DNA of 64,000 nt from Bacillota bacterium (GTDB taxonomy: Bacteria > Armatimonadota > HRBIN16): contig JAIMBJ010000006.1 of the NCBI GenBank assembly GCA_023511455.1, forward strand, positions 1 to 64,000. Direction: 5' to 3'. Of this stretch, positions 1 to 64,000 are shown one piece after another (within the stretch, counting starts at the first letter, position 1; each line of letters opens with the position of its first letter). Position numbers and translations under genes: made by a program. The notes under the pieces are model-generated. The model was not told the DNA's origin, did not search any database, and saw nothing but the letters and a program-made list of their open reading frames with translations.

Positions 1-287
1 CGCACCACCCTCTGGTGTTTGCCACTCCAGTGAGTGGTCACCAGTTCCATCTGCTGAGCATAAGGCTTGTCCAAAAGACCCCGCTTGGGGTCTACGAACG
101 CCTTCGCTTCCTGCCACAACGCCTCTGTGTCTAAAGGCTGTCTGCGCAGCAGGCGAGTGAAGGCATCGTGGGCGGGAGAGTGTTGCCCTTCGGGTTGGCA
201 TCTGGCTGCTTCGGTGCACGTGAAGACCTTCTGGGCGGCAATGAGGAAGTGGATGTAGTCTAAATCATCGCATTTGGGCGGGTTCAT
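1..287 (-). pseudogene. IS701-like transposase, N-terminal part, catalytic block deleted
   Basis: The frame starts at ATG 287 (an in-frame ATG also lies at 296) and runs off the left edge. The translation begins MNPPKCDDLDYIHFLIA and continues with the CTEAAR, PAHDAFTRLL and MELVTTHWSGKHQRVV blocks typical of IS701-family DDE transposases. In relatives as I remember them, the GxL-V-x-DDST-LDKxYA segment carries the first catalytic aspartate. Here the text reads KRGLLDKPYA (around positions 65-85), so about seven residues including DDST are missing in frame. That should make this copy inactive. The deletion is judged from memory of the family, not from an alignment. An SD-like AGGGGAG precedes the start. 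The rest of the protein and the other end of the element are outside the window. Confidence 0.75.
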
Positions 288-358
288 TTTCTGCATCGCT
301 CCCCTTGACTGGCTTCCGTTTTCATGTTATCGTAGTATTGTCGATAGGGGTTCGCGGT

Positions 359-376
359 CAACTGCGTAACTCCTAA
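359..376. repeat. Right terminal inverted repeat of the IS701-like element plus probable CTAA target duplication
   Basis: The 17 bases at 359-375 (CAACTGCGTAACTCCTA) are identical to the right end of the MITE at 49130-49146 and are the reverse complement of its left end at 48951-48967. They lie about 70 bp outside the transposase start, where an IS end is expected. If the element tip is the C at 372, the next four bases, CTAA, fit the YTAR target duplication known for IS701-family elements. The matching duplication cannot be checked because the other end is outside the window. The stretch 377-480 between the IS and the next gene shows nothing recognisable. Confidence 0.6.
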
Positions 377-497
377 GTAATTTATATACCCGATATCCAC
401 CGATTTCTCGAACATCCTCTGAGCCCTTGATTTTTTCCGACATGGTATCTTGCAGCTGGACACGCAGAACAAGCATGAGTAAAGGAGGGGGTGACCA

Positions 498-959
498 ATG
501 ATGTGGAAACGCCTCTTTGGCGTAACCCTCTTGCTGGTGCTGGCGTCCAATCTGTGCTGGGCGCAGCAATGGGATTTCCCTGTGCTCGGTAGCGATGTGT
601 ATCCACTGCGCTGGGGCAACGTGGAGGGTAGCGCAGACCTCGTGCCCAGCCCCTCCGTGCTAGGATTGCCTGTTTGCGCCAAGAAGGGGAGTACCTTGGG
701 ATTGGCTATCCGCTGGAACGGCACTGCTGGCGCGCTGATGGGATGGCGTCCCGTAAAGGTCGTATTCGAAAGCGCGGTGACGGGTGCGGTGATATGGCAG
801 CAACTGTGGCAAGGGGGTGGCGATTGGTTACCGCCTGATGTCATGTATCTGTTGCCTGCGCTGCCGGGTTATGTAGAGTATGCTCGCTTATGGAGTGAGG
901 GTCAGTTACTGGTGCCCACCGGTTTTTCCATGGCAGCCTGTGGGTGTTTTGCAGTATAG
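498..959 (+). pseudogene. Secreted transglutaminase-like protein, N-terminal half (frameshifted)
   Basis: The start ATG 498 follows a strong SD (AAAGGAGGGGG at 481-491). The product begins with a signal peptide (MMWKRLFGVTLLLVLASNLC, cleavage near CWAQ) and a beta-rich region without a name. The frame closes at 959, soon after a run of five T at 923-927. Removing one T would read LLVPTGFPWQPVGVLQYS and join smoothly to the frame that runs to 1704. I therefore read 498-1704 as one gene broken by a one-base insertion. It could be a real inactivating mutation or a homopolymer error in the assembly; the sequence alone cannot tell. No named family was recognised for the N-terminal part. Confidence 0.7.
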
Positions 960-1704
960 CACTCGGTCTAACCCTTCGGAGGTGTTTGCGGTGTTACATG
1001 CACCGAAGGCTCCGATGAACCCGGCACGGGTGAGTGTGTTGCGGTATAGCTGCGTTTGGGCGAGGGAAGCAGTCAGTCCCACACGAGCTGCGGAATTATT
1101 AACCAAAGAGTTGTGGATAAGGGGCACGTATATCACTGGGGCTGCCGTCCAACAATTGCAGGCTTGCACACGCAATCATACTGACGGAGGAGAGGACTTT
1201 CATCTCAAGACGTTCCTAGGCAGTTACGGTTGGTTACCTTTGAGGGGGCAGTGTAATGACCTTGCAGATTTTCTTGTGTGTTTGGTCACTAGCGCGGGAG
1301 CCTATCCCCTGCGTTCGCAGCGATCTTACCCCTTAGGAACCGCTTACTCTGGTGAACCAAACGGCAACGGCTGGAGGATATACACCCAGCAAATAGACCC
1401 TGCGGGTGCGCCCCCGCTGACGTCCCTTGGGGTATCGCATCATCAATTTGCGGTCTACGACAATATGATTTGGGACCCTTCTTACGGTTTTGTATCGTCG
1501 GTTAGTGGCATTGAAATCGCAGTCGGATGGCAGCGTGACAGTCGTTACAAGCAGGCATTGGTAAGGTATTACATTTACTTTCTAGATGGACAACAATCAG
1601 GCAGTCCCATTCTGCCGGGAAGTCCGAGCGAACCGTGGAACCCGACGCCAGCAGCAGGCTTCGTCCCCAACGTGACTACCATTGAACCGATTTCCGATCG
1701 GTAA
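880..1704 (+). pseudogene. Secreted transglutaminase-like protein, C-terminal half (frameshifted)
   Basis: This is the continuation, in another frame, of the gene that starts at 498; true homologous reading probably begins near 928, and the ATG at 880 is likely coincidental. The half carries a Cys-His-Asp arrangement typical of the transglutaminase-like fold: GQCNDLADFL near 1243-1272 (candidate nucleophile Cys), then SHHQFAVYDNMIWDPSYGF near 1435-1490 (His and Asp). Proteins with this fold can act as peptidases or cross-linking enzymes. With the signal peptide upstream, an extracytoplasmic role is expected. It ends 23 bp before the next secreted-protein gene, which has its own strong SD, so the two were probably co-transcribed. 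The exact substrate is unknown. Confidence 0.65.
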
Positions 1705-1727
1705 GAAGAGAAAAGGAGGTACAGAAG

Positions 1728-2786
1728 ATGAAAAGTGGGCTGTTATCTGTGCTTGTAACTCTCGTGGCGTCGTATTGCATTGCGCAGGAAGTTCCTCCAA
1801 ACGATGCATTTCAAACACTTGCCCGGAGCGACGGTTCCGTCTATCGGGAGGCTGTCTGGAAGCATTGCGTATGGGGAGAGTTTCCGGGACGAGCAGTTAG
1901 CGGATTGAATTGGCAAGTTGCCTTAGATATACTGTATGCACAGGACGAAATACCGGGACTGTCGTCTATACCAAGCGAAGACAGTGGCATACATACCGGC
2001 TTGCATCTGGACACCGTCAGCATATTTTGGCGTCGATATGTATCTCTTGCGCAGTACCCTCTCACCGCCGACAGCAAAACATCTCTTCTTCCCCAAACGA
2101 TAGTGAATGTGCAGATATTTATCTTTCCAAACGCAGAAAAGGCACATCATCGCCCAAAGAGCTGGCATATGGCACCAGGCGCGTCACAGTTAAACGAAGC
2201 AAGGAGTGCTCGTGGCAAAAACGGTCTGCCTTCGGGGAGCCCACTTGGTGAAGCCTGCGTATTTGCCTCGCAGACATCCCATGATGCGTCTGTGGCCTTC
2301 GTTAAGGGGCGTACTTTAGTAGTGGTTGAACAACAGGAGCATGTGGAGGCTTCCGCGAGATGGACAGAAGCCATCGCATGGGGACTGCTGTACCGTGTAT
2401 TGCATCATAAAGTGCTGCACGGACAGAATAGTGCTGGTATCGATATAGATGGTAGGGTGGACCTCAACGGGGTGGTTGTTGCTCCTGTATCGCGCTTCAG
2501 AGAAGCTGGATGCACACTACATAGCGAACGCCCAACTTTGTCTTGGACAAGACGAGTGAGAGTACCACTAGCACGGCACCCCGGTCCATACGATGCCTCT
2601 GGCACAGCCTGTACGGACTGGCGCGTGCGGGTAGTATGGGGGCAGCGATGGGTAGAACTGCGGGCGTTTGACTGGGAGATGAAGACGTGGGATGGTAGAA
2701 CGGTCAAACTGTCGCGCCCTGCTTTCCCTTACAAGGGTGATTTGATTGCTCCGGTAGAAGAGGTGTGCAAGGCGCTAGGCATGTGA
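1728..2786 (+). CDS. Secreted protein with C-terminal copper-amine-oxidase-like domain
   Basis: ATG 1728 sits 7 bases after a strong SD (AAAAGGAGGT). The first 19 residues (MKSGLLSVLVTLVASYCIAQ) form a signal peptide. Residues 30-270 have no family that I recognise. The C-terminal 60 residues (VVWGQRWVELRAFDW, then TWDGRTVKL, then GDLIAPVEEVCKALG) resemble the copper amine oxidase N-terminal-like domain, a small surface or peptidoglycan-associated module common in secreted proteins; this is a pattern-level match. The gene follows the transglutaminase-like gene and ends 6 bp from the convergent fliR, so there is almost no room for a terminator between them. The function is unknown, probably at the cell envelope. 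Confidence 0.75.
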   Translation: MKSGLLSVLVTLVASYCIAQEVPPNDAFQTLARSDGSVYREAVWKHCVWGEFPGRAVSGLNWQVALDILYAQDEIPGLSSIPSEDSGIHTGLHLDTVSIFWRRYVSLAQYPLTADSKTSLLPQTIVNVQIFIFPNAEKAHHRPKSWHMAPGASQLNEARSARGKNGLPSGSPLGEACVFASQTSHDASVAFVKGRTLVVVEQQEHVEASARWTEAIAWGLLYRVLHHKVLHGQNSAGIDIDGRVDLNGVVVAPVSRFREAGCTLHSERPTLSWTRRVRVPLARHPGPYDASGTACTDWRVRVVWGQRWVELRAFDWEMKTWDGRTVKLSRPAFPYKGDLIAPVEEVCKALGM

Positions 2787-2792
2787 GGGGTG

Positions 2793-3578
2793 TCACTGTG
2801 CCATCGCCCTGAACAGGTTCAGCACGTGCTGCGCCGCGATAGGCATGGTGTTCACGAACACGTTCGCCACCAGCGGCAGCACAGTGGCTACCGTTAGCAA
2901 CCCCATCGCAATCTTGGCGGGCGCGCCCACGAAGAATACCGGCATCTGCGGCACCGCCCGAGACACTATCGCCAGCGCGGCATCCACTACGATAAGCACC
3001 GCTGTCGCAGGGGCGGCGATGCGTATCGCCAGCATAAATATCTGCGAAACCACGTCCAGCAACACTGGCTGCAGACGCACGGGGTCTAACGCCACGCTTT
3101 GCGGTGGAATTGCCTGAAACGACTCGGCGATGGATGCCAGCAGCCAGTGATGGGCATTCACCTGCAGATACACCACCACCAGCAGAAGGGTATGGAACTG
3201 CGCCAGCAGCGACGCAGGCGTCGGCGCGAACGGGTTCATCAGCTGGAAGATGCCGAAGCCCATCTGCATGTCGATAAACGCCCCTGCCATCTGCACCGCG
3301 CTGAAAAAAAGCGACACCAGATATCCCACCAGCATCCCGAAAAGCGTCTCGCTGATCAGGATTCCCACCAGCAACCACCAGTCTTCAGGAGGCGCGCCCA
3401 CTTTGTCCACCGTCACCGGTGTAAGCGCAAGCGCAAAGGCGGTGCTGAAACCAATCTTCACGGGCGCAGGCACATTGGGGCTACCGAACACCGGCGCGGT
3501 AACCATCAGCCCGCCCACGCGAAACAGCACCACCAGAAACGCCCAGAACAGCTGCGTACTTGCCCAGACAGCATCCAT
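2793..3578 (-). CDS. fliR: Flagellar type III export protein FliR
   Basis: FliR is part of the FliPQR export gate in the flagellar basal body, through which rod, hook and filament subunits are secreted. The 261-residue product has the family's usual length and six hydrophobic segments. It begins MDAVWASTQLFWAFLVVLFR and includes the conserved GxQMGFGI-like stretch (DMQMGFGIFQLMNPF, about 100-115). It is the last gene of fliP-fliQ-fliR, starting 3 bp after the fliQ stop, so translation is probably coupled. In many genomes flhB and flhA follow; here the next gene converges from the other strand, so they must lie elsewhere. The non-flagellar homologue (SctT) is less likely because FliP carries a flagellar-type signal peptide. 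Confidence 0.93.
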   Translation of the reverse strand: MDAVWASTQLFWAFLVVLFRVGGLMVTAPVFGSPNVPAPVKIGFSTAFALALTPVTVDKVGAPPEDWWLLVGILISETLFGMLVGYLVSLFFSAVQMAGAFIDMQMGFGIFQLMNPFAPTPASLLAQFHTLLLVVVYLQVNAHHWLLASIAESFQAIPPQSVALDPVRLQPVLLDVVSQIFMLAIRIAAPATAVLIVVDAALAIVSRAVPQMPVFFVGAPAKIAMGLLTVATVLPLVANVFVNTMPIAAQHVLNLFRAMAQ

Positions 3579-3581
3579 CGC

Positions 3582-3842
3582 TTACCGCGGCACAAACGAA
3601 AGGAGTTGCACCATGAACGCTACCATCGTTGCCAGCATCCAGGGACCGAAAATAACTATCGCTACCGCCACAGCCACCATCTTGGGCACGAAGGTGAGAG
3701 TGACTTCCTGAATCTGCGTCACCGCCTGAAACAGGCTGACCAGCACTCCCGCCACCATGCCGAATATCAACACCGGAAGCGCAACCTGCACCAGCACCCA
3801 TAGCGCTTGCCGTCCTACCTCCAGCACCTGTCCTTCTGTCAT
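3582..3842 (-). CDS. fliQ: Flagellar export protein FliQ
   Basis: FliQ is a small two-helix membrane protein of the flagellar export gate. The start at 3842 (MTEGQVLEVGRQALWVLV) gives 86 residues, the usual length; an upstream in-frame start would add an Arg/Ser/Cys-rich stretch that overlaps fliP and looks non-coding. Two hydrophobic hairpin segments are seen at about residues 15-40 and 55-82, with the conserved VTQIQEVTLTFVPK loop between them. It starts 10 bp after the fliP stop and ends 3 bp before the fliR start. All three genes are in the order known from most flagellar operons. Confidence 0.93.
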   Translation of the reverse strand: MTEGQVLEVGRQALWVLVQVALPVLIFGMVAGVLVSLFQAVTQIQEVTLTFVPKMVAVAVAIVIFGPWMLATMVAFMVQLLSFVPR

Positions 3843-3852
3843 CTTCTTCACC

Positions 3853-4626
3853 TCACTTGAAGCCCGCCGCCAGCGAGCCGATGAGCAGCGTCCAGCCGTT
3901 CGCCATGATGAACACCAACAGCTTGAACGGCAGGGAGATGACAATAGGCGGCAGCATCATCATGCCCATGCTCATCAGCGTGCTGGCGACAAACAGGTCG
4001 ATAATCAAAAACGGAATGTAAATGTAGAAGCCGATGATAAACGCCGTTTTGAGCTCGCTCAGGATAAAGGCAGGGATAATGGTGGTGATGGGTACATCGT
4101 CTGGCGTACGGGGCGGCTGTTTGGGCTTGCTCAGGTTGATAAACAGCTGCAGGTCTTTCTCGTAGGTTTGCCGCAGCATGAAGGCACGCAGCGGCTTCTC
4201 GGCGTTCGCCAGTGCCTGCTGAAAGCTGATACGGTTGTTCAGGTATGGTTGCAGAGCGTTCTGGTTAATCTCGTTGAACACGGGCGCCATCACGAAGAAG
4301 GTCAGGAACAGGCTCAGCCCGATGAGCACCTGGTTGGGTGGGATGGTCGGCGTGCCGATGGCTGTTCGCAGGAACGCCAGCACCACCACAATGCGCGTGA
4401 AGGCGGTGGTCATGATGAGCAGGGCAGGCGCGAGCGTGAGCAGGGTCATCAGGATAAGCACCTGCAGGGTGACCGCCACATCCTTGGGGTTCTGTGCTGT
4501 GCCCACCTGTACCGACACGCGCGGCACCGCTACGGGCGTCTGCGCCCACGCGCCTGCAGCTACCCCGAAGAAAAGCAGGAGAAAGAACCACTTGTGCCGG
4601 CGGTACCACATCCCCGCAAACCTCAC
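3853..4626 (-). CDS. fliP: Flagellar export protein FliP
   Basis: FliP forms the core ring of the flagellar export gate. The 257-residue product has an N-terminal signal peptide (hydrophobic core FFLLLFFGVAAGAWAQ), which is typical of flagellar FliP. It carries the family stretches LTLAPALLIMTTAFTRIVVV (about 60-80), FLTFFVMAPV (about 108-117), FILSELKTAF (about 185-194) and the C-terminal MGMMMLPP. This is the first gene of fliPQR. It starts 65 bp after the HNH endonuclease gene on the same strand, so it may have its own promoter in that gap; I could not define one. Confidence 0.94.
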   Translation of the reverse strand: MRFAGMWYRRHKWFFLLLFFGVAAGAWAQTPVAVPRVSVQVGTAQNPKDVAVTLQVLILMTLLTLAPALLIMTTAFTRIVVVLAFLRTAIGTPTIPPNQVLIGLSLFLTFFVMAPVFNEINQNALQPYLNNRISFQQALANAEKPLRAFMLRQTYEKDLQLFINLSKPKQPPRTPDDVPITTIIPAFILSELKTAFIIGFYIYIPFLIIDLFVASTLMSMGMMMLPPIVISLPFKLLVFIMANGWTLLIGSLAAGFK

Positions 4627-4691
4627 AGCCTTATTATCGGAAAAGCGAATGTAATGCTTGAGGTTTTGAGAAGTGGAGTGGAGCGAGTGAT

Positions 4692-5240
4692 TTATTCCTC
4701 CGTGAGCCGCCGGAGTACTGATTTGACAAAATCAGGTAACTGCTGATTGGACTGTTGCGCCTTTCGGATGAGACGTTCGTATACCGCAATCTCAGCGTCT
4801 GTCCAGACGAGGTCGAGGCGGCGCAGCTGGCGCAAGCCAATATGCTGGTAGGATTCGGGATTAGCCCAGTAGCATTTTCTACAGATTTCTGGCTTGCGGT
4901 CTTCCTGCCAGTTGGGACAGTGCTCACACGACCACGATTGAGCGCGGTTGCAGGAGCCGCACAGGAGCATAAACTCTACAAGATGCTGCATCGGGTCAGC
5001 TATATCTCCAGCAATCTCATAAGGCACGCGGTGGTCGACCTGCAGCAGGCGTAGCGGGAACGCTGCCTGACAGAGATGGCATTTGTCTCCGTATTGTTCC
5101 GAGAGTGCGCGTTTCAGGCGTTTGGGCAAGTTCTGCCTACCGGTCAACCGGCGTATCCGGCTGAGGTCTCCCAGCTTGTAGGCAGCGATCGATCGCCCCT
5201 GTGCATTCTTTACCCGCGTGCTTACCAGCGGGATGCCCAC
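4692..5240 (-). CDS. HNH restriction endonuclease, probable partner of the adenine methyltransferase; 5' end broken
   Basis: The product carries a zinc-bound HNH nuclease: CHLC, LQVDHRVPYE (catalytic His after Asp), CGSCNRAQSW, then CEHCPNW and CRKCYW. This is the pattern of HNH enzymes encoded beside Dam-like methyltransferases. GTG 5240 is the only in-frame start codon, but clear homologous protein extends further upstream in the same open frame to about 5396, including QVTTEELRDLYGYDHPP and RAARDAKE. That upstream part has no ATG, GTG or TTG. The ATG that overlaps the methyltransferase stop (TAATG, at 5407) lies in another frame and stops after 12 codons. A small indel near 5370-5395 most likely broke the start, so the nuclease may be absent or N-terminally truncated. 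Confidence 0.75.
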   Translation of the reverse strand: MGIPLVSTRVKNAQGRSIAAYKLGDLSRIRRLTGRQNLPKRLKRALSEQYGDKCHLCQAAFPLRLLQVDHRVPYEIAGDIADPMQHLVEFMLLCGSCNRAQSWSCEHCPNWQEDRKPEICRKCYWANPESYQHIGLRQLRRLDLVWTDAEIAVYERLIRKAQQSNQQLPDFVKSVLRRLTEE

Positions 5241-5406
5241 CTCCTTGGCGTCTCGTGCAGCTCGGGGAGGATGGTCGTAGCCGTAGAGGTCCCTGAGTTC
5301 CTCGGTGGTTACCTGTCCGTGCTGTAGGATATGTTCTACGAGACGCCGTGCCCTTTCCGACGCCCGTGCTAGTACGCTCCTGAGATGCTTAGCTGTTCAT
5401 CCATCA

Positions 5407-6333
5407 TTAAGACGCTTCGAAAAGGATGTACTGTTGCTGCCGCACGGGTGCTTCTGGCAGATTATCTAGGGTTGCTACAAGCGCAGGCGAAAGATACAGG
5501 GACTCTACCGTGTATGCCTCTATTCCCAAGAGCGTCGCTTGGGAGGAGCGTCCAGCATGGATTTCGACGCGCGTGAGTTTGAGGTCATCGGGCAGTGGAC
5601 GCCCGTACTGTCGCAAATCATTATGCCCATCATAGCTGAGTAGATAGGCAACGCCCTGGCTGTTAAGTTTGTACAACCAGTCTATGAACTCTTCGTGGTC
5701 TATATCTGTGTAGTAACGCGGGTCGCGTCCACGACACACCCCCTGATAGGGCGGGTCCATATACACAAGGTCATCGGAACAGACTTTGTCCAGCACATCA
5801 CGATAATGCCAAGCGGTGACCAGCGTCCTCCCGCTGAGCAAGCGCGAAGCATTCAAGAGATGACGGCGCATCGTGGCTGGATGCATCCCCCGGCGGCGCT
5901 TGTCTGGGCTCTGATTAAACTCCCCGTTTGCATTGTATCGTACGGATGCTTTAACACATCGGGCAAGCAAGTAAAGTAAGTAGTCGGGTCGGTGTGTTTG
6001 ATTAAACTTCTGTCTGATGAGGTCGTAATATGCGCGTTCACGACCTGCCTGTTCCTCCCATAGATTCCTGTAATCCTCTGCAATCCGTTCCGGGTCATGA
6101 AGGATCGTTTGCCACAGGTGCATGAGTGGCGCGTTGATGTCGTTAATCCAGAATCGCTCTGCTTTGCCGTACGCTGCTGCAGCGATGCTGATAGCGGCTG
6201 AACCAGCGAAAGGCTCCACCAGGCGCAAAACGCGACGAGGAAAGTACCTTAAGATTTCCCCTGCGATTGCGCGCTTGCTGCCCTGGTATGGTATCGGATG
6301 AGGAACCCGAATCTGCGTTCGAAACGCCCTCAC
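5407..6333 (-). CDS. DNA adenine methyltransferase, D12 (Dam-like) class
   Basis: The enzyme transfers a methyl group from S-adenosylmethionine to N6 of adenine in DNA. It has the D12-class order: an N-terminal HPIPYQGSKR block, motif I FAGSAA (SAM binding, about residue 42), and motif IV DPPYQG (catalytic, about residue 195). The length, 308 residues, is usual. Start is GTG 6333; conserved sequence begins a few residues later. The gene begins 59 bp after coaX and its stop overlaps the original start of the HNH gene, giving a type II restriction-modification pair inserted between coaX and fliPQR. The recognition site cannot be read from sequence alone. If the nuclease is dead, this is now a solitary methyltransferase. 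Confidence 0.9.
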   Translation of the reverse strand: MRAFRTQIRVPHPIPYQGSKRAIAGEILRYFPRRVLRLVEPFAGSAAISIAAAAYGKAERFWINDINAPLMHLWQTILHDPERIAEDYRNLWEEQAGRERAYYDLIRQKFNQTHRPDYLLYLLARCVKASVRYNANGEFNQSPDKRRRGMHPATMRRHLLNASRLLSGRTLVTAWHYRDVLDKVCSDDLVYMDPPYQGVCRGRDPRYYTDIDHEEFIDWLYKLNSQGVAYLLSYDGHNDLRQYGRPLPDDLKLTRVEIHAGRSSQATLLGIEAYTVESLYLSPALVATLDNLPEAPVRQQQYILFEAS

Positions 6334-6392
6334 TTCTTTGCCATGTTATACGCGAAAACTGCGTGTTGGAGAGGACCGATGCATCGTCGGTC

Positions 6393-7163
6393 TCAATCAC
6401 CTGTCACCCGTTCCCAGATGAGGCGTAAGCCTTCGAGGGTCAGCCAGGGGTCCACGTGCTGGATGGTGCGAGTCTCGGCGGCGATGCGCTCCGCCAAACC
6501 ACCAGTGGCAACCACTGTCGTTTCGCAGCCCAGCTCCTTGTGGATGCGCTCCACCAGGGCGTCGATGGCTCCCGCGTAGCCCAGCAAGATGCCCGACTGC
6601 ATAGCCTCCACAGTAGTTCGCCCGATAACGTGCGGTGGGGCAACCAGCTCAATACGCGGCAGGCGGGCAGCGGTACGGAACAGCGCTTCTGCCGAGATAC
6701 CCACGCCTGCCATGATGCATCCTCCCAGATACTCCCCCAACGGGGAAATCACGTCCAGCGTGGTTGCAGTGCCGAAGTCCACCACAATCGCAGGCGCACC
6801 ATACTTATGGATTGCTGCCACCGCGTTGACCAGTCGGTCGGCTCCCACCTCGCTGGGGTTGTGGTAGCGGATGGGCACGCCCAGGTCCAGCTCGTGCGAG
6901 ACGAAAATTGGCTCCACGTGAAAAAAACGCCGTGCCATCCCCAGCAGGGCGTCGGTCATCGGGGGAACCACGTTGGAGATAATGATGCCTTTCACGCCCT
7001 CCGGCGGAAGGCAGGCATACTGCAGCAGGTGTGTCACCAGCAAGCCATGTTCATCGGCAGTGCGTTCGCGGTCGGTGCGCACACGCCAGTGTTCGACCAG
7101 CTCCTGCCCGTCGAACACCCCCACCACAATATTGGTATTGCCCACATCCAGTGCCAGCAGCAT
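6393..7163 (-). CDS. coaX: Type III pantothenate kinase CoaX
   Basis: CoaX phosphorylates pantothenate, the first step of coenzyme A synthesis. The N-terminus is the ASKHA nucleotide-binding signature LLALDVGNTNIVVGVFDG. Further blocks are GADRLVNAVAA (about 116), VVDFGTATTLDVIS (about 137) and VVATGGLAE near the C-terminus. Start ATG 7163 gives 256 residues, the family length; an upstream GTG would add eight residues inside the glmM end. It follows the glmM stop by 4 bp, in the hrcA-grpE-glmM-coaX run, so it is most likely part of that transcript. Confidence 0.95.
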   Translation of the reverse strand: MLLALDVGNTNIVVGVFDGQELVEHWRVRTDRERTADEHGLLVTHLLQYACLPPEGVKGIIISNVVPPMTDALLGMARRFFHVEPIFVSHELDLGVPIRYHNPSEVGADRLVNAVAAIHKYGAPAIVVDFGTATTLDVISPLGEYLGGCIMAGVGISAEALFRTAARLPRIELVAPPHVIGRTTVEAMQSGILLGYAGAIDALVERIHKELGCETTVVATGGLAERIAAETRTIQHVDPWLTLEGLRLIWERVTGD

Positions 7164-7167
7164 GTTT

Positions 7168-8517
7168 TCAATCCTCGGGTTCGCCACACACCTGCAGCAC
7201 TATTTTTTCGAGTTCCTCTGCAACCTGCTCCATACGGGCGAGGTCGGTTGCCTCCAGCATGATGCGCACCACAGGCTCTGTTCCCGAAGGGCGGATGTTC
7301 ACGCGCGAGGGGTTGCCAAGCTGCTCCGCCGCGCAGGCTTCCGCCTCTTTGGCTCGCTCGTACCGCTCCCAGGCGTATTTGTCGCGCACGCGCACATTGC
7401 GTATTATCTGCGGGTATTTGTCCATCACGCACGCCAGTTCGGAAAGAGGCTTTCCGTTACGCTGCATGAGCGCAAGCACCTGCAGAGCGGTCAACAGACC
7501 ATCGCCGGTGGTGGTGTACTCCGCGAAGATGATATGTCCCGACTGCTCACCGCCCAGCACGGCACCCAGTTCACGCATCCGCTCGGCAACGTAACGGTCG
7601 CCCACTCGGGTGCGCTCCAGACGGATGCCGTGCTGTTTCATCGCCTCTTCCAGCCCCAGGTTGCTCATGATGGTGGCAACCAGCACATTGTTGCGGAGGC
7701 GACTCGCCTCCTTCAGGTACACCGCGCTCATCGCCATGATGCGGTCGCCATCCACCTCGTTGCCGTACTCATCGCTCATGATAACCCTGTCCGCATCGCC
7801 GTCGAAGGAGAGCCCAACATCAGCACGCTGTTCCAAAACGGCCTGACGCATACTCTGGGTGTGCAGTGAACCGCATCCGGCGTTGATGTTCATGCCATCA
7901 GGGCTACAGTGTATGGGAATGACCTCCGCGCCTAACTGCGAAAGCACACGCGGCGCAATACTGTAAGCCGCTCCGTTCGCTCCGTCCACGACAACGCGCA
8001 ACCCTTTCAGCGAGCAGTCTGCGCTGGCGATGAGATGGGCGATGTACCGTTCGATAAGCTCATTATCACGCTGGACATTGCCGATACGTTCCCTGTGGGC
8101 GCGGGGGATGCTCTCCCAATCCCGTATCAGTTGCTCGATGTGGCATTCGAGGTCGTCAGGTAGTTTACATCCCTCGGTGCTGAAAAACTTGATGCCGTTA
8201 TCCTCGAAGGGGTTATGGGAAGCGGAGATGACTGCTCCTGCGTCCACCTGAGAGTGCCTGGTGCAGTAAGCTACTGCAGGGGTGGGCACGATGCCGAGCA
8301 GAATCACCTTTGCCCCTGCAGAACACAGCCCAGCCACCAGCGCCGCCTCGAGCATATCTCCGGATAGACGAGTATCACGCCCCACCAGTACTTGCGGGGC
8401 GTGATTGCCGTTGCCTAAAACAGCAGCTGCAGCCATACCCAGCTGCAATGCCAGAAGAGGGGTCAGTTCGCGGTTGGCAACGCCGCGCACCCCGTCGGTT
8501 CCGAACAGCTCTCCCAT
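7168..8517 (-). CDS. glmM: Phosphoglucosamine mutase GlmM
   Basis: GlmM converts glucosamine-6-phosphate to glucosamine-1-phosphate for UDP-GlcNAc and so peptidoglycan. The 449-residue protein starts MGELFGTDGVRGVAN. The phosphoserine loop ISASHNP (Ser100) and the metal loop FDGDADR (about 239-245) are present, as are the C-terminal RPSGTEPVVR phosphate-binding loop. Start ATG 8517 overlaps the grpE stop (TGATG), a sign of translational coupling. Its product feeds the same UDP-GlcNAc pool that WecB, encoded at the far right of the window, uses. Confidence 0.96.
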   Translation of the reverse strand: MGELFGTDGVRGVANRELTPLLALQLGMAAAAVLGNGNHAPQVLVGRDTRLSGDMLEAALVAGLCSAGAKVILLGIVPTPAVAYCTRHSQVDAGAVISASHNPFEDNGIKFFSTEGCKLPDDLECHIEQLIRDWESIPRAHRERIGNVQRDNELIERYIAHLIASADCSLKGLRVVVDGANGAAYSIAPRVLSQLGAEVIPIHCSPDGMNINAGCGSLHTQSMRQAVLEQRADVGLSFDGDADRVIMSDEYGNEVDGDRIMAMSAVYLKEASRLRNNVLVATIMSNLGLEEAMKQHGIRLERTRVGDRYVAERMRELGAVLGGEQSGHIIFAEYTTTGDGLLTALQVLALMQRNGKPLSELACVMDKYPQIIRNVRVRDKYAWERYERAKEAEACAAEQLGNPSRVNIRPSGTEPVVRIMLEATDLARMEQVAEELEKIVLQVCGEPED

Positions 8518-9137
8518 CAGTTCTTTACCACCTTCACCCGGCTGGGGCGCAGCACCCGCGACTGTATCATGTAACCGCGTTCCACCTCTTCCAGCACGGT
8601 TTCATCGGGATGGTCAGGGCTTTCCACGCGCTGTACCGCCTCGTGGAAATTGGGGTCAAAGGGTTTGCCTACAGCCTCGATGGGCTGCACCCCTGCCTCT
8701 CGCAGCAGGGATTGCAACTGCCTGTAGGTGAGCTGCACGCCCTCCATGAGTTTTTCGAAAGACTGGCTCTCTTCCGCCGCCTGCATAGCCCGCTCGAAGT
8801 TGTCCATGACGCGCAGCAGACTGCGCAGGAACTCCTCCAGAGCGATGCGGCGGATTTCTTCCATCTCCTGGCGTGTGCGACGGCGGAAGTTGTCGAAGTC
8901 CGCCATCGCGCGCAAAAGGCTATCTTGCTTTTCGGCGAGCTGCTGTTTGAGCAGCGCGTTTTCCTCTTCCAGTGCACGCAAGCGCGCCTCCAGACCCGCT
9001 ACGTCTGCCGCAGCTGGCTCCCCCGTCGGTTCGGATGATATCTCCTGCGGGGTAGCCTGTGCTTGATCCTGGCGCGCTTCCGGTTGCTCTTCGTGATGTC
9101 GTTGCGATTTACGTTTCATCCCATCTCTCTCCATCAT
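8517..9137 (-). CDS. grpE: Nucleotide exchange factor GrpE
   Basis: GrpE releases ADP from the chaperone DnaK. The product has a charged, disordered N-terminus (1-50), a long coiled coil (ALEEENALLKQQLAEKQDSL and on, about 52-135) and the C-terminal beta domain with FDPNFHEAVQ and GYMIQSRVLRPSRVKV. Length 206 is usual. ATG 9137 was kept as start; an in-frame ATG six codons later is also plausible. It starts 16 bp after hrcA and is coupled to glmM. dnaK and dnaJ, which often follow, are not in the window. Confidence 0.95.
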   Translation of the reverse strand: MMERDGMKRKSQRHHEEQPEARQDQAQATPQEISSEPTGEPAAADVAGLEARLRALEEENALLKQQLAEKQDSLLRAMADFDNFRRRTRQEMEEIRRIALEEFLRSLLRVMDNFERAMQAAEESQSFEKLMEGVQLTYRQLQSLLREAGVQPIEAVGKPFDPNFHEAVQRVESPDHPDETVLEEVERGYMIQSRVLRPSRVKVVKN

Positions 9138-9153
9138 ATCGATAATGCCCCTC

Positions 9154-10206
9154 TCACGAGCTCACACTGATTTGTGTCAGCACGTGCGACAGCGCATTGG
9201 CGATGTATTTTACGGCTGATGTTGCCACCTCATAGTGCATGCGGGTCGGTCCCCATACGGATACCGTGCCCGCCACGCGGTCGCCTATACGATAAGAAGA
9301 TGCCACCAAACTGCAGCAACGCATCTCCGGCAGGGGGTTCTCTTCACCGATGATAACCTGCACTTTGTTCGATGCCTCCACCCTCTGCAGCAGGCGCATC
9401 AACATCTGCGGTCGCTCTAACAGCGAAATCACCGGATACAGGCGTTCCACCTGCCGGAACTCGGGCTGCTCGAGGATGTGCTGTAGACCCTCGAGGAATA
9501 ACTCCTGCTGGCTGAGTGCCTCGATGCAGTCCTGTGCCGCCTGCTCCGTCAGCCTCCACACTGGTTCCACAGAGAGCATTTCCGGCGGAATGGCCAGAGG
9601 CTCCACATTCAGCAGTTCGCGCACAGAGCGCATGGCATAGCGCTCCTGCAACATCCTGTCCAGAAGAGCCATTTGCTGGTCGCTCAACCGCTCGGGCACG
9701 GGGATCAGCCGGTGTTCCACCTGTCCACTGCTAGCTACCACCACGAGCAGCAGCTTGTCCGCAGCAGGCTGAGACAGCAAGATATGGCGTATCGAGACCA
9801 CATCCGTCTCCGGCGCGGTTGCTACCGAAGCGTAGTGGGTTATCTGCGCAAGCAGACGACACGTGGCTTGCAGAAGTCGCTCTACCTCGCCGACCTCGGG
9901 GTTGGTTGGCGAAAACAGACTGGTCTGTTGAGGAGAGAGCAATTTGCTCAACGGCACCGGTTTCATCAGGTGTTCCACATAGTACCGGTAGCCCAAGTCG
10001 GAGGGGATACGCCCTGCAGAGACGTGCGGCTGGCGCAAATAGCCCATCTCCGCCATCTCCGCCATCTCGTTGCGCACGGTGGCAGAGCTGACGCGCAGGC
10101 GATAGCGTTCCACTACCGCCTCCGAGCCCACCGGCTCGGCGGTAGCCACGTAATCCTGCACCACTGCCTGCAAAATGAAGGCTTTGCGCTCGTCCAGCCT
10201 GTGCAT
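9154..10206 (-). CDS. hrcA: Heat-inducible transcription repressor HrcA
   Basis: HrcA represses class I heat-shock genes. The 350-residue protein has the N-terminal winged helix (DERKAFILQAVVQDYVATAE, then SSATVRNEMAEM) and the conserved QPHVSAGRIPSDLGYRYYV block (about 58-76), followed by the GAF-like domain. ATG 10206 is preceded by GGGGGAG. It leads the hrcA-grpE-glmM-coaX run from a strong sigma-70-type promoter at 10231-10260. The usual CIRCE operator (TTAGCACTC-N9-GAGTGCTAA) is not found upstream; instead an 18-bp palindrome overlaps the -10 box. Confidence 0.95.
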   Translation of the reverse strand: MHRLDERKAFILQAVVQDYVATAEPVGSEAVVERYRLRVSSATVRNEMAEMAEMGYLRQPHVSAGRIPSDLGYRYYVEHLMKPVPLSKLLSPQQTSLFSPTNPEVGEVERLLQATCRLLAQITHYASVATAPETDVVSIRHILLSQPAADKLLLVVVASSGQVEHRLIPVPERLSDQQMALLDRMLQERYAMRSVRELLNVEPLAIPPEMLSVEPVWRLTEQAAQDCIEALSQQELFLEGLQHILEQPEFRQVERLYPVISLLERPQMLMRLLQRVEASNKVQVIIGEENPLPEMRCCSLVASSYRIGDRVAGTVSVWGPTRMHYEVATSAVKYIANALSHVLTQISVSS

Positions 10207-10226
10207 CTTTATTGCTCTCCCCCTTA

Positions 10227-10244
10227 TGTGAATATAGCCTCACA
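10227..10244. promoter_or_regulatory. Palindromic candidate operator over the hrcA -10 box
   Basis: On the minus strand the sequence is TGTGA-GGCTATAT-TCACA, perfect 5-bp arms around an 8-base centre that contains the -10 hexamer. The position suits a repressor site. The arms match the CRP half-site, but the spacing is 8 rather than 6, and no CRP gene is present, so I do not assign a regulator. HrcA autoregulation through a non-CIRCE site is possible. Confidence 0.35.
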
Positions 10245-10260
10245 AAGGGCATTTTGTCAA
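10231..10260 (-). promoter_or_regulatory. Sigma-70-type promoter of hrcA
   Basis: TTGACA (10255-10260) and TATATT (10231-10236) with an 18-base spacer, read on the minus strand toward hrcA. The expected start of transcription is about 20 bases before the hrcA ATG. Confidence 0.65.
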
Positions 10261-10325
10261 GTTTTCACCCCCTGTTAACGATTGTGGCAAATGGGATACG
10301 TTTGTGCAGAGAGCGCAGAATAAAG

Positions 10326-10354
10326 CCCCCTCTCCCGATTTGCAGGAGAGGGGG
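10326..10354 (-). terminator. Rho-independent terminator-like hairpin after the PKD protein gene
   Basis: Perfect 10-bp arms CCCCCTCTCC and GGAGAGGGGG enclose a 9-base loop. On the minus strand the stem is followed by CTTTATTC, a short T-rich tail. It lies 17 bp after the stop of the 10372-11559 gene. A similar CCCCTCTC palindrome occurs at 53630-53654 inside a gene, so this may also be a copy of a dispersed palindromic repeat. Confidence 0.5.
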
Positions 10355-10371
10355 TCAGAAAGTGGGTTGGG

Positions 10372-11559
10372 TTACTCGTTCACAGTGACTTTGGTGGTCG
10401 CGACGAAGGGTTTCTTCAAACCAAATACGTCGGTGACCGTCAACGTGACGATGTATTCACCCGCCTTGCGGTAGCGCGTGGTAACTACCTTGCCGATCGC
10501 GTCTTCCTGAATGCCATCGCTGGCATCGAAATCCCACGAGTACTTCAGCGGGGTAATGCCTGCGCTGGCTCGTGCCTCCAGTCTCACCAGGTCGTTGGCG
10601 GCAACGATTTGCTCCTCGCCGGCGTCCCCGGTGATGGGGGTGGGATCGGTTGCCACACGTATCTCGCCGACGTAGAACACGCCATAAGCGTCACCAAAGA
10701 CGCGGATTTCCTTGATCTTCGCGTCCGGAGACAATCCTTTGAATGCTCCGAGCGCGATGCCGATGGGGAACCAGCCTTCCTGGTCGGTAATGGGCGGCTC
10801 GAACGGGGCAACTGCCTCGTACTGCTTACCGTCATCGGTAACGACAACCACACGCATCTGCTTCATGACCCGCGTGGTCATCGTGGGTGCAGGGTAGCCA
10901 CCCCGGTAACCACCGTAGCCGGGAATTCCCGGCATTCCGGGCACGCCGCCAGTCACACCCCCCGTACGTCGCCCCGTGCCTACGCCCGGTGCACCCGGCA
11001 CACCGCCACCCATACCGGGCGGTGCTCCCACTCCGGGACCCGTCGGTGGACCAGTCATACCGCCGAGCATTCCACCGGCTCTACCTGCCGCCCTTCCGGC
11101 GCCGGTCGCTGCACCACCGCGGCGTCCTGTAGACGGCATTCCCGGCGCACCTATGCCGGGGGCGCCCATTCCGGGCGGCAGTCCCATGCCTGCGCCTCTA
11201 CCATAGCCCGCCGTGTAAAGACTGCCGGTACCGCCCGGCAATCGCACCTGGAACAGCAGATACCCATGGGGGTCAGTGGCAAAATGACCCAGGCTGATTG
11301 GCTGCTGCAAGGCAATACGCCCGCCCTGATAGAAGCTCTGGGTGACCACCTGCAGGGAGGTACTACCGATGTAGACCGCTTCGCCCGACTCGCGGATGTC
11401 GCCACTACCCCATCCGCTCAGTATCAGCCCTGCGTCGGAGGGCCTGTCGCCCTTGAAAATGACCAGCTCCTGTTGAGCCGATGCTTTCAGGCTGGCAACC
11501 AGACAGGCTGCCGCCAGCACCGCCAGGAACCTTGTCTGCCACACTGTCCATGTTCGCAC
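10372..11559 (-). CDS. Secreted Gly/Pro/Met-rich protein with C-terminal PKD domain
   Basis: GTG 11559 follows GAGGTG. The product has a signal peptide (hydrophobic core FLAVLAAACLVASL, cleavage near KASAQ). Residues 30-118 may be a beta-sandwich. Residues about 118-228 are a low-complexity stretch rich in Gly, Pro, Met and Ala with GMGAPGIGAPGMP-type repeats. Residues 230-310 look globular, and the last 85 residues are a PKD-type Ig domain (LKYSWDFDASDG, then GEYIVTLTVTDVFG). PKD domains usually mediate extracellular protein or sugar binding. The Gly-rich part may be a flexible spacer. The function is unknown. A hairpin terminator follows. Confidence 0.8.
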   Translation of the reverse strand: MRTWTVWQTRFLAVLAAACLVASLKASAQQELVIFKGDRPSDAGLILSGWGSGDIRESGEAVYIGSTSLQVVTQSFYQGGRIALQQPISLGHFATDPHGYLLFQVRLPGGTGSLYTAGYGRGAGMGLPPGMGAPGIGAPGMPSTGRRGGAATGAGRAAGRAGGMLGGMTGPPTGPGVGAPPGMGGGVPGAPGVGTGRRTGGVTGGVPGMPGIPGYGGYRGGYPAPTMTTRVMKQMRVVVVTDDGKQYEAVAPFEPPITDQEGWFPIGIALGAFKGLSPDAKIKEIRVFGDAYGVFYVGEIRVATDPTPITGDAGEEQIVAANDLVRLEARASAGITPLKYSWDFDASDGIQEDAIGKVVTTRYRKAGEYIVTLTVTDVFGLKKPFVATTKVTVNE

Positions 11560-11589
11560 TTCGGTTCACCTCGTTTCCGTGGAGTGCCC

Positions 11590-12426
11590 TTATTCGGGTG
11601 GTAGCCCGTGCTCAGCGCGCATTTTGACGCCCGTTGCATCGGGCAACGCCTGAAATCGTTGTATCTCGCAAGCACGGCCGCTGACGGCGTCAATCTCTAT
11701 GCAGACGCCATGCACTGCCGGCCGTCCGCGTGCTGCCTCGAACTTCACCGGTAACTGGGAGCGAAACTTCTGCACCACCTGCTCGACCTGCATCCCGATC
11801 ACCGAGTCCAGCGCACCGCACATGCCCACGTCCGTAATGTAGGCGGTGCCCTGCGGCAGGATACGGGCATCGGCTGTCTGCACGTGGGTGTGCGTGCCAA
11901 TCACCGCGCTGCACCGCCCGTCCACGTACCAGCCAAAGGCTTGTGCCTCTGAGGTGGCTTCCGCGTGGAAGTCCACCAGCACCAGCAGTGTGGTGCGCTT
12001 GACCTCTTCCAGTATAGCATCTATTGCGCGGAAGGGGCAATCCACCAGGTCCATGAACACCCTGCCGCTGAGGTTCACCACTGCCAGTGCGTGCCCCCCA
12101 GCCGGGTATACTGCCCATCCACGCCCCGGTGCACCCGGCGGATAGTTGGCGGGACGCAGGATACGTGGCTCGGCATCCAGATAGGCGTACACCGCTTTTT
12201 CCTTCCACGCATGATTGCCGGTGGTCAGTACATCGATACCGTAATCCATGAGCTGCGCGGCGATTTCCGCCGTGATGCCGATGCCTCCCGCCGCATTTTC
12301 CCCGTTAGCGATGACGATATCGGGAGCGAACTCTTTTTTCAAGAAAGGCAAACACTGCTGCACCGCGTGGCGCCCTGCTCTGCCAACGATGTCTCCCAGA
12401 AACAGCACACGCACCACGTGGCTCAT
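11590..12426 (-). CDS. ymdB: YmdB-family metallophosphoesterase
   Basis: This family hydrolyses 2',3'-cyclic nucleotides and affects biofilm and motility decisions in Bacillus. The di-metal ligands are visible: [10 protein letters not shown] (Asp about 11), NGENAAGG (about 41), TGNHAW (about 70), DFHAEATSE (about 152) and [10 protein letters not shown] (about 177). The length, 278 residues, is a little above the usual 260-270. Its ATG overlaps the rny stop by 4 bp. The rny-ymdB pair is conserved in many bacteria, which supports both calls and suggests linked roles in RNA turnover. Confidence 0.93.
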
Positions 12427-13964
12427 CGCGCGTACTCCACAGCGCGCGTCTCGCGGATGACCGTCACCTTAATCTGCCCCGGATACTCCATCTCCTGCTC
12501 GATCTTGTTCGCGATTTCGCGCGCCAGCCGCATGGCTTCGAGGTCGTCCACCTGGTCGGGTTTGACGATGAGACGCACCTCGCGCCCCGCCTGCACCGCG
12601 AACGCTTTCTCGACGCCGGGGAAAGAGTCCGCGATTTTCTCCAGACTCTGCACCCGCTTGACATAGTTTTCCAGCATCTCGCGCCGTGCGCCCGGTCGCG
12701 CGGCAGAGAGCGAGTCCGCTATCGCCACAATGAGCGCTTCGATGCTGGCGGGTTCGACGTCAAAGTGGTGCGCTCCCGCGGCGTTCGCCACCTCTTCGGG
12801 CTCGCCGTACCGGCGCAGGATTTCGATGGTCAACAGCGCGTGCGGTCCCTCCTGCTCGTGGTCTGCCACTTTCCCGATGTCGTGCAGTAGTCCCGCCCTT
12901 TTCGCCAGCGCGACGTTCACGCCCAGCTCACTGGCAAGCACACCGCACAGATGCGCGACCTCCACACTGTGCGCCAGCACGTTCTGCCCGTAGCTGGTGC
13001 GATAGCGCATCTTACCCAGCATTTTGACGAGCTCGGGTGCCAGTCCGGTTACACCCGTTTCCAGCACCGCGCGTTCGCCCGCCTCCCAGATGCGCCGCTC
13101 CACCTCGTCGCGCGCCTTTTCCACCACCTCTTCGATGCGCGCCGGGTGGATTCGCCCGTCCGCAATGAGGTTGGTCAGCGCAATGCGCGCCACCTCGCGC
13201 CGGATGGGATCAAAGCAGGAAAGCACCACCGCTTCCGGCGTGTCGTCGATAATCAGGTCGACGCCCGTAGCGATCTCGAAGGCGCGGATGTTGCGTCCTT
13301 CCCGCCCGATGATGCGCCCCTTCATCTCATCGCTGGGCAAAGGCACCACCGAAACGGTGGTTTCGGTCACCTGGTCTACGGCGCACCTCTGCATGGCGTC
13401 GATCAGTATCTCTCTGGCGCGCCGTTCCCCTTCGCGTCGGGCTTCCTCTTCGATCTCGCGAATGAGGTGGGCTGCCTCCTGACGGGCGGTCTCCTCGATG
13501 CCGCGCAGGAATATCTGCTTTGCCTCTTCCGGGGTCAAGCCGGAGATACGCTGCAGCTCCCGTTGCTGCTGTTCCACCAGAGCCTCCGCCTCGCGGCGCA
13601 GGTTCTCTATCTCTGCCTCTCTGGCAGCCAGATAGCGTTCCTTCCGCTCTACTCCCTCCAGACGCCGGTCTAGGGTCTCTTCCTTATGAGCCAGTCTTCG
13701 CTCTATCCTCTGTATCTCCGCGCGTTTTTCGCGGTTTTCGCGTTCCGCCTCTGCGCGGATGCGGTAGGCTTCTTCCTTTGCCTCCAGCACAGCTTCCTTT
13801 TTCAGTGCGTCTATCTGTTTGAGCGTCTCCTCGCGCTCCTGCTGCAGTTGAGCCAGGCGCGCCTTGACCTCGTTCTCTCTGGGTAGTATCAGCGTTCGCC
13901 ATAGGATAACTGTGGCGGCGGCTGCCACCACCAGACCCGTGATTGTGCCAATGAGTATATCCAT
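12423..13964 (-). CDS. rny: Ribonuclease Y
   Basis: RNase Y is a membrane-anchored endoribonuclease that starts mRNA decay. The 513-residue protein has one N-terminal transmembrane helix ([20 protein letters not shown]), a long charged coiled coil (about 30-190), a KH RNA-binding domain with [15 protein letters not shown] (about 212) and an HD domain with [11 protein letters not shown] (about 350). All parts are of normal length. SD GGAGGTG precedes ATG 13964. It lies 90 bp after recA, the order recA-rny-ymdB seen in several phyla. Confidence 0.96.
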
Positions 13965-14054
13965 AACCTTCTCTCACCTCCAGGCTCGCGGAGGAGTCCA
14001 GAGGATGAGCGAAGGGCTTCGGAAAAAGTTGCCCTCTACCGTTATACAGGTTAA

Positions 14055-15098
14055 TTACTCGACCGCTTCGGCTATTTCCTCCAAAGGAGCACCGGAGACT
14101 GTGGGTATTGCTCCACCCGAGCGGATGCGAGCCTCTATCTCGTCGGCAATCTCGGGGTGTTCCTCCAGGAAGGTGCGTGCGTTTTCGCGACCCTGCCCCA
14201 GGCGAGTGTCGCCATACGTGAACCACGTGCCCGACTTGGTGATGATACCGCTCTCCACGCCCAGGTCCAGAATACCACCCACGCGCGAGATGCCCCTGCC
14301 GAAGATGATGTCGAACTCCGCCTGCTTGAAGGGCGGCGCCACCTTGTTTTTAACCACCTTCACCCGCGTGCGCGCACCGATGACCTCTGTGCCCTGCTTG
14401 ATGGTGTCCACGCGGCGCACCTCCAGCCGCACGCTCGCCCAGAACTTGAGCGCACGTCCGCCCGGAGTGGTCTCGGGGTTGCCGTAGGCGATGCCGATTT
14501 TCTCGCGCAGCTGGTTGATGAAGATGGCGACCGTGCCCGTCTTGGAGACCGAACCGCCAATCTTGCGCAGCGCCTGGCTCATCAGACGTGCTTGCATCCC
14601 CACGTGCGCATCGCCCATCTCGCCCTCTATCTCGGCACGCGGTACGAGCGCAGCCACCGAGTCCAGCACCACCACGTCAATGGCGCCCGTGCGGATAAGA
14701 GCATCCATAATCTCCAGCGCCTCCTCGCCAGTGCCCGGCTGGGAGACGTACAGCTGGTCTATCTGTACCCCGATGGCGCGGGCGTACTCGGGGTCGAGGG
14801 CGTGCTCGGCATCCACGAAAGCGCAGATGCCCCCGCGCTTCTGCGCCTCGGCGATAATCTGCAACGCGAGGGTGGTCTTGCCGGACGACTCGGTGCCGTA
14901 GATTTCGGTAATCCGTCCGCGCGGCACACCTCCCACGCCGATGGCCATGTCCAGCGCGATGGAGCCAGTGGGGATGGCTTCCACCTGCATCTTGGCGGCG
15001 TCACCCAGCCGCATCACCGAGCCTTTGCCAAACTGCTTCTCTATCTGCGTCAGCGCCTGTTCCAGAACCTTTTGTTTCTGTGCAATCTCCACGCGCAT
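14055..15098 (-). CDS. recA: Recombinase RecA
   Basis: RecA forms the filament for homologous recombination and SOS signalling. Key parts: Walker [10 protein letters not shown] (about residues 69-77), Walker [10 protein letters not shown], the MAW-type [11 protein letters not shown] block and the C-terminal domain. Length 347 is normal. ATG 15098 follows AAAGGAGCG. A very good sigma-70-type promoter lies at 15133-15161. I see no clear LexA box beside it, but the LexA site of this lineage is unknown to me. Confidence 0.97.
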
Positions 15099-15132
15099 TC
15101 GCTCCTTTACCAGAAGATTGTATACCTAAAGG

Positions 15133-15161
15133 ATTATAGCATATGACACCAGCCCTGTAAA
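15133..15161 (-). promoter_or_regulatory. Sigma-70-type promoter of recA
   Basis: TTTACA (15156-15161) and a perfect TATAAT (15133-15138) with a 17-base spacer on the minus strand, about 35 bases before the recA ATG. The rest of the 530-bp gap up to 15629 holds nothing recognisable in 15162-15384, then a MITE remnant and the promoter of the next gene. Confidence 0.7.
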
Positions 15162-15384
15162 GGTACGGTGGCATCTCTTTTCGACAGGGCAAGAGGTTTT
15201 CCTTTATGCGGTGCAATGCGGCGGGCGCAGCTCGCATCGAGTGGTGAAGCTCGCCCTAAACGCAGGCAGGTGAGGAGCGGCTGACCAGAAGGTTTGCCAG
15301 CCAGATGGCATCGAACAGATTGTTTCGAACACCCCAGACCTTTCAGTCATGAAGGTGTTCAAAAAGTGGTGGGGGTCAGGCAAC

Positions 15385-15545
15385 TGCAATAGTCTCGCAG
15401 AGTTGGCGACACACAGCGACATCATCTGTCATTCTGAGCGAAGCGAAGAATCTCTTTTGAGGTGCTGAGATGCTTCGCTTGCGCGCAGCATGACAGGAAA
15501 GTGCCGCTTCAGTCGCTGGAACAAGCCGCGAGGCAATTTATCGAA
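15385..15545 (+). repeat. Degenerate copy of the MITE at 48951-49147
   Basis: Compared with the reverse complement of the MITE, this stretch shares a 24-base identical block (15415-15438 with 49101-49078) and the blocks CGAAGAATCTCTTTT, GCTGAGATGCTT and AGCATGACAG-N-AAAGTG in the same order and spacing. Weaker similarity extends on both sides (ATAGTCT/AGACTAT-type region, CACTGAAAAAAGCC against CGCTGGAACAAGCC). The terminal inverted repeats are no longer recognisable, so ends are approximate. It contains an internal imperfect palindrome (TGTCATTCTGAGCG ... CAGCATGACAG). Confidence 0.65.
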
Positions 15546-15561
15546 CACTCTCTTTCAATCA

Positions 15562-15590
15562 TTGACATTTCTGCAAGAATGCTGTATCAT
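15562..15590 (+). promoter_or_regulatory. Sigma-70-type promoter of the amidase gene
   Basis: TTGACA (15562-15567) and TATCAT (15585-15590) with a 17-base spacer, 39 bp before the amidase ATG. It begins directly after the degenerate MITE copy. Confidence 0.65.
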
Positions 15591-15629
15591 GTAAGCAGAC
15601 TTCTACCCCTCGTGAAAGGAGCAAAAAAG

Positions 15630-17462
15630 ATGAAACGCCTTGCTTTGCTACTCAAACGGGGGGGGGTACTGACCGCCCTCGCCCTGATGTGCCTGCTTGA
15701 CGCGCACGCTTCCGTCACCGTCTACGCCGTGTGGTATCCCAACGGGTACAACAGCCCGCCTCAAGTGGTGCAAAACGGAGCCACCATCGGTGGATGGTTC
15801 TACCTGCGTCTGCGGGTGCAACCCCAAAGCGGTTACATTATCAGTGCCAGTGTGACCCAATCCGCCCTCGCCGAGCAGACCGACGTGCATCCGGTAACGC
15901 CCACATCCCCAACCTTCCAGAGCACACAGCCCAATCCTGCCTACGGTGACCCCACCGGTAACGTGGTGGTGTTGCAAAGCCAGCAGAACCTTGCGGACAG
16001 GCACAACGGGCAGTATCGGCTGGATGTGACGGTGCAATACACCGTGTCCACAGGCAATCCTCCACCCAACGACCGGCAGACGTTCACGGAGGTGGCTTCG
16101 TTCACCTTTAACGTATTGAACCTGCTGCTGGTGGACAGTCGGCCAGAGCCTTACTTTGTGTGGAAGCCGGACGAGATGACAGGCGTGCCGTTTTCGGCGC
16201 AGTTGCAGCACGCGCAGGCGGGGACGTGCACGGTGAAGCTGGAGATATTCCGCACTGAGGACAATCAGAACCCCATCTTCGTTCGACAGTTCGATGGCGT
16301 TTCCCGTCCGGGCACCTGGTCATGGACGTGGGATGGGAAGCTGGCAGACGGAGTCATTGCGCCGCGTGGCGTCTATACTTACCGCCTGTCGGCCCTCGCC
16401 TACGTGCCCACCCTTCCCGATAGCGACAGCAATCGCTCGGACAGTTTGCGGATGACGCAAACGCGGCTTGAGGTTTCGGAGGACCGTCGGCTGTTGTTCC
16501 GCTACTATCTCAGCGAGGCAGGTAGCGATGGGTCTGTACTGGCTCTTGACCCCTCGCCTCAAGAGGTAATCATGTGGGATGTGGGCGTCGCCACCAACGC
16601 GGGGTGGAACAGCCTGGAGGTCATCCTGCCGCCTATGGAGGAATCGCCTCCGGGTTCCATCCGTTATCTGGCGTTGATTCCCGACCGCGGGCATATCAAC
16701 GGTATGGATAAGGCACACCGGATGCGCTGGGCATTGCCGTTGAACTCCAGGGTGCCTCTGGTGGGAGTAGTGGTTGATGCGGGACACTCGGGAAGAGCAA
16801 GCGGGCCGGGAGCTGTTGGGCAATACGGCGTACCGTCCAAGGTCGTTTACGAGTGCGATGTCAACTTCGTGCTCGCCAACCTGCTCGGGGCCGAGCTTGT
16901 TAGCAACCATCTTACCTATACTGATTGCTGGCAGTTCGGGAACCTGTTCGCGTATACCGTTGCCTACACCAGAAGCTCCCGTGAGGACCCCGCAGTTAAC
17001 AATACGAAAAAAGGACGACGAGAACGCGTTAAGCGGATAGCGCAAGCAGTAGAACGTGGTTTTAGCAGTTTAGTTTCCATCCACCACAACAGTAGTCCGG
17101 GAACTACACAGCGTCGCGACGTTGAGGTATATTATGCCCCGAAAAATGTTCATGGCAGTGTTTTGGCGCAGCCAGTATGCGATTGGCTCCGTGTCGCTCT
17201 GAGACCTGAGCTCCGACCAGCTGCAGATAACCCCAAGCGAGCTAACTTCTTCTTCCTGCATTGGCATTCTATCGAAGTAACAGGAAGCGGGAAGAAGCGT
17301 CGAATAGGTCATCAAGTACCCGCGGTACTCGTAGAAGCAGGATGGATGAATAATCCCGTGGACCTGCAAGAGATTGACCCGGACAATCCACAAGGAAGAG
17401 AACGACGTCTGCAGACCGTTCTCGGCATTCATCTTGGGACCGACGAGTTCTATGGGAGGTGA
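15630..17462 (+). CDS. Secreted N-acetylmuramoyl-L-alanine amidase (Amidase_3) with N-terminal Ig-like region
   Basis: The enzyme should cut the bond between MurNAc and the stem peptide in peptidoglycan. ATG 15630 follows GAAAGGAGC; an upstream in-frame ATG (15462) would place 56 non-coding-like residues, translated from the repeat, before the signal peptide. The signal peptide is residues 1-29 (cleavage near AHAS). Residues 30-360 are beta-rich and include an FlgD-like Ig segment (TWSWTWDGKLADG, about 230). The zinc ligands of the amidase domain are VVVDAGHSG (His about 387), YECDVN (Glu about 409) and SIHHNS (His about 486), with the catalytic Glu in VLVEAGWMNNP (about 568). It leads a run of secreted-protein genes to 22806; its stop overlaps the SD of the next gene. 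Confidence 0.88.
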   Translation: MKRLALLLKRGGVLTALALMCLLDAHASVTVYAVWYPNGYNSPPQVVQNGATIGGWFYLRLRVQPQSGYIISASVTQSALAEQTDVHPVTPTSPTFQSTQPNPAYGDPTGNVVVLQSQQNLADRHNGQYRLDVTVQYTVSTGNPPPNDRQTFTEVASFTFNVLNLLLVDSRPEPYFVWKPDEMTGVPFSAQLQHAQAGTCTVKLEIFRTEDNQNPIFVRQFDGVSRPGTWSWTWDGKLADGVIAPRGVYTYRLSALAYVPTLPDSDSNRSDSLRMTQTRLEVSEDRRLLFRYYLSEAGSDGSVLALDPSPQEVIMWDVGVATNAGWNSLEVILPPMEESPPGSIRYLALIPDRGHINGMDKAHRMRWALPLNSRVPLVGVVVDAGHSGRASGPGAVGQYGVPSKVVYECDVNFVLANLLGAELVSNHLTYTDCWQFGNLFAYTVAYTRSSREDPAVNNTKKGRRERVKRIAQAVERGFSSLVSIHHNSSPGTTQRRDVEVYYAPKNVHGSVLAQPVCDWLRVALRPELRPAADNPKRANFFFLHWHSIEVTGSGKKRRIGHQVPAVLVEAGWMNNPVDLQEIDPDNPQGRERRLQTVLGIHLGTDEFYGR

Positions 17463-17467
17463 AAACG

Positions 17468-18598
17468 ATGAGATGGGTTGTGAGTTGCTTGGTGCTGACA
17501 GTGTTCGCCTGCCTATCGATGGCGTGGGCGACGCCAGAGCCGGGCGAAGAAGAGCTGGAACGCGCATTGGAAACGCTTTACCAGGTGGGAGGAGCAGTCT
17601 GGCAGCCGAGTGGTGAGTGGATACTATTCGTGCGCTATGCTCCCGACGGTGGCCCCTCACAAATCTACAAGATACGCCCAGACGGCACGGGTTTAACTGC
17701 CATTACCCCCGAATGGTATGCCAACCCCGTGTGGGCACCTGACGGGACGAAATTTGCTTGTGTCGGAGGCACAGAGATGACCGACGAACTGTATGTACTG
17801 GACGTGAACGGCACCCATCTGCGCTCCCTGGGATATCACCCAGGCTTTCTTGGGTTTGAGGGATGGTCACCAGACGGATCGATGATTGCCTTCACCACAA
17901 GACGCGGAGACGGTGGACCGTATGTCGCGTTGATGACCAATACGGGGGAAGAGGTGCGATTCGTCTGCACTGGTTATTCTGCAGCGTGGCACCCTTCGGG
18001 AAGATATCTGGTTGTTGAAGATACTATAGGCAACAATCCGATAACGTACCTCTTCGAGGTAGATGTGCAGACCAAACAGAGGAGGCAAATAACTTTCAAG
18101 CCAGGTTGTGATAGTGTCCCGGTGTATTCACCAGATGGCGAGTGGATTGCCTTTGTCTCATCAGCACGCTGGCAGCCGCGGACTCGTGGTTCATCCATTT
18201 GTCTGGTGCGACGCGATGGTAGTGATCTGCGTGTACTGGAAATAGACGAGGAAGATTACGATTACACCGCGCCCCGTTTCTCCCCCAATGGACAGTATCT
18301 GGTGTTTGGGCGGGGAAAGTGGGTACCCACCGACCTCTACATCTGCCGCGTCGACGGTACCGGCTTGCGCAGGCTGACCCACTTTTATCCCGACGGGCAG
18401 GCGAAGGGGCAGGACACGCTCAACGTGGTGAAGGCTGCACCAGTAACCAACATGCAATCCCATGCTTCTTCTCCTGCGAAGTCTGCCAAGCCTGTTAAAC
18501 CAGCAAAGCCCACTAAGCGGCAACAGAAGCGGGCTGAGGGTGCGCCCTTCCCTTGGCTGGCGCCGCCGATACCGCTGAGGCGAACCGTCGCTGGCTAG
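17468..18598 (+). CDS. Secreted TolB-like beta-propeller (PD40 repeats)
   Basis: ATG 17468 is 7 bases after GGGAGGTG; a GTG at 17459 overlapping the amidase stop is the alternative. The signal peptide is about residues 1-22 (VVSCLVLTVFACLSMAWA). Residues 35-310 hold at least five PD40/WD40-like blades, with repeated WSPDGS, YSPDGEWIAF and FSPNGQYLVF motifs. The last 55 residues are a Lys/Pro/Ala-rich tail (SPAKSAKPVKPAKPTKRQQK) that could contact the wall or membrane, followed by a non-conserved-looking end. Propellers of this type bind partner proteins or ligands; the partner is not known. The immediate context is two cell-wall hydrolases. Confidence 0.8.
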   Translation: MRWVVSCLVLTVFACLSMAWATPEPGEEELERALETLYQVGGAVWQPSGEWILFVRYAPDGGPSQIYKIRPDGTGLTAITPEWYANPVWAPDGTKFACVGGTEMTDELYVLDVNGTHLRSLGYHPGFLGFEGWSPDGSMIAFTTRRGDGGPYVALMTNTGEEVRFVCTGYSAAWHPSGRYLVVEDTIGNNPITYLFEVDVQTKQRRQITFKPGCDSVPVYSPDGEWIAFVSSARWQPRTRGSSICLVRRDGSDLRVLEIDEEDYDYTAPRFSPNGQYLVFGRGKWVPTDLYICRVDGTGLRRLTHFYPDGQAKGQDTLNVVKAAPVTNMQSHASSPAKSAKPVKPAKPTKRQQKRAEGAPFPWLAPPIPLRRTVAG

Positions 18599-18650
18599 CT
18601 AAATGGACTAACTGTTCATTGAGCGGGCGGTTGACGAAAACAACGAGCCG

Positions 18651-20222
18651 ATGCTGTATGCCGAGTACTGGGGGTATGATGACAGGGAAACGCCAGAGGA
18701 TGAGACGGATGATGAACATCTCTACTTCATCCGCTGGTATGTGTTGAAAGACAGCCTGAACACGAACGCACACCGTGGGGAGATATGGCTGTTTGACCCC
18801 GAGTTACAGCGCATCGGCACGTGGGATTTGGCGCAATTGCCCTGTGTGGAGCACAACCACCAGCCCGACGGCTTGACCGCCAGCGCATCCGGGGTGAGGC
18901 ATGGGGTTCTGGTGCGGGTGCCGGTGAGCCTGATGGTTACTCCCGGCGAATACCTGTTTATGGTTCACGCGGTGGATGACCATGCGGCAGAGGAGAAGCA
19001 TCACCGGCGGAAATTTGCCTTGCCGCTGAATGCGCAACTACACGTGGAGATAGACAAGGTGCGGGTATATTACCGTAACCTGACAGAACGCGCTCGAGCC
19101 TATCCCTTTACCACGGACACAGTAGCGCTCAGGGCTATCGTATGGGTCCGTACCCGGCAGGGATACTACGCCTTCTGCGGCATGGGGTTCAGGAACAGCA
19201 GCAGCGGGTGGTTTGAGAACGATGGTTACTGGTTTGCGACTGGTACCGATGGGGACCCCATTATTTGGAACGAGGATTCTTTACCACGTTTGGACGCAGC
19301 GCAGCGAGTATACCGTTGGCCGGGTGGTATGTTACACTTCTCATGGTATCGTTTGACACACAGCGTAGACTCGGAGCAGAACCTATCTTTCAAACAGACA
19401 GATTTTAAATGCACATGCAACAACAGAGCGGAACATATCCATCGCTATTACTACTACCCGCCTTTCACGAGTCTAAGTATCGGCTGGGGGACGGACGCTC
19501 TCCCAGTTGCACTCGGTACTTCACGCTACGCTGTGCGTGTGATATGGTGGGTTCGTGGACAGAGGCGTGTCGTGGCAAGTCCTGCGCCGGCCCCGGGCCG
19601 CTACCAATCTCCTAATCCATCACCGGTCAACTGGGACCTGACCTGGAGCCAAAACTGTGACGAACGGGAAGAGTACCCCGTTCGCATCAGCGTGCGAAAT
19701 GGAGAGATTGACAATAGTTGGCAAGCGGACCCGCTTCGTCGTTCATACTTGCAGTGGCTGACAAGCTGCCTTGGTGTGCCATACGAGTGGGGCGGTCGGT
19801 GGTATGGTGGCAAAGCGGAGGACGTAAGGGGGGATGCCTCCGGATATGATAACGCTTACAATGGGTACGGCTTCGATTGCGTCGGCGTTGTCAATGCTGC
19901 AGCCAAACGCGCAGGCTATAACTGGCCGTTGGAACCGTACACAGTCTCTGCATTGGTCACCGAAACGTATAGCATTCCGATTACATGGGAACAGCGAGAA
20001 CCTGGAGACATTCTTGCCAGAGCTGGGGTGCACGTGGTTACGATCTATCGGGTCAATGGTACGGCAACAAATCCGACAGACGAGGTTCTCGATGCACACG
20101 GTGCCGCGCCGGAAGGGGAACCACAGAGTTTATACAATACAACCCATCGCTGTCCTAAAAACGCTAGTTATTGGAGAGACAGGGGCTTCCGTCCCTACAG
20201 GCTCAAGTCTTACCCACAATAG
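18651..20222 (+). CDS. NlpC/P60-like cysteine peptidase, 5' end unclear
   Basis: The C-terminal third is an NlpC/P60 domain: CLGVPYEWGGRWYGG, GYGFDCVGVVNAAAKRAG (catalytic Cys about 410), PGDILARAGVHVVTIY (His about 459) and DAHG. Such enzymes cut stem peptides in peptidoglycan. The N-terminal 370 residues are beta-rich and unrecognised. ATG 18651 has no good SD and the product has no signal peptide, unlike all neighbours. The frame is open back to 18612 (LFIERAVDENNEP) without a usual start codon, and protein-like text continues in another frame just before that (AEANRRWLAKWTN, 18577-18615). The original start was probably lost to an indel, so this may be a pseudogene. Confidence 0.7.
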   Translation: MLYAEYWGYDDRETPEDETDDEHLYFIRWYVLKDSLNTNAHRGEIWLFDPELQRIGTWDLAQLPCVEHNHQPDGLTASASGVRHGVLVRVPVSLMVTPGEYLFMVHAVDDHAAEEKHHRRKFALPLNAQLHVEIDKVRVYYRNLTERARAYPFTTDTVALRAIVWVRTRQGYYAFCGMGFRNSSSGWFENDGYWFATGTDGDPIIWNEDSLPRLDAAQRVYRWPGGMLHFSWYRLTHSVDSEQNLSFKQTDFKCTCNNRAEHIHRYYYYPPFTSLSIGWGTDALPVALGTSRYAVRVIWWVRGQRRVVASPAPAPGRYQSPNPSPVNWDLTWSQNCDEREEYPVRISVRNGEIDNSWQADPLRRSYLQWLTSCLGVPYEWGGRWYGGKAEDVRGDASGYDNAYNGYGFDCVGVVNAAAKRAGYNWPLEPYTVSALVTETYSIPITWEQREPGDILARAGVHVVTIYRVNGTATNPTDEVLDAHGAAPEGEPQSLYNTTHRCPKNASYWRDRGFRPYRLKSYPQ

Positions 20223-20241
20223 AACGAAGGAGGTCTAACCA

Positions 20242-21375
20242 ATGAAGCCGCAAGCGCTTTTGGCATGGACTGTCGTGTGGATGACATGCCTGACTGCTCT
20301 TCCCGCTGACCAACAGCCGCCGGTACCACAGCAGCCCGACCTGAGTGCACATCTGCTGACCAAACCGCAGGTGTTGTTTACCATCCGATGGGGCAGTGGT
20401 TCTGACCAACTTTATAGACCTGTGGAACAGGGCGACTGGTATGGTCCATGTGAGCTGCACGTCAGCTCAGAAGACAGTGTCTACCTCGTGTTACCCGGCG
20501 GAGTAAGGCTGTTTGACCGAAGTGGTAGGCTTCTCAAGCGGCTCCCCGTGCAGGCGGACCCTGAAGACAAATCGGTTAGCATTCCCGCCGTTGACTCGCA
20601 AGGCAGAGTCATGGCGTTTTGCTATGAGCCGGGCAAAGAGAAGATCTTGGTTACTGGGCGAGACGGCAAGCGACTGAAGCAAGTAGAGTCCTCTTTGCAG
20701 CCAGCTGTGGAGCAAGCCCGGTCGCTGGCGAAGTCTACTAGTCGCTACGACATCATAGGACTTGACCTGAAGTGCCTGCCTGACGGTCGCTTGATTGTGG
20801 GTGATGGATATCGGCTCGACCCCGTGACCGGCACTTTGGACAAGGTACCCGAAACGGCCGACTCCCCTCAGGTCAATGCGCATCGCGGATACCTGTATCA
20901 GATAGAGGAAGCCGACCCTGGCGTTCCCGGTAAGAAGTGGTATGTCTACAGAACGGGCGAAGTATACTATACCGAAGTAGACTGGACCGAAGGCTGCCGC
21001 CTCAAGATTCTAGTGCATGACGACAAAGGAAGGCTGCTGAGAGAAGTGCAACTGCCGAGCGGTGAATTGAGTGAGGTAGAGAAGCAGTTGCCGTTCTACA
21101 CCGGTCTGCACGCCGTCGATGGTCGGGGCCACTTTTACCTGACCCGCTACCCAAGGGTGGTATACGACGTGCCTCTTTTCGAGCAGGACTACCAGCGGTA
21201 TATCGGGGTGGTGGAATACGATAAGACGGGCAAGTTCGTAGGGTTACGTGCTATCTGCGAGTCTTTCAGCCGCTGCAATATCACCGTGGACAAAGAGGCC
21301 AACGTCTACTGGCTTGCACCCAGCGAGGACGGTGTAAAGGTCATGATGGCTCCTGTACCCCAGAGCGCCCGTTAG
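20242..21375 (+). CDS. Secreted beta-propeller-like protein of unknown function
   Basis: ATG 20242 follows GAAGGAGGTC. The signal peptide is about residues 1-22 (LLAWTVVWMTCLTALPA). The rest is 377 residues of beta-rich sequence with NHL/SMP-30-like phrases: GVRLFDRSGRLLKRL (about 88), DLKCLPDGRLIVGDGYRLD (about 175), HAVDGRGHFYLTRYPR (about 291) and VDKEANVYWLAP (about 353). These suggest a six-bladed propeller, but no family is certain. It follows the NlpC/P60 gene by 19 bp and is likely co-transcribed with the amidase cluster. Confidence 0.75.
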   Translation: MKPQALLAWTVVWMTCLTALPADQQPPVPQQPDLSAHLLTKPQVLFTIRWGSGSDQLYRPVEQGDWYGPCELHVSSEDSVYLVLPGGVRLFDRSGRLLKRLPVQADPEDKSVSIPAVDSQGRVMAFCYEPGKEKILVTGRDGKRLKQVESSLQPAVEQARSLAKSTSRYDIIGLDLKCLPDGRLIVGDGYRLDPVTGTLDKVPETADSPQVNAHRGYLYQIEEADPGVPGKKWYVYRTGEVYYTEVDWTEGCRLKILVHDDKGRLLREVQLPSGELSEVEKQLPFYTGLHAVDGRGHFYLTRYPRVVYDVPLFEQDYQRYIGVVEYDKTGKFVGLRAICESFSRCNITVDKEANVYWLAPSEDGVKVMMAPVPQSAR

Positions 21376-21394
21376 GTGTGGGAGCCAGGTATAG

Positions 21395-21544
21395 TGCGGT
21401 TTGGATGGGAAGAGCGCGTCTAAAGGCGTTCTGCCCGGTCGTATTCACAACATCTCCGACAACTGGCTAGCAGCGCCGGGACACGTGTGTTCGTATGATG
21501 GCGCGGGATGGGGTGTTTGGACATGGGATTGTCCGGGCAACTGA
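21395..21544 (+). other. Possible 49-codon gene remnant
   Basis: In the 307-bp gap between two secreted-protein genes, one frame is open from 21395 to the TGA at 21542 and reads like real protein at its end (RIHNISDNWLAAPGHVC, then SYDGAGWGVWTWDCPGN). No ATG precedes it; TTG 21401 is the only candidate start and there is no SD. It may be the C-terminal scrap of a lost gene. The remainder of the gap, 21545-21682, shows only the SD of the next gene (CGAAGGAGGG). Confidence 0.3.
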
Positions 21545-21682
21545 ACGCAGGTTTCGTCCCCGCGTTGTCCGCCTCTTTCAGCCGCTGGGACACACATCAG
21601 ACTCTTGAGCGAACACGCTTGAGGCAGAGTTGTTACCCACTGAGCCTTCGGCGCGTCCAATTAGCGAAGGAGGGAAATTGCG

Positions 21683-21880
21683 ATGCGACTCTTTAAAGGA
21701 TTGCTCTGCATTGGCTTGCTGAGCCGTGTGGTGACCACTGCGGGATGGACGCAGCCTGATCTGGGCAAGTTCGATGCCAAACTGCTGAGCGGAAACTGGG
21801 AACAGGACATTCCCCTCATCCTGCCTGCATGGGAAGGAACGTCTGATGAAGGTTACAGATGCAAAAAGCGCAAGAACTGA
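21683..21880 (+). pseudogene. Secreted protein, N-terminal part (frameshifted)
   Basis: ATG 21683 follows GAAGGAGGG. The 65-residue product is a signal peptide (MRLFKGLLCIGLLSRVVTTA) and about 40 mature residues ending shortly after DEGYRCKKRKN. At 21863-21867 there is a run of five A. One more A would read DEGYRCKKAQELTRNTLRAG and join the frame that runs to 22806. I read 21683-22806 as one gene with a one-base loss in the A run. Confidence 0.65.
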
Positions 21881-22806
21881 CCAGGAATACGCTTCGGGCG
21901 GGAAGCCTATACACCCATATCGTGCGCAATCCCCATGTAGCCCCCAATCTCATCTACTGGTTACTATACCCACATCCCGAGATCAAGCCGAAGTTCGTGC
22001 GCCCGGCTCCCGAGCGAGCGGGCGACGCGATGCTTTCCGGTCGCGTGGATGCCCCCAATGTATACGCCGGGGTGCGCAAACGCTTCCGATGGAAGTTTCC
22101 CGGCGCGACACGCCGGCAGGACTTAGAGGTGCGAGAAGAGGTGCTGTGGGTGTGGAAAGCCGAAGAGTGGGGCTTTGTCGCTGAGACATACTGTGCGGGC
22201 ACACTGAACGACCGGTATACAGCCGTTCTGCTCTGGCAGGATCCGGAGGGGAGCCGGCGGATGCGGTATCGGGTCGCCTGTCTGGATGCGGAGTGGGGTG
22301 AGCGGTGGATTGCGCCGTTGCTGGTGTGGGAGGCGGTGGAACATCCGGAAACGGTGACGGGCAAGCAGATAGCCCCCCTTTGGGAGGAGCATGAAAAGCA
22401 GTATAGAAGGCTCTGCTTCTGGCTGAGTGTGACTCGGGACGGCAGTCGCGTGCTGGTGGTGGCTTGCGCCTTCAACGACGACTGGGCGCACTCGCTGCTG
22501 TTCGTGTATGATGGGGAGGGGAAACTGCTTCGGACGCGCGCGTTGCCTGCGTATTGCAATGGGATTGAGCGTGGCGGTGCGGATAATCTTTTCCTCTTGG
22601 GCTTGGAGAAAAAGCCTTCCGGTGACTTTAGACCAATGGCTACCCTGCTTCTGGACAGGGATGGCAACGTGCTGGGGCGTTTTGCGCGGAAGCCGGGCCA
22701 ACGGTTAGAACCACTCTCTGTGCAGTTACACACGGACGAGATTGCGTGGGATAGCAGGTCTACCGCGTACTACCGCTTGCCCAAGCCGGGTTCCCGCGCC
22801 TATTAG
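21859..22806 (+). pseudogene. Secreted protein of unknown function, main part (frameshifted)
   Basis: This is the continuation of the gene that starts at 21683; ATG 21859 is internal and has no SD. The 315 residues are rich in Trp and charged residues, with propeller-like phrases (SLLFVYDGEGKLLRTRALP, MATLLLDRDGNVLGRF). They resemble the 20242-21375 product in style, so the two may be distant paralogues. No named family is recognised. The gene ends 76 bp from the convergent epimerase gene. Confidence 0.65.
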
Positions 22807-22882
22807 GCGAACATCGACGCATGGCGCAAGGAGCCGAAGTAAAGCTGCCGGAGACCTCCTGGAGGGTGCAGGGGCACCCCGC

Positions 22883-24070
22883 TTACAACACGCATGTTAT
22901 GTCCGTGTCGTACAGGTTTCTGGCAACATGCCACCACGCCTGCGTGAGGTGGTACGCCGCTTTCCATGCACTGCCTTTGCAGGTGTGCGAGGGCTGAGAG
23001 GACTCGTCCAGCGTCTCGAAGTAGTCGCCGTAGTCGGGGTCGTGGAAGCGGGACAGCACCGTATGGCACACTTGCGCCAGCCGCTGGCGGTAGCACTCCT
23101 TTTGCGTTAGCCGGCACCACAGGGACAGTGCGCCCATCGCTTCTCCTTGCGTCCAGTAGATGAGGTGGCGGTTCACCGCGTGGCCTTCTGGCGTTACCGT
23201 CTGGATAAAGGCATGGCGGGATTCGTCCCATCCGTGCTGCAGGCAGAAGGTCAACAGAGCATCGGCGACGGGGATGAAGGCGTCCGCGCCCAGCTGCAGT
23301 CCCGCAACCCGCAGGAACCACGCCGCCTCCAGATTGTGCCCGATGCTGACGTGCCCGCCGGTCGCATCCACGTTCTCGCTCCAGTCGTTCAGGAACCACT
23401 CGCGGGCGCATCGTCCGTTCGGATGGAGGGTGCGCGTCACCACGGTTTGCGCCAGCTCGCGCAGATGCTCTCGCGCGAACGCCGAACCTGTGAACGCCGC
23501 CACCGCCGACGCCGCTTCCATGCTGTGCAGTTGCGTGTCCAGTCGTTTCGTGTTGTCCAGCGGGAACAGGCACCGCGTCAGCGACTGCACGTAGCCGCCC
23601 CGCTCGCTGTCCCACAGATGCTCGTACATCCAGTGCAGGGCGTCCTCCGCATCGTGAAGCAGGGCGTCGTCCTGCAGGGCGTGCCCGGCGCAGGCGAGGG
23701 CGTATGCCACGAAGGCGTGCCCGTATGCCATCTTGCTGCCATTGGTCAGCTCCCCATCGCGCGACACAGTCCAAAACCAGCCGCCGCATTTAGGGTCGTG
23801 CATCTTATCCTGCAGGAAGCGCAAGCCATACTCCACGAGGTGCTTCCAGAAGCTGTCGCCGCTCCAGATTGCGCCGATGGAGAAGGCGTAGATGAGGCGC
23901 GTTTGCATCACCAGAAACTTCTGCCCGTCGCCGTAGCGGCTGCCGTCGCGGTTCAGGTGCGTCCAGAAACCGCCGTGTTCGCGGTCCACCGCGTGCTCCG
24001 CCCAGAAGGCGAGGTTGCTCAGCACATGATGCTTTATCTGCTCCGCGGAGGGCAGGACCCACTCGCTCAT
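22883..24070 (-). CDS. AGE-family sugar epimerase (N-acylglucosamine 2-epimerase or mannobiose 2-epimerase type)
   Basis: The 395-residue protein has the (alpha/alpha)6 barrel signatures of the AGE family: REHGGFWTHLNRDG (about 30), QTRLIYAFS (about 56), YGHAFVAYALA (about 116), GHNLEAAWFL (about 241) and WTQGEAMGALSL (about 310), with His residues in the expected places (H in YGHAF, GHNLE and near the C-terminus). Members invert C2 of GlcNAc/ManNAc, glucose or the reducing end of disaccharides; the substrate here cannot be told. ATG 24070 overlaps the stop of the NAPRTase gene by 4 bp, so the two are co-translated. Confidence 0.87.
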   Translation of the reverse strand: MSEWVLPSAEQIKHHVLSNLAFWAEHAVDREHGGFWTHLNRDGSRYGDGQKFLVMQTRLIYAFSIGAIWSGDSFWKHLVEYGLRFLQDKMHDPKCGGWFWTVSRDGELTNGSKMAYGHAFVAYALACAGHALQDDALLHDAEDALHWMYEHLWDSERGGYVQSLTRCLFPLDNTKRLDTQLHSMEAASAVAAFTGSAFAREHLRELAQTVVTRTLHPNGRCAREWFLNDWSENVDATGGHVSIGHNLEAAWFLRVAGLQLGADAFIPVADALLTFCLQHGWDESRHAFIQTVTPEGHAVNRHLIYWTQGEAMGALSLWCRLTQKECYRQRLAQVCHTVLSRFHDPDYGDYFETLDESSQPSHTCKGSAWKAAYHLTQAWWHVARNLYDTDITCVL

Positions 24071-25437
24071 AGCATCTCCTCCACTGACTGCAGGTTGGGG
24101 TTTTCGCAGGCGCGACGCCCCTCTTTCGCCATGTGCACCCAGCGTCCGTCTATCTGCACGCGCACCACGTCGGCGGTGAAATCGGTCATCGTGCCTTCGA
24201 CGGAGCTGTTGGAGAAGAAGGAGGAGCCGACGCCATAGACGTCCACCGGCACACCCTCTTCTTCGAACTGGCGGATGCGCTGCAGGTTGAAGCCACCCGT
24301 CGCCACGATTTTAATCTGGCGGCACCACTCGGCGGCGCGCTCGCGCCATTCAGCGGGGATGTTCCAGTCTTTCCACGCGTTGTCGAGGGCGTCACGCAGG
24401 GCGCGAATCAGCGCAGGGCTAACGCCGTAGAGGCTGGGGTCGTCGGGCAGGTGCTGGAGGCTGCGGTCGCGCAACTCGCCGCCGGTGTCCGGGCGCACGC
24501 CGTACAGTCGATACCGCTGTGCCGTTTCGTGGTCGCCGGCATCTACCGCCTGTCGGTAGCGATCGAAGAAGGCTCTGGCGACCTGCAGCGACGTGCGCAC
24601 GCAGTCGTTATGGAAGTCCACCAGCGCGATGCGGGGCACCTCCGGCGGCAGGATACGGGCGAACTGCAGCATCAGCTCGGTGGTGTCGCCGAGGAAGCAG
24701 GCAATCATGGCGTGGGCGACGGTACCGCCTGCTCTACCACCCCACAGCGACGCCTGTGCCGGCGTAGAGACGAAGGGGGCAGTGCTGCCGCTGAAGTCGT
24801 GGTTATATCGCTGCACGCCAATATAGTATGCGTAGCCGTCCATCGCCTGTGTGGCGGGCAGGTCGAAGCGGGCGGGGAAGAAGAGCACTGGCTTGCCTCG
24901 TGCCGCCTGCAACAGCTGGTAGGTGTTGGTGGCGATGCGGCTGGCGCGGGTCAGTACGCCAAGCGTGGGCGTCTCCAGAATGGCGAAATCGCGGTAGCGC
25001 CCCCGCACCTTCAGCACGGGGGTAATCTCTATCGGGTTGCCCGCGTAAGGGGCAATGTCCCCGTCCTGCACCGCCAGTATCTGTAGCCGGTCGCCGGTGG
25101 GGATGAAGGTATCTCCATCCCACTCGCCGCTGCACCGCTGCAATATGGCGACTGCGGCGTCCACGCCTGCCACCACCGTGAAGGGCTTGCGGCGGGGAAA
25201 CCACTGCATCTCCACCACCATGTCGCCGGTGGGCAGGTGATGGTAGTCGAAGATACCCTGCGCCTCCAGCAGGGAAGAGTGTCCCTGAAAACGATACCGT
25301 TCCCGTGCCAGATGGGTCAGGATGGTCATGCCGTTCCAGAAGTAGCGGTCGCTGTAGTCGCCGCGCCGAATGCCCTCCCAGTCTAACCCCATTTTGTCTG
25401 CAGGTATTCGTCTGCCGTCAAAAACACTCATTGTCAT
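24067..25437 (-). CDS. Nicotinate phosphoribosyltransferase family protein
   Basis: Family members join nicotinate (or nicotinamide) to PRPP, the entry step of NAD salvage. The 456-residue protein shows the expected order: DYFWNGM-like N-terminus (SDRYFWNGMTILTHLA), ETPTLGVLTRASRIATNTY (about 155), QAMDGYAYYIGVQRYNHDFSG (about 196), RIALVDFHNDC (about 267), KIVATGGFNLQRIRQFEEEG (about 385) and VYGVGSSFFSN (about 412, phosphate loop region). ATG 25437 or the ATG two codons later may start it. A promoter lies at 25565-25593, giving a leader of about 120 bases. Fused-frame coupling with an AGE epimerase is unusual. Confidence 0.85.
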   Translation of the reverse strand: MTMSVFDGRRIPADKMGLDWEGIRRGDYSDRYFWNGMTILTHLARERYRFQGHSSLLEAQGIFDYHHLPTGDMVVEMQWFPRRKPFTVVAGVDAAVAILQRCSGEWDGDTFIPTGDRLQILAVQDGDIAPYAGNPIEITPVLKVRGRYRDFAILETPTLGVLTRASRIATNTYQLLQAARGKPVLFFPARFDLPATQAMDGYAYYIGVQRYNHDFSGSTAPFVSTPAQASLWGGRAGGTVAHAMIACFLGDTTELMLQFARILPPEVPRIALVDFHNDCVRTSLQVARAFFDRYRQAVDAGDHETAQRYRLYGVRPDTGGELRDRSLQHLPDDPSLYGVSPALIRALRDALDNAWKDWNIPAEWRERAAEWCRQIKIVATGGFNLQRIRQFEEEGVPVDVYGVGSSFFSNSSVEGTMTDFTADVVRVQIDGRWVHMAKEGRRACENPNLQSVEEML

Positions 25438-25486
25438 GACCTCGTGACTGCGTGTTTCGCCCTCCAGAAACGCAGGCTTCTTGGAC

Positions 25487-25502
25487 GCAGGCTAAAGCCT
25501 GC
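25487..25502. repeat. Short perfect palindrome in the NAPRTase leader
   Basis: GCAGGCT-AA-AGCCTGC, perfect 7-bp arms with a 2-base centre, in the transcribed leader about 50-65 bases before the NAPRTase start. The surrounding ACGCAGGCTAAAGCCTGCGG text looks like a dispersed intergenic palindrome rather than a specific operator. Confidence 0.45.
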
Positions 25503-25564
25503 GGCTACATTCTGTGTGGTTTCGAACGCCCGTACAGTCCACTCGCATCAGGGTAACCTGAATC

Positions 25565-25593
25565 ATTATACTTTGGAAGGGTATCATGCGCAA
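25565..25593 (-). promoter_or_regulatory. Sigma-70-type promoter of the NAPRTase-epimerase pair
   Basis: TATAAT (minus strand, 25565-25570) and TTGCGC (25588-25593) with a 17-base spacer. The -10 box is strong, the -35 weak. The 14 bases TATAATGATTCAGG recur at the promoter of the giant-protein operon (48875-48888). Confidence 0.5.
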
Positions 25594-25709
25594 CCGCAGG
25601 CAGGATGAATCGTCCTCGCCGGACAAGAACATGGTGATAGTGCCATAACGGGTAGAGAGAAGGAAAGGTATGTTATCCCAGAGCTCGGACTCGGATGGAG
25701 GAGGTGGTC

Positions 25710-28388
25710 ATGCGACAGATTCTGGTGTTTTTTGCTTTTGCCATTGCTTTGCTGATGGCGGATGTGGATTCGCAGGAGCCTTCCGCCCGCCCGCCGGATG
25801 CGGACGGCAATGGTATCCCAGACCCGTTGCAACAGCGGCTGGGTGGGTCGCTGCGTCCTCTGGTGCGGCGTGACGCGGTAACCTCCTTCCAGACAGGCGC
25901 GATGTATCAACCTTCTATCGCCGTGCCCGCCGATGTGGCTATCGTGTACTCTTCGCAGGCAGAGCGGATACGTTCATGGTTGCAGGCAGGTTACACCGTA
26001 CACACGATGTATGGCTTCCGCACGTATACGGACTATGCGCAGGCTCGCCCCGACGAAGTGCAGCGCGACCGGTACGGTCTGCCGTTAGTGATCGAGCGCG
26101 TCAGCTACTACATGGTTCCCGCGCCCGCGCGGGTCGAGGCGGCAAAACAGTACGTTCGCGAGGCACTGGCAAACGGGTCAGCGGCTATTGTTCCCGAAGA
26201 GCCGGAGTACTTCGCGCGCGCCGGTTACGAAGAGAGCTTTAAGCAGGAGTGGCAACGCGTGTATGGAGAGGAATGGCAGCCGCCGCACAGCAGCCCGCTG
26301 GCGAGGTGGCGCAGCGAGCGGTTAAAGGCTCAGATGGAGCTGAATATCATCCGGGAGATGCTTCGCGAAGCGCAACGGGTGAAGCCGGATGCTCGCCGGA
26401 TGCTGGCGATTCACAGTCCCATCAACTATGCGAACTGGGGCATCGTCTTTCCACACGCGGCGGCGGTGGCGATGCCCGAACTGCAGGAGATTATCGGGCA
26501 GGTGTGGACGGGAACGGCACGCACGCCCTGCCTGCTGGATGGCGTCAGGGCGGAACGCACCTTCGAGACCGCCTATCTGGAGTACTCTTCGCTGTGGCAT
26601 CTGGTGCGAGGCACAGGCAAAGTGATGTGGTTCCTGATGGACCCCGTCGAGGACAACCCCAACCGCACGATGGAGGACTATCGCAGCAACTATGAGCAGA
26701 CGTTGATCGCGGCGCTGATGTTTCCGCAGGTAGCGCGCTATGAAGCCATGCCGTGGCCCGAGCGCATCTTTGGGCGCGTGCCCGACGCGCAGGCGACGCA
26801 GGTGCTTTCCGTGTTGAGCGTGCTTCAGTCCATGCCCGAACAGAAAGGTGCCCACCTGCAAGCGGGCACTTCAGGCATCGCTACCTTTACGGCTGACAGC
26901 ATGATGTGGCAACGGGCGGAGCCGGCGCGCAGCCGCTGGGAGAACTTTGACGGTTTGACTTACCCCCTGCTGACGAAGGGCATCCCCGTACAGGTGCTTT
27001 CTTTGGACTGGGCACATGAGCCAGGCTACCTGAACGGCTTCAAGGTGTTATTGCTGAACTATGATACGATGACACCGCCTGCGGCACAGACCCATCGCGC
27101 TATCAATAGGTGGGTGGAGCAGGGGGGATGGCTCATCATCGCGGGAGATGACTCGCCGTACGCTGGTGTGGCGGATGCGTGGTGGGTCAAAGCGGGCTAC
27201 AAATCGCCTCTGGAGCATCTGTTTACGACACTGTGGGGTGCCATGCTGAAAAGAGAGCCTCTGGGTATGCCGCCAATGCCCTCATGGACAACAGTTGCTC
27301 GTGAGGAACGCAGCATCACCGACCTCAGCAACCGCCGACGTTACCGGATAGACCTCTCTTCTTTTGTGAGAGAAAACGACAGTGTGCTGGTGCGCTTCAG
27401 TGATGCACAGCCCTCGGACGGGTGGGGCGCCTGGGTGACGGAGCTCCATCTGCAGGTAGACGGACAAACGAGAGTCCGATTCCGGGTGGGTTCTCCCACA
27501 GAGAAAGCGTATCTGGTTGCGGATGCCAGCTCGGGTCTGGTGGGTGGCTCGCGATTCGCCGATGGGCAAGCATTCTGGGTGTATCGCTTTCCTGCACGCA
27601 AAGGGGCGCAGGTGACTTTAGAGGTCGACATGGGCAATCAGTTTGAGGTCTGCGCCAGCGGTCAGCCGTGGCAAGGTCGCGCACTGGTGCGCACGAATCC
27701 TTCACACACCCGATTGCCGGCGCGGTTTTCGGTCAGAACACTCTCCACCATCACTGTGACGGCTCCGCCCCGTGGGGCAGAGGTGCTGATGAAAGATGAA
27801 GCCAGCGGCAAGCCGGTGGTTTGGCGTCAATCGCTGGGAAAGGGAGGTGTACTGGTGTGCTCCCTGCCCCCAGAGATGTTCGCGTCCTCTCGTGAAGGGG
27901 GTGAGCTGCTGAGGGGGCTGGTCGGGCTGTGCATCCCTTACACCGAGAGCGGCAATCTGGTGCTGAAGCGAGGGGACTACACCATTGTGCGCTGTTTCGA
28001 ACGTGGCGTGACCCTTCGCGGCACATACGTCAACGTGCTGCAACCGGACCTGCCTGTGGTAACCAATCCCTCCGTGCCTGCAGGAGGCTGGGGACTTTTC
28101 AAAGCGCTGCCAGAGAGACTGAAATCTCCTGCTGTGTTGCACGCTACGGCGCGGATTACGCACCTGCAGGCGGACGACAAGTTAACCGCTTTCTTTATCA
28201 AAGCGCCGAGCGGAACCACTGCGGCGGTACGGCTCCACACGGCGGGTAGAACACCAGCGCGGATGCGTGCCTGGGATAGCGGAGGTAACGCGGTGGACGT
28301 CAACACACGGGCTGAGGGGCACTACCTGCTCCTGAGCTTTCCGAACCGCGCCAAGGGGGTCGGTGTACGGGTAGACTGGCAACCGTAA
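25710..28388 (+). CDS. Large secreted glycosidase-like protein of unknown function
   Basis: ATG 25710 follows GGAGGAGGTGG; an ATG at 25695 is the alternative. The signal peptide is about 1-22 (MRQILVFFAFAIALLMADVD). Residues 32-40 (DADGNGIPD) are a calcium-binding repeat. Residues 60-380 look like a TIM-barrel enzyme (VPEEPEYFARAGYEESFKQE about 160, IHSPINYANWG about 236, WFLMDPVEDNPN about 307). Residues 415-480 resemble the glutaminase-like domain of GH42 enzymes (VLLLNYDTMTPP, WVEQGGWLIIAGDDSPYAG). The last 400 residues are beta-rich, probably sugar-binding. A glycoside hydrolase is a reasonable guess, but no family is certain. Confidence 0.75.
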   Translation: MRQILVFFAFAIALLMADVDSQEPSARPPDADGNGIPDPLQQRLGGSLRPLVRRDAVTSFQTGAMYQPSIAVPADVAIVYSSQAERIRSWLQAGYTVHTMYGFRTYTDYAQARPDEVQRDRYGLPLVIERVSYYMVPAPARVEAAKQYVREALANGSAAIVPEEPEYFARAGYEESFKQEWQRVYGEEWQPPHSSPLARWRSERLKAQMELNIIREMLREAQRVKPDARRMLAIHSPINYANWGIVFPHAAAVAMPELQEIIGQVWTGTARTPCLLDGVRAERTFETAYLEYSSLWHLVRGTGKVMWFLMDPVEDNPNRTMEDYRSNYEQTLIAALMFPQVARYEAMPWPERIFGRVPDAQATQVLSVLSVLQSMPEQKGAHLQAGTSGIATFTADSMMWQRAEPARSRWENFDGLTYPLLTKGIPVQVLSLDWAHEPGYLNGFKVLLLNYDTMTPPAAQTHRAINRWVEQGGWLIIAGDDSPYAGVADAWWVKAGYKSPLEHLFTTLWGAMLKREPLGMPPMPSWTTVAREERSITDLSNRRRYRIDLSSFVRENDSVLVRFSDAQPSDGWGAWVTELHLQVDGQTRVRFRVGSPTEKAYLVADASSGLVGGSRFADGQAFWVYRFPARKGAQVTLEVDMGNQFEVCASGQPWQGRALVRTNPSHTRLPARFSVRTLSTITVTAPPRGAEVLMKDEASGKPVVWRQSLGKGGVLVCSLPPEMFASSREGGELLRGLVGLCIPYTESGNLVLKRGDYTIVRCFERGVTLRGTYVNVLQPDLPVVTNPSVPAGGWGLFKALPERLKSPAVLHATARITHLQADDKLTAFFIKAPSGTTAAVRLHTAGRTPARMRAWDSGGNAVDVNTRAEGHYLLLSFPNRAKGVGVRVDWQP

Positions 28389-28395
28389 AGCAAAT

Positions 28396-28417
28396 GGCAC
28401 AGGTGGTAGCCTGTGCC
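28396..28417. terminator. Hairpin between two convergent genes
   Basis: Perfect 8-bp arms GGCACAGG and CCTGTGCC with a 6-base loop, 8 bp after the secreted-protein stop. It could end transcription from both sides, but the T tail is weak (TATTC). A second small palindrome, GCCGC-TGGCT-GCGGC, follows at 28428-28442. Confidence 0.4.
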
Positions 28418-28515
28418 TATTCAAACGCCGCTGGCTGCGGCGGACACCAGAGTAAAATACAGTACCTGCGGGAGGAGGGTTCTCAAAGGGGTTGTTCCAT
28501 AAGAACCCGCACTTT

Positions 28516-31500
28516 TCACAAGTTTTTTTCGTTTGAGGGATAAGGTTCGCCATCGTGCACGGGCGTGTCCGTGCCCTTGACCGTGCGGCATATTCCGCTG
28601 TATTCACACAGGCTGCAATGGTCTCCGGGTACGGGCGCAATGTCGCCTGCTTTCAGGCGGTTCAGCAGTTCGCTAATCTTGCGCGCGGCGGTGCGTTCGA
28701 TGCTTTTCCAGCGTTCGCCGTGCACATGCTGTACCACGTTGTAATCCTCCTGAGATTGTTTGCCCAGCCGTTGCAGGAGGTCGGTATTTAGCGTGTCGGT
28801 AAACAGTATGCGGCACCGTTTGCCTTCCAGCGCGCCATCCAGCGCGACGGCAGCAGGCGTCAGCTTCCATACCTGCCTCAGCGCAGCCACGTACAGAATC
28901 GTCTGTAAATCTTCGCCCGTCTGTATCTCCTGCCACCATCTGTCTCTCAGGTTGCGTTTGTAGTCGATCAGTACGGCTGCAGATGTCTGCGGGCAGATGT
29001 CCACGCGGTCTATCCTGCCGCATATCCGCATTTTCTCTCCATTGGGCAGGGTCAGGTGCAGCGGTGGCTGAGTAACTGGCAGGGTTTGTTCCTCGTCGTC
29101 CGGGGCAGGACCGAAAACCGCTTCCGTATACAGCGTCTGCAAACCAAACGCGGTGTATATCTGCTCTTCGCGTTCCAGCACCGAGCGCACCATATCTTCC
29201 AGCTGTTGTAACAGCAGTTGCCGTTCCCCGATGGGACGGTCTACAGGTTGCTCTTGCGCTATCTCCTGCAGCAGAGTATGCAGAGGCTGTTGCTGGTTGC
29301 GTTGATGGCGATGCAGCACCGCGTGTAGCCAGCGACCCTGTCCGGTGGCGTAGTGCGTTCTCTCCCCACGCAGTTTCATCTCCCACCGTACGAAATGCCG
29401 GAAGGGGCATTGCTGTAAATCTTCCAGTTCGCTTGCCGAGTACGCGCGGCGGGTGGGATGTGGAATGCGGGTGGTGAGGCGGGGGAAATCGGGCAAAAAG
29501 CGCCACCGCCACCATTGCCTGCACCTTTCGGGATGTTCGTTCAGCCAGCGATGAAGGGTCTGTGCGGTGTGCAGTCGTTCGGTGGTATCCATCTCGCGGC
29601 GCGTGTGCGGGTTAAAGTCGAAGAGCGAGTCCACCAGGGTACGCTCCATATCTCGTTCGTCCACCGTGTGTGAGAGGGGAGCGGTGACGTCGTTGAGGCG
29701 CAGGCTGCGCTGGGTGATGCCTTCGGGAGGGAATATCTCGCGCAGAGAGCGCAGGTAGAATGAGGGTTGGACATCGTGGTCGCCCTCGGTGCGAGAGTAG
29801 GTGAAAATCACCTTTTGCGAGGCGCAGGTCGCTGCCTGATAGAAGACAAGCCTTTCCAGAGCGGCGCTGTCCGTGCTCAGCGGAAGGTAGCAACCCGCAT
29901 GTTCGTTCACCCAGCGGCGGTCGTCATCGCGCAGGAGGGCATCCTCCGTAGCGCGTTTGGGGAACCTCCCTTCCTGCATTCCCATGACGAACGCCACACG
30001 TGGACGCAGGGGACGGCTGCGGGCAGCCTCCAGAAGCCACACCGCGTTGCGAAGGGAGTAGCTGTGCCTTTGGGGAGTTACCGCCCATGCCTGTTCCACC
30101 GCTCGCGCCCAGTCGGTCGGCGTGCCGGGCTCCTCCGCGTCCAGCAAGGCAACCACCTGATGCGCTACCTCCAGAGCCTGCGCGAGAGCATCGCCGTGTT
30201 CCGCTGCCAGCACAGAGCCGAACTTCATGGAGCTCAGTGCCCTTTCTAACGTGTCCAGCCATTGCTTCGGAGTGGGGGATTGTGCCAGAGCCTGTGTCCA
30301 CTCGATGGTCTCGCGAAGGAGAGTTGCTGCCGGATTGCCTTCACCCGATGCCTGCTCGGGGAGGCGCAGCCAGTTTGTTGCCCCTGAACGTATCCCCCGG
30401 CGAACCGCCAGCAGGCGGAGACGGTCTGCATCCATGATGTCTATCGGCAGATAGCCGCTTTTCAGCCATTGCAATACGGACTCGCGTGGGTAGTCACTTG
30501 TATGGAGGTGCAGGAAAACGGTCAGGGCGCGTGTCAGCGGATGCTCGCTCAGGGGTCTGGTCTCAAAGCTCTGCGTGGGGATGGCAAATCGGGAGAACAC
30601 CGCTTCGATGGTCAGCAGCACATCGGGCAGGTCACGACAGAGTACCGCAATCTCACCCCACGCCATGCCGTTGCGGTGTAGCTGCGTGATTTCACGGGCA
30701 ATCCACTCGATCTCCGCAAGCAGATACGGTGCCTCCCATATCTCCACAGACGGCGATACCTGTACGGCTGCCCCGACAGGCGCAGGGGAGAGCAGATGCG
30801 CAGCAATGTGCAGAACCGTTGAGGATGTTTGTTCATCCTGTGACAGGGACAACTGTTCGTGGCGCACTTCAAAATGTTCTTGCAGGCATTTCAGCGTAGC
30901 AGAAGTGCTTTCGAACAGCGCGTCTCGCCCTTCTTCCCAGCAGAGTGTGACCACCAGGTCACGCCCAGTTTCGGCGAGGGCACGTAAGAACTCCAATTCA
31001 CTGGCACTGAAACGGGCGAAGCCGTCAAACAGCACACGGCGCGGGATACGAGGGGTCCGAGGTGCATCGCGCAATGCTGCGGCGGCGATACGGTACACAT
31101 CGTCTTCCTCTTGCCAGCCTTGTTGGGTGAGCAAGCGGCGATAGGAGCCCCACACCCGCGCCAGTGCGTCCACTTTCTCCCTTTCCTGTGAGTGCTGAGC
31201 CATACTCTGCAACGCTTCCGGTGAAATCCCCTCGCGAGCCATCTCCCTTGCCCACGCCGAGAGCAGAGTGAGTATACCATCGCGGCCGACAGCGTGTTCC
31301 AGAAGACTTCCAGGTTGAGCGAGAAAGCGAATCGCCCTGCGAAGGATCCAGCGGCGCAGGTGCAGGGGAACCACCCGCGCTCCTCCTGCGGTTAGCGCCA
31401 CCTCGGAGGCGAAAGCATACAGGCTCCGTACCGTCCTGTCAGCCTGTTCGGGGGGCGTGCCCTCCGCTTTCAGGATGGCGCGGGCAACCTCCGACTGCGT

Positions 31501-31635
31501 TTCCGACGGCAGCACCAGACACGCCTGCGCCCGTTCTTTCAGGCAGGCCTGAATGCACCGACGGGTTTTCCCACCCAGTGCGCGTGCTGTCCATACGGTT
31601 AGAGGTGGCTTTGTCGTCTCCGTTGCCGTCGTCAT
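28516..31635 (-). CDS. AddB-like ATP-dependent nuclease with PD-(D/E)XK domain and iron-sulfur cysteines
   Basis: Related to AddB, the second subunit of the AddAB helicase-nuclease that resects double-strand breaks. ATG 31635 (SD AGGGG) starts a 1039-residue product. The N-terminus has a weak Walker A-like ALGGKT. The middle is UvrD/AddB-like (VFVMGMQEGRFPKR about 562, typical AddB). The C-terminal nuclease has GRIDRVD and VLIDYKRN (catalytic Asp and Lys, about 908). Four cysteines for a 4Fe-4S cluster are present: LQQCPFRHF (about 757) and CSLCEYSGICR near the end. AddA, which is nearly always adjacent, is not in the window. Confidence 0.85.
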   Translation of the reverse strand: MTTATETTKPPLTVWTARALGGKTRRCIQACLKERAQACLVLPSETQSEVARAILKAEGTPPEQADRTVRSLYAFASEVALTAGGARVVPLHLRRWILRRAIRFLAQPGSLLEHAVGRDGILTLLSAWAREMAREGISPEALQSMAQHSQEREKVDALARVWGSYRRLLTQQGWQEEDDVYRIAAAALRDAPRTPRIPRRVLFDGFARFSASELEFLRALAETGRDLVVTLCWEEGRDALFESTSATLKCLQEHFEVRHEQLSLSQDEQTSSTVLHIAAHLLSPAPVGAAVQVSPSVEIWEAPYLLAEIEWIAREITQLHRNGMAWGEIAVLCRDLPDVLLTIEAVFSRFAIPTQSFETRPLSEHPLTRALTVFLHLHTSDYPRESVLQWLKSGYLPIDIMDADRLRLLAVRRGIRSGATNWLRLPEQASGEGNPAATLLRETIEWTQALAQSPTPKQWLDTLERALSSMKFGSVLAAEHGDALAQALEVAHQVVALLDAEEPGTPTDWARAVEQAWAVTPQRHSYSLRNAVWLLEAARSRPLRPRVAFVMGMQEGRFPKRATEDALLRDDDRRWVNEHAGCYLPLSTDSAALERLVFYQAATCASQKVIFTYSRTEGDHDVQPSFYLRSLREIFPPEGITQRSLRLNDVTAPLSHTVDERDMERTLVDSLFDFNPHTRREMDTTERLHTAQTLHRWLNEHPERCRQWWRWRFLPDFPRLTTRIPHPTRRAYSASELEDLQQCPFRHFVRWEMKLRGERTHYATGQGRWLHAVLHRHQRNQQQPLHTLLQEIAQEQPVDRPIGERQLLLQQLEDMVRSVLEREEQIYTAFGLQTLYTEAVFGPAPDDEEQTLPVTQPPLHLTLPNGEKMRICGRIDRVDICPQTSAAVLIDYKRNLRDRWWQEIQTGEDLQTILYVAALRQVWKLTPAAVALDGALEGKRCRILFTDTLNTDLLQRLGKQSQEDYNVVQHVHGERWKSIERTAARKISELLNRLKAGDIAPVPGDHCSLCEYSGICRTVKGTDTPVHDGEPYPSNEKNL

Positions 31636-31636
31636 A

Positions 31637-31666
31637 TTGACCCCTGTGTGCTGAAAGCAGTACACT
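31637..31666 (+). promoter_or_regulatory. Candidate promoter in the addB-like/membrane protein divergent region
   Basis: TTGACC (31637-31642) and TACACT (31661-31666) with an 18-base spacer, pointing toward the small membrane protein gene. The box starts right at the start codon of the divergent nuclease gene. Confidence 0.3.
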
Positions 31667-31743
31667 ATAGTAGTATATTCGTTTTACGGGCGAATGGCTA
31701 CTCCACGCCTGTAGGGTCTTTTGTGGAAAGAACATCTCTGGAT

Positions 31744-32172
31744 ATGGGTCCGATGATGCAACGGGCGCATGGTTCGCCCGGTCGGGCGAGGCGTACAGGC
31801 AAAATCGCTGCTGTGGTTGCCGTTACGGGCGTTTTCGGCATGCTTGCGTCGCTGGGGTTACTTGTCGGTCGATCGCCTCGCCAGCCATCCACGATGTTCC
31901 ACAGAGGCTACGTTCTGCCCGCGCCCAAGCCGATGCCGATCCCAACGGTTTCCCCGCCGATGGTAACCGTAACCCCACCGCCTGCCGTTCCACAGGTTAT
32001 CCTGTTGCCTCCGCCGCGTCGGTCGCTCTGGGAGATTCGCGCGGAGCTGAAGCGCGGGCTGGGGGAGTGGGAGTTTCCGCACTACGTGAACGCACCCCAT
32101 TATGGCTCCGGCCCCGACAGCCCTTTCCCCAGCCCGTTGAAGCCACATCTGGCAGTCGTACACGCGGAGTAG
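31744..32172 (+). CDS. Small single-pass membrane protein with Pro-rich exterior
   Basis: I chose ATG 31744 because the product then has a short positively charged N-terminus (QRAHGSPGRARRTGK), one transmembrane helix (AAVVAVTGVFGMLASLGLLV) and a Pro/Val-rich outer part (about 60-100) before a charged tail. Starts further upstream (31648) would lie in the promoter region. There is no clear SD, so the start is uncertain. No family is recognised. It ends next to the convergent PhyH gene with no gap. Confidence 0.5.
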   Translation: MGPMMQRAHGSPGRARRTGKIAAVVAVTGVFGMLASLGLLVGRSPRQPSTMFHRGYVLPAPKPMPIPTVSPPMVTVTPPPAVPQVILLPPPRRSLWEIRAELKRGLGEWEFPHYVNAPHYGSGPDSPFPSPLKPHLAVVHAE

Positions 32173-32961
32173 CTAGGCACCTTCCGCCAGCACAGGGAAC
32201 AGCTCCCCGGCTAAAGGCTCACCCGGCTGTAAGCCCAGTCCATCGGTTACCACATGGGGCTTGCCGTTGTACAGGGTGCCGTCTGCCATGAATATGGTCA
32301 CCATCGCGCGGCGTGGACGGTCGGTATGGTTCGCTTCCGCATAGTGGAACGTCAGCCCGTGGTGGAAGGTGCAGCTGCCAGCCTTCATGCGAGCAACATA
32401 GGGAGGTTTCACCTCTTTGTCGGGCACGAGTGCGAAGATGTCCTGCGGGGTGACCAGATTAATCGCTTCCAGCTCGCCCCACAGATGCGAACCGGGGATG
32501 AACTGCATACAGCCGTTGTTCTCGTCCACGTCGTCCAGCGCCATCCAGCACGAAAGCTGGTCATAGCCTATCATGGGCCAGTATGGTCGGTCCTGGTGCC
32601 ACGGAGACGGTTTGCTATCGCCCGGCATTTTGGTGAGCAAGTGGTCGTGCCACAGGCGAATGCGCTCCGCACCAATCAGACGCCGCGCGATCTCGGCGAT
32701 GCGCGGGCTGAGCACATACCGACGGATGCCCTCATGAACCCGCCACAGGTTCACCTTCTGCACGAAGACCTTCTCGTATTCGGGGTTCGCCGCAGAGGTT
32801 TCGATGCGAGGGTCAAACCGCTGTGAGAGCACCTCATCGGCAGCAGCGCGAAGTGCTTGCAGCTCTTCCTCACTCAGGACGTTGTCCAGTTGCACAAAGC
32901 CGTTGTCGCGAAAGAAGGCAATCTGCTCCTCGCTCAGGGGATAATGCAGTACTGTGGTCAT
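32173..32961 (-). CDS. Phytanoyl-CoA dioxygenase (PhyH) family protein
   Basis: PhyH-family enzymes are Fe(II)/2-oxoglutarate oxygenases that hydroxylate varied small molecules. The iron facial triad is visible: WHQDRPYW (His and Asp, about 120-122) and the distal His in HGLTFHYAEANHTDRPRRA (about 205), with the Arg for 2-oxoglutarate just after. Length 262 is normal. ATG 32961 has an SD (CTGGAGG) and lies about 35 bases after a good promoter; an ATG at 33003 would overlap the -10 box. It sits divergently beside the GH127 gene. The substrate is unknown. Confidence 0.88.
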   Translation of the reverse strand: MTTVLHYPLSEEQIAFFRDNGFVQLDNVLSEEELQALRAAADEVLSQRFDPRIETSAANPEYEKVFVQKVNLWRVHEGIRRYVLSPRIAEIARRLIGAERIRLWHDHLLTKMPGDSKPSPWHQDRPYWPMIGYDQLSCWMALDDVDENNGCMQFIPGSHLWGELEAINLVTPQDIFALVPDKEVKPPYVARMKAGSCTFHHGLTFHYAEANHTDRPRRAMVTIFMADGTLYNGKPHVVTDGLGLQPGEPLAGELFPVLAEGA

Positions 32962-33003
32962 CAGCGCGCCTCCAGTTCCGATGTGTTCCAAGTTGTTTAG
33001 CAT

Positions 33004-33032
33004 AGTTTACCATGTGCAGGAAAGGCAGTCAA
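33004..33032 (-). promoter_or_regulatory. Sigma-70-type promoter of the PhyH gene
   Basis: TTGACT (33027-33032) and TAAACT (33004-33009) with a 17-base spacer on the minus strand. It decides the choice of the downstream ATG for the PhyH gene. Confidence 0.6.
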
Positions 33033-33176
33033 CCTGGCATATCGCCCTGCGCAGTCTGAAGTCTGCGCTACGGAGAGGGATGTCATGGGCTAAGGTCGCC
33101 GCAAGAGGACTTGCCCACCGACACGGTGAAACTTCCACTGTATCACCGAATACAATGGGGAGGTTTATCACGATAG

Positions 33177-35057
33177 ATGCAGTCGCCATCCTCATCGACG
33201 GTCGTGTGCACGCGCAGCAGCGCATATGCCCGCTTGAAATCCGTTGGTGTGCGCGAGGTTCAGCTAACCAGCGGGTTGCTGCATGAGCGGTTCCGCACTA
33301 ACCTTGCCGCGGGTATTCCCGCAGGCTGGACGCAGTTGTGGGAGAGCCATACCATTCCCAACTTCTATGTGGTGAGTGGGCGCCGCCCCGGCGAGGTGAA
33401 GGGGCCTCGTTACATCGACTCAGACGGCTATAAGTGGCTGGAAGCGGCGTGCTGGGCGTATGCACACGCGCAGGACGATACCCTGAAGGCGTGGATCGAC
33501 GAGTTCGTAGACGTGATTGAGGCGGCGCAGGAAGAGGACGGCTACGTAAACACCCATTTTATGGGCGAGCGTCAATCCCTGCGTTTCACCGACCTCGATC
33601 ACGCGCACGAGATATATTGCTTCGGGCACCTCACACAAGCGGCTATCGCCCACCACCGCGTGACAGGCGAGAGCAAACTGCTGAACGTCGCCCGACGCTT
33701 TGCTGAACTGCTGTATCGCCTGTTCGGACCAGAAGGCAGATGGGGTGCGTGCGGACACCCTGAAGCGGAGATGGCGCTGGTAGAGCTGTACCGCGAGACC
33801 GGGGAGCGCCGCTATCTGGAACTGGCATCACGCATGATCGATGCCCGTGGGCGGAAACCGCCTGTGCTGGACGGCTCGATCTATCTGCTGGACCATGCCC
33901 CCTTCCGCGAACAGCGCGAAGCGGTGGGGCACGCGGTGCGCGCGCTGTACCTATACGCAGGTGCAACAGACCTGTACTTGGAAACCGGTGAAGCGGCGTT
34001 GATAGAAACCCTTCATACCCTCTGGGAAGACGTATTCACCCGCAAGGCGTACGTGACGGGTGGACTGGGCGCACGCTATGAGGGTGAAGCGTTTGGACTG
34101 GCGTATGAGTTGCCGAACCTGCGGGCTTACGCGGAAACCTGCGCTGCCATTGCAGGCTTCATGTGGAACTGGCGGATGCTGCAGGTGGAACCCGATGCGC
34201 GCTATGCCGATTGGATGGAGATCGCGTTGTACAACGGCATCCTGTCGGGTATGTCGCTGGACGGTAGACGCTACTTCTACATGAACCCGCTGGAGTCGCG
34301 CGGCGGCTACGAGCGTTCGCCGTGGTTCGGGTGCGCCTGTTGCCCGCCCAACGTGCATCGCACGCTGGCGTCGCTGCCGGGCTATCTGTACAGTCTGGAC
34401 GAGCAGACGGTATACGTTCACTTCTACGCGGGTAGCCATCTGGACACCCGGTTACCCAACGGTCAGCCCGTTCAGATTCGGGTACAGACCGACTACCCAT
34501 GGTCTGGCGACATCGAGGTGCAACCGTCACCAGGCAGCTATACGCTTGCCTTGCGCATCCCCGGCTGGGCTTGGGAGGCGGAACTGCGCATCAACGGTGA
34601 ACGACTGGAAGCCACACCCGGAAGTTATGCTATTGTGCAACGCGAGTGGCAAGAAGGCGATAGTGTACATCTCTCGCTGCCCATGACGATTGAGCTCCTT
34701 CGTGCCAACCCGCGTATTGAAGAGGACAGAGCCAGTGCTGCGCTTCGCCGCGGACCGGTAGTGTACTGCCTCGAGCAGGTAGACCTTGCCGAAGGTAGCT
34801 TGCTGGACATTTACATGCCAGAAGATACCAGCAGGTTGCGGGCGAAACACATGCCTGCGTTGCTGGGCGGAGTGGTGGCTATCGAAGGGAACGCCCTGCT
34901 GGATACCGTGCCTCGCGAAAGCCAGCCGCTGTATGTGCCCGTTTCACGCTACATTCCCCCACGCCATCGCGAAGTGCGGGTGCGATGGGTACCGTATTAT
35001 GCGTGGGCGAACCGTGGAGCAGGCGCGATGAAGGTGTGGCTACCTATCACCCGATAA
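33177..35057 (+). CDS. GH127 beta-L-arabinofuranosidase-like protein
   Basis: GH127 (DUF1680) enzymes release beta-L-arabinofuranose from plant glycans such as extensins. The 626-residue protein has no signal peptide and the family's usual length. Signatures: GPRYIDSDGYKWLEAACWA (about 80), EEDGYVNTHF (about 120), GHAVRALYLYAG (about 248), the AYAETCAA block (Glu about 320, Cys about 322) and WFGCACCPPNVHRTLASL (about 382, zinc-binding and nucleophile cysteines). ATG 33177 follows GGGGAGGT. A cytoplasmic location suggests it works on imported oligosaccharides, but no transporter is in the window. Confidence 0.92.
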   Translation: MQSPSSSTVVCTRSSAYARLKSVGVREVQLTSGLLHERFRTNLAAGIPAGWTQLWESHTIPNFYVVSGRRPGEVKGPRYIDSDGYKWLEAACWAYAHAQDDTLKAWIDEFVDVIEAAQEEDGYVNTHFMGERQSLRFTDLDHAHEIYCFGHLTQAAIAHHRVTGESKLLNVARRFAELLYRLFGPEGRWGACGHPEAEMALVELYRETGERRYLELASRMIDARGRKPPVLDGSIYLLDHAPFREQREAVGHAVRALYLYAGATDLYLETGEAALIETLHTLWEDVFTRKAYVTGGLGARYEGEAFGLAYELPNLRAYAETCAAIAGFMWNWRMLQVEPDARYADWMEIALYNGILSGMSLDGRRYFYMNPLESRGGYERSPWFGCACCPPNVHRTLASLPGYLYSLDEQTVYVHFYAGSHLDTRLPNGQPVQIRVQTDYPWSGDIEVQPSPGSYTLALRIPGWAWEAELRINGERLEATPGSYAIVQREWQEGDSVHLSLPMTIELLRANPRIEEDRASAALRRGPVVYCLEQVDLAEGSLLDIYMPEDTSRLRAKHMPALLGGVVAIEGNALLDTVPRESQPLYVPVSRYIPPRHREVRVRWVPYYAWANRGAGAMKVWLPITR

Positions 35058-35068
35058 AAGCAGCAACG

Positions 35069-36688
35069 TTACTGCGATTGGGTGTTGCGGTCGGGAATAG
35101 TTATGCGGTTGCCATCGCGTATCGCCAGGTAGGTGGGTGACATGATTTCTATTTCAGCCGCATCGAACACGTCTTTAATGTTCTGGTGAAGACGAGAATA
35201 GATAACCTGCAGGCGATTGGGACAAGAGGTGTACACATTTAGCTCGTAGGTGACGTAAGAATCGTCAAGTGAGGTTATCAGCACGAAGGGCGCGGGATTC
35301 TTTTCGCAGTCTTCGGTTCGGAGAGCTGCTTCTATCAACAAAGCCTCCACCTGCTGCCGCGGGACATCATATCCGATGGATACCGTCGTGTGCAGAATGA
35401 TCCCATTCGGGGCAGAGGAATAGTTGACCACGCTTGCGCTGAGGATTTGCAGACTTGGGATCAGCACATCCTCGTTTTTCAGAGTTCTCAAGCGAGTGTA
35501 CATAAACGTGGAATCCACAATGTCGCCCACATAATCTCCAATCTTAACGCGGTCTCCTCGTCGGAAAGGACGCATATAAGCGATGACAATTCCTGCGATG
35601 AAGTTCCCGACTGTGGTCGAGGAGCTGAAAGAGACAATGACTCCCATAAAAACTGTCACTACCTTTGCAAAATCTGTTCCTGCACCAGGTATATTAGGGG
35701 CGATAAAAAAGAGAGCGACTAATACAATTACAAACTTGCCCAGCGAGCGCGTTGGTCTGACAAATTCATGAGGCACATAAGGTTCCAGACTGACCGCGCC
35801 CGATTCTGCATATGTCATCACCATCTCGAAGCCCCTCAACACTAATCGGGCTACAATGACAATAATAAAGATATTGACGATTCCAGGAATCGAGTCTACG
35901 ATAGCACTGCCCATGCGTGATAAAGTCTGTAAAGCCGCTCGTTGCAACAAATCGCTGTGTGGTCGTGTGGCAGGGAAGGTAGCCAGTAACAGCTGGATAT
36001 AGACAAGAAGTATGACGGTGTATGCGACGAAGTGCTCTATCGAGATTATACGTGCCATCAGTATGGTTACTTTCTGAGGCGAAATCAGCGTCGCCTGTCT
36101 CCAACACACGCCGTTCGAGCATATAGACGACCGTTGCAACCTCTGGTCAATGAAAGATGTTAGTCGTCGAACAAAATGCCATACCAATGGCAGCAAGACA
36201 CTATACATTATCGCCAGCATAGTGGCACGGGTGTATTCCCGACGCAGTTCTCTTAGGCGACGTTGCTCTTCCTTTTTCTGCTGCTGTAAGCGGATTTCGC
36301 GAAGCGCAAACTCCAGTCTTTCTGCATACTCTGTGGCTACAGATAAGGGGCTGCGTTCGCCTGCGTCCTGCTCGCCGATTACTAGCAAGATGCCTTTGTA
36401 ACGCTTGTGCTGGATATAGGGCAGTCCAGTCACCCGATCGATGCCTACTACGAAGTCAGCGGGGTCTGCCAGACGGTCTTGCACCAATTTTTCTAGACGG
36501 TAGTTCACAAGCGCGACACGCTGTTGGACGGACATTCCACCCAGCGCGTGTCGAAGCACAAAGACTTCTTTGTTCCCAATGCGTACTGGCACAGGGGGCG
36601 ACGAGGACTCTTGGGTGAGCGATGGAGGCATACCTGAGAGCAACAAGAAAACAATGAGTAAATAGAGGTGACAGTGGCGAACTGACAC
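35069..36688 (-). CDS. MscS-family mechanosensitive channel
   Basis: The 539-residue protein has a signal peptide (LYLLIVFLLLSGMPPSLTQ), a periplasmic part (about 25-150) with a charged coiled segment (LQQQKKEEQRRLRELRRE), several transmembrane helices (about 155-345) and the MscS pore and beta domain: GVIVSFSSSTTVGNFIAGI (pore helix, about 345), MRPFRRGDRVKIGDYVGDI (about 372) and the C-terminal cage. GTG 36688 follows GGAGGTG. It is larger than classic MscS (286) and belongs to the long-type channels. It is convergent with GH127 (11 bp gap). Confidence 0.88.
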   Translation of the reverse strand: MSVRHCHLYLLIVFLLLSGMPPSLTQESSSPPVPVRIGNKEVFVLRHALGGMSVQQRVALVNYRLEKLVQDRLADPADFVVGIDRVTGLPYIQHKRYKGILLVIGEQDAGERSPLSVATEYAERLEFALREIRLQQQKKEEQRRLRELRREYTRATMLAIMYSVLLPLVWHFVRRLTSFIDQRLQRSSICSNGVCWRQATLISPQKVTILMARIISIEHFVAYTVILLVYIQLLLATFPATRPHSDLLQRAALQTLSRMGSAIVDSIPGIVNIFIIVIVARLVLRGFEMVMTYAESGAVSLEPYVPHEFVRPTRSLGKFVIVLVALFFIAPNIPGAGTDFAKVVTVFMGVIVSFSSSTTVGNFIAGIVIAYMRPFRRGDRVKIGDYVGDIVDSTFMYTRLRTLKNEDVLIPSLQILSASVVNYSSAPNGIILHTTVSIGYDVPRQQVEALLIEAALRTEDCEKNPAPFVLITSLDDSYVTYELNVYTSCPNRLQVIYSRLHQNIKDVFDAAEIEIMSPTYLAIRDGNRITIPDRNTQSQ

Positions 36689-36714
36689 GAGTGGACACCT
36701 CCAAGAACGTGCTC

Positions 36715-37350
36715 CTATAGTCCCATTCCCAGCAGGCGGGACACGACCATTGCGGTAGGCAGTCCCACCAGCACAGATAGCACGCCCGGCACCACAAACA
36801 CCAGCGCGAGCAGCAGGATGGGACCGAAGCGGAACATCGTTAGCTCATAGCGGTATGCCGCGTCGGCGGGGAGCAAGCCAGCCAGAATCTTAGAACCGTC
36901 CAGTGGAGCGATGGGGATGAGATTGAAGAACATCAGCCCGATGTTCATGTAGACCATATACACCATGAAATCTGCCAGGCTTGGCGTCATGCTTGGGGCG
37001 AACAGGCGCGTAACAACGGCCAACACGGCAGCGAACACCAAGTTCGAGAAAGGACCCGCTGCCGCGACCAGCATCATATCGCGGCGCGGATGCAGGAAAT
37101 TGGCCGGGTTCACCTGCACCGCCTTGCCCCAGCCGATGCCGCGTGCGCCTGTGACCACCATCAACACCACCATCAACGTGCCCAGCGGGTCGAGATGGTC
37201 TATGGGGTTCAGCGAGACACGCCCCTGCCGTCTCGGCGTGGGATCGCCCAGGCGGTCAGCGGCGATGGCATGTGCGAATTCATGCACGGTAATGCATAGC
37301 ACAAACGCCAACAGCTGCATGAAGATGAAGTTCCAATCCAGATTTCCCAT
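36715..37350 (-). CDS. Site-2 protease family (M50) membrane peptidase
   Basis: Short S2P-type metalloprotease of 211 residues with about six membrane segments. HEFAHA (His23, Glu24, His27) is the zinc site, and NLIPIAPLDGSKIL (about 142-155) supplies the third ligand Asp. Proteins of this short class are common in thermophilic bacteria, and their targets are mostly unknown. It begins 119 bp after lysA, behind a hairpin terminator, and ends 26 bp before the MscS gene. Confidence 0.92.
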   Translation of the reverse strand: MGNLDWNFIFMQLLAFVLCITVHEFAHAIAADRLGDPTPRRQGRVSLNPIDHLDPLGTLMVVLMVVTGARGIGWGKAVQVNPANFLHPRRDMMLVAAAGPFSNLVFAAVLAVVTRLFAPSMTPSLADFMVYMVYMNIGLMFFNLIPIAPLDGSKILAGLLPADAAYRYELTMFRFGPILLLALVFVVPGVLSVLVGLPTAMVVSRLLGMGL

Positions 37351-37411
37351 CTTACCGAACAGTCCTCTTTAGATTCCGTCGTGCTTGCGCTTTCATATAC
37401 GCAGCAAATCA

Positions 37412-37442
37412 CTGGCGCGTTCCGCATTTCCGAACGCGCCAG
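37412..37442 (-). terminator. Terminator-like hairpin after lysA
   Basis: Perfect 11-bp arms CTGGCGCGTTC and GAACGCGCCAG with a 9-base loop, 27 bp after the lysA stop. On the minus strand it is followed by TGATTTGC, a weak T tail. Confidence 0.55.
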
Positions 37443-37469
37443 ACGGTCTCCAAACGGTTCCGGTTTACT

Positions 37470-38822
37470 TTACGCTCTTTCCATCACCGGTTGTTCTGAC
37501 TGCAGCCGTTCCGGGATGCGGTCGTGTGCCAGCAGGTCATCCAACGTTTCGCGCTCCACGATGACCTCAGCACGCCCTGCGTTCACCAGCACCATCGCCG
37601 GGCGCGGGAAACGGTTGTAGTTACTGCTCATGGCGTAGTTGTATGCGCCCGTAGACGGAACAGCCAGGATGTCGCCCGGTTCCGGCTGGGCAATGGCAAC
37701 GTTCCGTATTAAAATATCGGTTTCGCAGTGCTTGCCCGCGATAGTCACGACGGTATTTGCCGGGCGGTTTGCTTTGTTAGCCACCAGCGCGGTATATACA
37801 GCGTCGTAGAGCTGCGGGCGCGGGTTATCGGACATCCCGCCGTCCACCGCCACATAGGTGCGCGTGCCGGGCGGCTGATGGATGGGCACTTGCTTGATTG
37901 CACCGATGGTATACAGGGTTAACCCTGCTTCTCCCACAAGTGCGCGCCCCGGCTCCTGCAACAGCGTGGGGTACGGCAGGTTGCGTCGCTCCAGTTGCTG
38001 GGTCAACACACCGACAATTCGCTCCGCATACTCCTCAAAGGTCGGAGGTTGGTGGCTCTCGATGTAGCGAATACCCAGCCCACCTCCGATGTTGAGCTCC
38101 TCCACCGTGTAGTTCAGCTGCTTGCGAAGGGTGTGCATAAAGTCCACCATAATCTTCACCGCCCGCTCCTGCGCTTCGGTCTCCAGCAGCTGCGAACCGA
38201 CGTGGCAGTGGATACCCTTCAAGCGCAGGTGCTGCGTCTCCAGCGCACGGCGTACCCCTTCCAGCGCGTAGCCGTTGCGGATGTTCAAGCCGAATTTCGT
38301 GTCCGCCTGTCCCGTGCGGATGAAGCGGTGCGTGTGGGGGTCGATGCCGGGCGTGACGCGAATCAGGATAGGTACCTGCTTGCCTGCCTCGGCGGCAACC
38401 TGCTCCAGCATCTCCAGCTCCAGCAGGTTATCCACCACGATGCGCCCCACGTCATGCTGCACCGCCATTTGCAACTCGAACAGCGATTTATTGTTGCCGT
38501 GGAAAACCAGCTTCTCTGGCGGGAAGCCTGCCTTCAGCGCGGTGTACAGCTCGCCTGCTGACGCCACGTCCAGGTCGTAACCTTCCTGCGCCACGATACG
38601 AGCGACCGCCATGCACAGTAACGCCTTGCCTGCGTAGGCGATTTCATTGCGGGGATAGCGTTTGTCGAAGGCGCGGCGGTAATCGCGCATGTTCTGCCGA
38701 AAAGTGGCTTCGTCGAGTACGTAAAGCGGGGTGCCGAACTGTTTTGCCAGCTCTACCGCGTCGCACCCACCGATTTCCAGATGTCCTTGCTCGTTAATCC
38801 GTTGTGTACCTAACAGCAACAT
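37470..38822 (-). CDS. lysA: Diaminopimelate decarboxylase LysA
   Basis: LysA makes L-lysine from meso-diaminopimelate. The 450-residue protein shows the PLP Lys in IAYAGKALL (about 62), DVASAGELYTAL (about 85), GIHCHVGSQL (about 200), GGGLGIRY (about 240), EPGRALVGEAG (about 285) and CETDILIRNV (about 360). ATG 38822 was chosen because GAGG lies 6 bases upstream; a TTG four codons earlier is the alternative. No lysine riboswitch is seen: only 82 bp separate it from the previous gene. Confidence 0.95.
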   Translation of the reverse strand: MLLLGTQRINEQGHLEIGGCDAVELAKQFGTPLYVLDEATFRQNMRDYRRAFDKRYPRNEIAYAGKALLCMAVARIVAQEGYDLDVASAGELYTALKAGFPPEKLVFHGNNKSLFELQMAVQHDVGRIVVDNLLELEMLEQVAAEAGKQVPILIRVTPGIDPHTHRFIRTGQADTKFGLNIRNGYALEGVRRALETQHLRLKGIHCHVGSQLLETEAQERAVKIMVDFMHTLRKQLNYTVEELNIGGGLGIRYIESHQPPTFEEYAERIVGVLTQQLERRNLPYPTLLQEPGRALVGEAGLTLYTIGAIKQVPIHQPPGTRTYVAVDGGMSDNPRPQLYDAVYTALVANKANRPANTVVTIAGKHCETDILIRNVAIAQPEPGDILAVPSTGAYNYAMSSNYNRFPRPAMVLVNAGRAEVIVERETLDDLLAHDRIPERLQSEQPVMERA

Positions 38823-38904
38823 CCTTCCCCTCAAACCGACAGTGGAGTTTGTGTAATCAGAGCAAAGGATATCACGGTTTGCCTGCCGAAGTCAAGGTGC
38901 GGCG

Positions 38905-39600
38905 TTATTCGTCACCCCACTTGGTGCTGCCGGTGTAGCCACACACTCCCACCCGCGGCGAGTTGACAACGGGAAGCAGCATCTCTTCCCCGCACTCGTG
39001 TTGCTGCGCGCAGTGTTCGCATAGCCAACCCAAACCCTCCCAAGCGCATTGACTGCAGACATACTTTGCAGGTTGACCGCAGATGTCGCAGCGGATGTCT
39101 GGTGGACGATTGCGCGCCAGCAGAAAGACGCTCTTGCTGGGAACCTCTGCCTCAAACGAAGAGAGCACCTTCAGGGTGAGTTCAGTGGTGTCGCCCATAT
39201 CGTACTGGTGCGTGAAAGACATGCCTTCCTTGAGCACCTGATGGAACGGGCGGTTCATGCTGCGCTCGTCGCCCCAAAAGGAGGCTTCGGGATGACTGAG
39301 GTAAATAACACCACCGATCAAAAACTGGCTCAGGTGTCCGCAACACTCCAGCCAGATTTCACGCAGAAATCTGTCCAGACGTTTCAGCGTCGCATCGGTA
39401 GAGATGGCGATGTAGAGCCAGTAGTCAGGGATGTGTCTGTCGGCTACGGACAGCAGGAACACCGTATGTGAAATGTCGCCAGATGGGTGCTGTGCGAAGT
39501 ATGCGGGCGCGCAAGTGCGCAAGTGACGTGCTGCCGCTGCTTTGCTCATTTCCGTGCCGCAAAGCTTGCAGAATCCAGCAGCGGCTACTGGCGTGGACAT
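38905..39600 (-). CDS. pRiA4b ORF-3-like protein with two zinc-binding modules
   Basis: The core (about 45-150) matches the plasmid pRiA4b ORF-3-like fold as I recall it: YWLYIAISTDATLKRLDRFL, then FTHQYDMGDTTELTLKVL. This domain is often found near mobile elements and its role is not known. The N-terminus has a zinc finger (CKLCGTEMSKAAAARHLRTC) and the C-terminus a Cys-rich module (CDICGQPAKYVCSQC, then CEHCAQQHEC). ATG 39600 follows AAAGGAGGC. Nucleic-acid binding is plausible but unproven. Confidence 0.75.
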   Translation of the reverse strand: MSTPVAAAGFCKLCGTEMSKAAAARHLRTCAPAYFAQHPSGDISHTVFLLSVADRHIPDYWLYIAISTDATLKRLDRFLREIWLECCGHLSQFLIGGVIYLSHPEASFWGDERSMNRPFHQVLKEGMSFTHQYDMGDTTELTLKVLSSFEAEVPSKSVFLLARNRPPDIRCDICGQPAKYVCSQCAWEGLGWLCEHCAQQHECGEEMLLPVVNSPRVGVCGYTGSTKWGDE

Positions 39601-39703
39601 GGGTCAGGCTGCCTCCTTTGCGTGAGCATCGACATCATTGTACCTGCCGAACCCTATCACTGCAAGCGCTACCGGCGGTGATGAAACCGAAATCTTAAGT
39701 GGG

Positions 39704-41266
39704 CTATTTTTGCGGGAAGCCTTCCAGCGACTCCTGCAGCCTGCGCCAACCTTCCATTTTGAGCAGGTCTTCCAGCCAGCTTCCCTCGCGCACCCCACCC
39801 AGTAACGTCTCACCGAAGATAGGCTCGCGCCAGAACCCACCGCTCTCCCAGGACTGCTTGTAGACGCGAGCGACTTCGGCAGTTTGCGGGTCCTTTACGT
39901 AGGTCTGGTCACTCAGCACGTTGCTCCATGCGGTAGCCGTGCGGCTGTTGAACTCGTTATGCTCTTTCATCATTTGCAGCACCATCTGGTTTAGCAGCCG
40001 CTGCTCATCCGTAAACCGCTGCAAAGCGGAAAGCGCATGTTGCGGGTTGGTACTCCAGCTGGACAGCACGCCCGTAAAAATGCCGGACGCCTGCGCAAAC
40101 TCGTTCGTCGGAGCCTGCAGGGTGTGTATCATAAATCCTGCGAAGACGTTTTGCGTGCTGGCGATGTAGTCCGTTTGCCCACTGGTAACCAGAGTGCCCT
40201 GCACCTGCGCCATTCGGGTCAGTGAACCGCTCTGAGCGAGCAGTGCAATTTTCACGGAGCTGCTTCGCATACCGGGTGGCATCATCGGCAAAGCGAGGTT
40301 CCTCGACTCCATCTGCTGCTCCAGACTGCTTTTCGGTAATTTCTGGCGCTCCTTCAACTCCCACTTCTGACCCGTTTCGCCCTCCCAAAGCGCAAGCAGC
40401 AACTGGATGACCTCTTCCTCCGACGAAATCATCACAGGTTGCGGGAGTTGAGTGCTTTGTCCATTGATGGTGATGATGGTGGTGGCGTTGCCACCGAAGC
40501 CAGTCTGCAGCATCATCGAGTTCACATCGACTAAATCAATGCGCACCATCTGCTCGCCCTTCTGCACGATCAGCACCGGCATTCGCTTTGTGCCCTGTCG
40601 GATAACGCCTCCTTGCACGGTAAACCCTTCGGGCACGTGCAGGGTCGCTGCTTCCATCCCCACCTCGGCGTCGCGAACCACCTCCTTCCGCCAGGACACC
40701 ATCTCCTTTGCGGACAAGAAGTGCACCCCTCGCAGCAGGGCAACCATCTCATCCAGCTTGGATTTGTCCGTCTTCTCTGGGAAAAGCAGCGTTACCAGCA
40801 GCGCCATTTTCTCGCCCGGGAGGATGGCGGTGATTTCCCGATAGGGTTCTGGCGGCGAAGTGCCTGTTAGTCCGAAGTTGACGGACATGATGGGCACGAG
40901 GGCGTACGGGTAGCCCAGGTCCTCTCCGACCAGCACCACCCCTTTGCCCACCTTGCGGAAGGCATACCGTTCGTGACGGAACCCGGCTCCCAGCGCTTTG
41001 CGTTCAGACAGCCAGGACTGCGCGAGCTTCTGGAGGTTTCCATCGTAGCGCGCTGCCCGCATCAAGATGAAGTGAAAATGGTCGTGCAGGAGGTAGGCGT
41101 TGCCGCGTGGACTACCTGTCCATCCCTCTTTGGCGGGATACGCTATACCGTGTAGCCTGTCCACTATCTCTGTTGGTTTGAGTGTCGGCGATGACTGCGC
41201 CACAGCGTGCTGCCACCCACAGATGACAGCCAGCAGTAATATCATGCGGCTCCACGTCGGTGTCAT
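39704..41266 (-). CDS. Secreted protein of unknown function
   Basis: ATG 41266 follows AAGGAGGGT; an ATG eight codons earlier lacks an SD. Signal peptide about 1-24 (MILLLAVICGWQHAVAQ). The 520-residue product has no family I recognise. Residues 25-180 could be a PsbP/YscI-like sandwich (LLFPEKTDKSKLDEMVALLRGVHFL), and residues 300-480 are mainly helical. It is the last gene of an apparent three-gene operon after the giant LVIVD/lipase protein and the Ig lipoprotein. Confidence 0.7.
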   Translation of the reverse strand: MTPTWSRMILLLAVICGWQHAVAQSSPTLKPTEIVDRLHGIAYPAKEGWTGSPRGNAYLLHDHFHFILMRAARYDGNLQKLAQSWLSERKALGAGFRHERYAFRKVGKGVVLVGEDLGYPYALVPIMSVNFGLTGTSPPEPYREITAILPGEKMALLVTLLFPEKTDKSKLDEMVALLRGVHFLSAKEMVSWRKEVVRDAEVGMEAATLHVPEGFTVQGGVIRQGTKRMPVLIVQKGEQMVRIDLVDVNSMMLQTGFGGNATTIITINGQSTQLPQPVMISSEEEVIQLLLALWEGETGQKWELKERQKLPKSSLEQQMESRNLALPMMPPGMRSSSVKIALLAQSGSLTRMAQVQGTLVTSGQTDYIASTQNVFAGFMIHTLQAPTNEFAQASGIFTGVLSSWSTNPQHALSALQRFTDEQRLLNQMVLQMMKEHNEFNSRTATAWSNVLSDQTYVKDPQTAEVARVYKQSWESGGFWREPIFGETLLGGVREGSWLEDLLKMEGWRRLQESLEGFPQK

Positions 41267-41286
41267 TGAGTACCCTCCTTTCTCGC

Positions 41287-41664
41287 TCACAACGGTGGCG
41301 GAGGCGGCGTGATGCGCGTTTCGTCCGTGAGCGCTTCGTTACCCGCCCGATCGCGCGCCTTCACCCGAACTCTGGCGGTGGGCGATGAAATCACCGCACG
41401 ATAGGTGTTTCCACCTGCGCTCTGCATCGCTAATTCTGTGGCTTCGGGACCCAGGCCGACGCGCACCACCCATACCTGCGCCACTCCGCTCTCAGGGTCA
41501 GCAACGTCCGCCTGCACGATTAGCTGATTACTCTCGTTGTAGCGCGTTTGCAGGTTGGTGATAACGGGGGGCGTGGTGTCAGGCACACCTCCCCCGCCAC
41601 CACAACCCCACAAGGCAAGCATCATTGTCACCAGCACGGCGCCAGCTATCCTCCGCATCGGCAT
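41287..41664 (-). CDS. Small lipoprotein with Ig-like domain
   Basis: The 125-residue product begins with a lipoprotein signal peptide (IAGAVLVTMMLALWGC, Cys21) followed by a Gly-rich linker and one Ig-like domain (DTTPPVITNLQTRYN ... VRVKARDRAGNEALTDETRI), ending in a Pro tail. The same TPPxI...D..G.. and RAxDRxGN patterns occur in the giant protein upstream. It lies 9 bp after that gene and 20 bp before the next one. It may anchor or support the giant protein at the membrane. Confidence 0.75.
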   Translation of the reverse strand: MPMRRIAGAVLVTMMLALWGCGGGGGVPDTTPPVITNLQTRYNESNQLIVQADVADPESGVAQVWVVRVGLGPEATELAMQSAGGNTYRAVISSPTARVRVKARDRAGNEALTDETRITPPPPPL

Positions 41665-41673
41665 TCCCCCTCC

Positions 41674-44600
41674 TTATCGCGTCAGCACCACGGGAACGGT
41701 AACCCGCGCAACCTGTCCGTCGGTGCCTGTTGCTCTCACTTCCACCATGTAGGCTCCCGCAGGCAGGGCGATACCCTGCGCGTCGCGTCCATCCCAGCTC
41801 ACCTGCTGGATGCCTTCCGAGCGGGTGATGGTGTTCATCAGGCGGCGCACCACTTTGCCTGCGGACAGTACATTCACCTCCACCTGCGCACCCGCGTTGA
41901 TATCGAACGAGACAGTGTACGACCCTTGCGAGCGTCCACCGCTCACGCGCACGTTCGTGATGCGCAATAGCTCGCCCTGCGGTACCATCTCGATGCGGAA
42001 GCGGTAGGTACCGCCCTGACGACTGACCGCAAAGGTGTGTGAGCTGGTGTGGCGCAGGAAGCGTCGCTCACCCGTCTGCAGGTCGACCAGCACCGGGTTC
42101 ACCCCGCGTGGGGCGCGATGCACGTTCTGCCACCACAGGGTCGCCCTGTCATCGTCGCCAGCGGGCACCTGCACCTCCACCTCCCATGTGTTGCGGGTCG
42201 AGCGAGTGTCGGAGCGGATGTCCGCCAGCATCGGCTGTCCGTTGCGCACCAGGCGTATCTGCAGTCCGACTTCCCCACCCGGCGGCGACGGCGGCTGCGC
42301 CACCGAAAGCGCACGACTGCCCTCCGCTGCCCCGAACATGACCTGTCCGACCTTGCCCTGCGCCTGCGCCAACAGTGTGACCGACCAGCCGGGCTTCTCG
42401 CTGCGGTTCGCCCGACTCGAAGATGCGGCGCGGGTGTTCGGCGGGGCAATCAGCAGGCGCACCGGCTGCTGCGCGAACATCCACACGCCTTCCCATGCCT
42501 GCACGCGGTTGGTCACGCCGTTCAGGATGGAGGCATCGTACACCAGCTGATACTGGCTGCCGTCCCATCGCCAGGCGTAAGGCTCCACGAGATTGCCTGC
42601 GTCGTTGAGCGAGAGGGTCTGTCCATTGTGCTGCACCTGAATCGCCTGCACATTCCACTCCCACTCGGTGAGCCATGGGTTACCCACGAGGTTCCAGCCA
42701 GGTTGCAGGTTGACCGCAAACGGCTGATGCATCGCTGGCAACTCGCCGCTGATGTCGGGTTGTGTATCCTGCGCCAGCCGCACCCAGAAGGCGCGTCCGG
42801 GCTGGAACACCGTCTCCGCAGCGGGCGCAATCGCGTACTGATTAGTTGCCGGGTCAAACCAGGCTATTTGCGCTGGCTCCGTGTTCAGCGTGACGCGGGT
42901 GTCGCGGCTCTCTGTGAACACGGGCAGGGTCACGAGACGCAGCCCAGCGGGTATGGTGGGGGGCTGTCCCACGCGCGTCTGCGCCTCTGGCTCGTCGGAG
43001 TCGGGTTCCTCGTTGCCCAGATAGTCTCTGGCGCGCACCTTGAACTCGTAGCTGCTGCCGAATCGGCCGACGAACACCGCCTCCGTGCGGCTGGTCGCGC
43101 CAATCCACTGTTGCCAGGGACCGCCGTCCTCACGGTAGTAGACGCTGTATTCCGCCACACCGCTGCCACTATCTTCGCCAGTCCAGCGCACCACGAAGCG
43201 CGGCAGGGGCTGCGTCTCCGGCAGCACGCTCACGCGGGCAGTGGGCGGCACGGCATCGATGGTATGCACCACCACGTTGGTCTGAATCGGCTCGTTTTCG
43301 TCGAACACGATGGTGGCGGTGTTGCGCAGCTCTGTGCCGTCGGGCAGGTCAGGTTTAGGTCGCACGCTGAAGGTAACCCAGCCCTCGCCGTCGGGCGGGT
43401 TCTGGTTGGGCGGCAGGAATCCTGCCAGCACGTCCTCGGTCGGCAGTCCCGTCTCTGGGTCTATCGACTCGAAGCGCCACTCGATCCAGCCGGTGACTGT
43501 GTCCAGATTGCCGGTGATGCGCAGCAGCAGGTTGTTTTGCGGGCGCAGGTCGACATCGGTGCGGAAGGTCGTTCCGCCGGGCGGGGCGTTAATCAGCCTT
43601 CCAGCTACCCACACTGGCCCGAACGAGAAGGTACTCAGGTCGTACAGAGTGGGGTCAATGCGGTCAGTGATGACCACCGTCTGCGCCGCGGCGGTAGCGG
43701 TGGCGACGTTCTCGAAGAAGATGGTGTAACCGATGGACGCACCTGCGTTGATGTAGTTGCGTGCGCCAACGCCAACCGAACCTAACTTCTCGTTGGGGTC
43801 TCGAGAAGCCCACGTGCGCATATTGTGGGAAACCTGTAAGTTCTTGTCTGGCGCAGAGGATACTTTCTTCGGCTTGGATGGCAAGACACCGTCGTTGAGT
43901 ATGCGGTATCTTTCGGCCGGATTGTATTGTCCAGTAGCCGCGTCGAGCGTGCCATCATAAGTGAAGCCGAATGTCGCTCCAGCGTCCAAGTCAAAGACGA
44001 ACTGCGCCCGGTCGTCGGTTTTACCGCTCTGCAACCTTTGTCTAAACTCAGGGCTGAAAGTTAACCACCCGCTGTCAGCATTGATTGCCTGCGTCAGGGC
44101 GGTTATACCCGATGTGTGTAAGCCGACAGTATCTGTTTTGTCCGTTTTGAGATAAATATGATAGTCGGCGAATCCTTTGAACTGTGTGTCAGCCAGTGAG
44201 TTGGTCTGCAAAGCGACCGCCACCTTAAAGACTCCTTTGCCCACCCAATTGAACGGGCTCTGTCCGCTCTTCTCGCTCGCAGGATTGCAGCCGATCCAGT
44301 AGACGTTGTTAAAATTGTAGTTCCCCTGTGCCGCCAGTTGCTTCGCAATACCACCGTTCACGTATGTTCCATAGCTTTCGCCAATAAAGGTGACTTTCTG
44401 GCGGTTCGTGTCGATGCCAATCGCTTGCAGCTGTGCGGCAAAGCTCTGCGCTGAAGGACCGACCTGAGTGCCCGAGACGAATATGATTGGATTGGTAGCT
44501 GCCTCCTGCCATGTCAGGATGAGTACAGCTGCGTTCGGGTCCTTCTCTTTGATAGTTTGTGCCAGCCTGTTGAAGTCATCTCGCTTAGCAACGGAGGGAT

Positions 44601-47600
44601 CCAACGCATTTTCAAAGTAACCTCCGTAGCCATGCGTGAGGATATACACGTTTTGGGCGCTCTGGATGGTTTGCCTCGCCGCTTGATCGTTAATCACCAG
44701 TTGGGTAGACCCAGTTAGTCCCGTGGACACTGTGGTCAGGTTCGGCGTCCTCGCGTTGCCGTCTTTGAGGCCATTGAAGAGGTATACGTTTGTATAGGTA
44801 AACTGGTCGCTCCTGCCTCTCGTGGCGAAGTCTCCAATGTCTATGGACGCCCCTAAAATGGTGTATGTGAGCAGAGCGCGGAAGTCGGAACGGATGCTGG
44901 GATCGGGTAGGTTACGGATGAGCGGATAGAGGTAGTTCAGTACGTCCTGAACCGTTGTACCTATCCGCTCTCTGGCACGCAGCACGCGCGACCTCCACTC
45001 TTCCGCGGGCACGTTCGCTGGTCGCTCCGCCGCAAATCCTTCCCAGTCGAAGGGGTTGCGCGGGTTAATCCAATCGGCTTTGAGTGTATCGGCAACGCCC
45101 GCGCCCGTCGCTTCTCCGTAGGGCAGGACGAAGAACCGATACGGAAATTCGCTCCAAGCATCCAGCGGCTCCGTCAGCAACCAGTACTCGTCATACATGC
45201 GTCCTGGCGCCAACTCCGAGCCAATCCAATAGCTTCCCCGTCCTTCCACGTAGATACGGATGAGTTGCGGCGGTAGCGGAACACGCCCCCTGACACTAAT
45301 GGTGAAGGGTGCAGGGCGATTGATGCGAAGGTCTGTAGGTGCAGCCCACGTGGTTACTTGGATGGGGTCATCCTGAGGCGTTTCCAGCGAGAGCGCAGAG
45401 CGCAGGCGCACCTCAGCCCGGCCTTTCTTCAGCACCACATCGTATGCGGTGTTGGGCAGGTTGGACAGATTGAATTGCGCCTTCAGCGCATACGAACTAA
45501 TGTCCGACAGCCGCTCTGCAGCGACGCGAACAGTGCCGTTGTCGAGGAAAACTTGCACGCTGTTGTCAAAACCAGCACCATAGACCTGCAACGTTAGTGG
45601 TATCCCGATGAGCTGGTTCCAGAAGCCGATATTCGGAGACACCCCATCCAGCCATAGCGGCCAACGCGCCTGAACATATCGGGAACTCCTGAAGCCATCC
45701 TGTTCTACCACCACTTGCCAGTACCAGTATCCCTTAGCGGGAGCCAGGTTCACCACATCCGCAGCAGAAAAAGTCGCGACTACACGTTCTGCCTCGACGC
45801 GCGGGTCTTGCGCAGGAGACACTGTGCCCATGTCCGAACGCAGCTGAACCGTCACAGGCAGGGTGGGGTCGAACGCACCACGCAATTCCAGCTGCAGCGG
45901 CTGCGGTTCGGCTGGGTCAACCACAATCTCAGATGGCACGACGAAATCGACAGAGGGAGCTACGACGTTGATGTTGTGAGAAGCCTGTTCCCCGTTGGGA
46001 TTGGCAACGACGATGCGTCCAGACAAACGGAAGTTGCGCGCGAGATAGTCTCGGTACGGTGAAAAATCGAACGTCGCCTGTATCTCTGATTGGCTGGTGA
46101 CCCGTGCTTCTGATGGGGTCAGCGCGCTGAGACCAGAACTATCCGCTGGGCGAAACTCCACTCGCGCAGCTGGGGCAAAAGCGCTGCCGCGGATGGTCAC
46201 TGTCACCACGCGCGGGAACAGCCTTTCGGGGCTGACGCTGCTGATGGCTGGTACCGCACGCTGTATGGTGAACGCCTGCGGCAGGCGTCCCGTCTTACCG
46301 TTGGGGTTGCGCACTACCACATCCCATCGGCTGTTTTCGGGTTTACCGTCCACATCCACCGTGCCGCGCAGGCGTGATGCGTCCACTCGGGAGACGTTCA
46401 GCGCATCGATGCGCTCCGATTCTCGCTCCAGCCAGAAGGTCGCCCCTTCCTCAAAGTTACTGCCGCTAACAGTGAGCTCCACCTGACCCAGGTTGGCAGC
46501 ACTGGCGGGCGAAACACCTGTCACCACCGGGCGCGGGTACGCAATCAGGAAAGCCCCGCCCTTTCGCGCCTCGCGCCCGTCGGGGTTGCGCACCACCACG
46601 TCCCACACACTCTCGTCAGGCTTGCCGTCCACGTTCAGCGTGCCTGTGAGCTGTCCTGCAGAGACGAACTGGACGTCGGTTGCATCAATACGGTCGCCGT
46701 TGCGTTCCAGGCGGAAGGTTGCCCCATCCTGAAAGCCGTCGCCGAATACGTTCACCCGCACTGTGCCCGCCGGGGCTGCTTGTGACGGCGCGACCTCCAG
46801 CACCGCGAACTCACCACCTGTGCCTCGTTGCAGGGCGTACAGACCTACCTCTCCCGCCGCCACGTAGACCAGTGCGCCCGCGGAGGCCGCATGATAGGCA
46901 CTGCCCTCCCACCGCGCTACCGGCGAAAACACGGGCAGCAGCGACAGGTCAAAAGCAGACAGGGTATACCCGTCGGTAACGTAGGCGATGCCGTCCGCCA
47001 TCTGCACACGCGGCTTTGCAATCGCCTGTCGTGGATTGTCCCACCTCGCCACCACCTGCGGCTGTGTGGGGTCTGCCACGTTGACCGCCACCGCATCGCC
47101 GCTGCTGAGCGTGACGATGGCTACGTTTCCCAACACAGCCAGGTCTGCCACGTAGGAAGAGGACGCCACCTCCACCTCCCCACGCAGCACTGGAGACACA
47201 GGGTTAGAAATGTCATAGATGCGCAGCTTGCGGTCGTAGTCCGCGCTATACAACAGGTTACCCCCAACCCCGCCGATTTCCAGCGCCACAGGGCGATTGG
47301 AGTAGCTCGCGCTCTGGCGGTGCACTCGTACAGGAGCCAGGCGGTTCGCGATGTCCACCACATCCAGACCGTTGAGGTGGGCGACGAAAAGAATGTTGCC
47401 CGTGAGCGCGATGTCTTCCACGTTCGTATTCGCCCCGTAATGGCTGAGGATGGAGGGGCTACGCGGGTTGGCGATGTCGATCAGCGTCACCGCCTTCGTG
47501 AGATCTCCGGTAGAGTAGGACACGACAGCAAGGGTGTCTTGCACCTGTATTTGCGGGTCACCGGATAACCTGGCGGGCAACACCGCCACGCCTGCACCTG

Positions 47601-48732
47601 AGATGGCGGCTGGGTTGGTGACATCATACACCCCGAACAGACCATCCTCCGCCGCAAACACAAATCCGGACCGGTGAGCGAGCGCGTAGGGCACCCGACC
47701 AGTGTAGGTACGACGCAACACGGGGGCGTCGCGAGTGGCGATATCGTAGACAAAGAGCTTTGTGTTGCTGAAGTTCACAGCCAGGTTGGAACTCGCATCC
47801 GCACCACCAATCTGCCCTTCCATGCTGCCAACGATGCGGGGATTGGCAGGGTCGGAGATGTCAAACACAAGGCTGAATCCCCAATCCATGATTGGCATGT
47901 ACAGGTAGTTGTCCACATGGATGAGAGGGGCAGTCGGATTATCGCCTTCCGGATAGAAGCCAACGACGCGCATATTGGCAGGGTCGGAGACATCAATCAC
48001 GCGCAGTCCGCCCTGAATACCTCCAAGCCACTGACCTGCGGCCACGAAGGCATAATTGCCGGACACGTGAACGGCGCGCGCAACGCCAATGTTACCGATA
48101 ATGCCCAGCCGTTGTGGGTTATCAGGCTGGGAGAGGTCCCACACGCTAAGACCTGCTGTGCTTTCACACAGGTAGAGCCGGTTGCCGACTACGGTTCCCC
48201 CGTCTCCGCCCAGCGACGCGCTCAGCGACACGGTGCGGATAAGTTGGGGATTATCAGGATTGCTCAGGTTCAACACATGCAGTTGGGAACCCCTGCTCAC
48301 ATAGCCAATATTGCCGTGAATAATCAGCCCGTCGAAGCTGCCTCCTGTATATTCGCCCACCACACGCGGCGAGGACAGATTCGAAATATCCACCACCTTG
48401 ATGGCGCCACCTGGACGCCCTTTGAACGCAGTCAGCACATAGGCGTAGTTGCCTGCCAGTACCACCTGATAGCCGAACATATCGTGGGAGGGCGCGTGCA
48501 GGCGATACACAAGACGCATATTGCTTACATCGTAGATGACGAGGATATTACCAGTGCCGGTGGTATAGGCGTAGTTTCCGCGCAGTTGCATCGCTCCGAA
48601 CGAGTCACCGGGATAGTGGCCTATCTGCTCGAAGCCCGATTGCGCGTGCGCGGACGAATAGAGAAGAAAGACGAGCAGTGTGCAGATTCCAGGCCATAGT
48701 TTTACTGATAATCTGTAATCTCTTACAGTCAT
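41674..48732 (-). CDS. Giant secreted multidomain protein: LVIVD propeller, IPT/TIG, alpha/beta-hydrolase, DUF11-like, FN3 and FlgD-like domains
   Basis: ATG 48732 follows GGAGGAG. The 2352-residue product has a signal peptide (WPGICTLLVFLLYSSAHAQ). Residues about 35-640 are many LVIVD repeats (GNYAYTTGTGNILVIYDVSN; GLSVWDLSQPDNPQRLG), likely two propellers. About 645-920 are three IPT/TIG Ig domains. About 1300-1560 is a lipase-like alpha/beta-hydrolase: oxyanion loop ILTHGYGGYF (about 1362) and nucleophile FIGESYGTYVNGG (Ser about 1453). About 1670-1830 is DUF11/CARDB-like (VVITDRIDPTLYDLSTFSFG), about 1845-1930 FN3-like, and the last 90 residues FlgD-like (SWDGRDAQGIALPAGAYMVE). It heads the operon from the promoter at 48883-48911. 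The catalytic role is inferred. Confidence 0.85.
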   Translation of the reverse strand: MTVRDYRLSVKLWPGICTLLVFLLYSSAHAQSGFEQIGHYPGDSFGAMQLRGNYAYTTGTGNILVIYDVSNMRLVYRLHAPSHDMFGYQVVLAGNYAYVLTAFKGRPGGAIKVVDISNLSSPRVVGEYTGGSFDGLIIHGNIGYVSRGSQLHVLNLSNPDNPQLIRTVSLSASLGGDGGTVVGNRLYLCESTAGLSVWDLSQPDNPQRLGIIGNIGVARAVHVSGNYAFVAAGQWLGGIQGGLRVIDVSDPANMRVVGFYPEGDNPTAPLIHVDNYLYMPIMDWGFSLVFDISDPANPRIVGSMEGQIGGADASSNLAVNFSNTKLFVYDIATRDAPVLRRTYTGRVPYALAHRSGFVFAAEDGLFGVYDVTNPAAISGAGVAVLPARLSGDPQIQVQDTLAVVSYSTGDLTKAVTLIDIANPRSPSILSHYGANTNVEDIALTGNILFVAHLNGLDVVDIANRLAPVRVHRQSASYSNRPVALEIGGVGGNLLYSADYDRKLRIYDISNPVSPVLRGEVEVASSSYVADLAVLGNVAIVTLSSGDAVAVNVADPTQPQVVARWDNPRQAIAKPRVQMADGIAYVTDGYTLSAFDLSLLPVFSPVARWEGSAYHAASAGALVYVAAGEVGLYALQRGTGGEFAVLEVAPSQAAPAGTVRVNVFGDGFQDGATFRLERNGDRIDATDVQFVSAGQLTGTLNVDGKPDESVWDVVVRNPDGREARKGGAFLIAYPRPVVTGVSPASAANLGQVELTVSGSNFEEGATFWLERESERIDALNVSRVDASRLRGTVDVDGKPENSRWDVVVRNPNGKTGRLPQAFTIQRAVPAISSVSPERLFPRVVTVTIRGSAFAPAARVEFRPADSSGLSALTPSEARVTSQSEIQATFDFSPYRDYLARNFRLSGRIVVANPNGEQASHNINVVAPSVDFVVPSEIVVDPAEPQPLQLELRGAFDPTLPVTVQLRSDMGTVSPAQDPRVEAERVVATFSAADVVNLAPAKGYWYWQVVVEQDGFRSSRYVQARWPLWLDGVSPNIGFWNQLIGIPLTLQVYGAGFDNSVQVFLDNGTVRVAAERLSDISSYALKAQFNLSNLPNTAYDVVLKKGRAEVRLRSALSLETPQDDPIQVTTWAAPTDLRINRPAPFTISVRGRVPLPPQLIRIYVEGRGSYWIGSELAPGRMYDEYWLLTEPLDAWSEFPYRFFVLPYGEATGAGVADTLKADWINPRNPFDWEGFAAERPANVPAEEWRSRVLRARERIGTTVQDVLNYLYPLIRNLPDPSIRSDFRALLTYTILGASIDIGDFATRGRSDQFTYTNVYLFNGLKDGNARTPNLTTVSTGLTGSTQLVINDQAARQTIQSAQNVYILTHGYGGYFENALDPSVAKRDDFNRLAQTIKEKDPNAAVLILTWQEAATNPIIFVSGTQVGPSAQSFAAQLQAIGIDTNRQKVTFIGESYGTYVNGGIAKQLAAQGNYNFNNVYWIGCNPASEKSGQSPFNWVGKGVFKVAVALQTNSLADTQFKGFADYHIYLKTDKTDTVGLHTSGITALTQAINADSGWLTFSPEFRQRLQSGKTDDRAQFVFDLDAGATFGFTYDGTLDAATGQYNPAERYRILNDGVLPSKPKKVSSAPDKNLQVSHNMRTWASRDPNEKLGSVGVGARNYINAGASIGYTIFFENVATATAAAQTVVITDRIDPTLYDLSTFSFGPVWVAGRLINAPPGGTTFRTDVDLRPQNNLLLRITGNLDTVTGWIEWRFESIDPETGLPTEDVLAGFLPPNQNPPDGEGWVTFSVRPKPDLPDGTELRNTATIVFDENEPIQTNVVVHTIDAVPPTARVSVLPETQPLPRFVVRWTGEDSGSGVAEYSVYYREDGGPWQQWIGATSRTEAVFVGRFGSSYEFKVRARDYLGNEEPDSDEPEAQTRVGQPPTIPAGLRLVTLPVFTESRDTRVTLNTEPAQIAWFDPATNQYAIAPAAETVFQPGRAFWVRLAQDTQPDISGELPAMHQPFAVNLQPGWNLVGNPWLTEWEWNVQAIQVQHNGQTLSLNDAGNLVEPYAWRWDGSQYQLVYDASILNGVTNRVQAWEGVWMFAQQPVRLLIAPPNTRAASSSRANRSEKPGWSVTLLAQAQGKVGQVMFGAAEGSRALSVAQPPSPPGGEVGLQIRLVRNGQPMLADIRSDTRSTRNTWEVEVQVPAGDDDRATLWWQNVHRAPRGVNPVLVDLQTGERRFLRHTSSHTFAVSRQGGTYRFRIEMVPQGELLRITNVRVSGGRSQGSYTVSFDINAGAQVEVNVLSAGKVVRRLMNTITRSEGIQQVSWDGRDAQGIALPAGAYMVEVRATGTDGQVARVTVPVVLTR

Positions 48733-48763
48733 CGGCTCCTCCATGGCGTATGGGTTTTTTGCC

Positions 48764-48879
48764 TTCGGAAGTTACGCAGCGAGAAGGCGGGTGACCTTCG
48801 CAATCTGCTCTGACTGTGCCCTATCGCTGTGGACACAATAGTGCCTGTAGAACCGCCGTTTCCAACCGCGTAACCCTGA
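48764..48879. repeat. Short degenerate MITE-like element in the leader of the giant-protein operon
   Basis: The left end (GGAAGTTACGCAG, 48767-48779) and the right end (CAACCGCGTAACCC, 48863-48876) are imperfect copies of the MITE ends: 11 and 13 of 17 bases match. They face each other as inverted repeats and enclose about 85 bp of unrelated sequence. The intact MITE lies 72 bp further on. The operon promoter lies between the two. Confidence 0.4.
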
Positions 48880-48882
48880 ATC

Positions 48883-48911
48883 ATTATAGGTTAGCATGAG
48901 TAAATTTTCAA
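48883..48911 (-). promoter_or_regulatory. Sigma-70-type promoter of the giant-protein operon
   Basis: TTGAAA (48906-48911) and TATAAT (48883-48888) with a 17-base spacer on the minus strand. The leader is about 145 bases and contains the degenerate MITE-like element. Confidence 0.6.
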
Positions 48912-48950
48912 GAGTATCCATGTTTTCCTTCTGTCTCGTATTTTTCTCGG

Positions 48951-49147
48951 TAGGAGTTACGCAGTTGCGATGAACATCTAACGAGTCAGGCTTTTTTCAG
49001 TGATTGCACTGACACTTTACTGTCATGCTGAGCGAAAGCCAAGCATCTCAGCCCGTTAAAAGAGATTCTTCGCTCCACTCAGAATGACAGATGATGTCGC
49101 TTTACATCGGAAACTCTCGGATAGTCTTACAACTGCGTAACTCCTAG
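48951..49147. mobile_element. MITE with IS701-type terminal inverted repeats
   Basis: TAGGAGTTACGCAGTTG at 48951-48967 and its exact reverse complement at 49130-49146 bound about 195 bp without coding capacity. The ends are identical to the IS701-like end at 359-375. If the tips are the G at 48954 and C at 49143, the flanks are GTAG and CTAG, a four-base target duplication with one change. The inside holds an imperfect palindrome (TGTCATGCTGAGCG ... CTCAGAATGACA) that recurs at 15385-15545. With 48764-48911 it fills the 482-bp gap between two large genes; 49148-49214 shows nothing more. Confidence 0.75.
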
Positions 49148-49214
49148 TCGGTTCTGCAGACACGCAGTTTAGGGGGGTGCGTTTTCTGCGCCATACCTCG
49201 CCACGTGCTCGTTC

Positions 49215-52200
49215 TCAAAAAGAGACACGAACCATAGTCTTTCCCGCACCCGGCTGCAGCCTCACGCAGTCGCCTGTGAAGTCATTGTGTGGTTGTCCGT
49301 TCACTTCCACGCGCCGGATGAGCTTTCCGTCCGGATGGGGGAGGCGCAGGCAGGTGGTAACGCCGTCTGAAACATCCGCGAGCGTCACCTCTACCTCGAT
49401 GACTCCCTGTGCGAGGCACGAGCGAAGGCGGTAGCTGACTGTGCCAAATCGGGTGAGCAGGTTCTGTACATGGATGCTCTGTCCGTCTTTCAGCCAGTGG
49501 CCCGGCACGAGGGGGGCGAGCCACAGTTCGTTGTCATGCTCCATCGCCAGCATGAAGCGTGTCTGCTGTAGAAAATAACCTGTCTCGTGCGTCTTGTTCC
49601 ACGCGCCGGTGTTGTTGAAGTGTTCCCAGAGCCAGAGCGTTTCCTCGTTGAGCAGTGAAGCCAGCATGTTGAAGTAGGAGCGGATGAAAGGCTTGCGGTC
49701 GTTGCGCAGAGCGTAGATTTCCGGATTGCGCGTATAGTAGGGTTGCACTTTGGAGAAGCCGCCCAAATTGAACCAGTCCTTGTGGTTTTGTTCGGCAGGA
49801 TAATCGAACCAGCCGCTCTGTAGGAAGGCGACGTCCTCGAGGTAGTCCATTATCCACCCTGTCTCGCGCGAGTCGGAAGGGATGACGGCTTGAGGAACCA
49901 GCTGGTGTGCGCCGAGCTCCACATCGTATGCCCAGCTGCGGTTGGCATCCTCGCCGGGGAACAGATGCGCGGTGGGAGCAGGGCAGTGTACCTGCGACGG
50001 CGAGCCGGGCACCCATGTGCCGTCTTGCAAGGGCACCACAGGCATCTGTGCCTGTGTTTGCCGGTATGCCCGCAGGATATCCCGGCGAAAACGCTGTGAC
50101 TCCTGAGGCAGTTCCTCTGCGCCTGCAATGCCGGCATCGGCGAGGGCACGTGCAGCATGGTACAGTCCTGCGCAATAGTAGCCGTTGAGCGCAAAGTAGT
50201 AGGCGTAGGCATTCCAGTCTGCCATCACGCCCGGAGGCATCAGCCCATACTCCGGTACAGGTTCACCGTCGGGAGCGCGCTGCATCGTCTTTTCCCGCTG
50301 GCGAACAATCCACCGGCACACATTCTCCACCGCCGGCGCTACTTGGCGGAGCCACCCGCTATCCCGCGTGAGTGCAACGTATTCGCCCAGTGTCCACAGA
50401 TGCCAGCCCGTGCCCATCAGCGTGTATCCTGTGGTGAGGTAACCCGCAGGGTGGTAACGATGCACGAAGAACTCTAGCGCACGGCGGGCAAACTCGCGAT
50501 GCCCCAGTAACAGCATCCCACGAATGGGCGAGTGCGCCTCGCTCTCCAGGGGTCCGTATGCCATCGACGCAATCCACGCCGCAACACGTTTGCCGTTTTC
50601 CTCGTTGCGGGCGGCGAGCAAACAGTGTACCTGCGACGCCCGAATCACGTTCATCAGGTCGGCATCTGGGATTTCGATGCGCGTGGCTTCACTCATGACC
50701 GACTGCCAGTATCGCTCGGTTCTGGTAAGAGCGTCTTGCGGTGACAGTGTGGGGATTACTTCTTCTGCCGACATCTCCCACGCCGGAAGCACGAGCAGCA
50801 GGCTTCGTTTGTCGCCGGGGGGAACCGAGGTACTGAAGCGAATGCCGCCTTCCCCAGCTTCCCCAGCCCAGCCGTCGCCCGCAGGTTGCACTATCGCCGA
50901 AACCGTTTGTCCATGCCCTATCTGGAAGCCGCTGGCAAGAGGCTGGATTTGCGGTTCGGGTTTTACCAGCAATCCTAACTGTGCGGTATTGGGGTGTGAA
51001 CCGGTGTTCTCTGCCTCGATGAGCACGAAGCAGGCGGCGCGTTCGTACAACCAGCCGTTCGAATCGGGGATGGGGTTCTCGTCCAGCGGCGCCACAAAAG
51101 CGGTCTGCCGATATACCATACCGCCGTCCCGCCACGTCATGACAGTCACAGGTAGCCAGCCATGATGCAGGTGTCGCTCCGTCCACTGCGCCTTTCCGCC
51201 CGCGTACAGAGGCTGTATTTGAAGCTCCTCTTTACGGAGCGTGCCATCGCGTTCTACGATGAATTTGCGGTTGTCGCACGCCAGCGAAAGCATCATGGGA
51301 CCGTTGTTCTGCACTTTGTGATGCGTCTTCTCCATCGCCTGTGCGAAGGTTTGTTCGGGCAGCCGACGAACGCGCTCCAGCACCGTCTTGCGCCGTGCGA
51401 TTCTGCGCCGGTATTGCTCTATGGTCAGATCAGGGTCTCGAGATACCAGCAAGCCCACATGAGGTACGTACACCGCGCCGTTCGTCAGCACGTCATCTAC
51501 TGCCACGCCAAACGCGCTATCGGAAAGGCGAATGCGCAGCACGGTGCGGTCGGATTTAAGCAGGGAGGCACGGCTGCAGCGAACACGCAGGCGAAGGGGC
51601 GTCTGCCCGTCCCATTGCGTCTCGTGTGTCGGATTCTCATCCAGCACAATCTCGCCGTTATACATGCGGATAGAGACCTGTCGCGCGGATTGCAGGCGGA
51701 GTGTCAACTCTGTTTCGTCCCAGCGAGAACTGGTAAAGGCGTGGATGGAGCGAATGGAAAGAGGCCCGGTCACGGGGTCGAAAACCCAGCGCACCTTCCG
51801 CACGCCGTAGGTCACCCCTGCGATGCCTCGCCAGTCCGGACGGATGACCCATTCCTGCTCCGCCTGCTCGATGGACGCGGAGACAGGAACCCATCGGCCC
51901 TGCCAGTGTGACTCGCCCACCCATGCCTGCATTTGCACCGTCTCCGATGGTGGCGGTGTGGAGGCGAAGCGAAGGCGCAGCTCCTCCAGCCTCCTTCTCT
52001 CCAGCCATTGCAAACCGATACTGCCCCGGCCATTGGCACCAGGGGGCACTGCGTATGTGCCGTTGGAGCTGGGAAGCAGCGGCTGTTCCAAGAAGATGTC
52101 CTCCGCAAGATACTCTTCGGTGCGTCCTGCGCGGCAACCCTCGGTTCGATTCGGGTCCGAGGTAATCACCCGCGCAAAGGGAGCGATATCCACGCGCAGG

Positions 52201-52688
52201 GTCTGCCGTTGCGCTCTGGCAGGTTGACGGGCACGCGTCAGACGCGCCTCCGCCCAGTTCGCGCAGTCGCAGGTGATGCCGTCTCCGGCGTCGGTTACCA
52301 CCAGCCTGAGCTCGTTTGCTCCCTTGACGGACACGCGTACCGGTTTGGGGGCATCGGTTTCGCGCATCACACCACTGTCAAAACGCTTTTTGCCGTCCAC
52401 GTAAACCTGAAAGACCACACTGCCCACATTACCATTCTGCCATTGCACCCCGACCTCCGCTTCGAATGCCTCGTATTCACCGTTGAGGTCTATGACGATT
52501 TCGCCGGGCGCATGATGCCCTACACCTCTGGCGTACTGCTTATCGCGGATACGCAGGGGCAGAGGAGTTTGCCCGGGTGCGTGTGCGCAGGTGTTGATGC
52601 CCAGCTCGCCCCAGCCCTGCTGCACGTACACGAGGCGGTGCTGCAAGTCGGCGAGGTACTCCACGACCGGCTGAGGGTTGTTCGTCAT
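49215..52688 (-). CDS. NPCBM-domain glycosidase-like protein with (alpha/alpha)6 barrel
   Basis: ATG 52688 gives 1157 residues; an ATG 14 codons earlier is possible but lacks an SD. Residues about 5-155 are an NPCBM carbohydrate-binding module (YVQQGWGELGINTCAHAPGQ, RGVGHHAPGEIVIDLNGEY, FQVYVDGKKRFDSGVM). The middle is beta-rich. About 690-1060 is a helical barrel like those of GH15/GH65/GH94-type enzymes: ESEAHSPIRGMLLLGH (about 740), TGYTLMGTGWHLWTLGEYV (about 780), GLMPPGVMADWNAYAYYFAL (about 840). The C-terminus is a beta-sandwich. There is no signal peptide. The catalytic acid and substrate cannot be assigned. Confidence 0.78.
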   Translation of the reverse strand: MTNNPQPVVEYLADLQHRLVYVQQGWGELGINTCAHAPGQTPLPLRIRDKQYARGVGHHAPGEIVIDLNGEYEAFEAEVGVQWQNGNVGSVVFQVYVDGKKRFDSGVMRETDAPKPVRVSVKGANELRLVVTDAGDGITCDCANWAEARLTRARQPARAQRQTLRVDIAPFARVITSDPNRTEGCRAGRTEEYLAEDIFLEQPLLPSSNGTYAVPPGANGRGSIGLQWLERRRLEELRLRFASTPPPSETVQMQAWVGESHWQGRWVPVSASIEQAEQEWVIRPDWRGIAGVTYGVRKVRWVFDPVTGPLSIRSIHAFTSSRWDETELTLRLQSARQVSIRMYNGEIVLDENPTHETQWDGQTPLRLRVRCSRASLLKSDRTVLRIRLSDSAFGVAVDDVLTNGAVYVPHVGLLVSRDPDLTIEQYRRRIARRKTVLERVRRLPEQTFAQAMEKTHHKVQNNGPMMLSLACDNRKFIVERDGTLRKEELQIQPLYAGGKAQWTERHLHHGWLPVTVMTWRDGGMVYRQTAFVAPLDENPIPDSNGWLYERAACFVLIEAENTGSHPNTAQLGLLVKPEPQIQPLASGFQIGHGQTVSAIVQPAGDGWAGEAGEGGIRFSTSVPPGDKRSLLLVLPAWEMSAEEVIPTLSPQDALTRTERYWQSVMSEATRIEIPDADLMNVIRASQVHCLLAARNEENGKRVAAWIASMAYGPLESEAHSPIRGMLLLGHREFARRALEFFVHRYHPAGYLTTGYTLMGTGWHLWTLGEYVALTRDSGWLRQVAPAVENVCRWIVRQREKTMQRAPDGEPVPEYGLMPPGVMADWNAYAYYFALNGYYCAGLYHAARALADAGIAGAEELPQESQRFRRDILRAYRQTQAQMPVVPLQDGTWVPGSPSQVHCPAPTAHLFPGEDANRSWAYDVELGAHQLVPQAVIPSDSRETGWIMDYLEDVAFLQSGWFDYPAEQNHKDWFNLGGFSKVQPYYTRNPEIYALRNDRKPFIRSYFNMLASLLNEETLWLWEHFNNTGAWNKTHETGYFLQQTRFMLAMEHDNELWLAPLVPGHWLKDGQSIHVQNLLTRFGTVSYRLRSCLAQGVIEVEVTLADVSDGVTTCLRLPHPDGKLIRRVEVNGQPHNDFTGDCVRLQPGAGKTMVRVSF

Positions 52689-52784
52689 GGTCAGTAATGC
52701 TCCTATGAATCGTATCAGTGAAAGCAACATTGGTTATCCCCGCTGTCAGACATTCGCCGGAACCGCTTCATTACCTGCCTGCAC

Positions 52785-53687
52785 TTACGTACTTTGTCCA
52801 TTCTTGACCAGGATTCGTTTGCGCACCAGTGCCACCTCCCGCCCATCTGTGTTGACTGCGCGTGCCTCCAGAACATACTCGCCGTCGGGAACCTGTGTGC
52901 TGTCCCAGCGGAAGATGGTGGGTAGCACGTTGGACGTGCCGACGGGGTAACCGTCCACGCTGAAAAACACGAACTGCACCGTCTCGGAGTGGCGGGCGGT
53001 AACCTCCAGGTTCAGGATGCCGTTGACCACAGGCAGGTTTGCTTTTTCTGCGCGCTGGATACTGCGCTTGATCGCCTCCCGCGACTCGCCTGGCAGAGCA
53101 GCCGCTACTGTCTCGCGCATCGCTTGCGCGCCTGCCTCGTCCTGTACCAGCACCTGCAGCACCCACACGTCGCCCACACGGTAGCGATGCCCCGGAAGCA
53201 GGGAATATGCCATGCGCCCTTCTTGTTGCAGCAGCCGCACAGAGATCTCCTGTCCGAAGTCGCGGAAAAGCACCGACTCGGCGGGGATGTCGGTGCGCAG
53301 AGCGGTGAGGGACTGGACATTTGCCGCTGCGAGACCGACGCTCTGAGTCTCGTTATGCTGTAGCAGCCACAGTCCCTTGCCCTGAACCGCCGCTGTGCGC
53401 GGGGGGAGTTTGGAATTGCTTAAACGCTGGGGCAGAGCGATAACACGCCCGATGGTCGTGAAGTGTGTGCCTCCGTCCACACTGATGCTCACCGTGCCTC
53501 CCGGAAGCAGCACGATACGCGCTCGGAACACCTCTGCCTGCCCCAGAGCAGGCTGGGATAGGCAGACTAGTGCGTGCACCGCAAACAGGAGCGCGGTGAC
53601 CGATGACTGCACAGTGAGCCGCAGATGGCGCCCCTCTCGCGGAGCGAGAGGGGCTGGGGAAAAGGTTTTTCGCCGCAGACTTCTCAT
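52785..53687 (-). CDS. Secreted Ig-domain protein, translationally coupled to nadA
   Basis: ATG 53687 overlaps the nadA stop (ATGA), so this start is favoured. The first 22 residues (RRKTFSPAPLAPREGRHLR) are encoded across a perfect palindrome at 53630-53654; a signal peptide follows (SVTALLFAVHALVCLSQPALGQ). GTG codons just before it could be a second start. Residues 50-200 are beta-rich with a LysM-less, SH3-like feel (SLLPGHRYRVGDVWVLQVLV). The last 80 residues are an Ig-like domain (VQFVFFSVDGYPVGTSN, DGEYVLEARAVNTDGREV). No family name. The link with NAD synthesis seems positional only. Confidence 0.75.
   Translation of the reverse strand: MRSLRRKTFSPAPLAPREGRHLRLTVQSSVTALLFAVHALVCLSQPALGQAEVFRARIVLLPGGTVSISVDGGTHFTTIGRVIALPQRLSNSKLPPRTAAVQGKGLWLLQHNETQSVGLAAANVQSLTALRTDIPAESVLFRDFGQEISVRLLQQEGRMAYSLLPGHRYRVGDVWVLQVLVQDEAGAQAMRETVAAALPGESREAIKRSIQRAEKANLPVVNGILNLEVTARHSETVQFVFFSVDGYPVGTSNVLPTIFRWDSTQVPDGEYVLEARAVNTDGREVALVRKRILVKNGQST
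53630..53654. repeat. Palindromic repeat inside the start of a coding region
   Basis: GCCCCTCTCGC and GCGAGAGGGGC, perfect 11-bp arms around GGA. The CCCCTCTC core also forms the hairpin at 10326-10354, so it looks like a dispersed repeat. Here it encodes part of the N-terminus of the gene coupled to nadA and could also hinder that gene's translation when folded. Confidence 0.6.
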
Positions 53688-54817
53688 TGCGCGGCTGCAG
53701 CTAACGTCTCGGCGCGTCTGGCGGCTTCGGTAACCTCGATCATGCGGTTCAACGCCACACGCGCCCAGTGCGCGATGTCTTCGGGCACTTTCACCTGGTT
53801 GACCACGTTGCCCTGCGCCAGATTCTCCATCGCCCAGCACAGGTAGGACGGATGGATGCGGTACATCGTAGAGCAGGGGCACACGATGGGGTCCAGGCAC
53901 ATGATGAACTTATCGGGATGCTCCGCGGCGAGGCGGTGCACCAGGTTAATCTCCGTGCCGACCGCCCACTGGCTGCCCGGCGGCGACTCGCGAATCACCC
54001 TCACGATATATTCGGTAGAGCCGTCGCAGTCTGCCGCTTCTACCACCTCGCGACGGCATTCGGGATGCACCACCACCTTGATGCCCGGATACATCTTGCG
54101 GGCGGCTTCGATCTGCGCCACCGTAAAGCGCATGTGAACCGAGCAGTGTCCTTTCCACAGGATGAGCTTCGCGCGGCGCAGAGCTTCCTCCATGTTGCCA
54201 CCGAGGGGCAGGTCGGGGTTCCACACCACCATCTCGGTATCAGGGTCTATACCCATCTTGATACCCGTATTGCGCCCGAGATGCTGGTCGGGGAAGAACA
54301 GCACACGCTCGCCCTGCTGCAAAGCCCAGGTGAGGATGGCTCTGGCATTGGAGGAGGTGCACACGATACCGCCACGCTCGCCACAGAAGGCTTTCAGGTT
54401 GGCGGCGGAGTTCATGTAGGTCACAGGCACGATGCTGTCGGGTGGGAACAGGCTGGTAAGCTCGCGCCAGCAGGCGCGCACCTGATAGATGTTCGCCATG
54501 TCCGCCATCGAACAGCCTGCAGACATGTTCGGCAGAATGACCTTCTGGTAATCGGGGGTGAGGATATCGGCAGTTTCCGCCATAAAGTGCACGCCACAGA
54601 AGACGATGAACTCCGCGTCGGGATGGCGGGTCGCATCAAGGGCGAGTTTATAGCTATCGCCCCTGTAGTCGGCGTGCTGGATAATCTCGTCGCGCTGGTA
54701 GTGGTGACCCAGGATCACCACGCGCTCGCCCAGCAACTGTTTCGCACGGCGAATGCGCTCATGCGTTTCCTCATCGGAAAGCTGGGAATACTCCAGTGGC
54801 AAAGGAGCCTGAACCAT
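53684..54817 (-). CDS. nadA: Quinolinate synthase NadA
   Basis: NadA condenses iminoaspartate with dihydroxyacetone phosphate to quinolinate, the precursor of NAD. The 377-residue protein carries VVILGHHYQRDEIIQHAD (about 33), the three cluster cysteines in NMSAGCSMADM (about 121), HPECRREVVE (about 250) and IVCPCSTMYRI (about 330), and GTEINLVHRL (about 303). The start ATG 54817 has AAAGGA 11 bases upstream. nadB and nadC are not in the window. A promoter at 54910-54939 and a riboswitch-like structure at 54837-54884 precede it. Confidence 0.96.
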   Translation of the reverse strand: MVQAPLPLEYSQLSDEETHERIRRAKQLLGERVVILGHHYQRDEIIQHADYRGDSYKLALDATRHPDAEFIVFCGVHFMAETADILTPDYQKVILPNMSAGCSMADMANIYQVRACWRELTSLFPPDSIVPVTYMNSAANLKAFCGERGGIVCTSSNARAILTWALQQGERVLFFPDQHLGRNTGIKMGIDPDTEMVVWNPDLPLGGNMEEALRRAKLILWKGHCSVHMRFTVAQIEAARKMYPGIKVVVHPECRREVVEAADCDGSTEYIVRVIRESPPGSQWAVGTEINLVHRLAAEHPDKFIMCLDPIVCPCSTMYRIHPSYLCWAMENLAQGNVVNQVKVPEDIAHWARVALNRMIEVTEAARRAETLAAAAQ

Positions 54818-54836
54818 TTTCCGCTGTCCTTTCTAC

Positions 54837-54884
54837 GCTGTGCGCCAGTCCCGGTTGCACGGGACGGGGATGTTGGCACACAGC
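54837..54884 (-). promoter_or_regulatory. Candidate class I NAD+ riboswitch (nadA motif) in the nadA leader
   Basis: Read 5' to 3' on the minus strand: a 10-bp stem P1 (GCTGTGTGCC with GGCGCACAGC, one G-U pair), the unpaired AACATCCCC, a 6-bp stem P2 (GTCCCG with CGGGAC) closed by TGCAAC, a single T, then the 3' arm of P1. The NAD+-I riboswitch domain, as I recall it, has P1, AACAACCCC, P2, a single U and P1'. One base differs in the 9-base joint. The P2 extension known from acidobacterial examples is missing. It lies about 20 bases into the transcript and 19 bases before the nadA ATG. An ACAGC repeat near the SD could pair with the 5' arm of P1. Confidence 0.6.
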
Positions 54885-54909
54885 AAACGTTGTGGTGTTT
54901 TGTGTTCAT

Positions 54910-54939
54910 AGTATACCGGATGAAAGAAACGAGATGCAA
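54910..54939 (-). promoter_or_regulatory. Sigma-70-type promoter of nadA
   Basis: TTGCAT (54934-54939) and TATACT (54910-54915) with an 18-base spacer on the minus strand; transcription should start near 54903, giving a leader of about 85 bases. Confidence 0.6.
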
Positions 54940-55052
54940 GCGCAGGAATACCATCGGAGGTGCTGTGTCTGCCGGTGAACCTCTTGACTTCCCACCTATA
55001 ATCCCGCAAAATGTAACCGGACTTTCTGTCGCGCGATGGAGGAACCCTACCC

Positions 55053-56882
55053 ATGAAACGATGGTTTATTGCAGTAACGGGGTGTGTGCTGTGGTTTGTC
55101 ATCGGCACTGCTTGGGCGTCGGTTTCCAGGGTGAGCGTTCTGGTGCACCTGGAAGACCCCTCGCAGAAAGCCTTCCTGATGGAGTACACGTTTCAGGGCA
55201 TTGACTCGGGCACTTTGAAAGTGGCGATACCGACATGGACACCCGGCTGGTATCAGACGATGCCTTACAGCGAGGGTATCCGCGATATGCAGGCGGAGAA
55301 CGAAAGGGGTGAGCCGTTGTCGATTCAGTCCGTGAATCATTATAGCTGGTGGATAGATACCGGCGGGGCGCAAACGGTGCGTTTGCGCTATCGCGTGCTG
55401 GCGCGCGAAGAGGGGATGGGCTTCTTTGGGGTGGCGATGGGACCCCACCACGCCTTCATCAATGGCGCTGCTGCTTTCGTCTACGAGATGGATTCGAAAA
55501 ATGTGCCACACGAGGTGCGGTTCCGGTTGCCTGTCGGCTGGCAGGTCGCAACAGCGATGGATTTTGCCTCGCAGAGTGAGCAGAGGCCGTTTGGGGATGT
55601 GCGAGACACCTTTATCGCCCCCAACTACGACGAACTCATCGATGACCCTGTGCAGATGGGGCATTTTGACGTGCGTGAGTTCCGTGCTCGTGGCGTGCCG
55701 ATGCGTGTGGTTTTCGCCTCTGAGACGGGCAACATCCTGTGCAATATGGACAGAATAACTGCCGATTTTCAGCGTATCGCCAGTGTGGGCATCGACCTTT
55801 TCGGTAGTGCACCGTTCAAACGCTACCTGTTCATCGTTCATTTAAGCGGCAGAGGATTTGCGGGTGGACTGGAGCATCTGAAATCCACCGTGCTGAATGT
55901 GCCAGACCGCCGCGACCTGAACATCAACGCATTGGCGGCACACGAGTACTTTCATGCGTGGAACGTCAAGCGCATACGCCCGAAGGTGCTGGGACCCTTT
56001 GATTACACGCAGCCGGTGCGCACGCGCGCGCTGTGGTGGTGCGAAGGTGTCACCGATTACTACGCCTATCTTCTCCTTCTGCGTGCCGGTCTCATCGGTG
56101 ACCGCGATTTCTGGCAGGAGATGGAGCGGGAAATCTTCACGCTGGAGAACAATCCTGCGCGGGAGCGGGTGACGCTGGAAGAGGCGAGCTGGAACGTCTG
56201 GGAAGGCAACGGCATGGGCTACGGTGGCTTAAGCTACTACAATAAGGGCAAAGTGGTGGGATTCTTGCTGGACGTATACATCCGTGGCGTTACCGGCAAC
56301 CGGAAGAGTCTGGACGATGTGATGCGCTTCCTGATGGAACGCTACGGCTACCCGAAGCCGGGCTTTGAGGAAGACGGTATCCTGCAGGCTATCAACCGCG
56401 TGGTCGCGCAAGACGTGAGTGCGCTCTATCGCCGAATGGTTGCCAGTACCGAACCTCTGCCATATGACGAGATTTTGAAATATATCGGCTATCGTCTGGA
56501 ACGTCAGAGCACCTCTACCACGTATTTTGGTGCGACGAGCATGGTAGACGAAGTCGGGCGGGTGATTATACAGGCGGTGGAGTCCCAGAGCCCGGCGTTT
56601 CTAATGGGTCTGCGGGCAGGCGACATTGTGATGGAAGTGGACGAAGAGCCCGCTGACAGGCGCATTGAAGACGTGGTCTCTCGTAAGAAGCTCGGCGACC
56701 CGATAAAAATAGCGGTGTGGCGCAGGGGCAGTCTGGTCGTGATGGAAGGCAAAATCGGGGGTGAGACCCGCTACTCCATCCGCCTGACACCCGAGCCAAC
56801 GGCTGACGACGCGGTGATACGGGTGCGGGAAGGATTGTTACGGGGTACCACCCGCGTCTCCGCTCAAGCAGGGGTAGATTAA
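55053..56882 (+). CDS. Secreted M61-family aminopeptidase with PDZ domain
   Basis: M61 peptidases (glycyl aminopeptidase type) are zinc enzymes. ATG 55053 follows GGAGGAACC. Signal peptide about 1-22 (AVTGCVLWFVIGTAWA). The N-terminal beta domain (about 25-170) is followed by the catalytic part: AAHEYFHAWNVKRIRP (HExxH about 296-300) and WWCEGVTDYYAYL (third ligand Glu about 331). The C-terminal 120 residues are a PDZ domain (AFLMGLRAGDIVMEVDEEPA, about 513). Length 609 is usual. It diverges from nadA and precedes VanZ by 17 bp. Confidence 0.92.
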   Translation: MKRWFIAVTGCVLWFVIGTAWASVSRVSVLVHLEDPSQKAFLMEYTFQGIDSGTLKVAIPTWTPGWYQTMPYSEGIRDMQAENERGEPLSIQSVNHYSWWIDTGGAQTVRLRYRVLAREEGMGFFGVAMGPHHAFINGAAAFVYEMDSKNVPHEVRFRLPVGWQVATAMDFASQSEQRPFGDVRDTFIAPNYDELIDDPVQMGHFDVREFRARGVPMRVVFASETGNILCNMDRITADFQRIASVGIDLFGSAPFKRYLFIVHLSGRGFAGGLEHLKSTVLNVPDRRDLNINALAAHEYFHAWNVKRIRPKVLGPFDYTQPVRTRALWWCEGVTDYYAYLLLLRAGLIGDRDFWQEMEREIFTLENNPARERVTLEEASWNVWEGNGMGYGGLSYYNKGKVVGFLLDVYIRGVTGNRKSLDDVMRFLMERYGYPKPGFEEDGILQAINRVVAQDVSALYRRMVASTEPLPYDEILKYIGYRLERQSTSTTYFGATSMVDEVGRVIIQAVESQSPAFLMGLRAGDIVMEVDEEPADRRIEDVVSRKKLGDPIKIAVWRRGSLVVMEGKIGGETRYSIRLTPEPTADDAVIRVREGLLRGTTRVSAQAGVD

Positions 56883-56899
56883 GGAGCACAAGGAAACTG

Positions 56900-57406
56900 G
56901 TGAGCAAGACAGCACGTTTTCTCTGGTATGTGGGACCAATGGTGGCATGGATGGGGCTGATTTTCGCCATGTCCACCGAGATTGGCTCCGCTTCCCATAC
57001 AGCCGGGTTGCTCTACAGGTTGCTGCAACGCTTTTTCCCCCACTGGCTGGCAAACGCCACACCAGAGCAGCTGTTCGAACTGCATTACTGGGTGCGTAAG
57101 GGAGCGCACTTTACGGAGTATCTCATCCTCACCGTGCTGGCGTACCGTGCTTTCCGCTATGGCGAAGCGTGGAGACACTGGCGTGCGCTGGGGTTCTCCG
57201 GTAGCTTCAGCATCCTGTATGCTTTTACAGACGAGTTTCATCAGGTGTTTTGGGCGTCGCGCACTCCTTCGTTGCGTGATGTGGGCATCGATGCGCTGGG
57301 AGTAATGACCGGTTTCATCCTGTTGGCGGTGCTTTACGCATGGCAGAACGTGCGGGAGGCGATGCACACCGCACCCATGGGGGCGACTACTCGCGCGATT
57401 GACTGA
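56900..57406 (+). CDS. VanZ-like membrane protein
   Basis: GTG 56900 follows AAGGAGCACAAGG. The 168-residue product has four membrane segments and the VanZ signatures FAMSTEIGS (about 22), VRKGAHFTEYLILTVLAYRA (about 65) and LYAFTDEFHQVF (about 105) with SLRDVGIDALG (about 124). VanZ proteins confer low-level glycopeptide resistance in some bacteria, but most homologues have unknown roles. It overlaps the end of the convergent TPR gene by 20 bp. Confidence 0.87.
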   Translation: MSKTARFLWYVGPMVAWMGLIFAMSTEIGSASHTAGLLYRLLQRFFPHWLANATPEQLFELHYWVRKGAHFTEYLILTVLAYRAFRYGEAWRHWRALGFSGSFSILYAFTDEFHQVFWASRTPSLRDVGIDALGVMTGFILLAVLYAWQNVREAMHTAPMGATTRAID

Positions 57407-58322
57407 CTTCGTCCCGCACGCGGCGCACGAAAACGGAGTCGTATGCCCCCAGTCTGCCCGCCTTGCGATAATGTGCGGCGGCGTGTTTCACCATGCCCAT
57501 CCGCCGGTATGTGTCCGCGAGCAGGTAGTGGTAGCTCGGGTTATCGGGGTTCAGGCGTATCGCCTGACGGAAGGCGGACGCCGCTTTAGGCAGGGAGCCG
57601 GTGTGCAGGTGCATAATACCCAGACACGCACTGTAGTAATCGTCGTATGGGGCGAATACAGTAGCCAGATGCATCTCGTGCGCCGCCTCTTCGTACCGTC
57701 TCAGGCGGGCAAGCATGTCTCCGAGCGCGTAGTGATAGAAAGCGTCGGAATGCGCTGTCTGGACGCACAACACCATCTGTTCAATGGCTTCACGGATTTC
57801 ACCATGTTCGAACAGCGTTTTAGCCAGGCGATAGCGATAGAACGGGTTCTGCGGGCTGAGGTCAACCGCCTTGCGGTATTCCGCAATGGCTACCTTGAGC
57901 AGGCCATAGCGACGGTATACCTCTCCGAGTCGGAAATGCGGCTCCGCCCGTCTGGGGTGGCTGCGTGCAGCCTTGCGGTAATGGCGCACTGCCTTAAAGG
58001 ACATGTCCGCCAGCAGGTAAGCATCGGCGATGCGCATGTGCGCCTCTAACGAATCCGGGTTCGCCTGAATCATACGCCGGTAAGCGTTGATCGCTTCCTC
58101 CACGAGACCCTGCGCCAGCTGTTCGTCGCCTTCCCTGGCGGATTCTTCTGCCTCTTCGGCAGCGAGGTCAGACTCCAGGTTCGGGTGGTGGAGGTCGTTC
58201 TCGATCATTGCCTCCAGGCGAGCTGCCTCCTCTGGAGTCAGGGATTCTATCTCCAGCAGGTCTATTTCATCCAGCCACAGGTTCGGGTCATTGTCCAGCT
58301 CGTAAGGGTATTCTGTTCCCAT
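57387..58322 (-). CDS. Tetratricopeptide repeat protein
   Basis: The 311-residue protein has an acidic N-terminus (about 1-70, YELDNDPNLWLDEIDLLEIE) followed by about seven TPR units (LVEEAINAYRRMIQANPDSL, LLKVAIAEYRKAVDLSPQNP, LPKAASAFRQAIRLNPDNP). It has no signal peptide, so a cytoplasmic scaffold role is likely. A promoter lies at 58398-58427. The leader contains an 11-codon ORF with a better SD than the gene itself, so translation may depend on coupling. Confidence 0.87.
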   Translation of the reverse strand: MGTEYPYELDNDPNLWLDEIDLLEIESLTPEEAARLEAMIENDLHHPNLESDLAAEEAEESAREGDEQLAQGLVEEAINAYRRMIQANPDSLEAHMRIADAYLLADMSFKAVRHYRKAARSHPRRAEPHFRLGEVYRRYGLLKVAIAEYRKAVDLSPQNPFYRYRLAKTLFEHGEIREAIEQMVLCVQTAHSDAFYHYALGDMLARLRRYEEAAHEMHLATVFAPYDDYYSACLGIMHLHTGSLPKAASAFRQAIRLNPDNPSYHYLLADTYRRMGMVKHAAAHYRKAGRLGAYDSVFVRRVRDEVSQSRE

Positions 58323-58328
58323 CGTGCA

Positions 58329-58364
58329 TCACCGTCGCGACTGCTCTTGTATAAATGATGGCAT
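58329..58364 (-). other. Possible 11-residue leader ORF before the TPR gene
   Basis: ATG 58364 follows CGGAGG by 6 bases and encodes MPSFIQEQSRR, ending 6 bp before the TPR gene's start. The peptide has no run of one amino acid, so attenuation is not obvious; translational coupling is the simpler idea. It may be chance. Confidence 0.35.
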
Positions 58365-58397
58365 GTAATCCTCCGGGCAGAAGACGCACACCAATGC

Positions 58398-58427
58398 ATT
58401 AAACCAAAAGAGCGGCTTCCATGTCAA
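58398..58427 (-). promoter_or_regulatory. Sigma-70-type promoter of the TPR gene
   Basis: TTGACA (58422-58427) and TTTAAT (58398-58403) with an 18-base spacer on the minus strand, about 75 bases before the TPR start codon. Confidence 0.6.
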
Positions 58428-58510
58428 GATGGACAGCAGGCTCCGTCCGGGGTAAGCAGTGGAGTGCAAATATGGGGGCGCGACCTTCGTTCTTGTAGAA
58501 AGCCATCAGT

Positions 58511-61402
58511 CTACCGAACCGTTGCTTCGAACTGCACTTTGGCGCTTCCGCCAGAGGCAATAGATAGCAGGGTAACCTGCACTCGCGAGGGGTCAGCAGG
58601 ATCAGGTGCTGGAGAACCGTTCACTTTCAGGCTTCCCCGTCGGTAGCCTATGTTGTAGGGGAGGGGCACTGTGATTACTGCGTTCCTGACCTCCGTGGTG
58701 CCAGGATTAGACACTGTAACGGTAACTCGCAGCACTTCGCCCGGGCGTGGATTGACCTTGTCTGCGGAGATGGAAATCTGCAACCCGCCCGACGATTGTG
58801 AGGCATCTACCAGTATGGCACCTTCCATGCCTCTGAGGGTGATTTCAGTAATGGGCTCACCCAGCGTGCCGTCCCAGTTCACCCGACGGTACACTCCCGG
58901 CAGGGGATGAGTGGTCGCAGAAGCATCGCCGGTGTCCAGCGCATCGTACTTGCTGGTCATCTTCAGGAGAACCAGCCCCTTCGTGTATTTCCGCGCGAAG
59001 ATGGTGTAGGTGGTCGACGGCCTGTTGGGGAGGGTACCGGATGCCAGCGCGAAAACATATGTTGGATAGACCGGCTTGCCTGCCAGCTTCGGGTAGTTGT
59101 TGTTCAAAAACGGTGAAGCGGTATCTCCTACCACGATGTTATCGGGGAAGCCTCCTCCTTCACGATACATCAACTGCACGGGCGTGAACCCCTCGGGTAT
59201 ATAGTTGGCAGGCTGCCCAATGTCCACCCGAAGCATTGCGGTTGGTTGAAAAGCCATTGGTTTCGGCATTTGACCGATGGAAGTGTCGATAACATCTGCA
59301 CCGTACAGCGCCGTTTGCCAGATGTTCAGGTAGCTGCGCTGCGGGTGCTGTACCAGATAAAAGAAAGCCAGTGCATGTTCCTGAAACCGTTTCCAAGCTG
59401 CCGCGCCCGTACCCCCGCCGATGCGCTGAAGGGCATCGCCTGCCATGTTGAACTGGAGAACCTGTTCCAGCCCGGCTCCTGTTTCCATGCTAATATTGAG
59501 TAGGCGGCGACGAAAGGTGGTTTCGGTTGTTTGATAGACTGGACCCTGAGGATAGTGTTCATGTAGCACGTAGTCGTTATACAGGTGGGTGTAGAAACCG
59601 TTGTCCAGATAGGCTTGCTCATTCGGCAACGGAGCGAACACTTCATATGACGCGATGTTTCCGCCGACCTTTTTTCCGCTACGACGCAGGTAGCGGTGAA
59701 CTTCCAGCCACATCTCCTCCCACTGCCGCGCATCGGAACGCTCTACTGCCGCAGACAACATGGGGGAGGGCTCAGAGACCACCATGCTGTCGCTGAACAT
59801 TCCGTGCACTCTCTGGTCTGGATTTCCCAGATAAATCGCAGTGTAGTAATTCAGCATCACTTCGCGCAACTCGGTTCGTGTCCAGTTGATGACGTAGTTC
59901 AGTGCGCCCAGCCAGCCAACGCGAATCACCCGCGCCTGTGCCGGCCAGCGAGCGGTGGCTTGCTGGTTGACTAGGCTCGCCAATTCGTTGTCGTCCAAGT
60001 AACCGTCTCCGTCCCTATCGTTTCGCTCGTCCCATCCTGGTACAACGAGCCAGTATCGACTGGCGTAAATATCCTGACTGTTCAAGTTGCGCTCTCCTGC
60101 GCTTACGCCAGCAACGACGGCTGCAGTAGAGGGCGCCGTAGTGACCCTGATGCGGATCCAGTATCGTCGTGGTGCCTTACCCAAGTTCAGCTTGCCCGCA
60201 ACCCATCCCGACGGAGTAGACCATGAAATTGTCCCGGATTGCCTGAGGCTCTGTGTTCCATCGTTGACCGATGGCAATGCGGACCATTCACTGACGAAGC
60301 CGTTGGGACCTATGCCGCGTGCATATTCCATCGAGTATGTGCCACCGACACCGGGTGAACGCAGCTGTATTGTCACCGACGTGACGCGCTCTGGAAAGCC
60401 AAGATATATCGCTTCGCCTATCGCTCTGACGCTCGGCAAGTATTGGTAATAGCCGGTCGTCCAGGCGGCTCGCAGGGATGGTCTGTTGGTTGGAGGCGTC
60501 ACACACCGAATACGCACCCAGTAGTATTTGACAGGAAAGGCGGCGGCGGAGCTCATACCACAGCGCTTCCATTGCGTCCAGCGGTTGGGCATCCGAAAAC
60601 GTATCCAACCGCTGCGAGATAATGCATTGGTACCGTCGGACACGATAACCAGAGGTGTCCATGACGCAGGCAGCTCGAAATTACTGTTGGTGAAGGCGGT
60701 TGCGCTCACAAACTCGAGAACATATTGCCCGCCGGAGACGGGCGGGTCCATCTCCAAGTAGATGCTATCGAAGGGTTCGGGCCGACCCAGTATCAGCGAA
60801 CCGTTGGCTGTAGTTGGCAGTGCGAAGACCGTCTGTCCTTCACCACGATAGAGTGGTTCCGTCGGGAGTAGTTCCAGAATTGCGGTACCTTCTTGTCTCC
60901 ACACAGACAAAATTTCGTCCTCGTACAATTTGACAGAAAAATCTTGCCACAGGTAGTCTGTGCCGACATGGAAGAAAGCCGCTTCAGGGTTCAGTCCGCG
61001 TGCGAGGTAATAGTTCTCGATTTGGATGATGCGGCCGTTTATCCATCCCGAATTCCACCGCCCCACGTGGCTGTAATTAGGGTGTAAGGGGTTGAGGTCA
61101 GTGTGAAACCACTCATCGTAGAGGGTGAAACGGATATTAGAATTGGTTTCTACCATGAGGTTCCAGTCGGTAGAATTGTACGTCGGGGATGCCCCCAGCA
61201 TCCAGTCTCCATGAGCAGCTATCCAGCGCGTGATGTCGTCCTTGCTCATCCCACCAGCGGGCCAGCCGCCGTCAGGTCCCTCACGAACGAGATACCATGC
61301 CCACCTGGCAGACGGAAAAACCTGTGCGGACTGCTGACCATTGGCAACCACTAATAGAAACACCAGCAACAGAAGCAGCGGAATAGCCTTCACCGTACGC
61401 AC
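58511..61402 (-). CDS. Large secreted protein with TIM-barrel-like region and C-terminal DUF11 domain
   Basis: The 963-residue protein has a signal peptide (AIPLLLLLVFLLVVANGQQ). About 30-160 and 430-720 look like one putative glycoside-hydrolase barrel (FTLYDEWFHTDLNP, AFFHVGTDYLW, VHGMFSDSMVVSEP), interrupted at about 190-430 by two similar beta domains (YYWVRIRCVTPPTNRPSL and RYWIRIRVTTAPSTAAV, clearly repeats of each other). RDGDGYLDDNE (about 470) is a calcium loop. The last 110 residues are DUF11/CARDB-like (VNPRPGEVLRVTVTVSNPG). The enzymatic role is a guess. It follows wecB by 66 bp and may be surface-glycan related. Confidence 0.8.
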   Translation of the reverse strand: MRTVKAIPLLLLLVFLLVVANGQQSAQVFPSARWAWYLVREGPDGGWPAGGMSKDDITRWIAAHGDWMLGASPTYNSTDWNLMVETNSNIRFTLYDEWFHTDLNPLHPNYSHVGRWNSGWINGRIIQIENYYLARGLNPEAAFFHVGTDYLWQDFSVKLYEDEILSVWRQEGTAILELLPTEPLYRGEGQTVFALPTTANGSLILGRPEPFDSIYLEMDPPVSGGQYVLEFVSATAFTNSNFELPASWTPLVIVSDGTNALSRSGWIRFRMPNRWTQWKRCGMSSAAAFPVKYYWVRIRCVTPPTNRPSLRAAWTTGYYQYLPSVRAIGEAIYLGFPERVTSVTIQLRSPGVGGTYSMEYARGIGPNGFVSEWSALPSVNDGTQSLRQSGTISWSTPSGWVAGKLNLGKAPRRYWIRIRVTTAPSTAAVVAGVSAGERNLNSQDIYASRYWLVVPGWDERNDRDGDGYLDDNELASLVNQQATARWPAQARVIRVGWLGALNYVINWTRTELREVMLNYYTAIYLGNPDQRVHGMFSDSMVVSEPSPMLSAAVERSDARQWEEMWLEVHRYLRRSGKKVGGNIASYEVFAPLPNEQAYLDNGFYTHLYNDYVLHEHYPQGPVYQTTETTFRRRLLNISMETGAGLEQVLQFNMAGDALQRIGGGTGAAAWKRFQEHALAFFYLVQHPQRSYLNIWQTALYGADVIDTSIGQMPKPMAFQPTAMLRVDIGQPANYIPEGFTPVQLMYREGGGFPDNIVVGDTASPFLNNNYPKLAGKPVYPTYVFALASGTLPNRPSTTYTIFARKYTKGLVLLKMTSKYDALDTGDASATTHPLPGVYRRVNWDGTLGEPITEITLRGMEGAILVDASQSSGGLQISISADKVNPRPGEVLRVTVTVSNPGTTEVRNAVITVPLPYNIGYRRGSLKVNGSPAPDPADPSRVQVTLLSIASGGSAKVQFEATVR

Positions 61403-61468
61403 TGCAACTCACACCCCCTGCAGGTTGTTCCACAAACGCGGGGTAGTCTCACAGGAGGACGGTTGAGG

Positions 61469-62572
61469 TTACCTTCCCTGCCACAGCGTTACCAGTGTTG
61501 CCACGATACGCTGCGCGGCGCGTCCATCCCATCCTTCCGGCACGGCATAGGAGGCGTTTGGTTGCCCTGAGAGTACCCTGTCCAGTACAGTGGCGACGGA
61601 CTCCGGGTTGGTGCCCACAAGATGATTGGTTCCTTGCGTCAGGGTAATCGGACGTTCCGTGTTTTCCCGCAGGGTGAGGCAGGGTATACCCAGCACGGTG
61701 GTCTCTTCCTGGATGCCACCCGAGTCGGTTAGCACCACACGTGCCGAGCACATGAGGCGCAGGAAGTCGAGATAGCCTAAAGGTTCGGTGAGCGTTACTC
61801 CAGCCTCTACCAGTTGTTGCACTTGTTCACCCAGCCGTGTCCGCGTGCGTGGGTGCAAGGGGAACACCACGTTTATGCGCTGCTGTGTCGAGAGAATGAT
61901 TTCCAGCATTCGGTGCAAGGCGTCTTCGTTGTCAACGTTGGATGGGCGGTGCAGGGTCATCACCGCGTACTCTTTCTCCCGGATGCCTAACCTGTTCAAT
62001 ATCGTGGATTTCTGGACGGCTTGCTCGCGGTGTGCTAGCAGGGTGTCTACCATCACGTTACCCACAAAGAATATCCTTTCAGCGGGAATACCTTCCCTCA
62101 GCAGGTTCGCATCGGCATCCCGGCTCGAGGTGAAGAGGTAATCTGATATTGCATCGGTGGCAATTCGGTTAATCTCTTCGGGCATACTGCGGTCCTCGCT
62201 GCGCAATCCAGCTTCCACATGCGCTACCCGTATGCCCAGCTTCACGGCTACCAGAGCGCAAGCCAGCGTGGAATTGACGTCACCTACGACCACCACCACG
62301 TCCGGTTGATGCTTGAGCAACACGGGCTCAAAAGCGATCATGACCTTCGCCGTCTGCTCGGCGTGGGTACCCGAACCTACTCCCAGAAACTCGTCGGGTT
62401 GTGGAAGACCCAGCTCGGCAAAAAAGACATCGGACATGTTTGGGTCGTAGTGCTGTCCTGTGTGTACCAGAACAACGTCGAGGTCGTCTCGGTGCTGGGC
62501 GGCATGCCAGATAGGTGCCACTTTCATAAAGTTAGGGCGTGCACCTGCTACCAGCATCAATCGCAAACTCAT
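61469..62572 (-). CDS. wecB: UDP-N-acetylglucosamine 2-epimerase (non-hydrolysing)
   Basis: WecB interconverts UDP-GlcNAc and UDP-ManNAc for surface polysaccharides. The 367-residue protein shows GARPNFMKVAPI (about 10), HTGQHYDPNMSDVFF (about 37), VVGDVNSTLA (about 96), HVEAGLRSEDRSMPEEINR (about 116), PLHPRTRT (about 240) and TDSGGIQEE (about 284). All are typical of the family. ATG 62572 overlaps the stop of the upstream glycosyltransferase by 4 bp. Confidence 0.95.
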   Translation of the reverse strand: MSLRLMLVAGARPNFMKVAPIWHAAQHRDDLDVVLVHTGQHYDPNMSDVFFAELGLPQPDEFLGVGSGTHAEQTAKVMIAFEPVLLKHQPDVVVVVGDVNSTLACALVAVKLGIRVAHVEAGLRSEDRSMPEEINRIATDAISDYLFTSSRDADANLLREGIPAERIFFVGNVMVDTLLAHREQAVQKSTILNRLGIREKEYAVMTLHRPSNVDNEDALHRMLEIILSTQQRINVVFPLHPRTRTRLGEQVQQLVEAGVTLTEPLGYLDFLRLMCSARVVLTDSGGIQEETTVLGIPCLTLRENTERPITLTQGTNHLVGTNPESVATVLDRVLSGQPNASYAVPEGWDGRAAQRIVATLVTLWQGR

Positions 62573-63915
62573 GGTGATGTCTCCTGAAAACGGTCAACAG
62601 CCTCTTTGATCCATCCAGCGAGCTGTTCCGTCAACGATGAGTATCTAAAAGGCGTCAAGTAATCGGAACGGTCGCAGAATAACTCACCCCTGCTATATTC
62701 GTGCCATAACTGCTCCATCGTTTGATGTACTTGCTCCGCATTTTGCGCGATATAGCACTGCGGCATGTTTTGCAGTAGCCTGCCCGTGGCGCTGTTGCTC
62801 TCCGTCATGGTAATAATCGGCTTACCGGTTGCCAGATACTCATATACCTTGCCGGGCACCTGCATCGGTTGCTGTTGGGCAAGCAGCAATAAAGCCTCGC
62901 ATCGCTCCATGATTGCCGGCACTTCTGTTCTCGACACAGGAGGATGAACCTGTACGATCTCACTGATGCCAAACTGGCTGGCGATGCCCCCGACGTCTTC
63001 CACGCTTTCGCCATAGAACAGCAGCTCCAGACGCTTCTTGTTCTGCGGATTCGCCTGCAACCACAAGCTTACTCCTTTCAAAAAGTCATACGTGGTGCGA
63101 CAGCCGTAAATAGTGCCAAAGTGACCAATGACCAGCTTGTCTGAGCGGACATATTGGGTTTGTGCAGATTGTACGGTGTCTGTGATGCCGTTGGGCAGAA
63201 CGCGCACCTTTCCTGCCACCCAGGGGTACTCGTTTTCAAAGTGTTCTCGGAGAACAGGGGTGTTTGCAACGACGATGTTTGCCCTTTGCAGGCACTGGTC
63301 GAGAGCCTTTTGATGCCAGCGGCGGACTACAGGACATTTGATGGTGGTGCGCCAGCCCTCCACAAGGGTTATCCACGGGTCGCGCATGTCCATAATCCAC
63401 GGTAAGCGGTATCTTTCGGCAACGGCGCGGGCGATGAGACTGCAGGTACGCGGAGGGGAGGTGCTGTAAACAGCGCCGAACGATACCTGCTGGACCAGCT
63501 CATGCACAGCTCGCATTGCCGGATCATACCAGCCGGCATACCGGTCGGGGTACTCCAGCATCTCCAGAAGGCAGCTGAGCAGTAGGGGCTTTCGTCGTAA
63601 CCCTGTCCCGGACCGAGCAGTGTTGCCGTCTCCCGCTTTACGTGTTTGTTCTAGCCTTAAAAGAGCCTTCATTTTATCTACGAATAGCCGGATGTTATCA
63701 TATCGGGCTGGATGTACTGCAGTGCGAACGATTCGTTCGTCCGGAATATCCGCTGGCTGAAAGTCCGGATTCAGCTGGCGTGCGTGCTCCGGTCTAACGG
63801 TCAACACCCAGGTTTGTATCCCGAACTGCGGAAGTAACCGTGCGAACTCATAGGGACGCACTGCCCCTATCGCTCCGTCCGGCGGAAAGTGGTATGCGAT
63901 GACAAGCAGATTCAC
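62569..63915 (-). CDS. GT4-like glycosyltransferase
   Basis: GT-B fold transferase of 448 residues. The N-terminus YHFPPDGAIGAVRPYEFARLL is typical of GT4 enzymes of surface polysaccharide synthesis, and the donor-binding C-terminus carries VIGHFGTIYG (about 262) and the KVYEYLATGKPIITMTES block (about 358). GTG 63915 overlaps the stop of the upstream gene (GTGA). Together with wecB and the gene at the right edge it forms a translationally linked run, likely a surface-glycan operon. Donor and acceptor are unknown. Confidence 0.88.
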   Translation of the reverse strand: MNLLVIAYHFPPDGAIGAVRPYEFARLLPQFGIQTWVLTVRPEHARQLNPDFQPADIPDERIVRTAVHPARYDNIRLFVDKMKALLRLEQTRKAGDGNTARSGTGLRRKPLLLSCLLEMLEYPDRYAGWYDPAMRAVHELVQQVSFGAVYSTSPPRTCSLIARAVAERYRLPWIMDMRDPWITLVEGWRTTIKCPVVRRWHQKALDQCLQRANIVVANTPVLREHFENEYPWVAGKVRVLPNGITDTVQSAQTQYVRSDKLVIGHFGTIYGCRTTYDFLKGVSLWLQANPQNKKRLELLFYGESVEDVGGIASQFGISEIVQVHPPVSRTEVPAIMERCEALLLLAQQQPMQVPGKVYEYLATGKPIITMTESNSATGRLLQNMPQCYIAQNAEQVHQTMEQLWHEYSRGELFCDRSDYLTPFRYSSLTEQLAGWIKEAVDRFQETSP

Positions 63916-64000
63916 AGTAACGCCTCCTCTAAAACGGCTGGCTCATCCAGCACCACACCGTAGCCCGGCGAAAAGTTTAGTCGGTTCCGGGCGTACGTGA
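63912..64000 (-). CDS. C-terminal end of a gene running off the right edge
   Basis: The frame that stops at 63912 is open to the window edge and reads TYARNRLNFSPGYGVVLDEP followed by AVLEEALL. The stop overlaps the GTG start of the glycosyltransferase by 4 bases, so it belongs to the same operon. Too short to identify; a surface-glycan gene is likely from context. Confidence 0.5.
   Translation of the reverse strand, partial: TYARNRLNFSPGYGVVLDEPAVLEEALL

Follow-up and report, generated by a model that had tools for sequence, protein, structure and literature searches.

A solo, domain II-like candidate variant of the NAD+-I riboswitch upstream of nadA in Armatimonadota

The window, that is, the whole 64,000-nt stretch analysed here, carries on its minus strand a 377-aa quinolinate synthase gene, nadA (53684..54817; from the ORF list and the NCBIfam model TIGR00550, score 335 bits against a cut-off of 262.9), which is the presumed regulated gene. 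Upstream of it, on the same strand, lies a putative aptamer of about 50 nt (54837..54884), recognized by the Rfam model RF03013, by our covariance model R1 and by covariation in relatives, the 3′ end of which is 19 nt before the nadA start codon. The Shine-Dalgarno sequence AAAGGA (54827..54832, minus strand) follows the element by about 4 nt, and the heptamer GAAAGGA is invariant in 10 leaders of the genus. The closest nadA genes (90% to 96% identity) are found in metagenome-assembled genomes (MAGs) including Armatimonadetes bacterium RSWS16, HRbin16 and a Chthonomonadia bacterium. The host phylum is Armatimonadota and not Acidobacteriota, in which the NAD+-I (nadA) motif was originally described; the suspicion that the host might be non-acidobacterial was thus borne out by these nearest relatives, all Armatimonadota MAGs.

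Read on the minus strand (54884..54837), the element is 5′-GCUGUGUGCCA ACAUCCCC GUCCCG UGCAAC CGGGAC UGGCGCACAGC-3′. The 5′ strand of P1, GCUGUGUGCCA (54874..54884), pairs with the 3′ strand, UGGCGCACAGC (54837..54847), with compensatory changes and covariation in relatives. Between the two lie the bulge ACAUCCCC (54866..54873) and an uninterrupted P1a hairpin, GUCCCG-UGCAAC-CGGGAC (54848..54865), which has no J2 internal loop, as judged from the sequence, the fold and the P1a lengths across relatives. The bulge corresponds to J1 (A8 to C15), is near-invariant in relatives and forms the ADP/NAD+ pocket in the published structures (PMC7297122, PMC7708056). C54875 and A54874, in the P1 5′ strand, are the equivalents of C6 and A7 of NAD+-I domain I, and those of U46 and G47 are at 54847 and 54846 in the 3′ strand. 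The fold energy of the element has a z score of −2.8. The original prediction had the order of P1, joint and hairpin right, but its 10-bp P1, 9-base joint and single U should be replaced by an 11-bp P1 and the 8-nt bulge ACAUCCCC, because the first A of that joint pairs with the supposedly single U (A7-U46) in the published NAD+-I structures. Its other structural point, that there is only one domain and no P2 extension, is confirmed by the window sequence. The opposite (plus) strand carries, at 54879..54894, a hairpin that resembles a terminator and has a T-rich tail; it overlaps the 5′ strand of P1.

Among 4227 Rfam families, RF03013 (nadA) gave the best match to the leader stretch (24.0 bits, E = 0.0014, 181 nt searched), and the window site is also the best RF03013 match in the whole 3.85-Mb genome. 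Thus, the NAD+-I model does find the element, as had been suggested, but the score falls below the curated gathering threshold of 37.5 bits, which is reached in none of the 251 Armatimonadota genomes searched; nothing in the window passes any Rfam gathering cut-off, and NAD+-II (the pnuC motif) is absent among the Rfam matches of the leader with E up to 10. Because RF03013 is shaped like domain I, with a long P1a, GYG in the internal loop J2, and P1b, annotation at the Rfam cut-off misses the armatimonadotal RNA. Model R1 gives the element 53.1 bits, although the window sequence is among the members of both R1 and our second model, R2, so that their E-values for the window are not independent, unlike RF03013 and the permuted-core control described below. 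Further copies in the host genome were sought and rejected, the next R1 match (22 bits) being inside a coding sequence and weaker ones resembling chance. Also discarded were three Rfam matches (L097, L099 and L092), which have no link to nadA and appear to be due to chance, and a pattern match in a viral contig (L203), likewise unlinked to nadA.

The conservation of the joint, originally given as AACANCCCC, and of both stems in related nadA leaders was examined with a positive outcome: the core is conserved and the stems covary. In the genus of the window, the element is present in every leader inspected, and changes in P1 largely preserve pairing. A search of 119 distinct nadA leaders yielded 64 with the exact core CAACANCCCCG, compared with an average of 0.03 for permuted cores. 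In a MAFFT alignment of 38 leaders, 86% of the P1/P1a cells form standard pairs (65% in shuffled alignments), and the P1 covariation score is 0.494, against 0.143 ± 0.017 in shuffles and at most 0.125 with slid partners; on 57 leaders aligned to the model, the score is 0.535. A scan allowing up to 3 mismatches returned a single genuine near-miss, A8C, that is, nadA leaders hold either a perfect core or, with few exceptions, no core. The pocket nucleotides C6-G47, A7-U46, A8, C9, A10, C14, C15 and G16 are all present in the window and in 60 of 60 leaders except for the one A8C, a count which is partly pattern-selected but agrees with the 3-mismatch scan. By Rfam rank, fold energy, core count and P1 covariation, the element exceeds chance, which confirms the observation as real. 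Among the non-exact cores, all located before nadA, bulge variants comprise changes of C13 in 3 leaders (covariance-model matches), namely, C13A in L207 (ACAUCACC) and C13U in L208 and L210 (ACAACUCC and ACAUCUCC), and A8C in one (L042/L200; CCAUCCCC). A subgroup, f7 (L119, L121, L122, L204, L208 and L210), has a constant asymmetric internal loop, UGU/C, in P1 directly below the C-G/A-U pairs.

Model R2 matches 78 of the 291 sampled Armatimonadota genomes at E ≤ 0.01, and the RNA could be traced to nadA in 72 of the 291, belonging to 8 family-level groups (f1, 10 genomes; f7, 10; f12, 26; f24, 3; f40, 1; f43, 15; f44, 6; f45, 1). The links to nadA were mostly established by tblastn on fetched loci, with G080 and G018 assigned from identical core and genus. 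An additional case of the core before nadA is L076/L108 (f33). Of the other 6 R2 matches, the 5 inspected, all but that in G008, have no adjacent nadA; R2 or pattern matches in G149, G151, G055, G076 and G214, where nadA is not adjacent, were rejected. Searches of 251 Chloroflexota and 95 Methylomirabilota genomes, run without a positive control, gave no match. The only gene found behind the leader RNA is nadA. The RNA precedes 2 NadA subtypes that are 35% identical and best matched by different NCBIfam models. The RNA is thus kept whatever NadA lineage follows, which points to a regulatory role. In Fimbriimonadia relatives without the RNA (L009, L015, L016, L017 and L027), nadA appears nearly leaderless, with a TATAAT/TATACT-like box within approximately 20 nt of its start codon.

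None of the 119 distinct nadA leaders contains a second copy of the core. In the 53 leaders with a good predicted −10 box, the start sites being predicted from −10 scoring, the median distance from the end of this box to P1 downstream is 10 nt; a transcript should then begin at P1 or slightly ahead of it, too late to include a domain I of approximately 50 nt. In the window, the predicted −10 box TATACT (54910..54915, minus strand), the footprint of which is invariant in 10 related leaders, ends 24 nt before P1. The TTGCAT located upstream of it (54939..54934, minus strand; spacer 18) matches only 3 of 6 positions, and the site was not listed by the general promoter scan, but ten leaders of the genus share the footprint TTGCATC...CGGTATACT without change. 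Between promoter and P1, the motif ACCAC (54892..54896, minus strand) likewise shows no variation across 10 leaders of the genus, and the distant f43 group has a similar GCCAC just 5′ of P1. The pairing partner of ACCAC might be the P1 5′ strand or the start-codon region, although the tests are weak: a 5′ hairpin of ACCAC(AGC) with the P1 5′ strand, which we rejected, gave a weak signal in the genus of the window only (Fisher p = 0.02, related sequences) and nothing elsewhere.

Two tandem domains are stated to be always present in NAD+-I riboswitches (PMC9481103, PMC10702441), whereas the armatimonadotal RNA has one copy and a predicted promoter close to P1. In the structures of domain I (PMC7297122, PMC7708056), the ligand places its adenosine in the C6-G47 minor groove, where it stacks on A8, and Mg2+ mediates the binding of the phosphates at A8, C14 and C15; the nicotinamide half of NAD+ is not contacted. 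The armatimonadotal RNA shares with domain I the order of P1, bulge and P1a as well as the ADP-contacting nucleotides, but lacks what follows there, a 7-bp P1a and then J2 with GYG. High affinity depends on this loop, which pairs with C13/C14; domain I mutants without the J1-J2 contact no longer bound detectably. Instead, the armatimonadotal P1a is a plain hairpin, mostly of 4 to 6 bp, with a free loop, and 2 of 60 leaders have GYG where domain I has it. In one leader pair (L082, 1495..1551; genomes G085/G092), GUG precedes the closing U by exactly 7 nt, as the GYG of domain I does; this pair could be a domain I-like solo form or a product of chance. The bulge changes at C13, the J2 partner in domain I, are few, but fit an RNA in which the pocket is retained and J2 was either lost or never present.

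The resemblance is closer to domain II. Both precede nadA, have a P1 ending in C-G/A-U and the ACANCCCC bulge, and their P1a starts with GUCC/GGAC and does not carry the J2 loop of domain I; over CA-ACAUCCCC-GUCC...GGAC-UG, the window core exactly matches the published domain II sequence of Aai and that of Aca, which is identical to Aai there, the comparison with the tandem acidobacterial RNA being based on the sequences printed in PMC10702441. In the window and in most compact leaders, though not in many f12 leaders, the Shine-Dalgarno sequence is at or next to P1′ as in domain II; it lies inside P1′ in domain II and follows P1 by 4 nt in the window. The differences from the acidobacterial tandem are that no domain I stands ahead, that the phylum is another one and that the score is below the Rfam cut-off. 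Given the lack of the tandem feature and the score below the cut-off, we do not file the RNA as a canonical NAD+-I riboswitch; by sequence comparison, it appears to be a solo, domain II-like variant of NAD+-I, resembling the acidobacterial domain II standing alone. Accordingly, the likeness to NAD+-I claimed in the original prediction is supported and extends from one leader to the phylum, while the minimal form envisaged there was correct as to the single domain, which is nearer to domain II than to a trimmed domain I. The NAD+-II riboswitch (pnuC motif) has a related metabolite and proposed translational control in common with the RNA, but differs in gene and in its pseudoknot fold. No report of a solo form or of an armatimonadotal host was found in the literature searched, which excluded the founding papers (Malkowski 2019, Weinberg 2017). 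What appears to be new is the solo form and the armatimonadotal host, the NAD+-I pocket and fold being already known.

Our favored explanation, to which we assign a probability of roughly 0.68, is that the leader acts as a cis-regulatory RNA of one domain, based on the NAD+-I fold and similar to domain II, in which P1, once stabilized by NAD+, would lower the translation of nadA. The ACAUCCCC bulge and the C-G/A-U pairs atop P1 would hold the ADP part of NAD+, with Mg2+, and the bound ligand would stabilize P1; in compact leaders, the closed P1 beside the Shine-Dalgarno sequence would keep the ribosome off, so that nadA translation would fall when NAD+ is plentiful. The identity and affinity of the ligand, the direction of control and a shared ancestry with the acidobacterial RNA are inferred. 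That the ligand-stabilized P1 blocks the ribosome is proposed because the end of P1′ is near the Shine-Dalgarno sequence in compact leaders, in most of which the gap is between −6 and +6 nt; L093 is a case in which the predicted stem and the Shine-Dalgarno sequence overlap. In many f12 leaders, however, 15 to 60 nt separate P1 from the start region, and the ribosome-blocking model has no direct fit there. Also counting against the favored explanation, P1 of the genus of the window is predicted to form without ligand even at 70°C. An anti-P1 pairing of the P1 5′ strand with the downstream region, an idea which came from UUUGCUGU/ACAGCGGA in the window and AGCGTTA/TAACGCT in L013, was rejected, as 59 leaders showed no enrichment over shuffles (Fisher p = 0.57), and the same analysis yielded no pairing of P1′ with the downstream region.

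A chance hairpin in a single leader, which the Rfam score under the family cut-off might suggest, is refuted by the phylum-wide conservation and covariation and retains next to no probability. We consider it very unlikely that the hairpin is a passive leader element without a ligand, be it an mRNA stabilizer, a ribosome spacer or an RNA thermometer: the very stable P1 in the genus of the window would suit such a role, but a passive stem needs neither the near-invariant 8-nt bulge nor the C-G/A-U pairs, the sequence of the stem is otherwise free to change, and leaders have a perfect core or, few exceptions aside, none.

More serious, if still improbable, is that the same fold controls nadA with another ADP-containing or phosphorylated ligand (ATP, ADP, NADP or the nicotinamide half of NAD+), or that it depends on a partner, either a protein or a second RNA copy. 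Recognition of the nicotinamide moiety, the half without contacts in the structures, has been proposed elsewhere for domain II, and the C-run hardly varies in the absence of its J2 partner, a sign that it may contact something else; yet nadA as the sole gene behind the RNA points to the NAD+ pathway, and the leaders do not all share any second conserved element. The evidence against our favored explanation includes the leader with A8C, a pocket position, the loss of detectable binding in domain I mutants deprived of the J1-J2 contact, and the weak or absent binding of isolated domain II: the acidobacterial domain gave no signal by in-line probing or ITC and approximately 3.4 mM for ADP by fluorescence, although in the domain II crystal NAD+ is bound in the same pocket without the J1-J2 contact. 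Convergence concerns origin and is compatible with NAD+ sensing by the solo RNA; the pocket would have arisen twice through selection for ADP binding near nadA. A short core (approximately 15 informative bases), the distance between the phyla and the lack of matches in the Chloroflexota and Methylomirabilota genomes would accord with two origins, but the core, the helix order, the initial GUCC/GGAC of P1a, the gene context and the placement ahead of the start codon match domain II throughout, making convergence a rather poor prospect.

The ligand of the second domain is an open dispute, with none detected by in-line probing or ITC, millimolar binding by fluorescence and NAD+ in the crystal, and a natural domain II-like unit, standing alone and kept before nadA in a second phylum, is a clean object to settle it. 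Where the literature has always two domains, the solo RNA can show what a single domain does alone. Tentatively, and with the odds somewhat against it, it may represent a complete one-domain NAD+ sensor in nature, in which a domain II-like unit alone would sense NAD+ and control nadA in Armatimonadota. It may also preserve an ancestral form, the duplication of which gave rise to the acidobacterial tandem.
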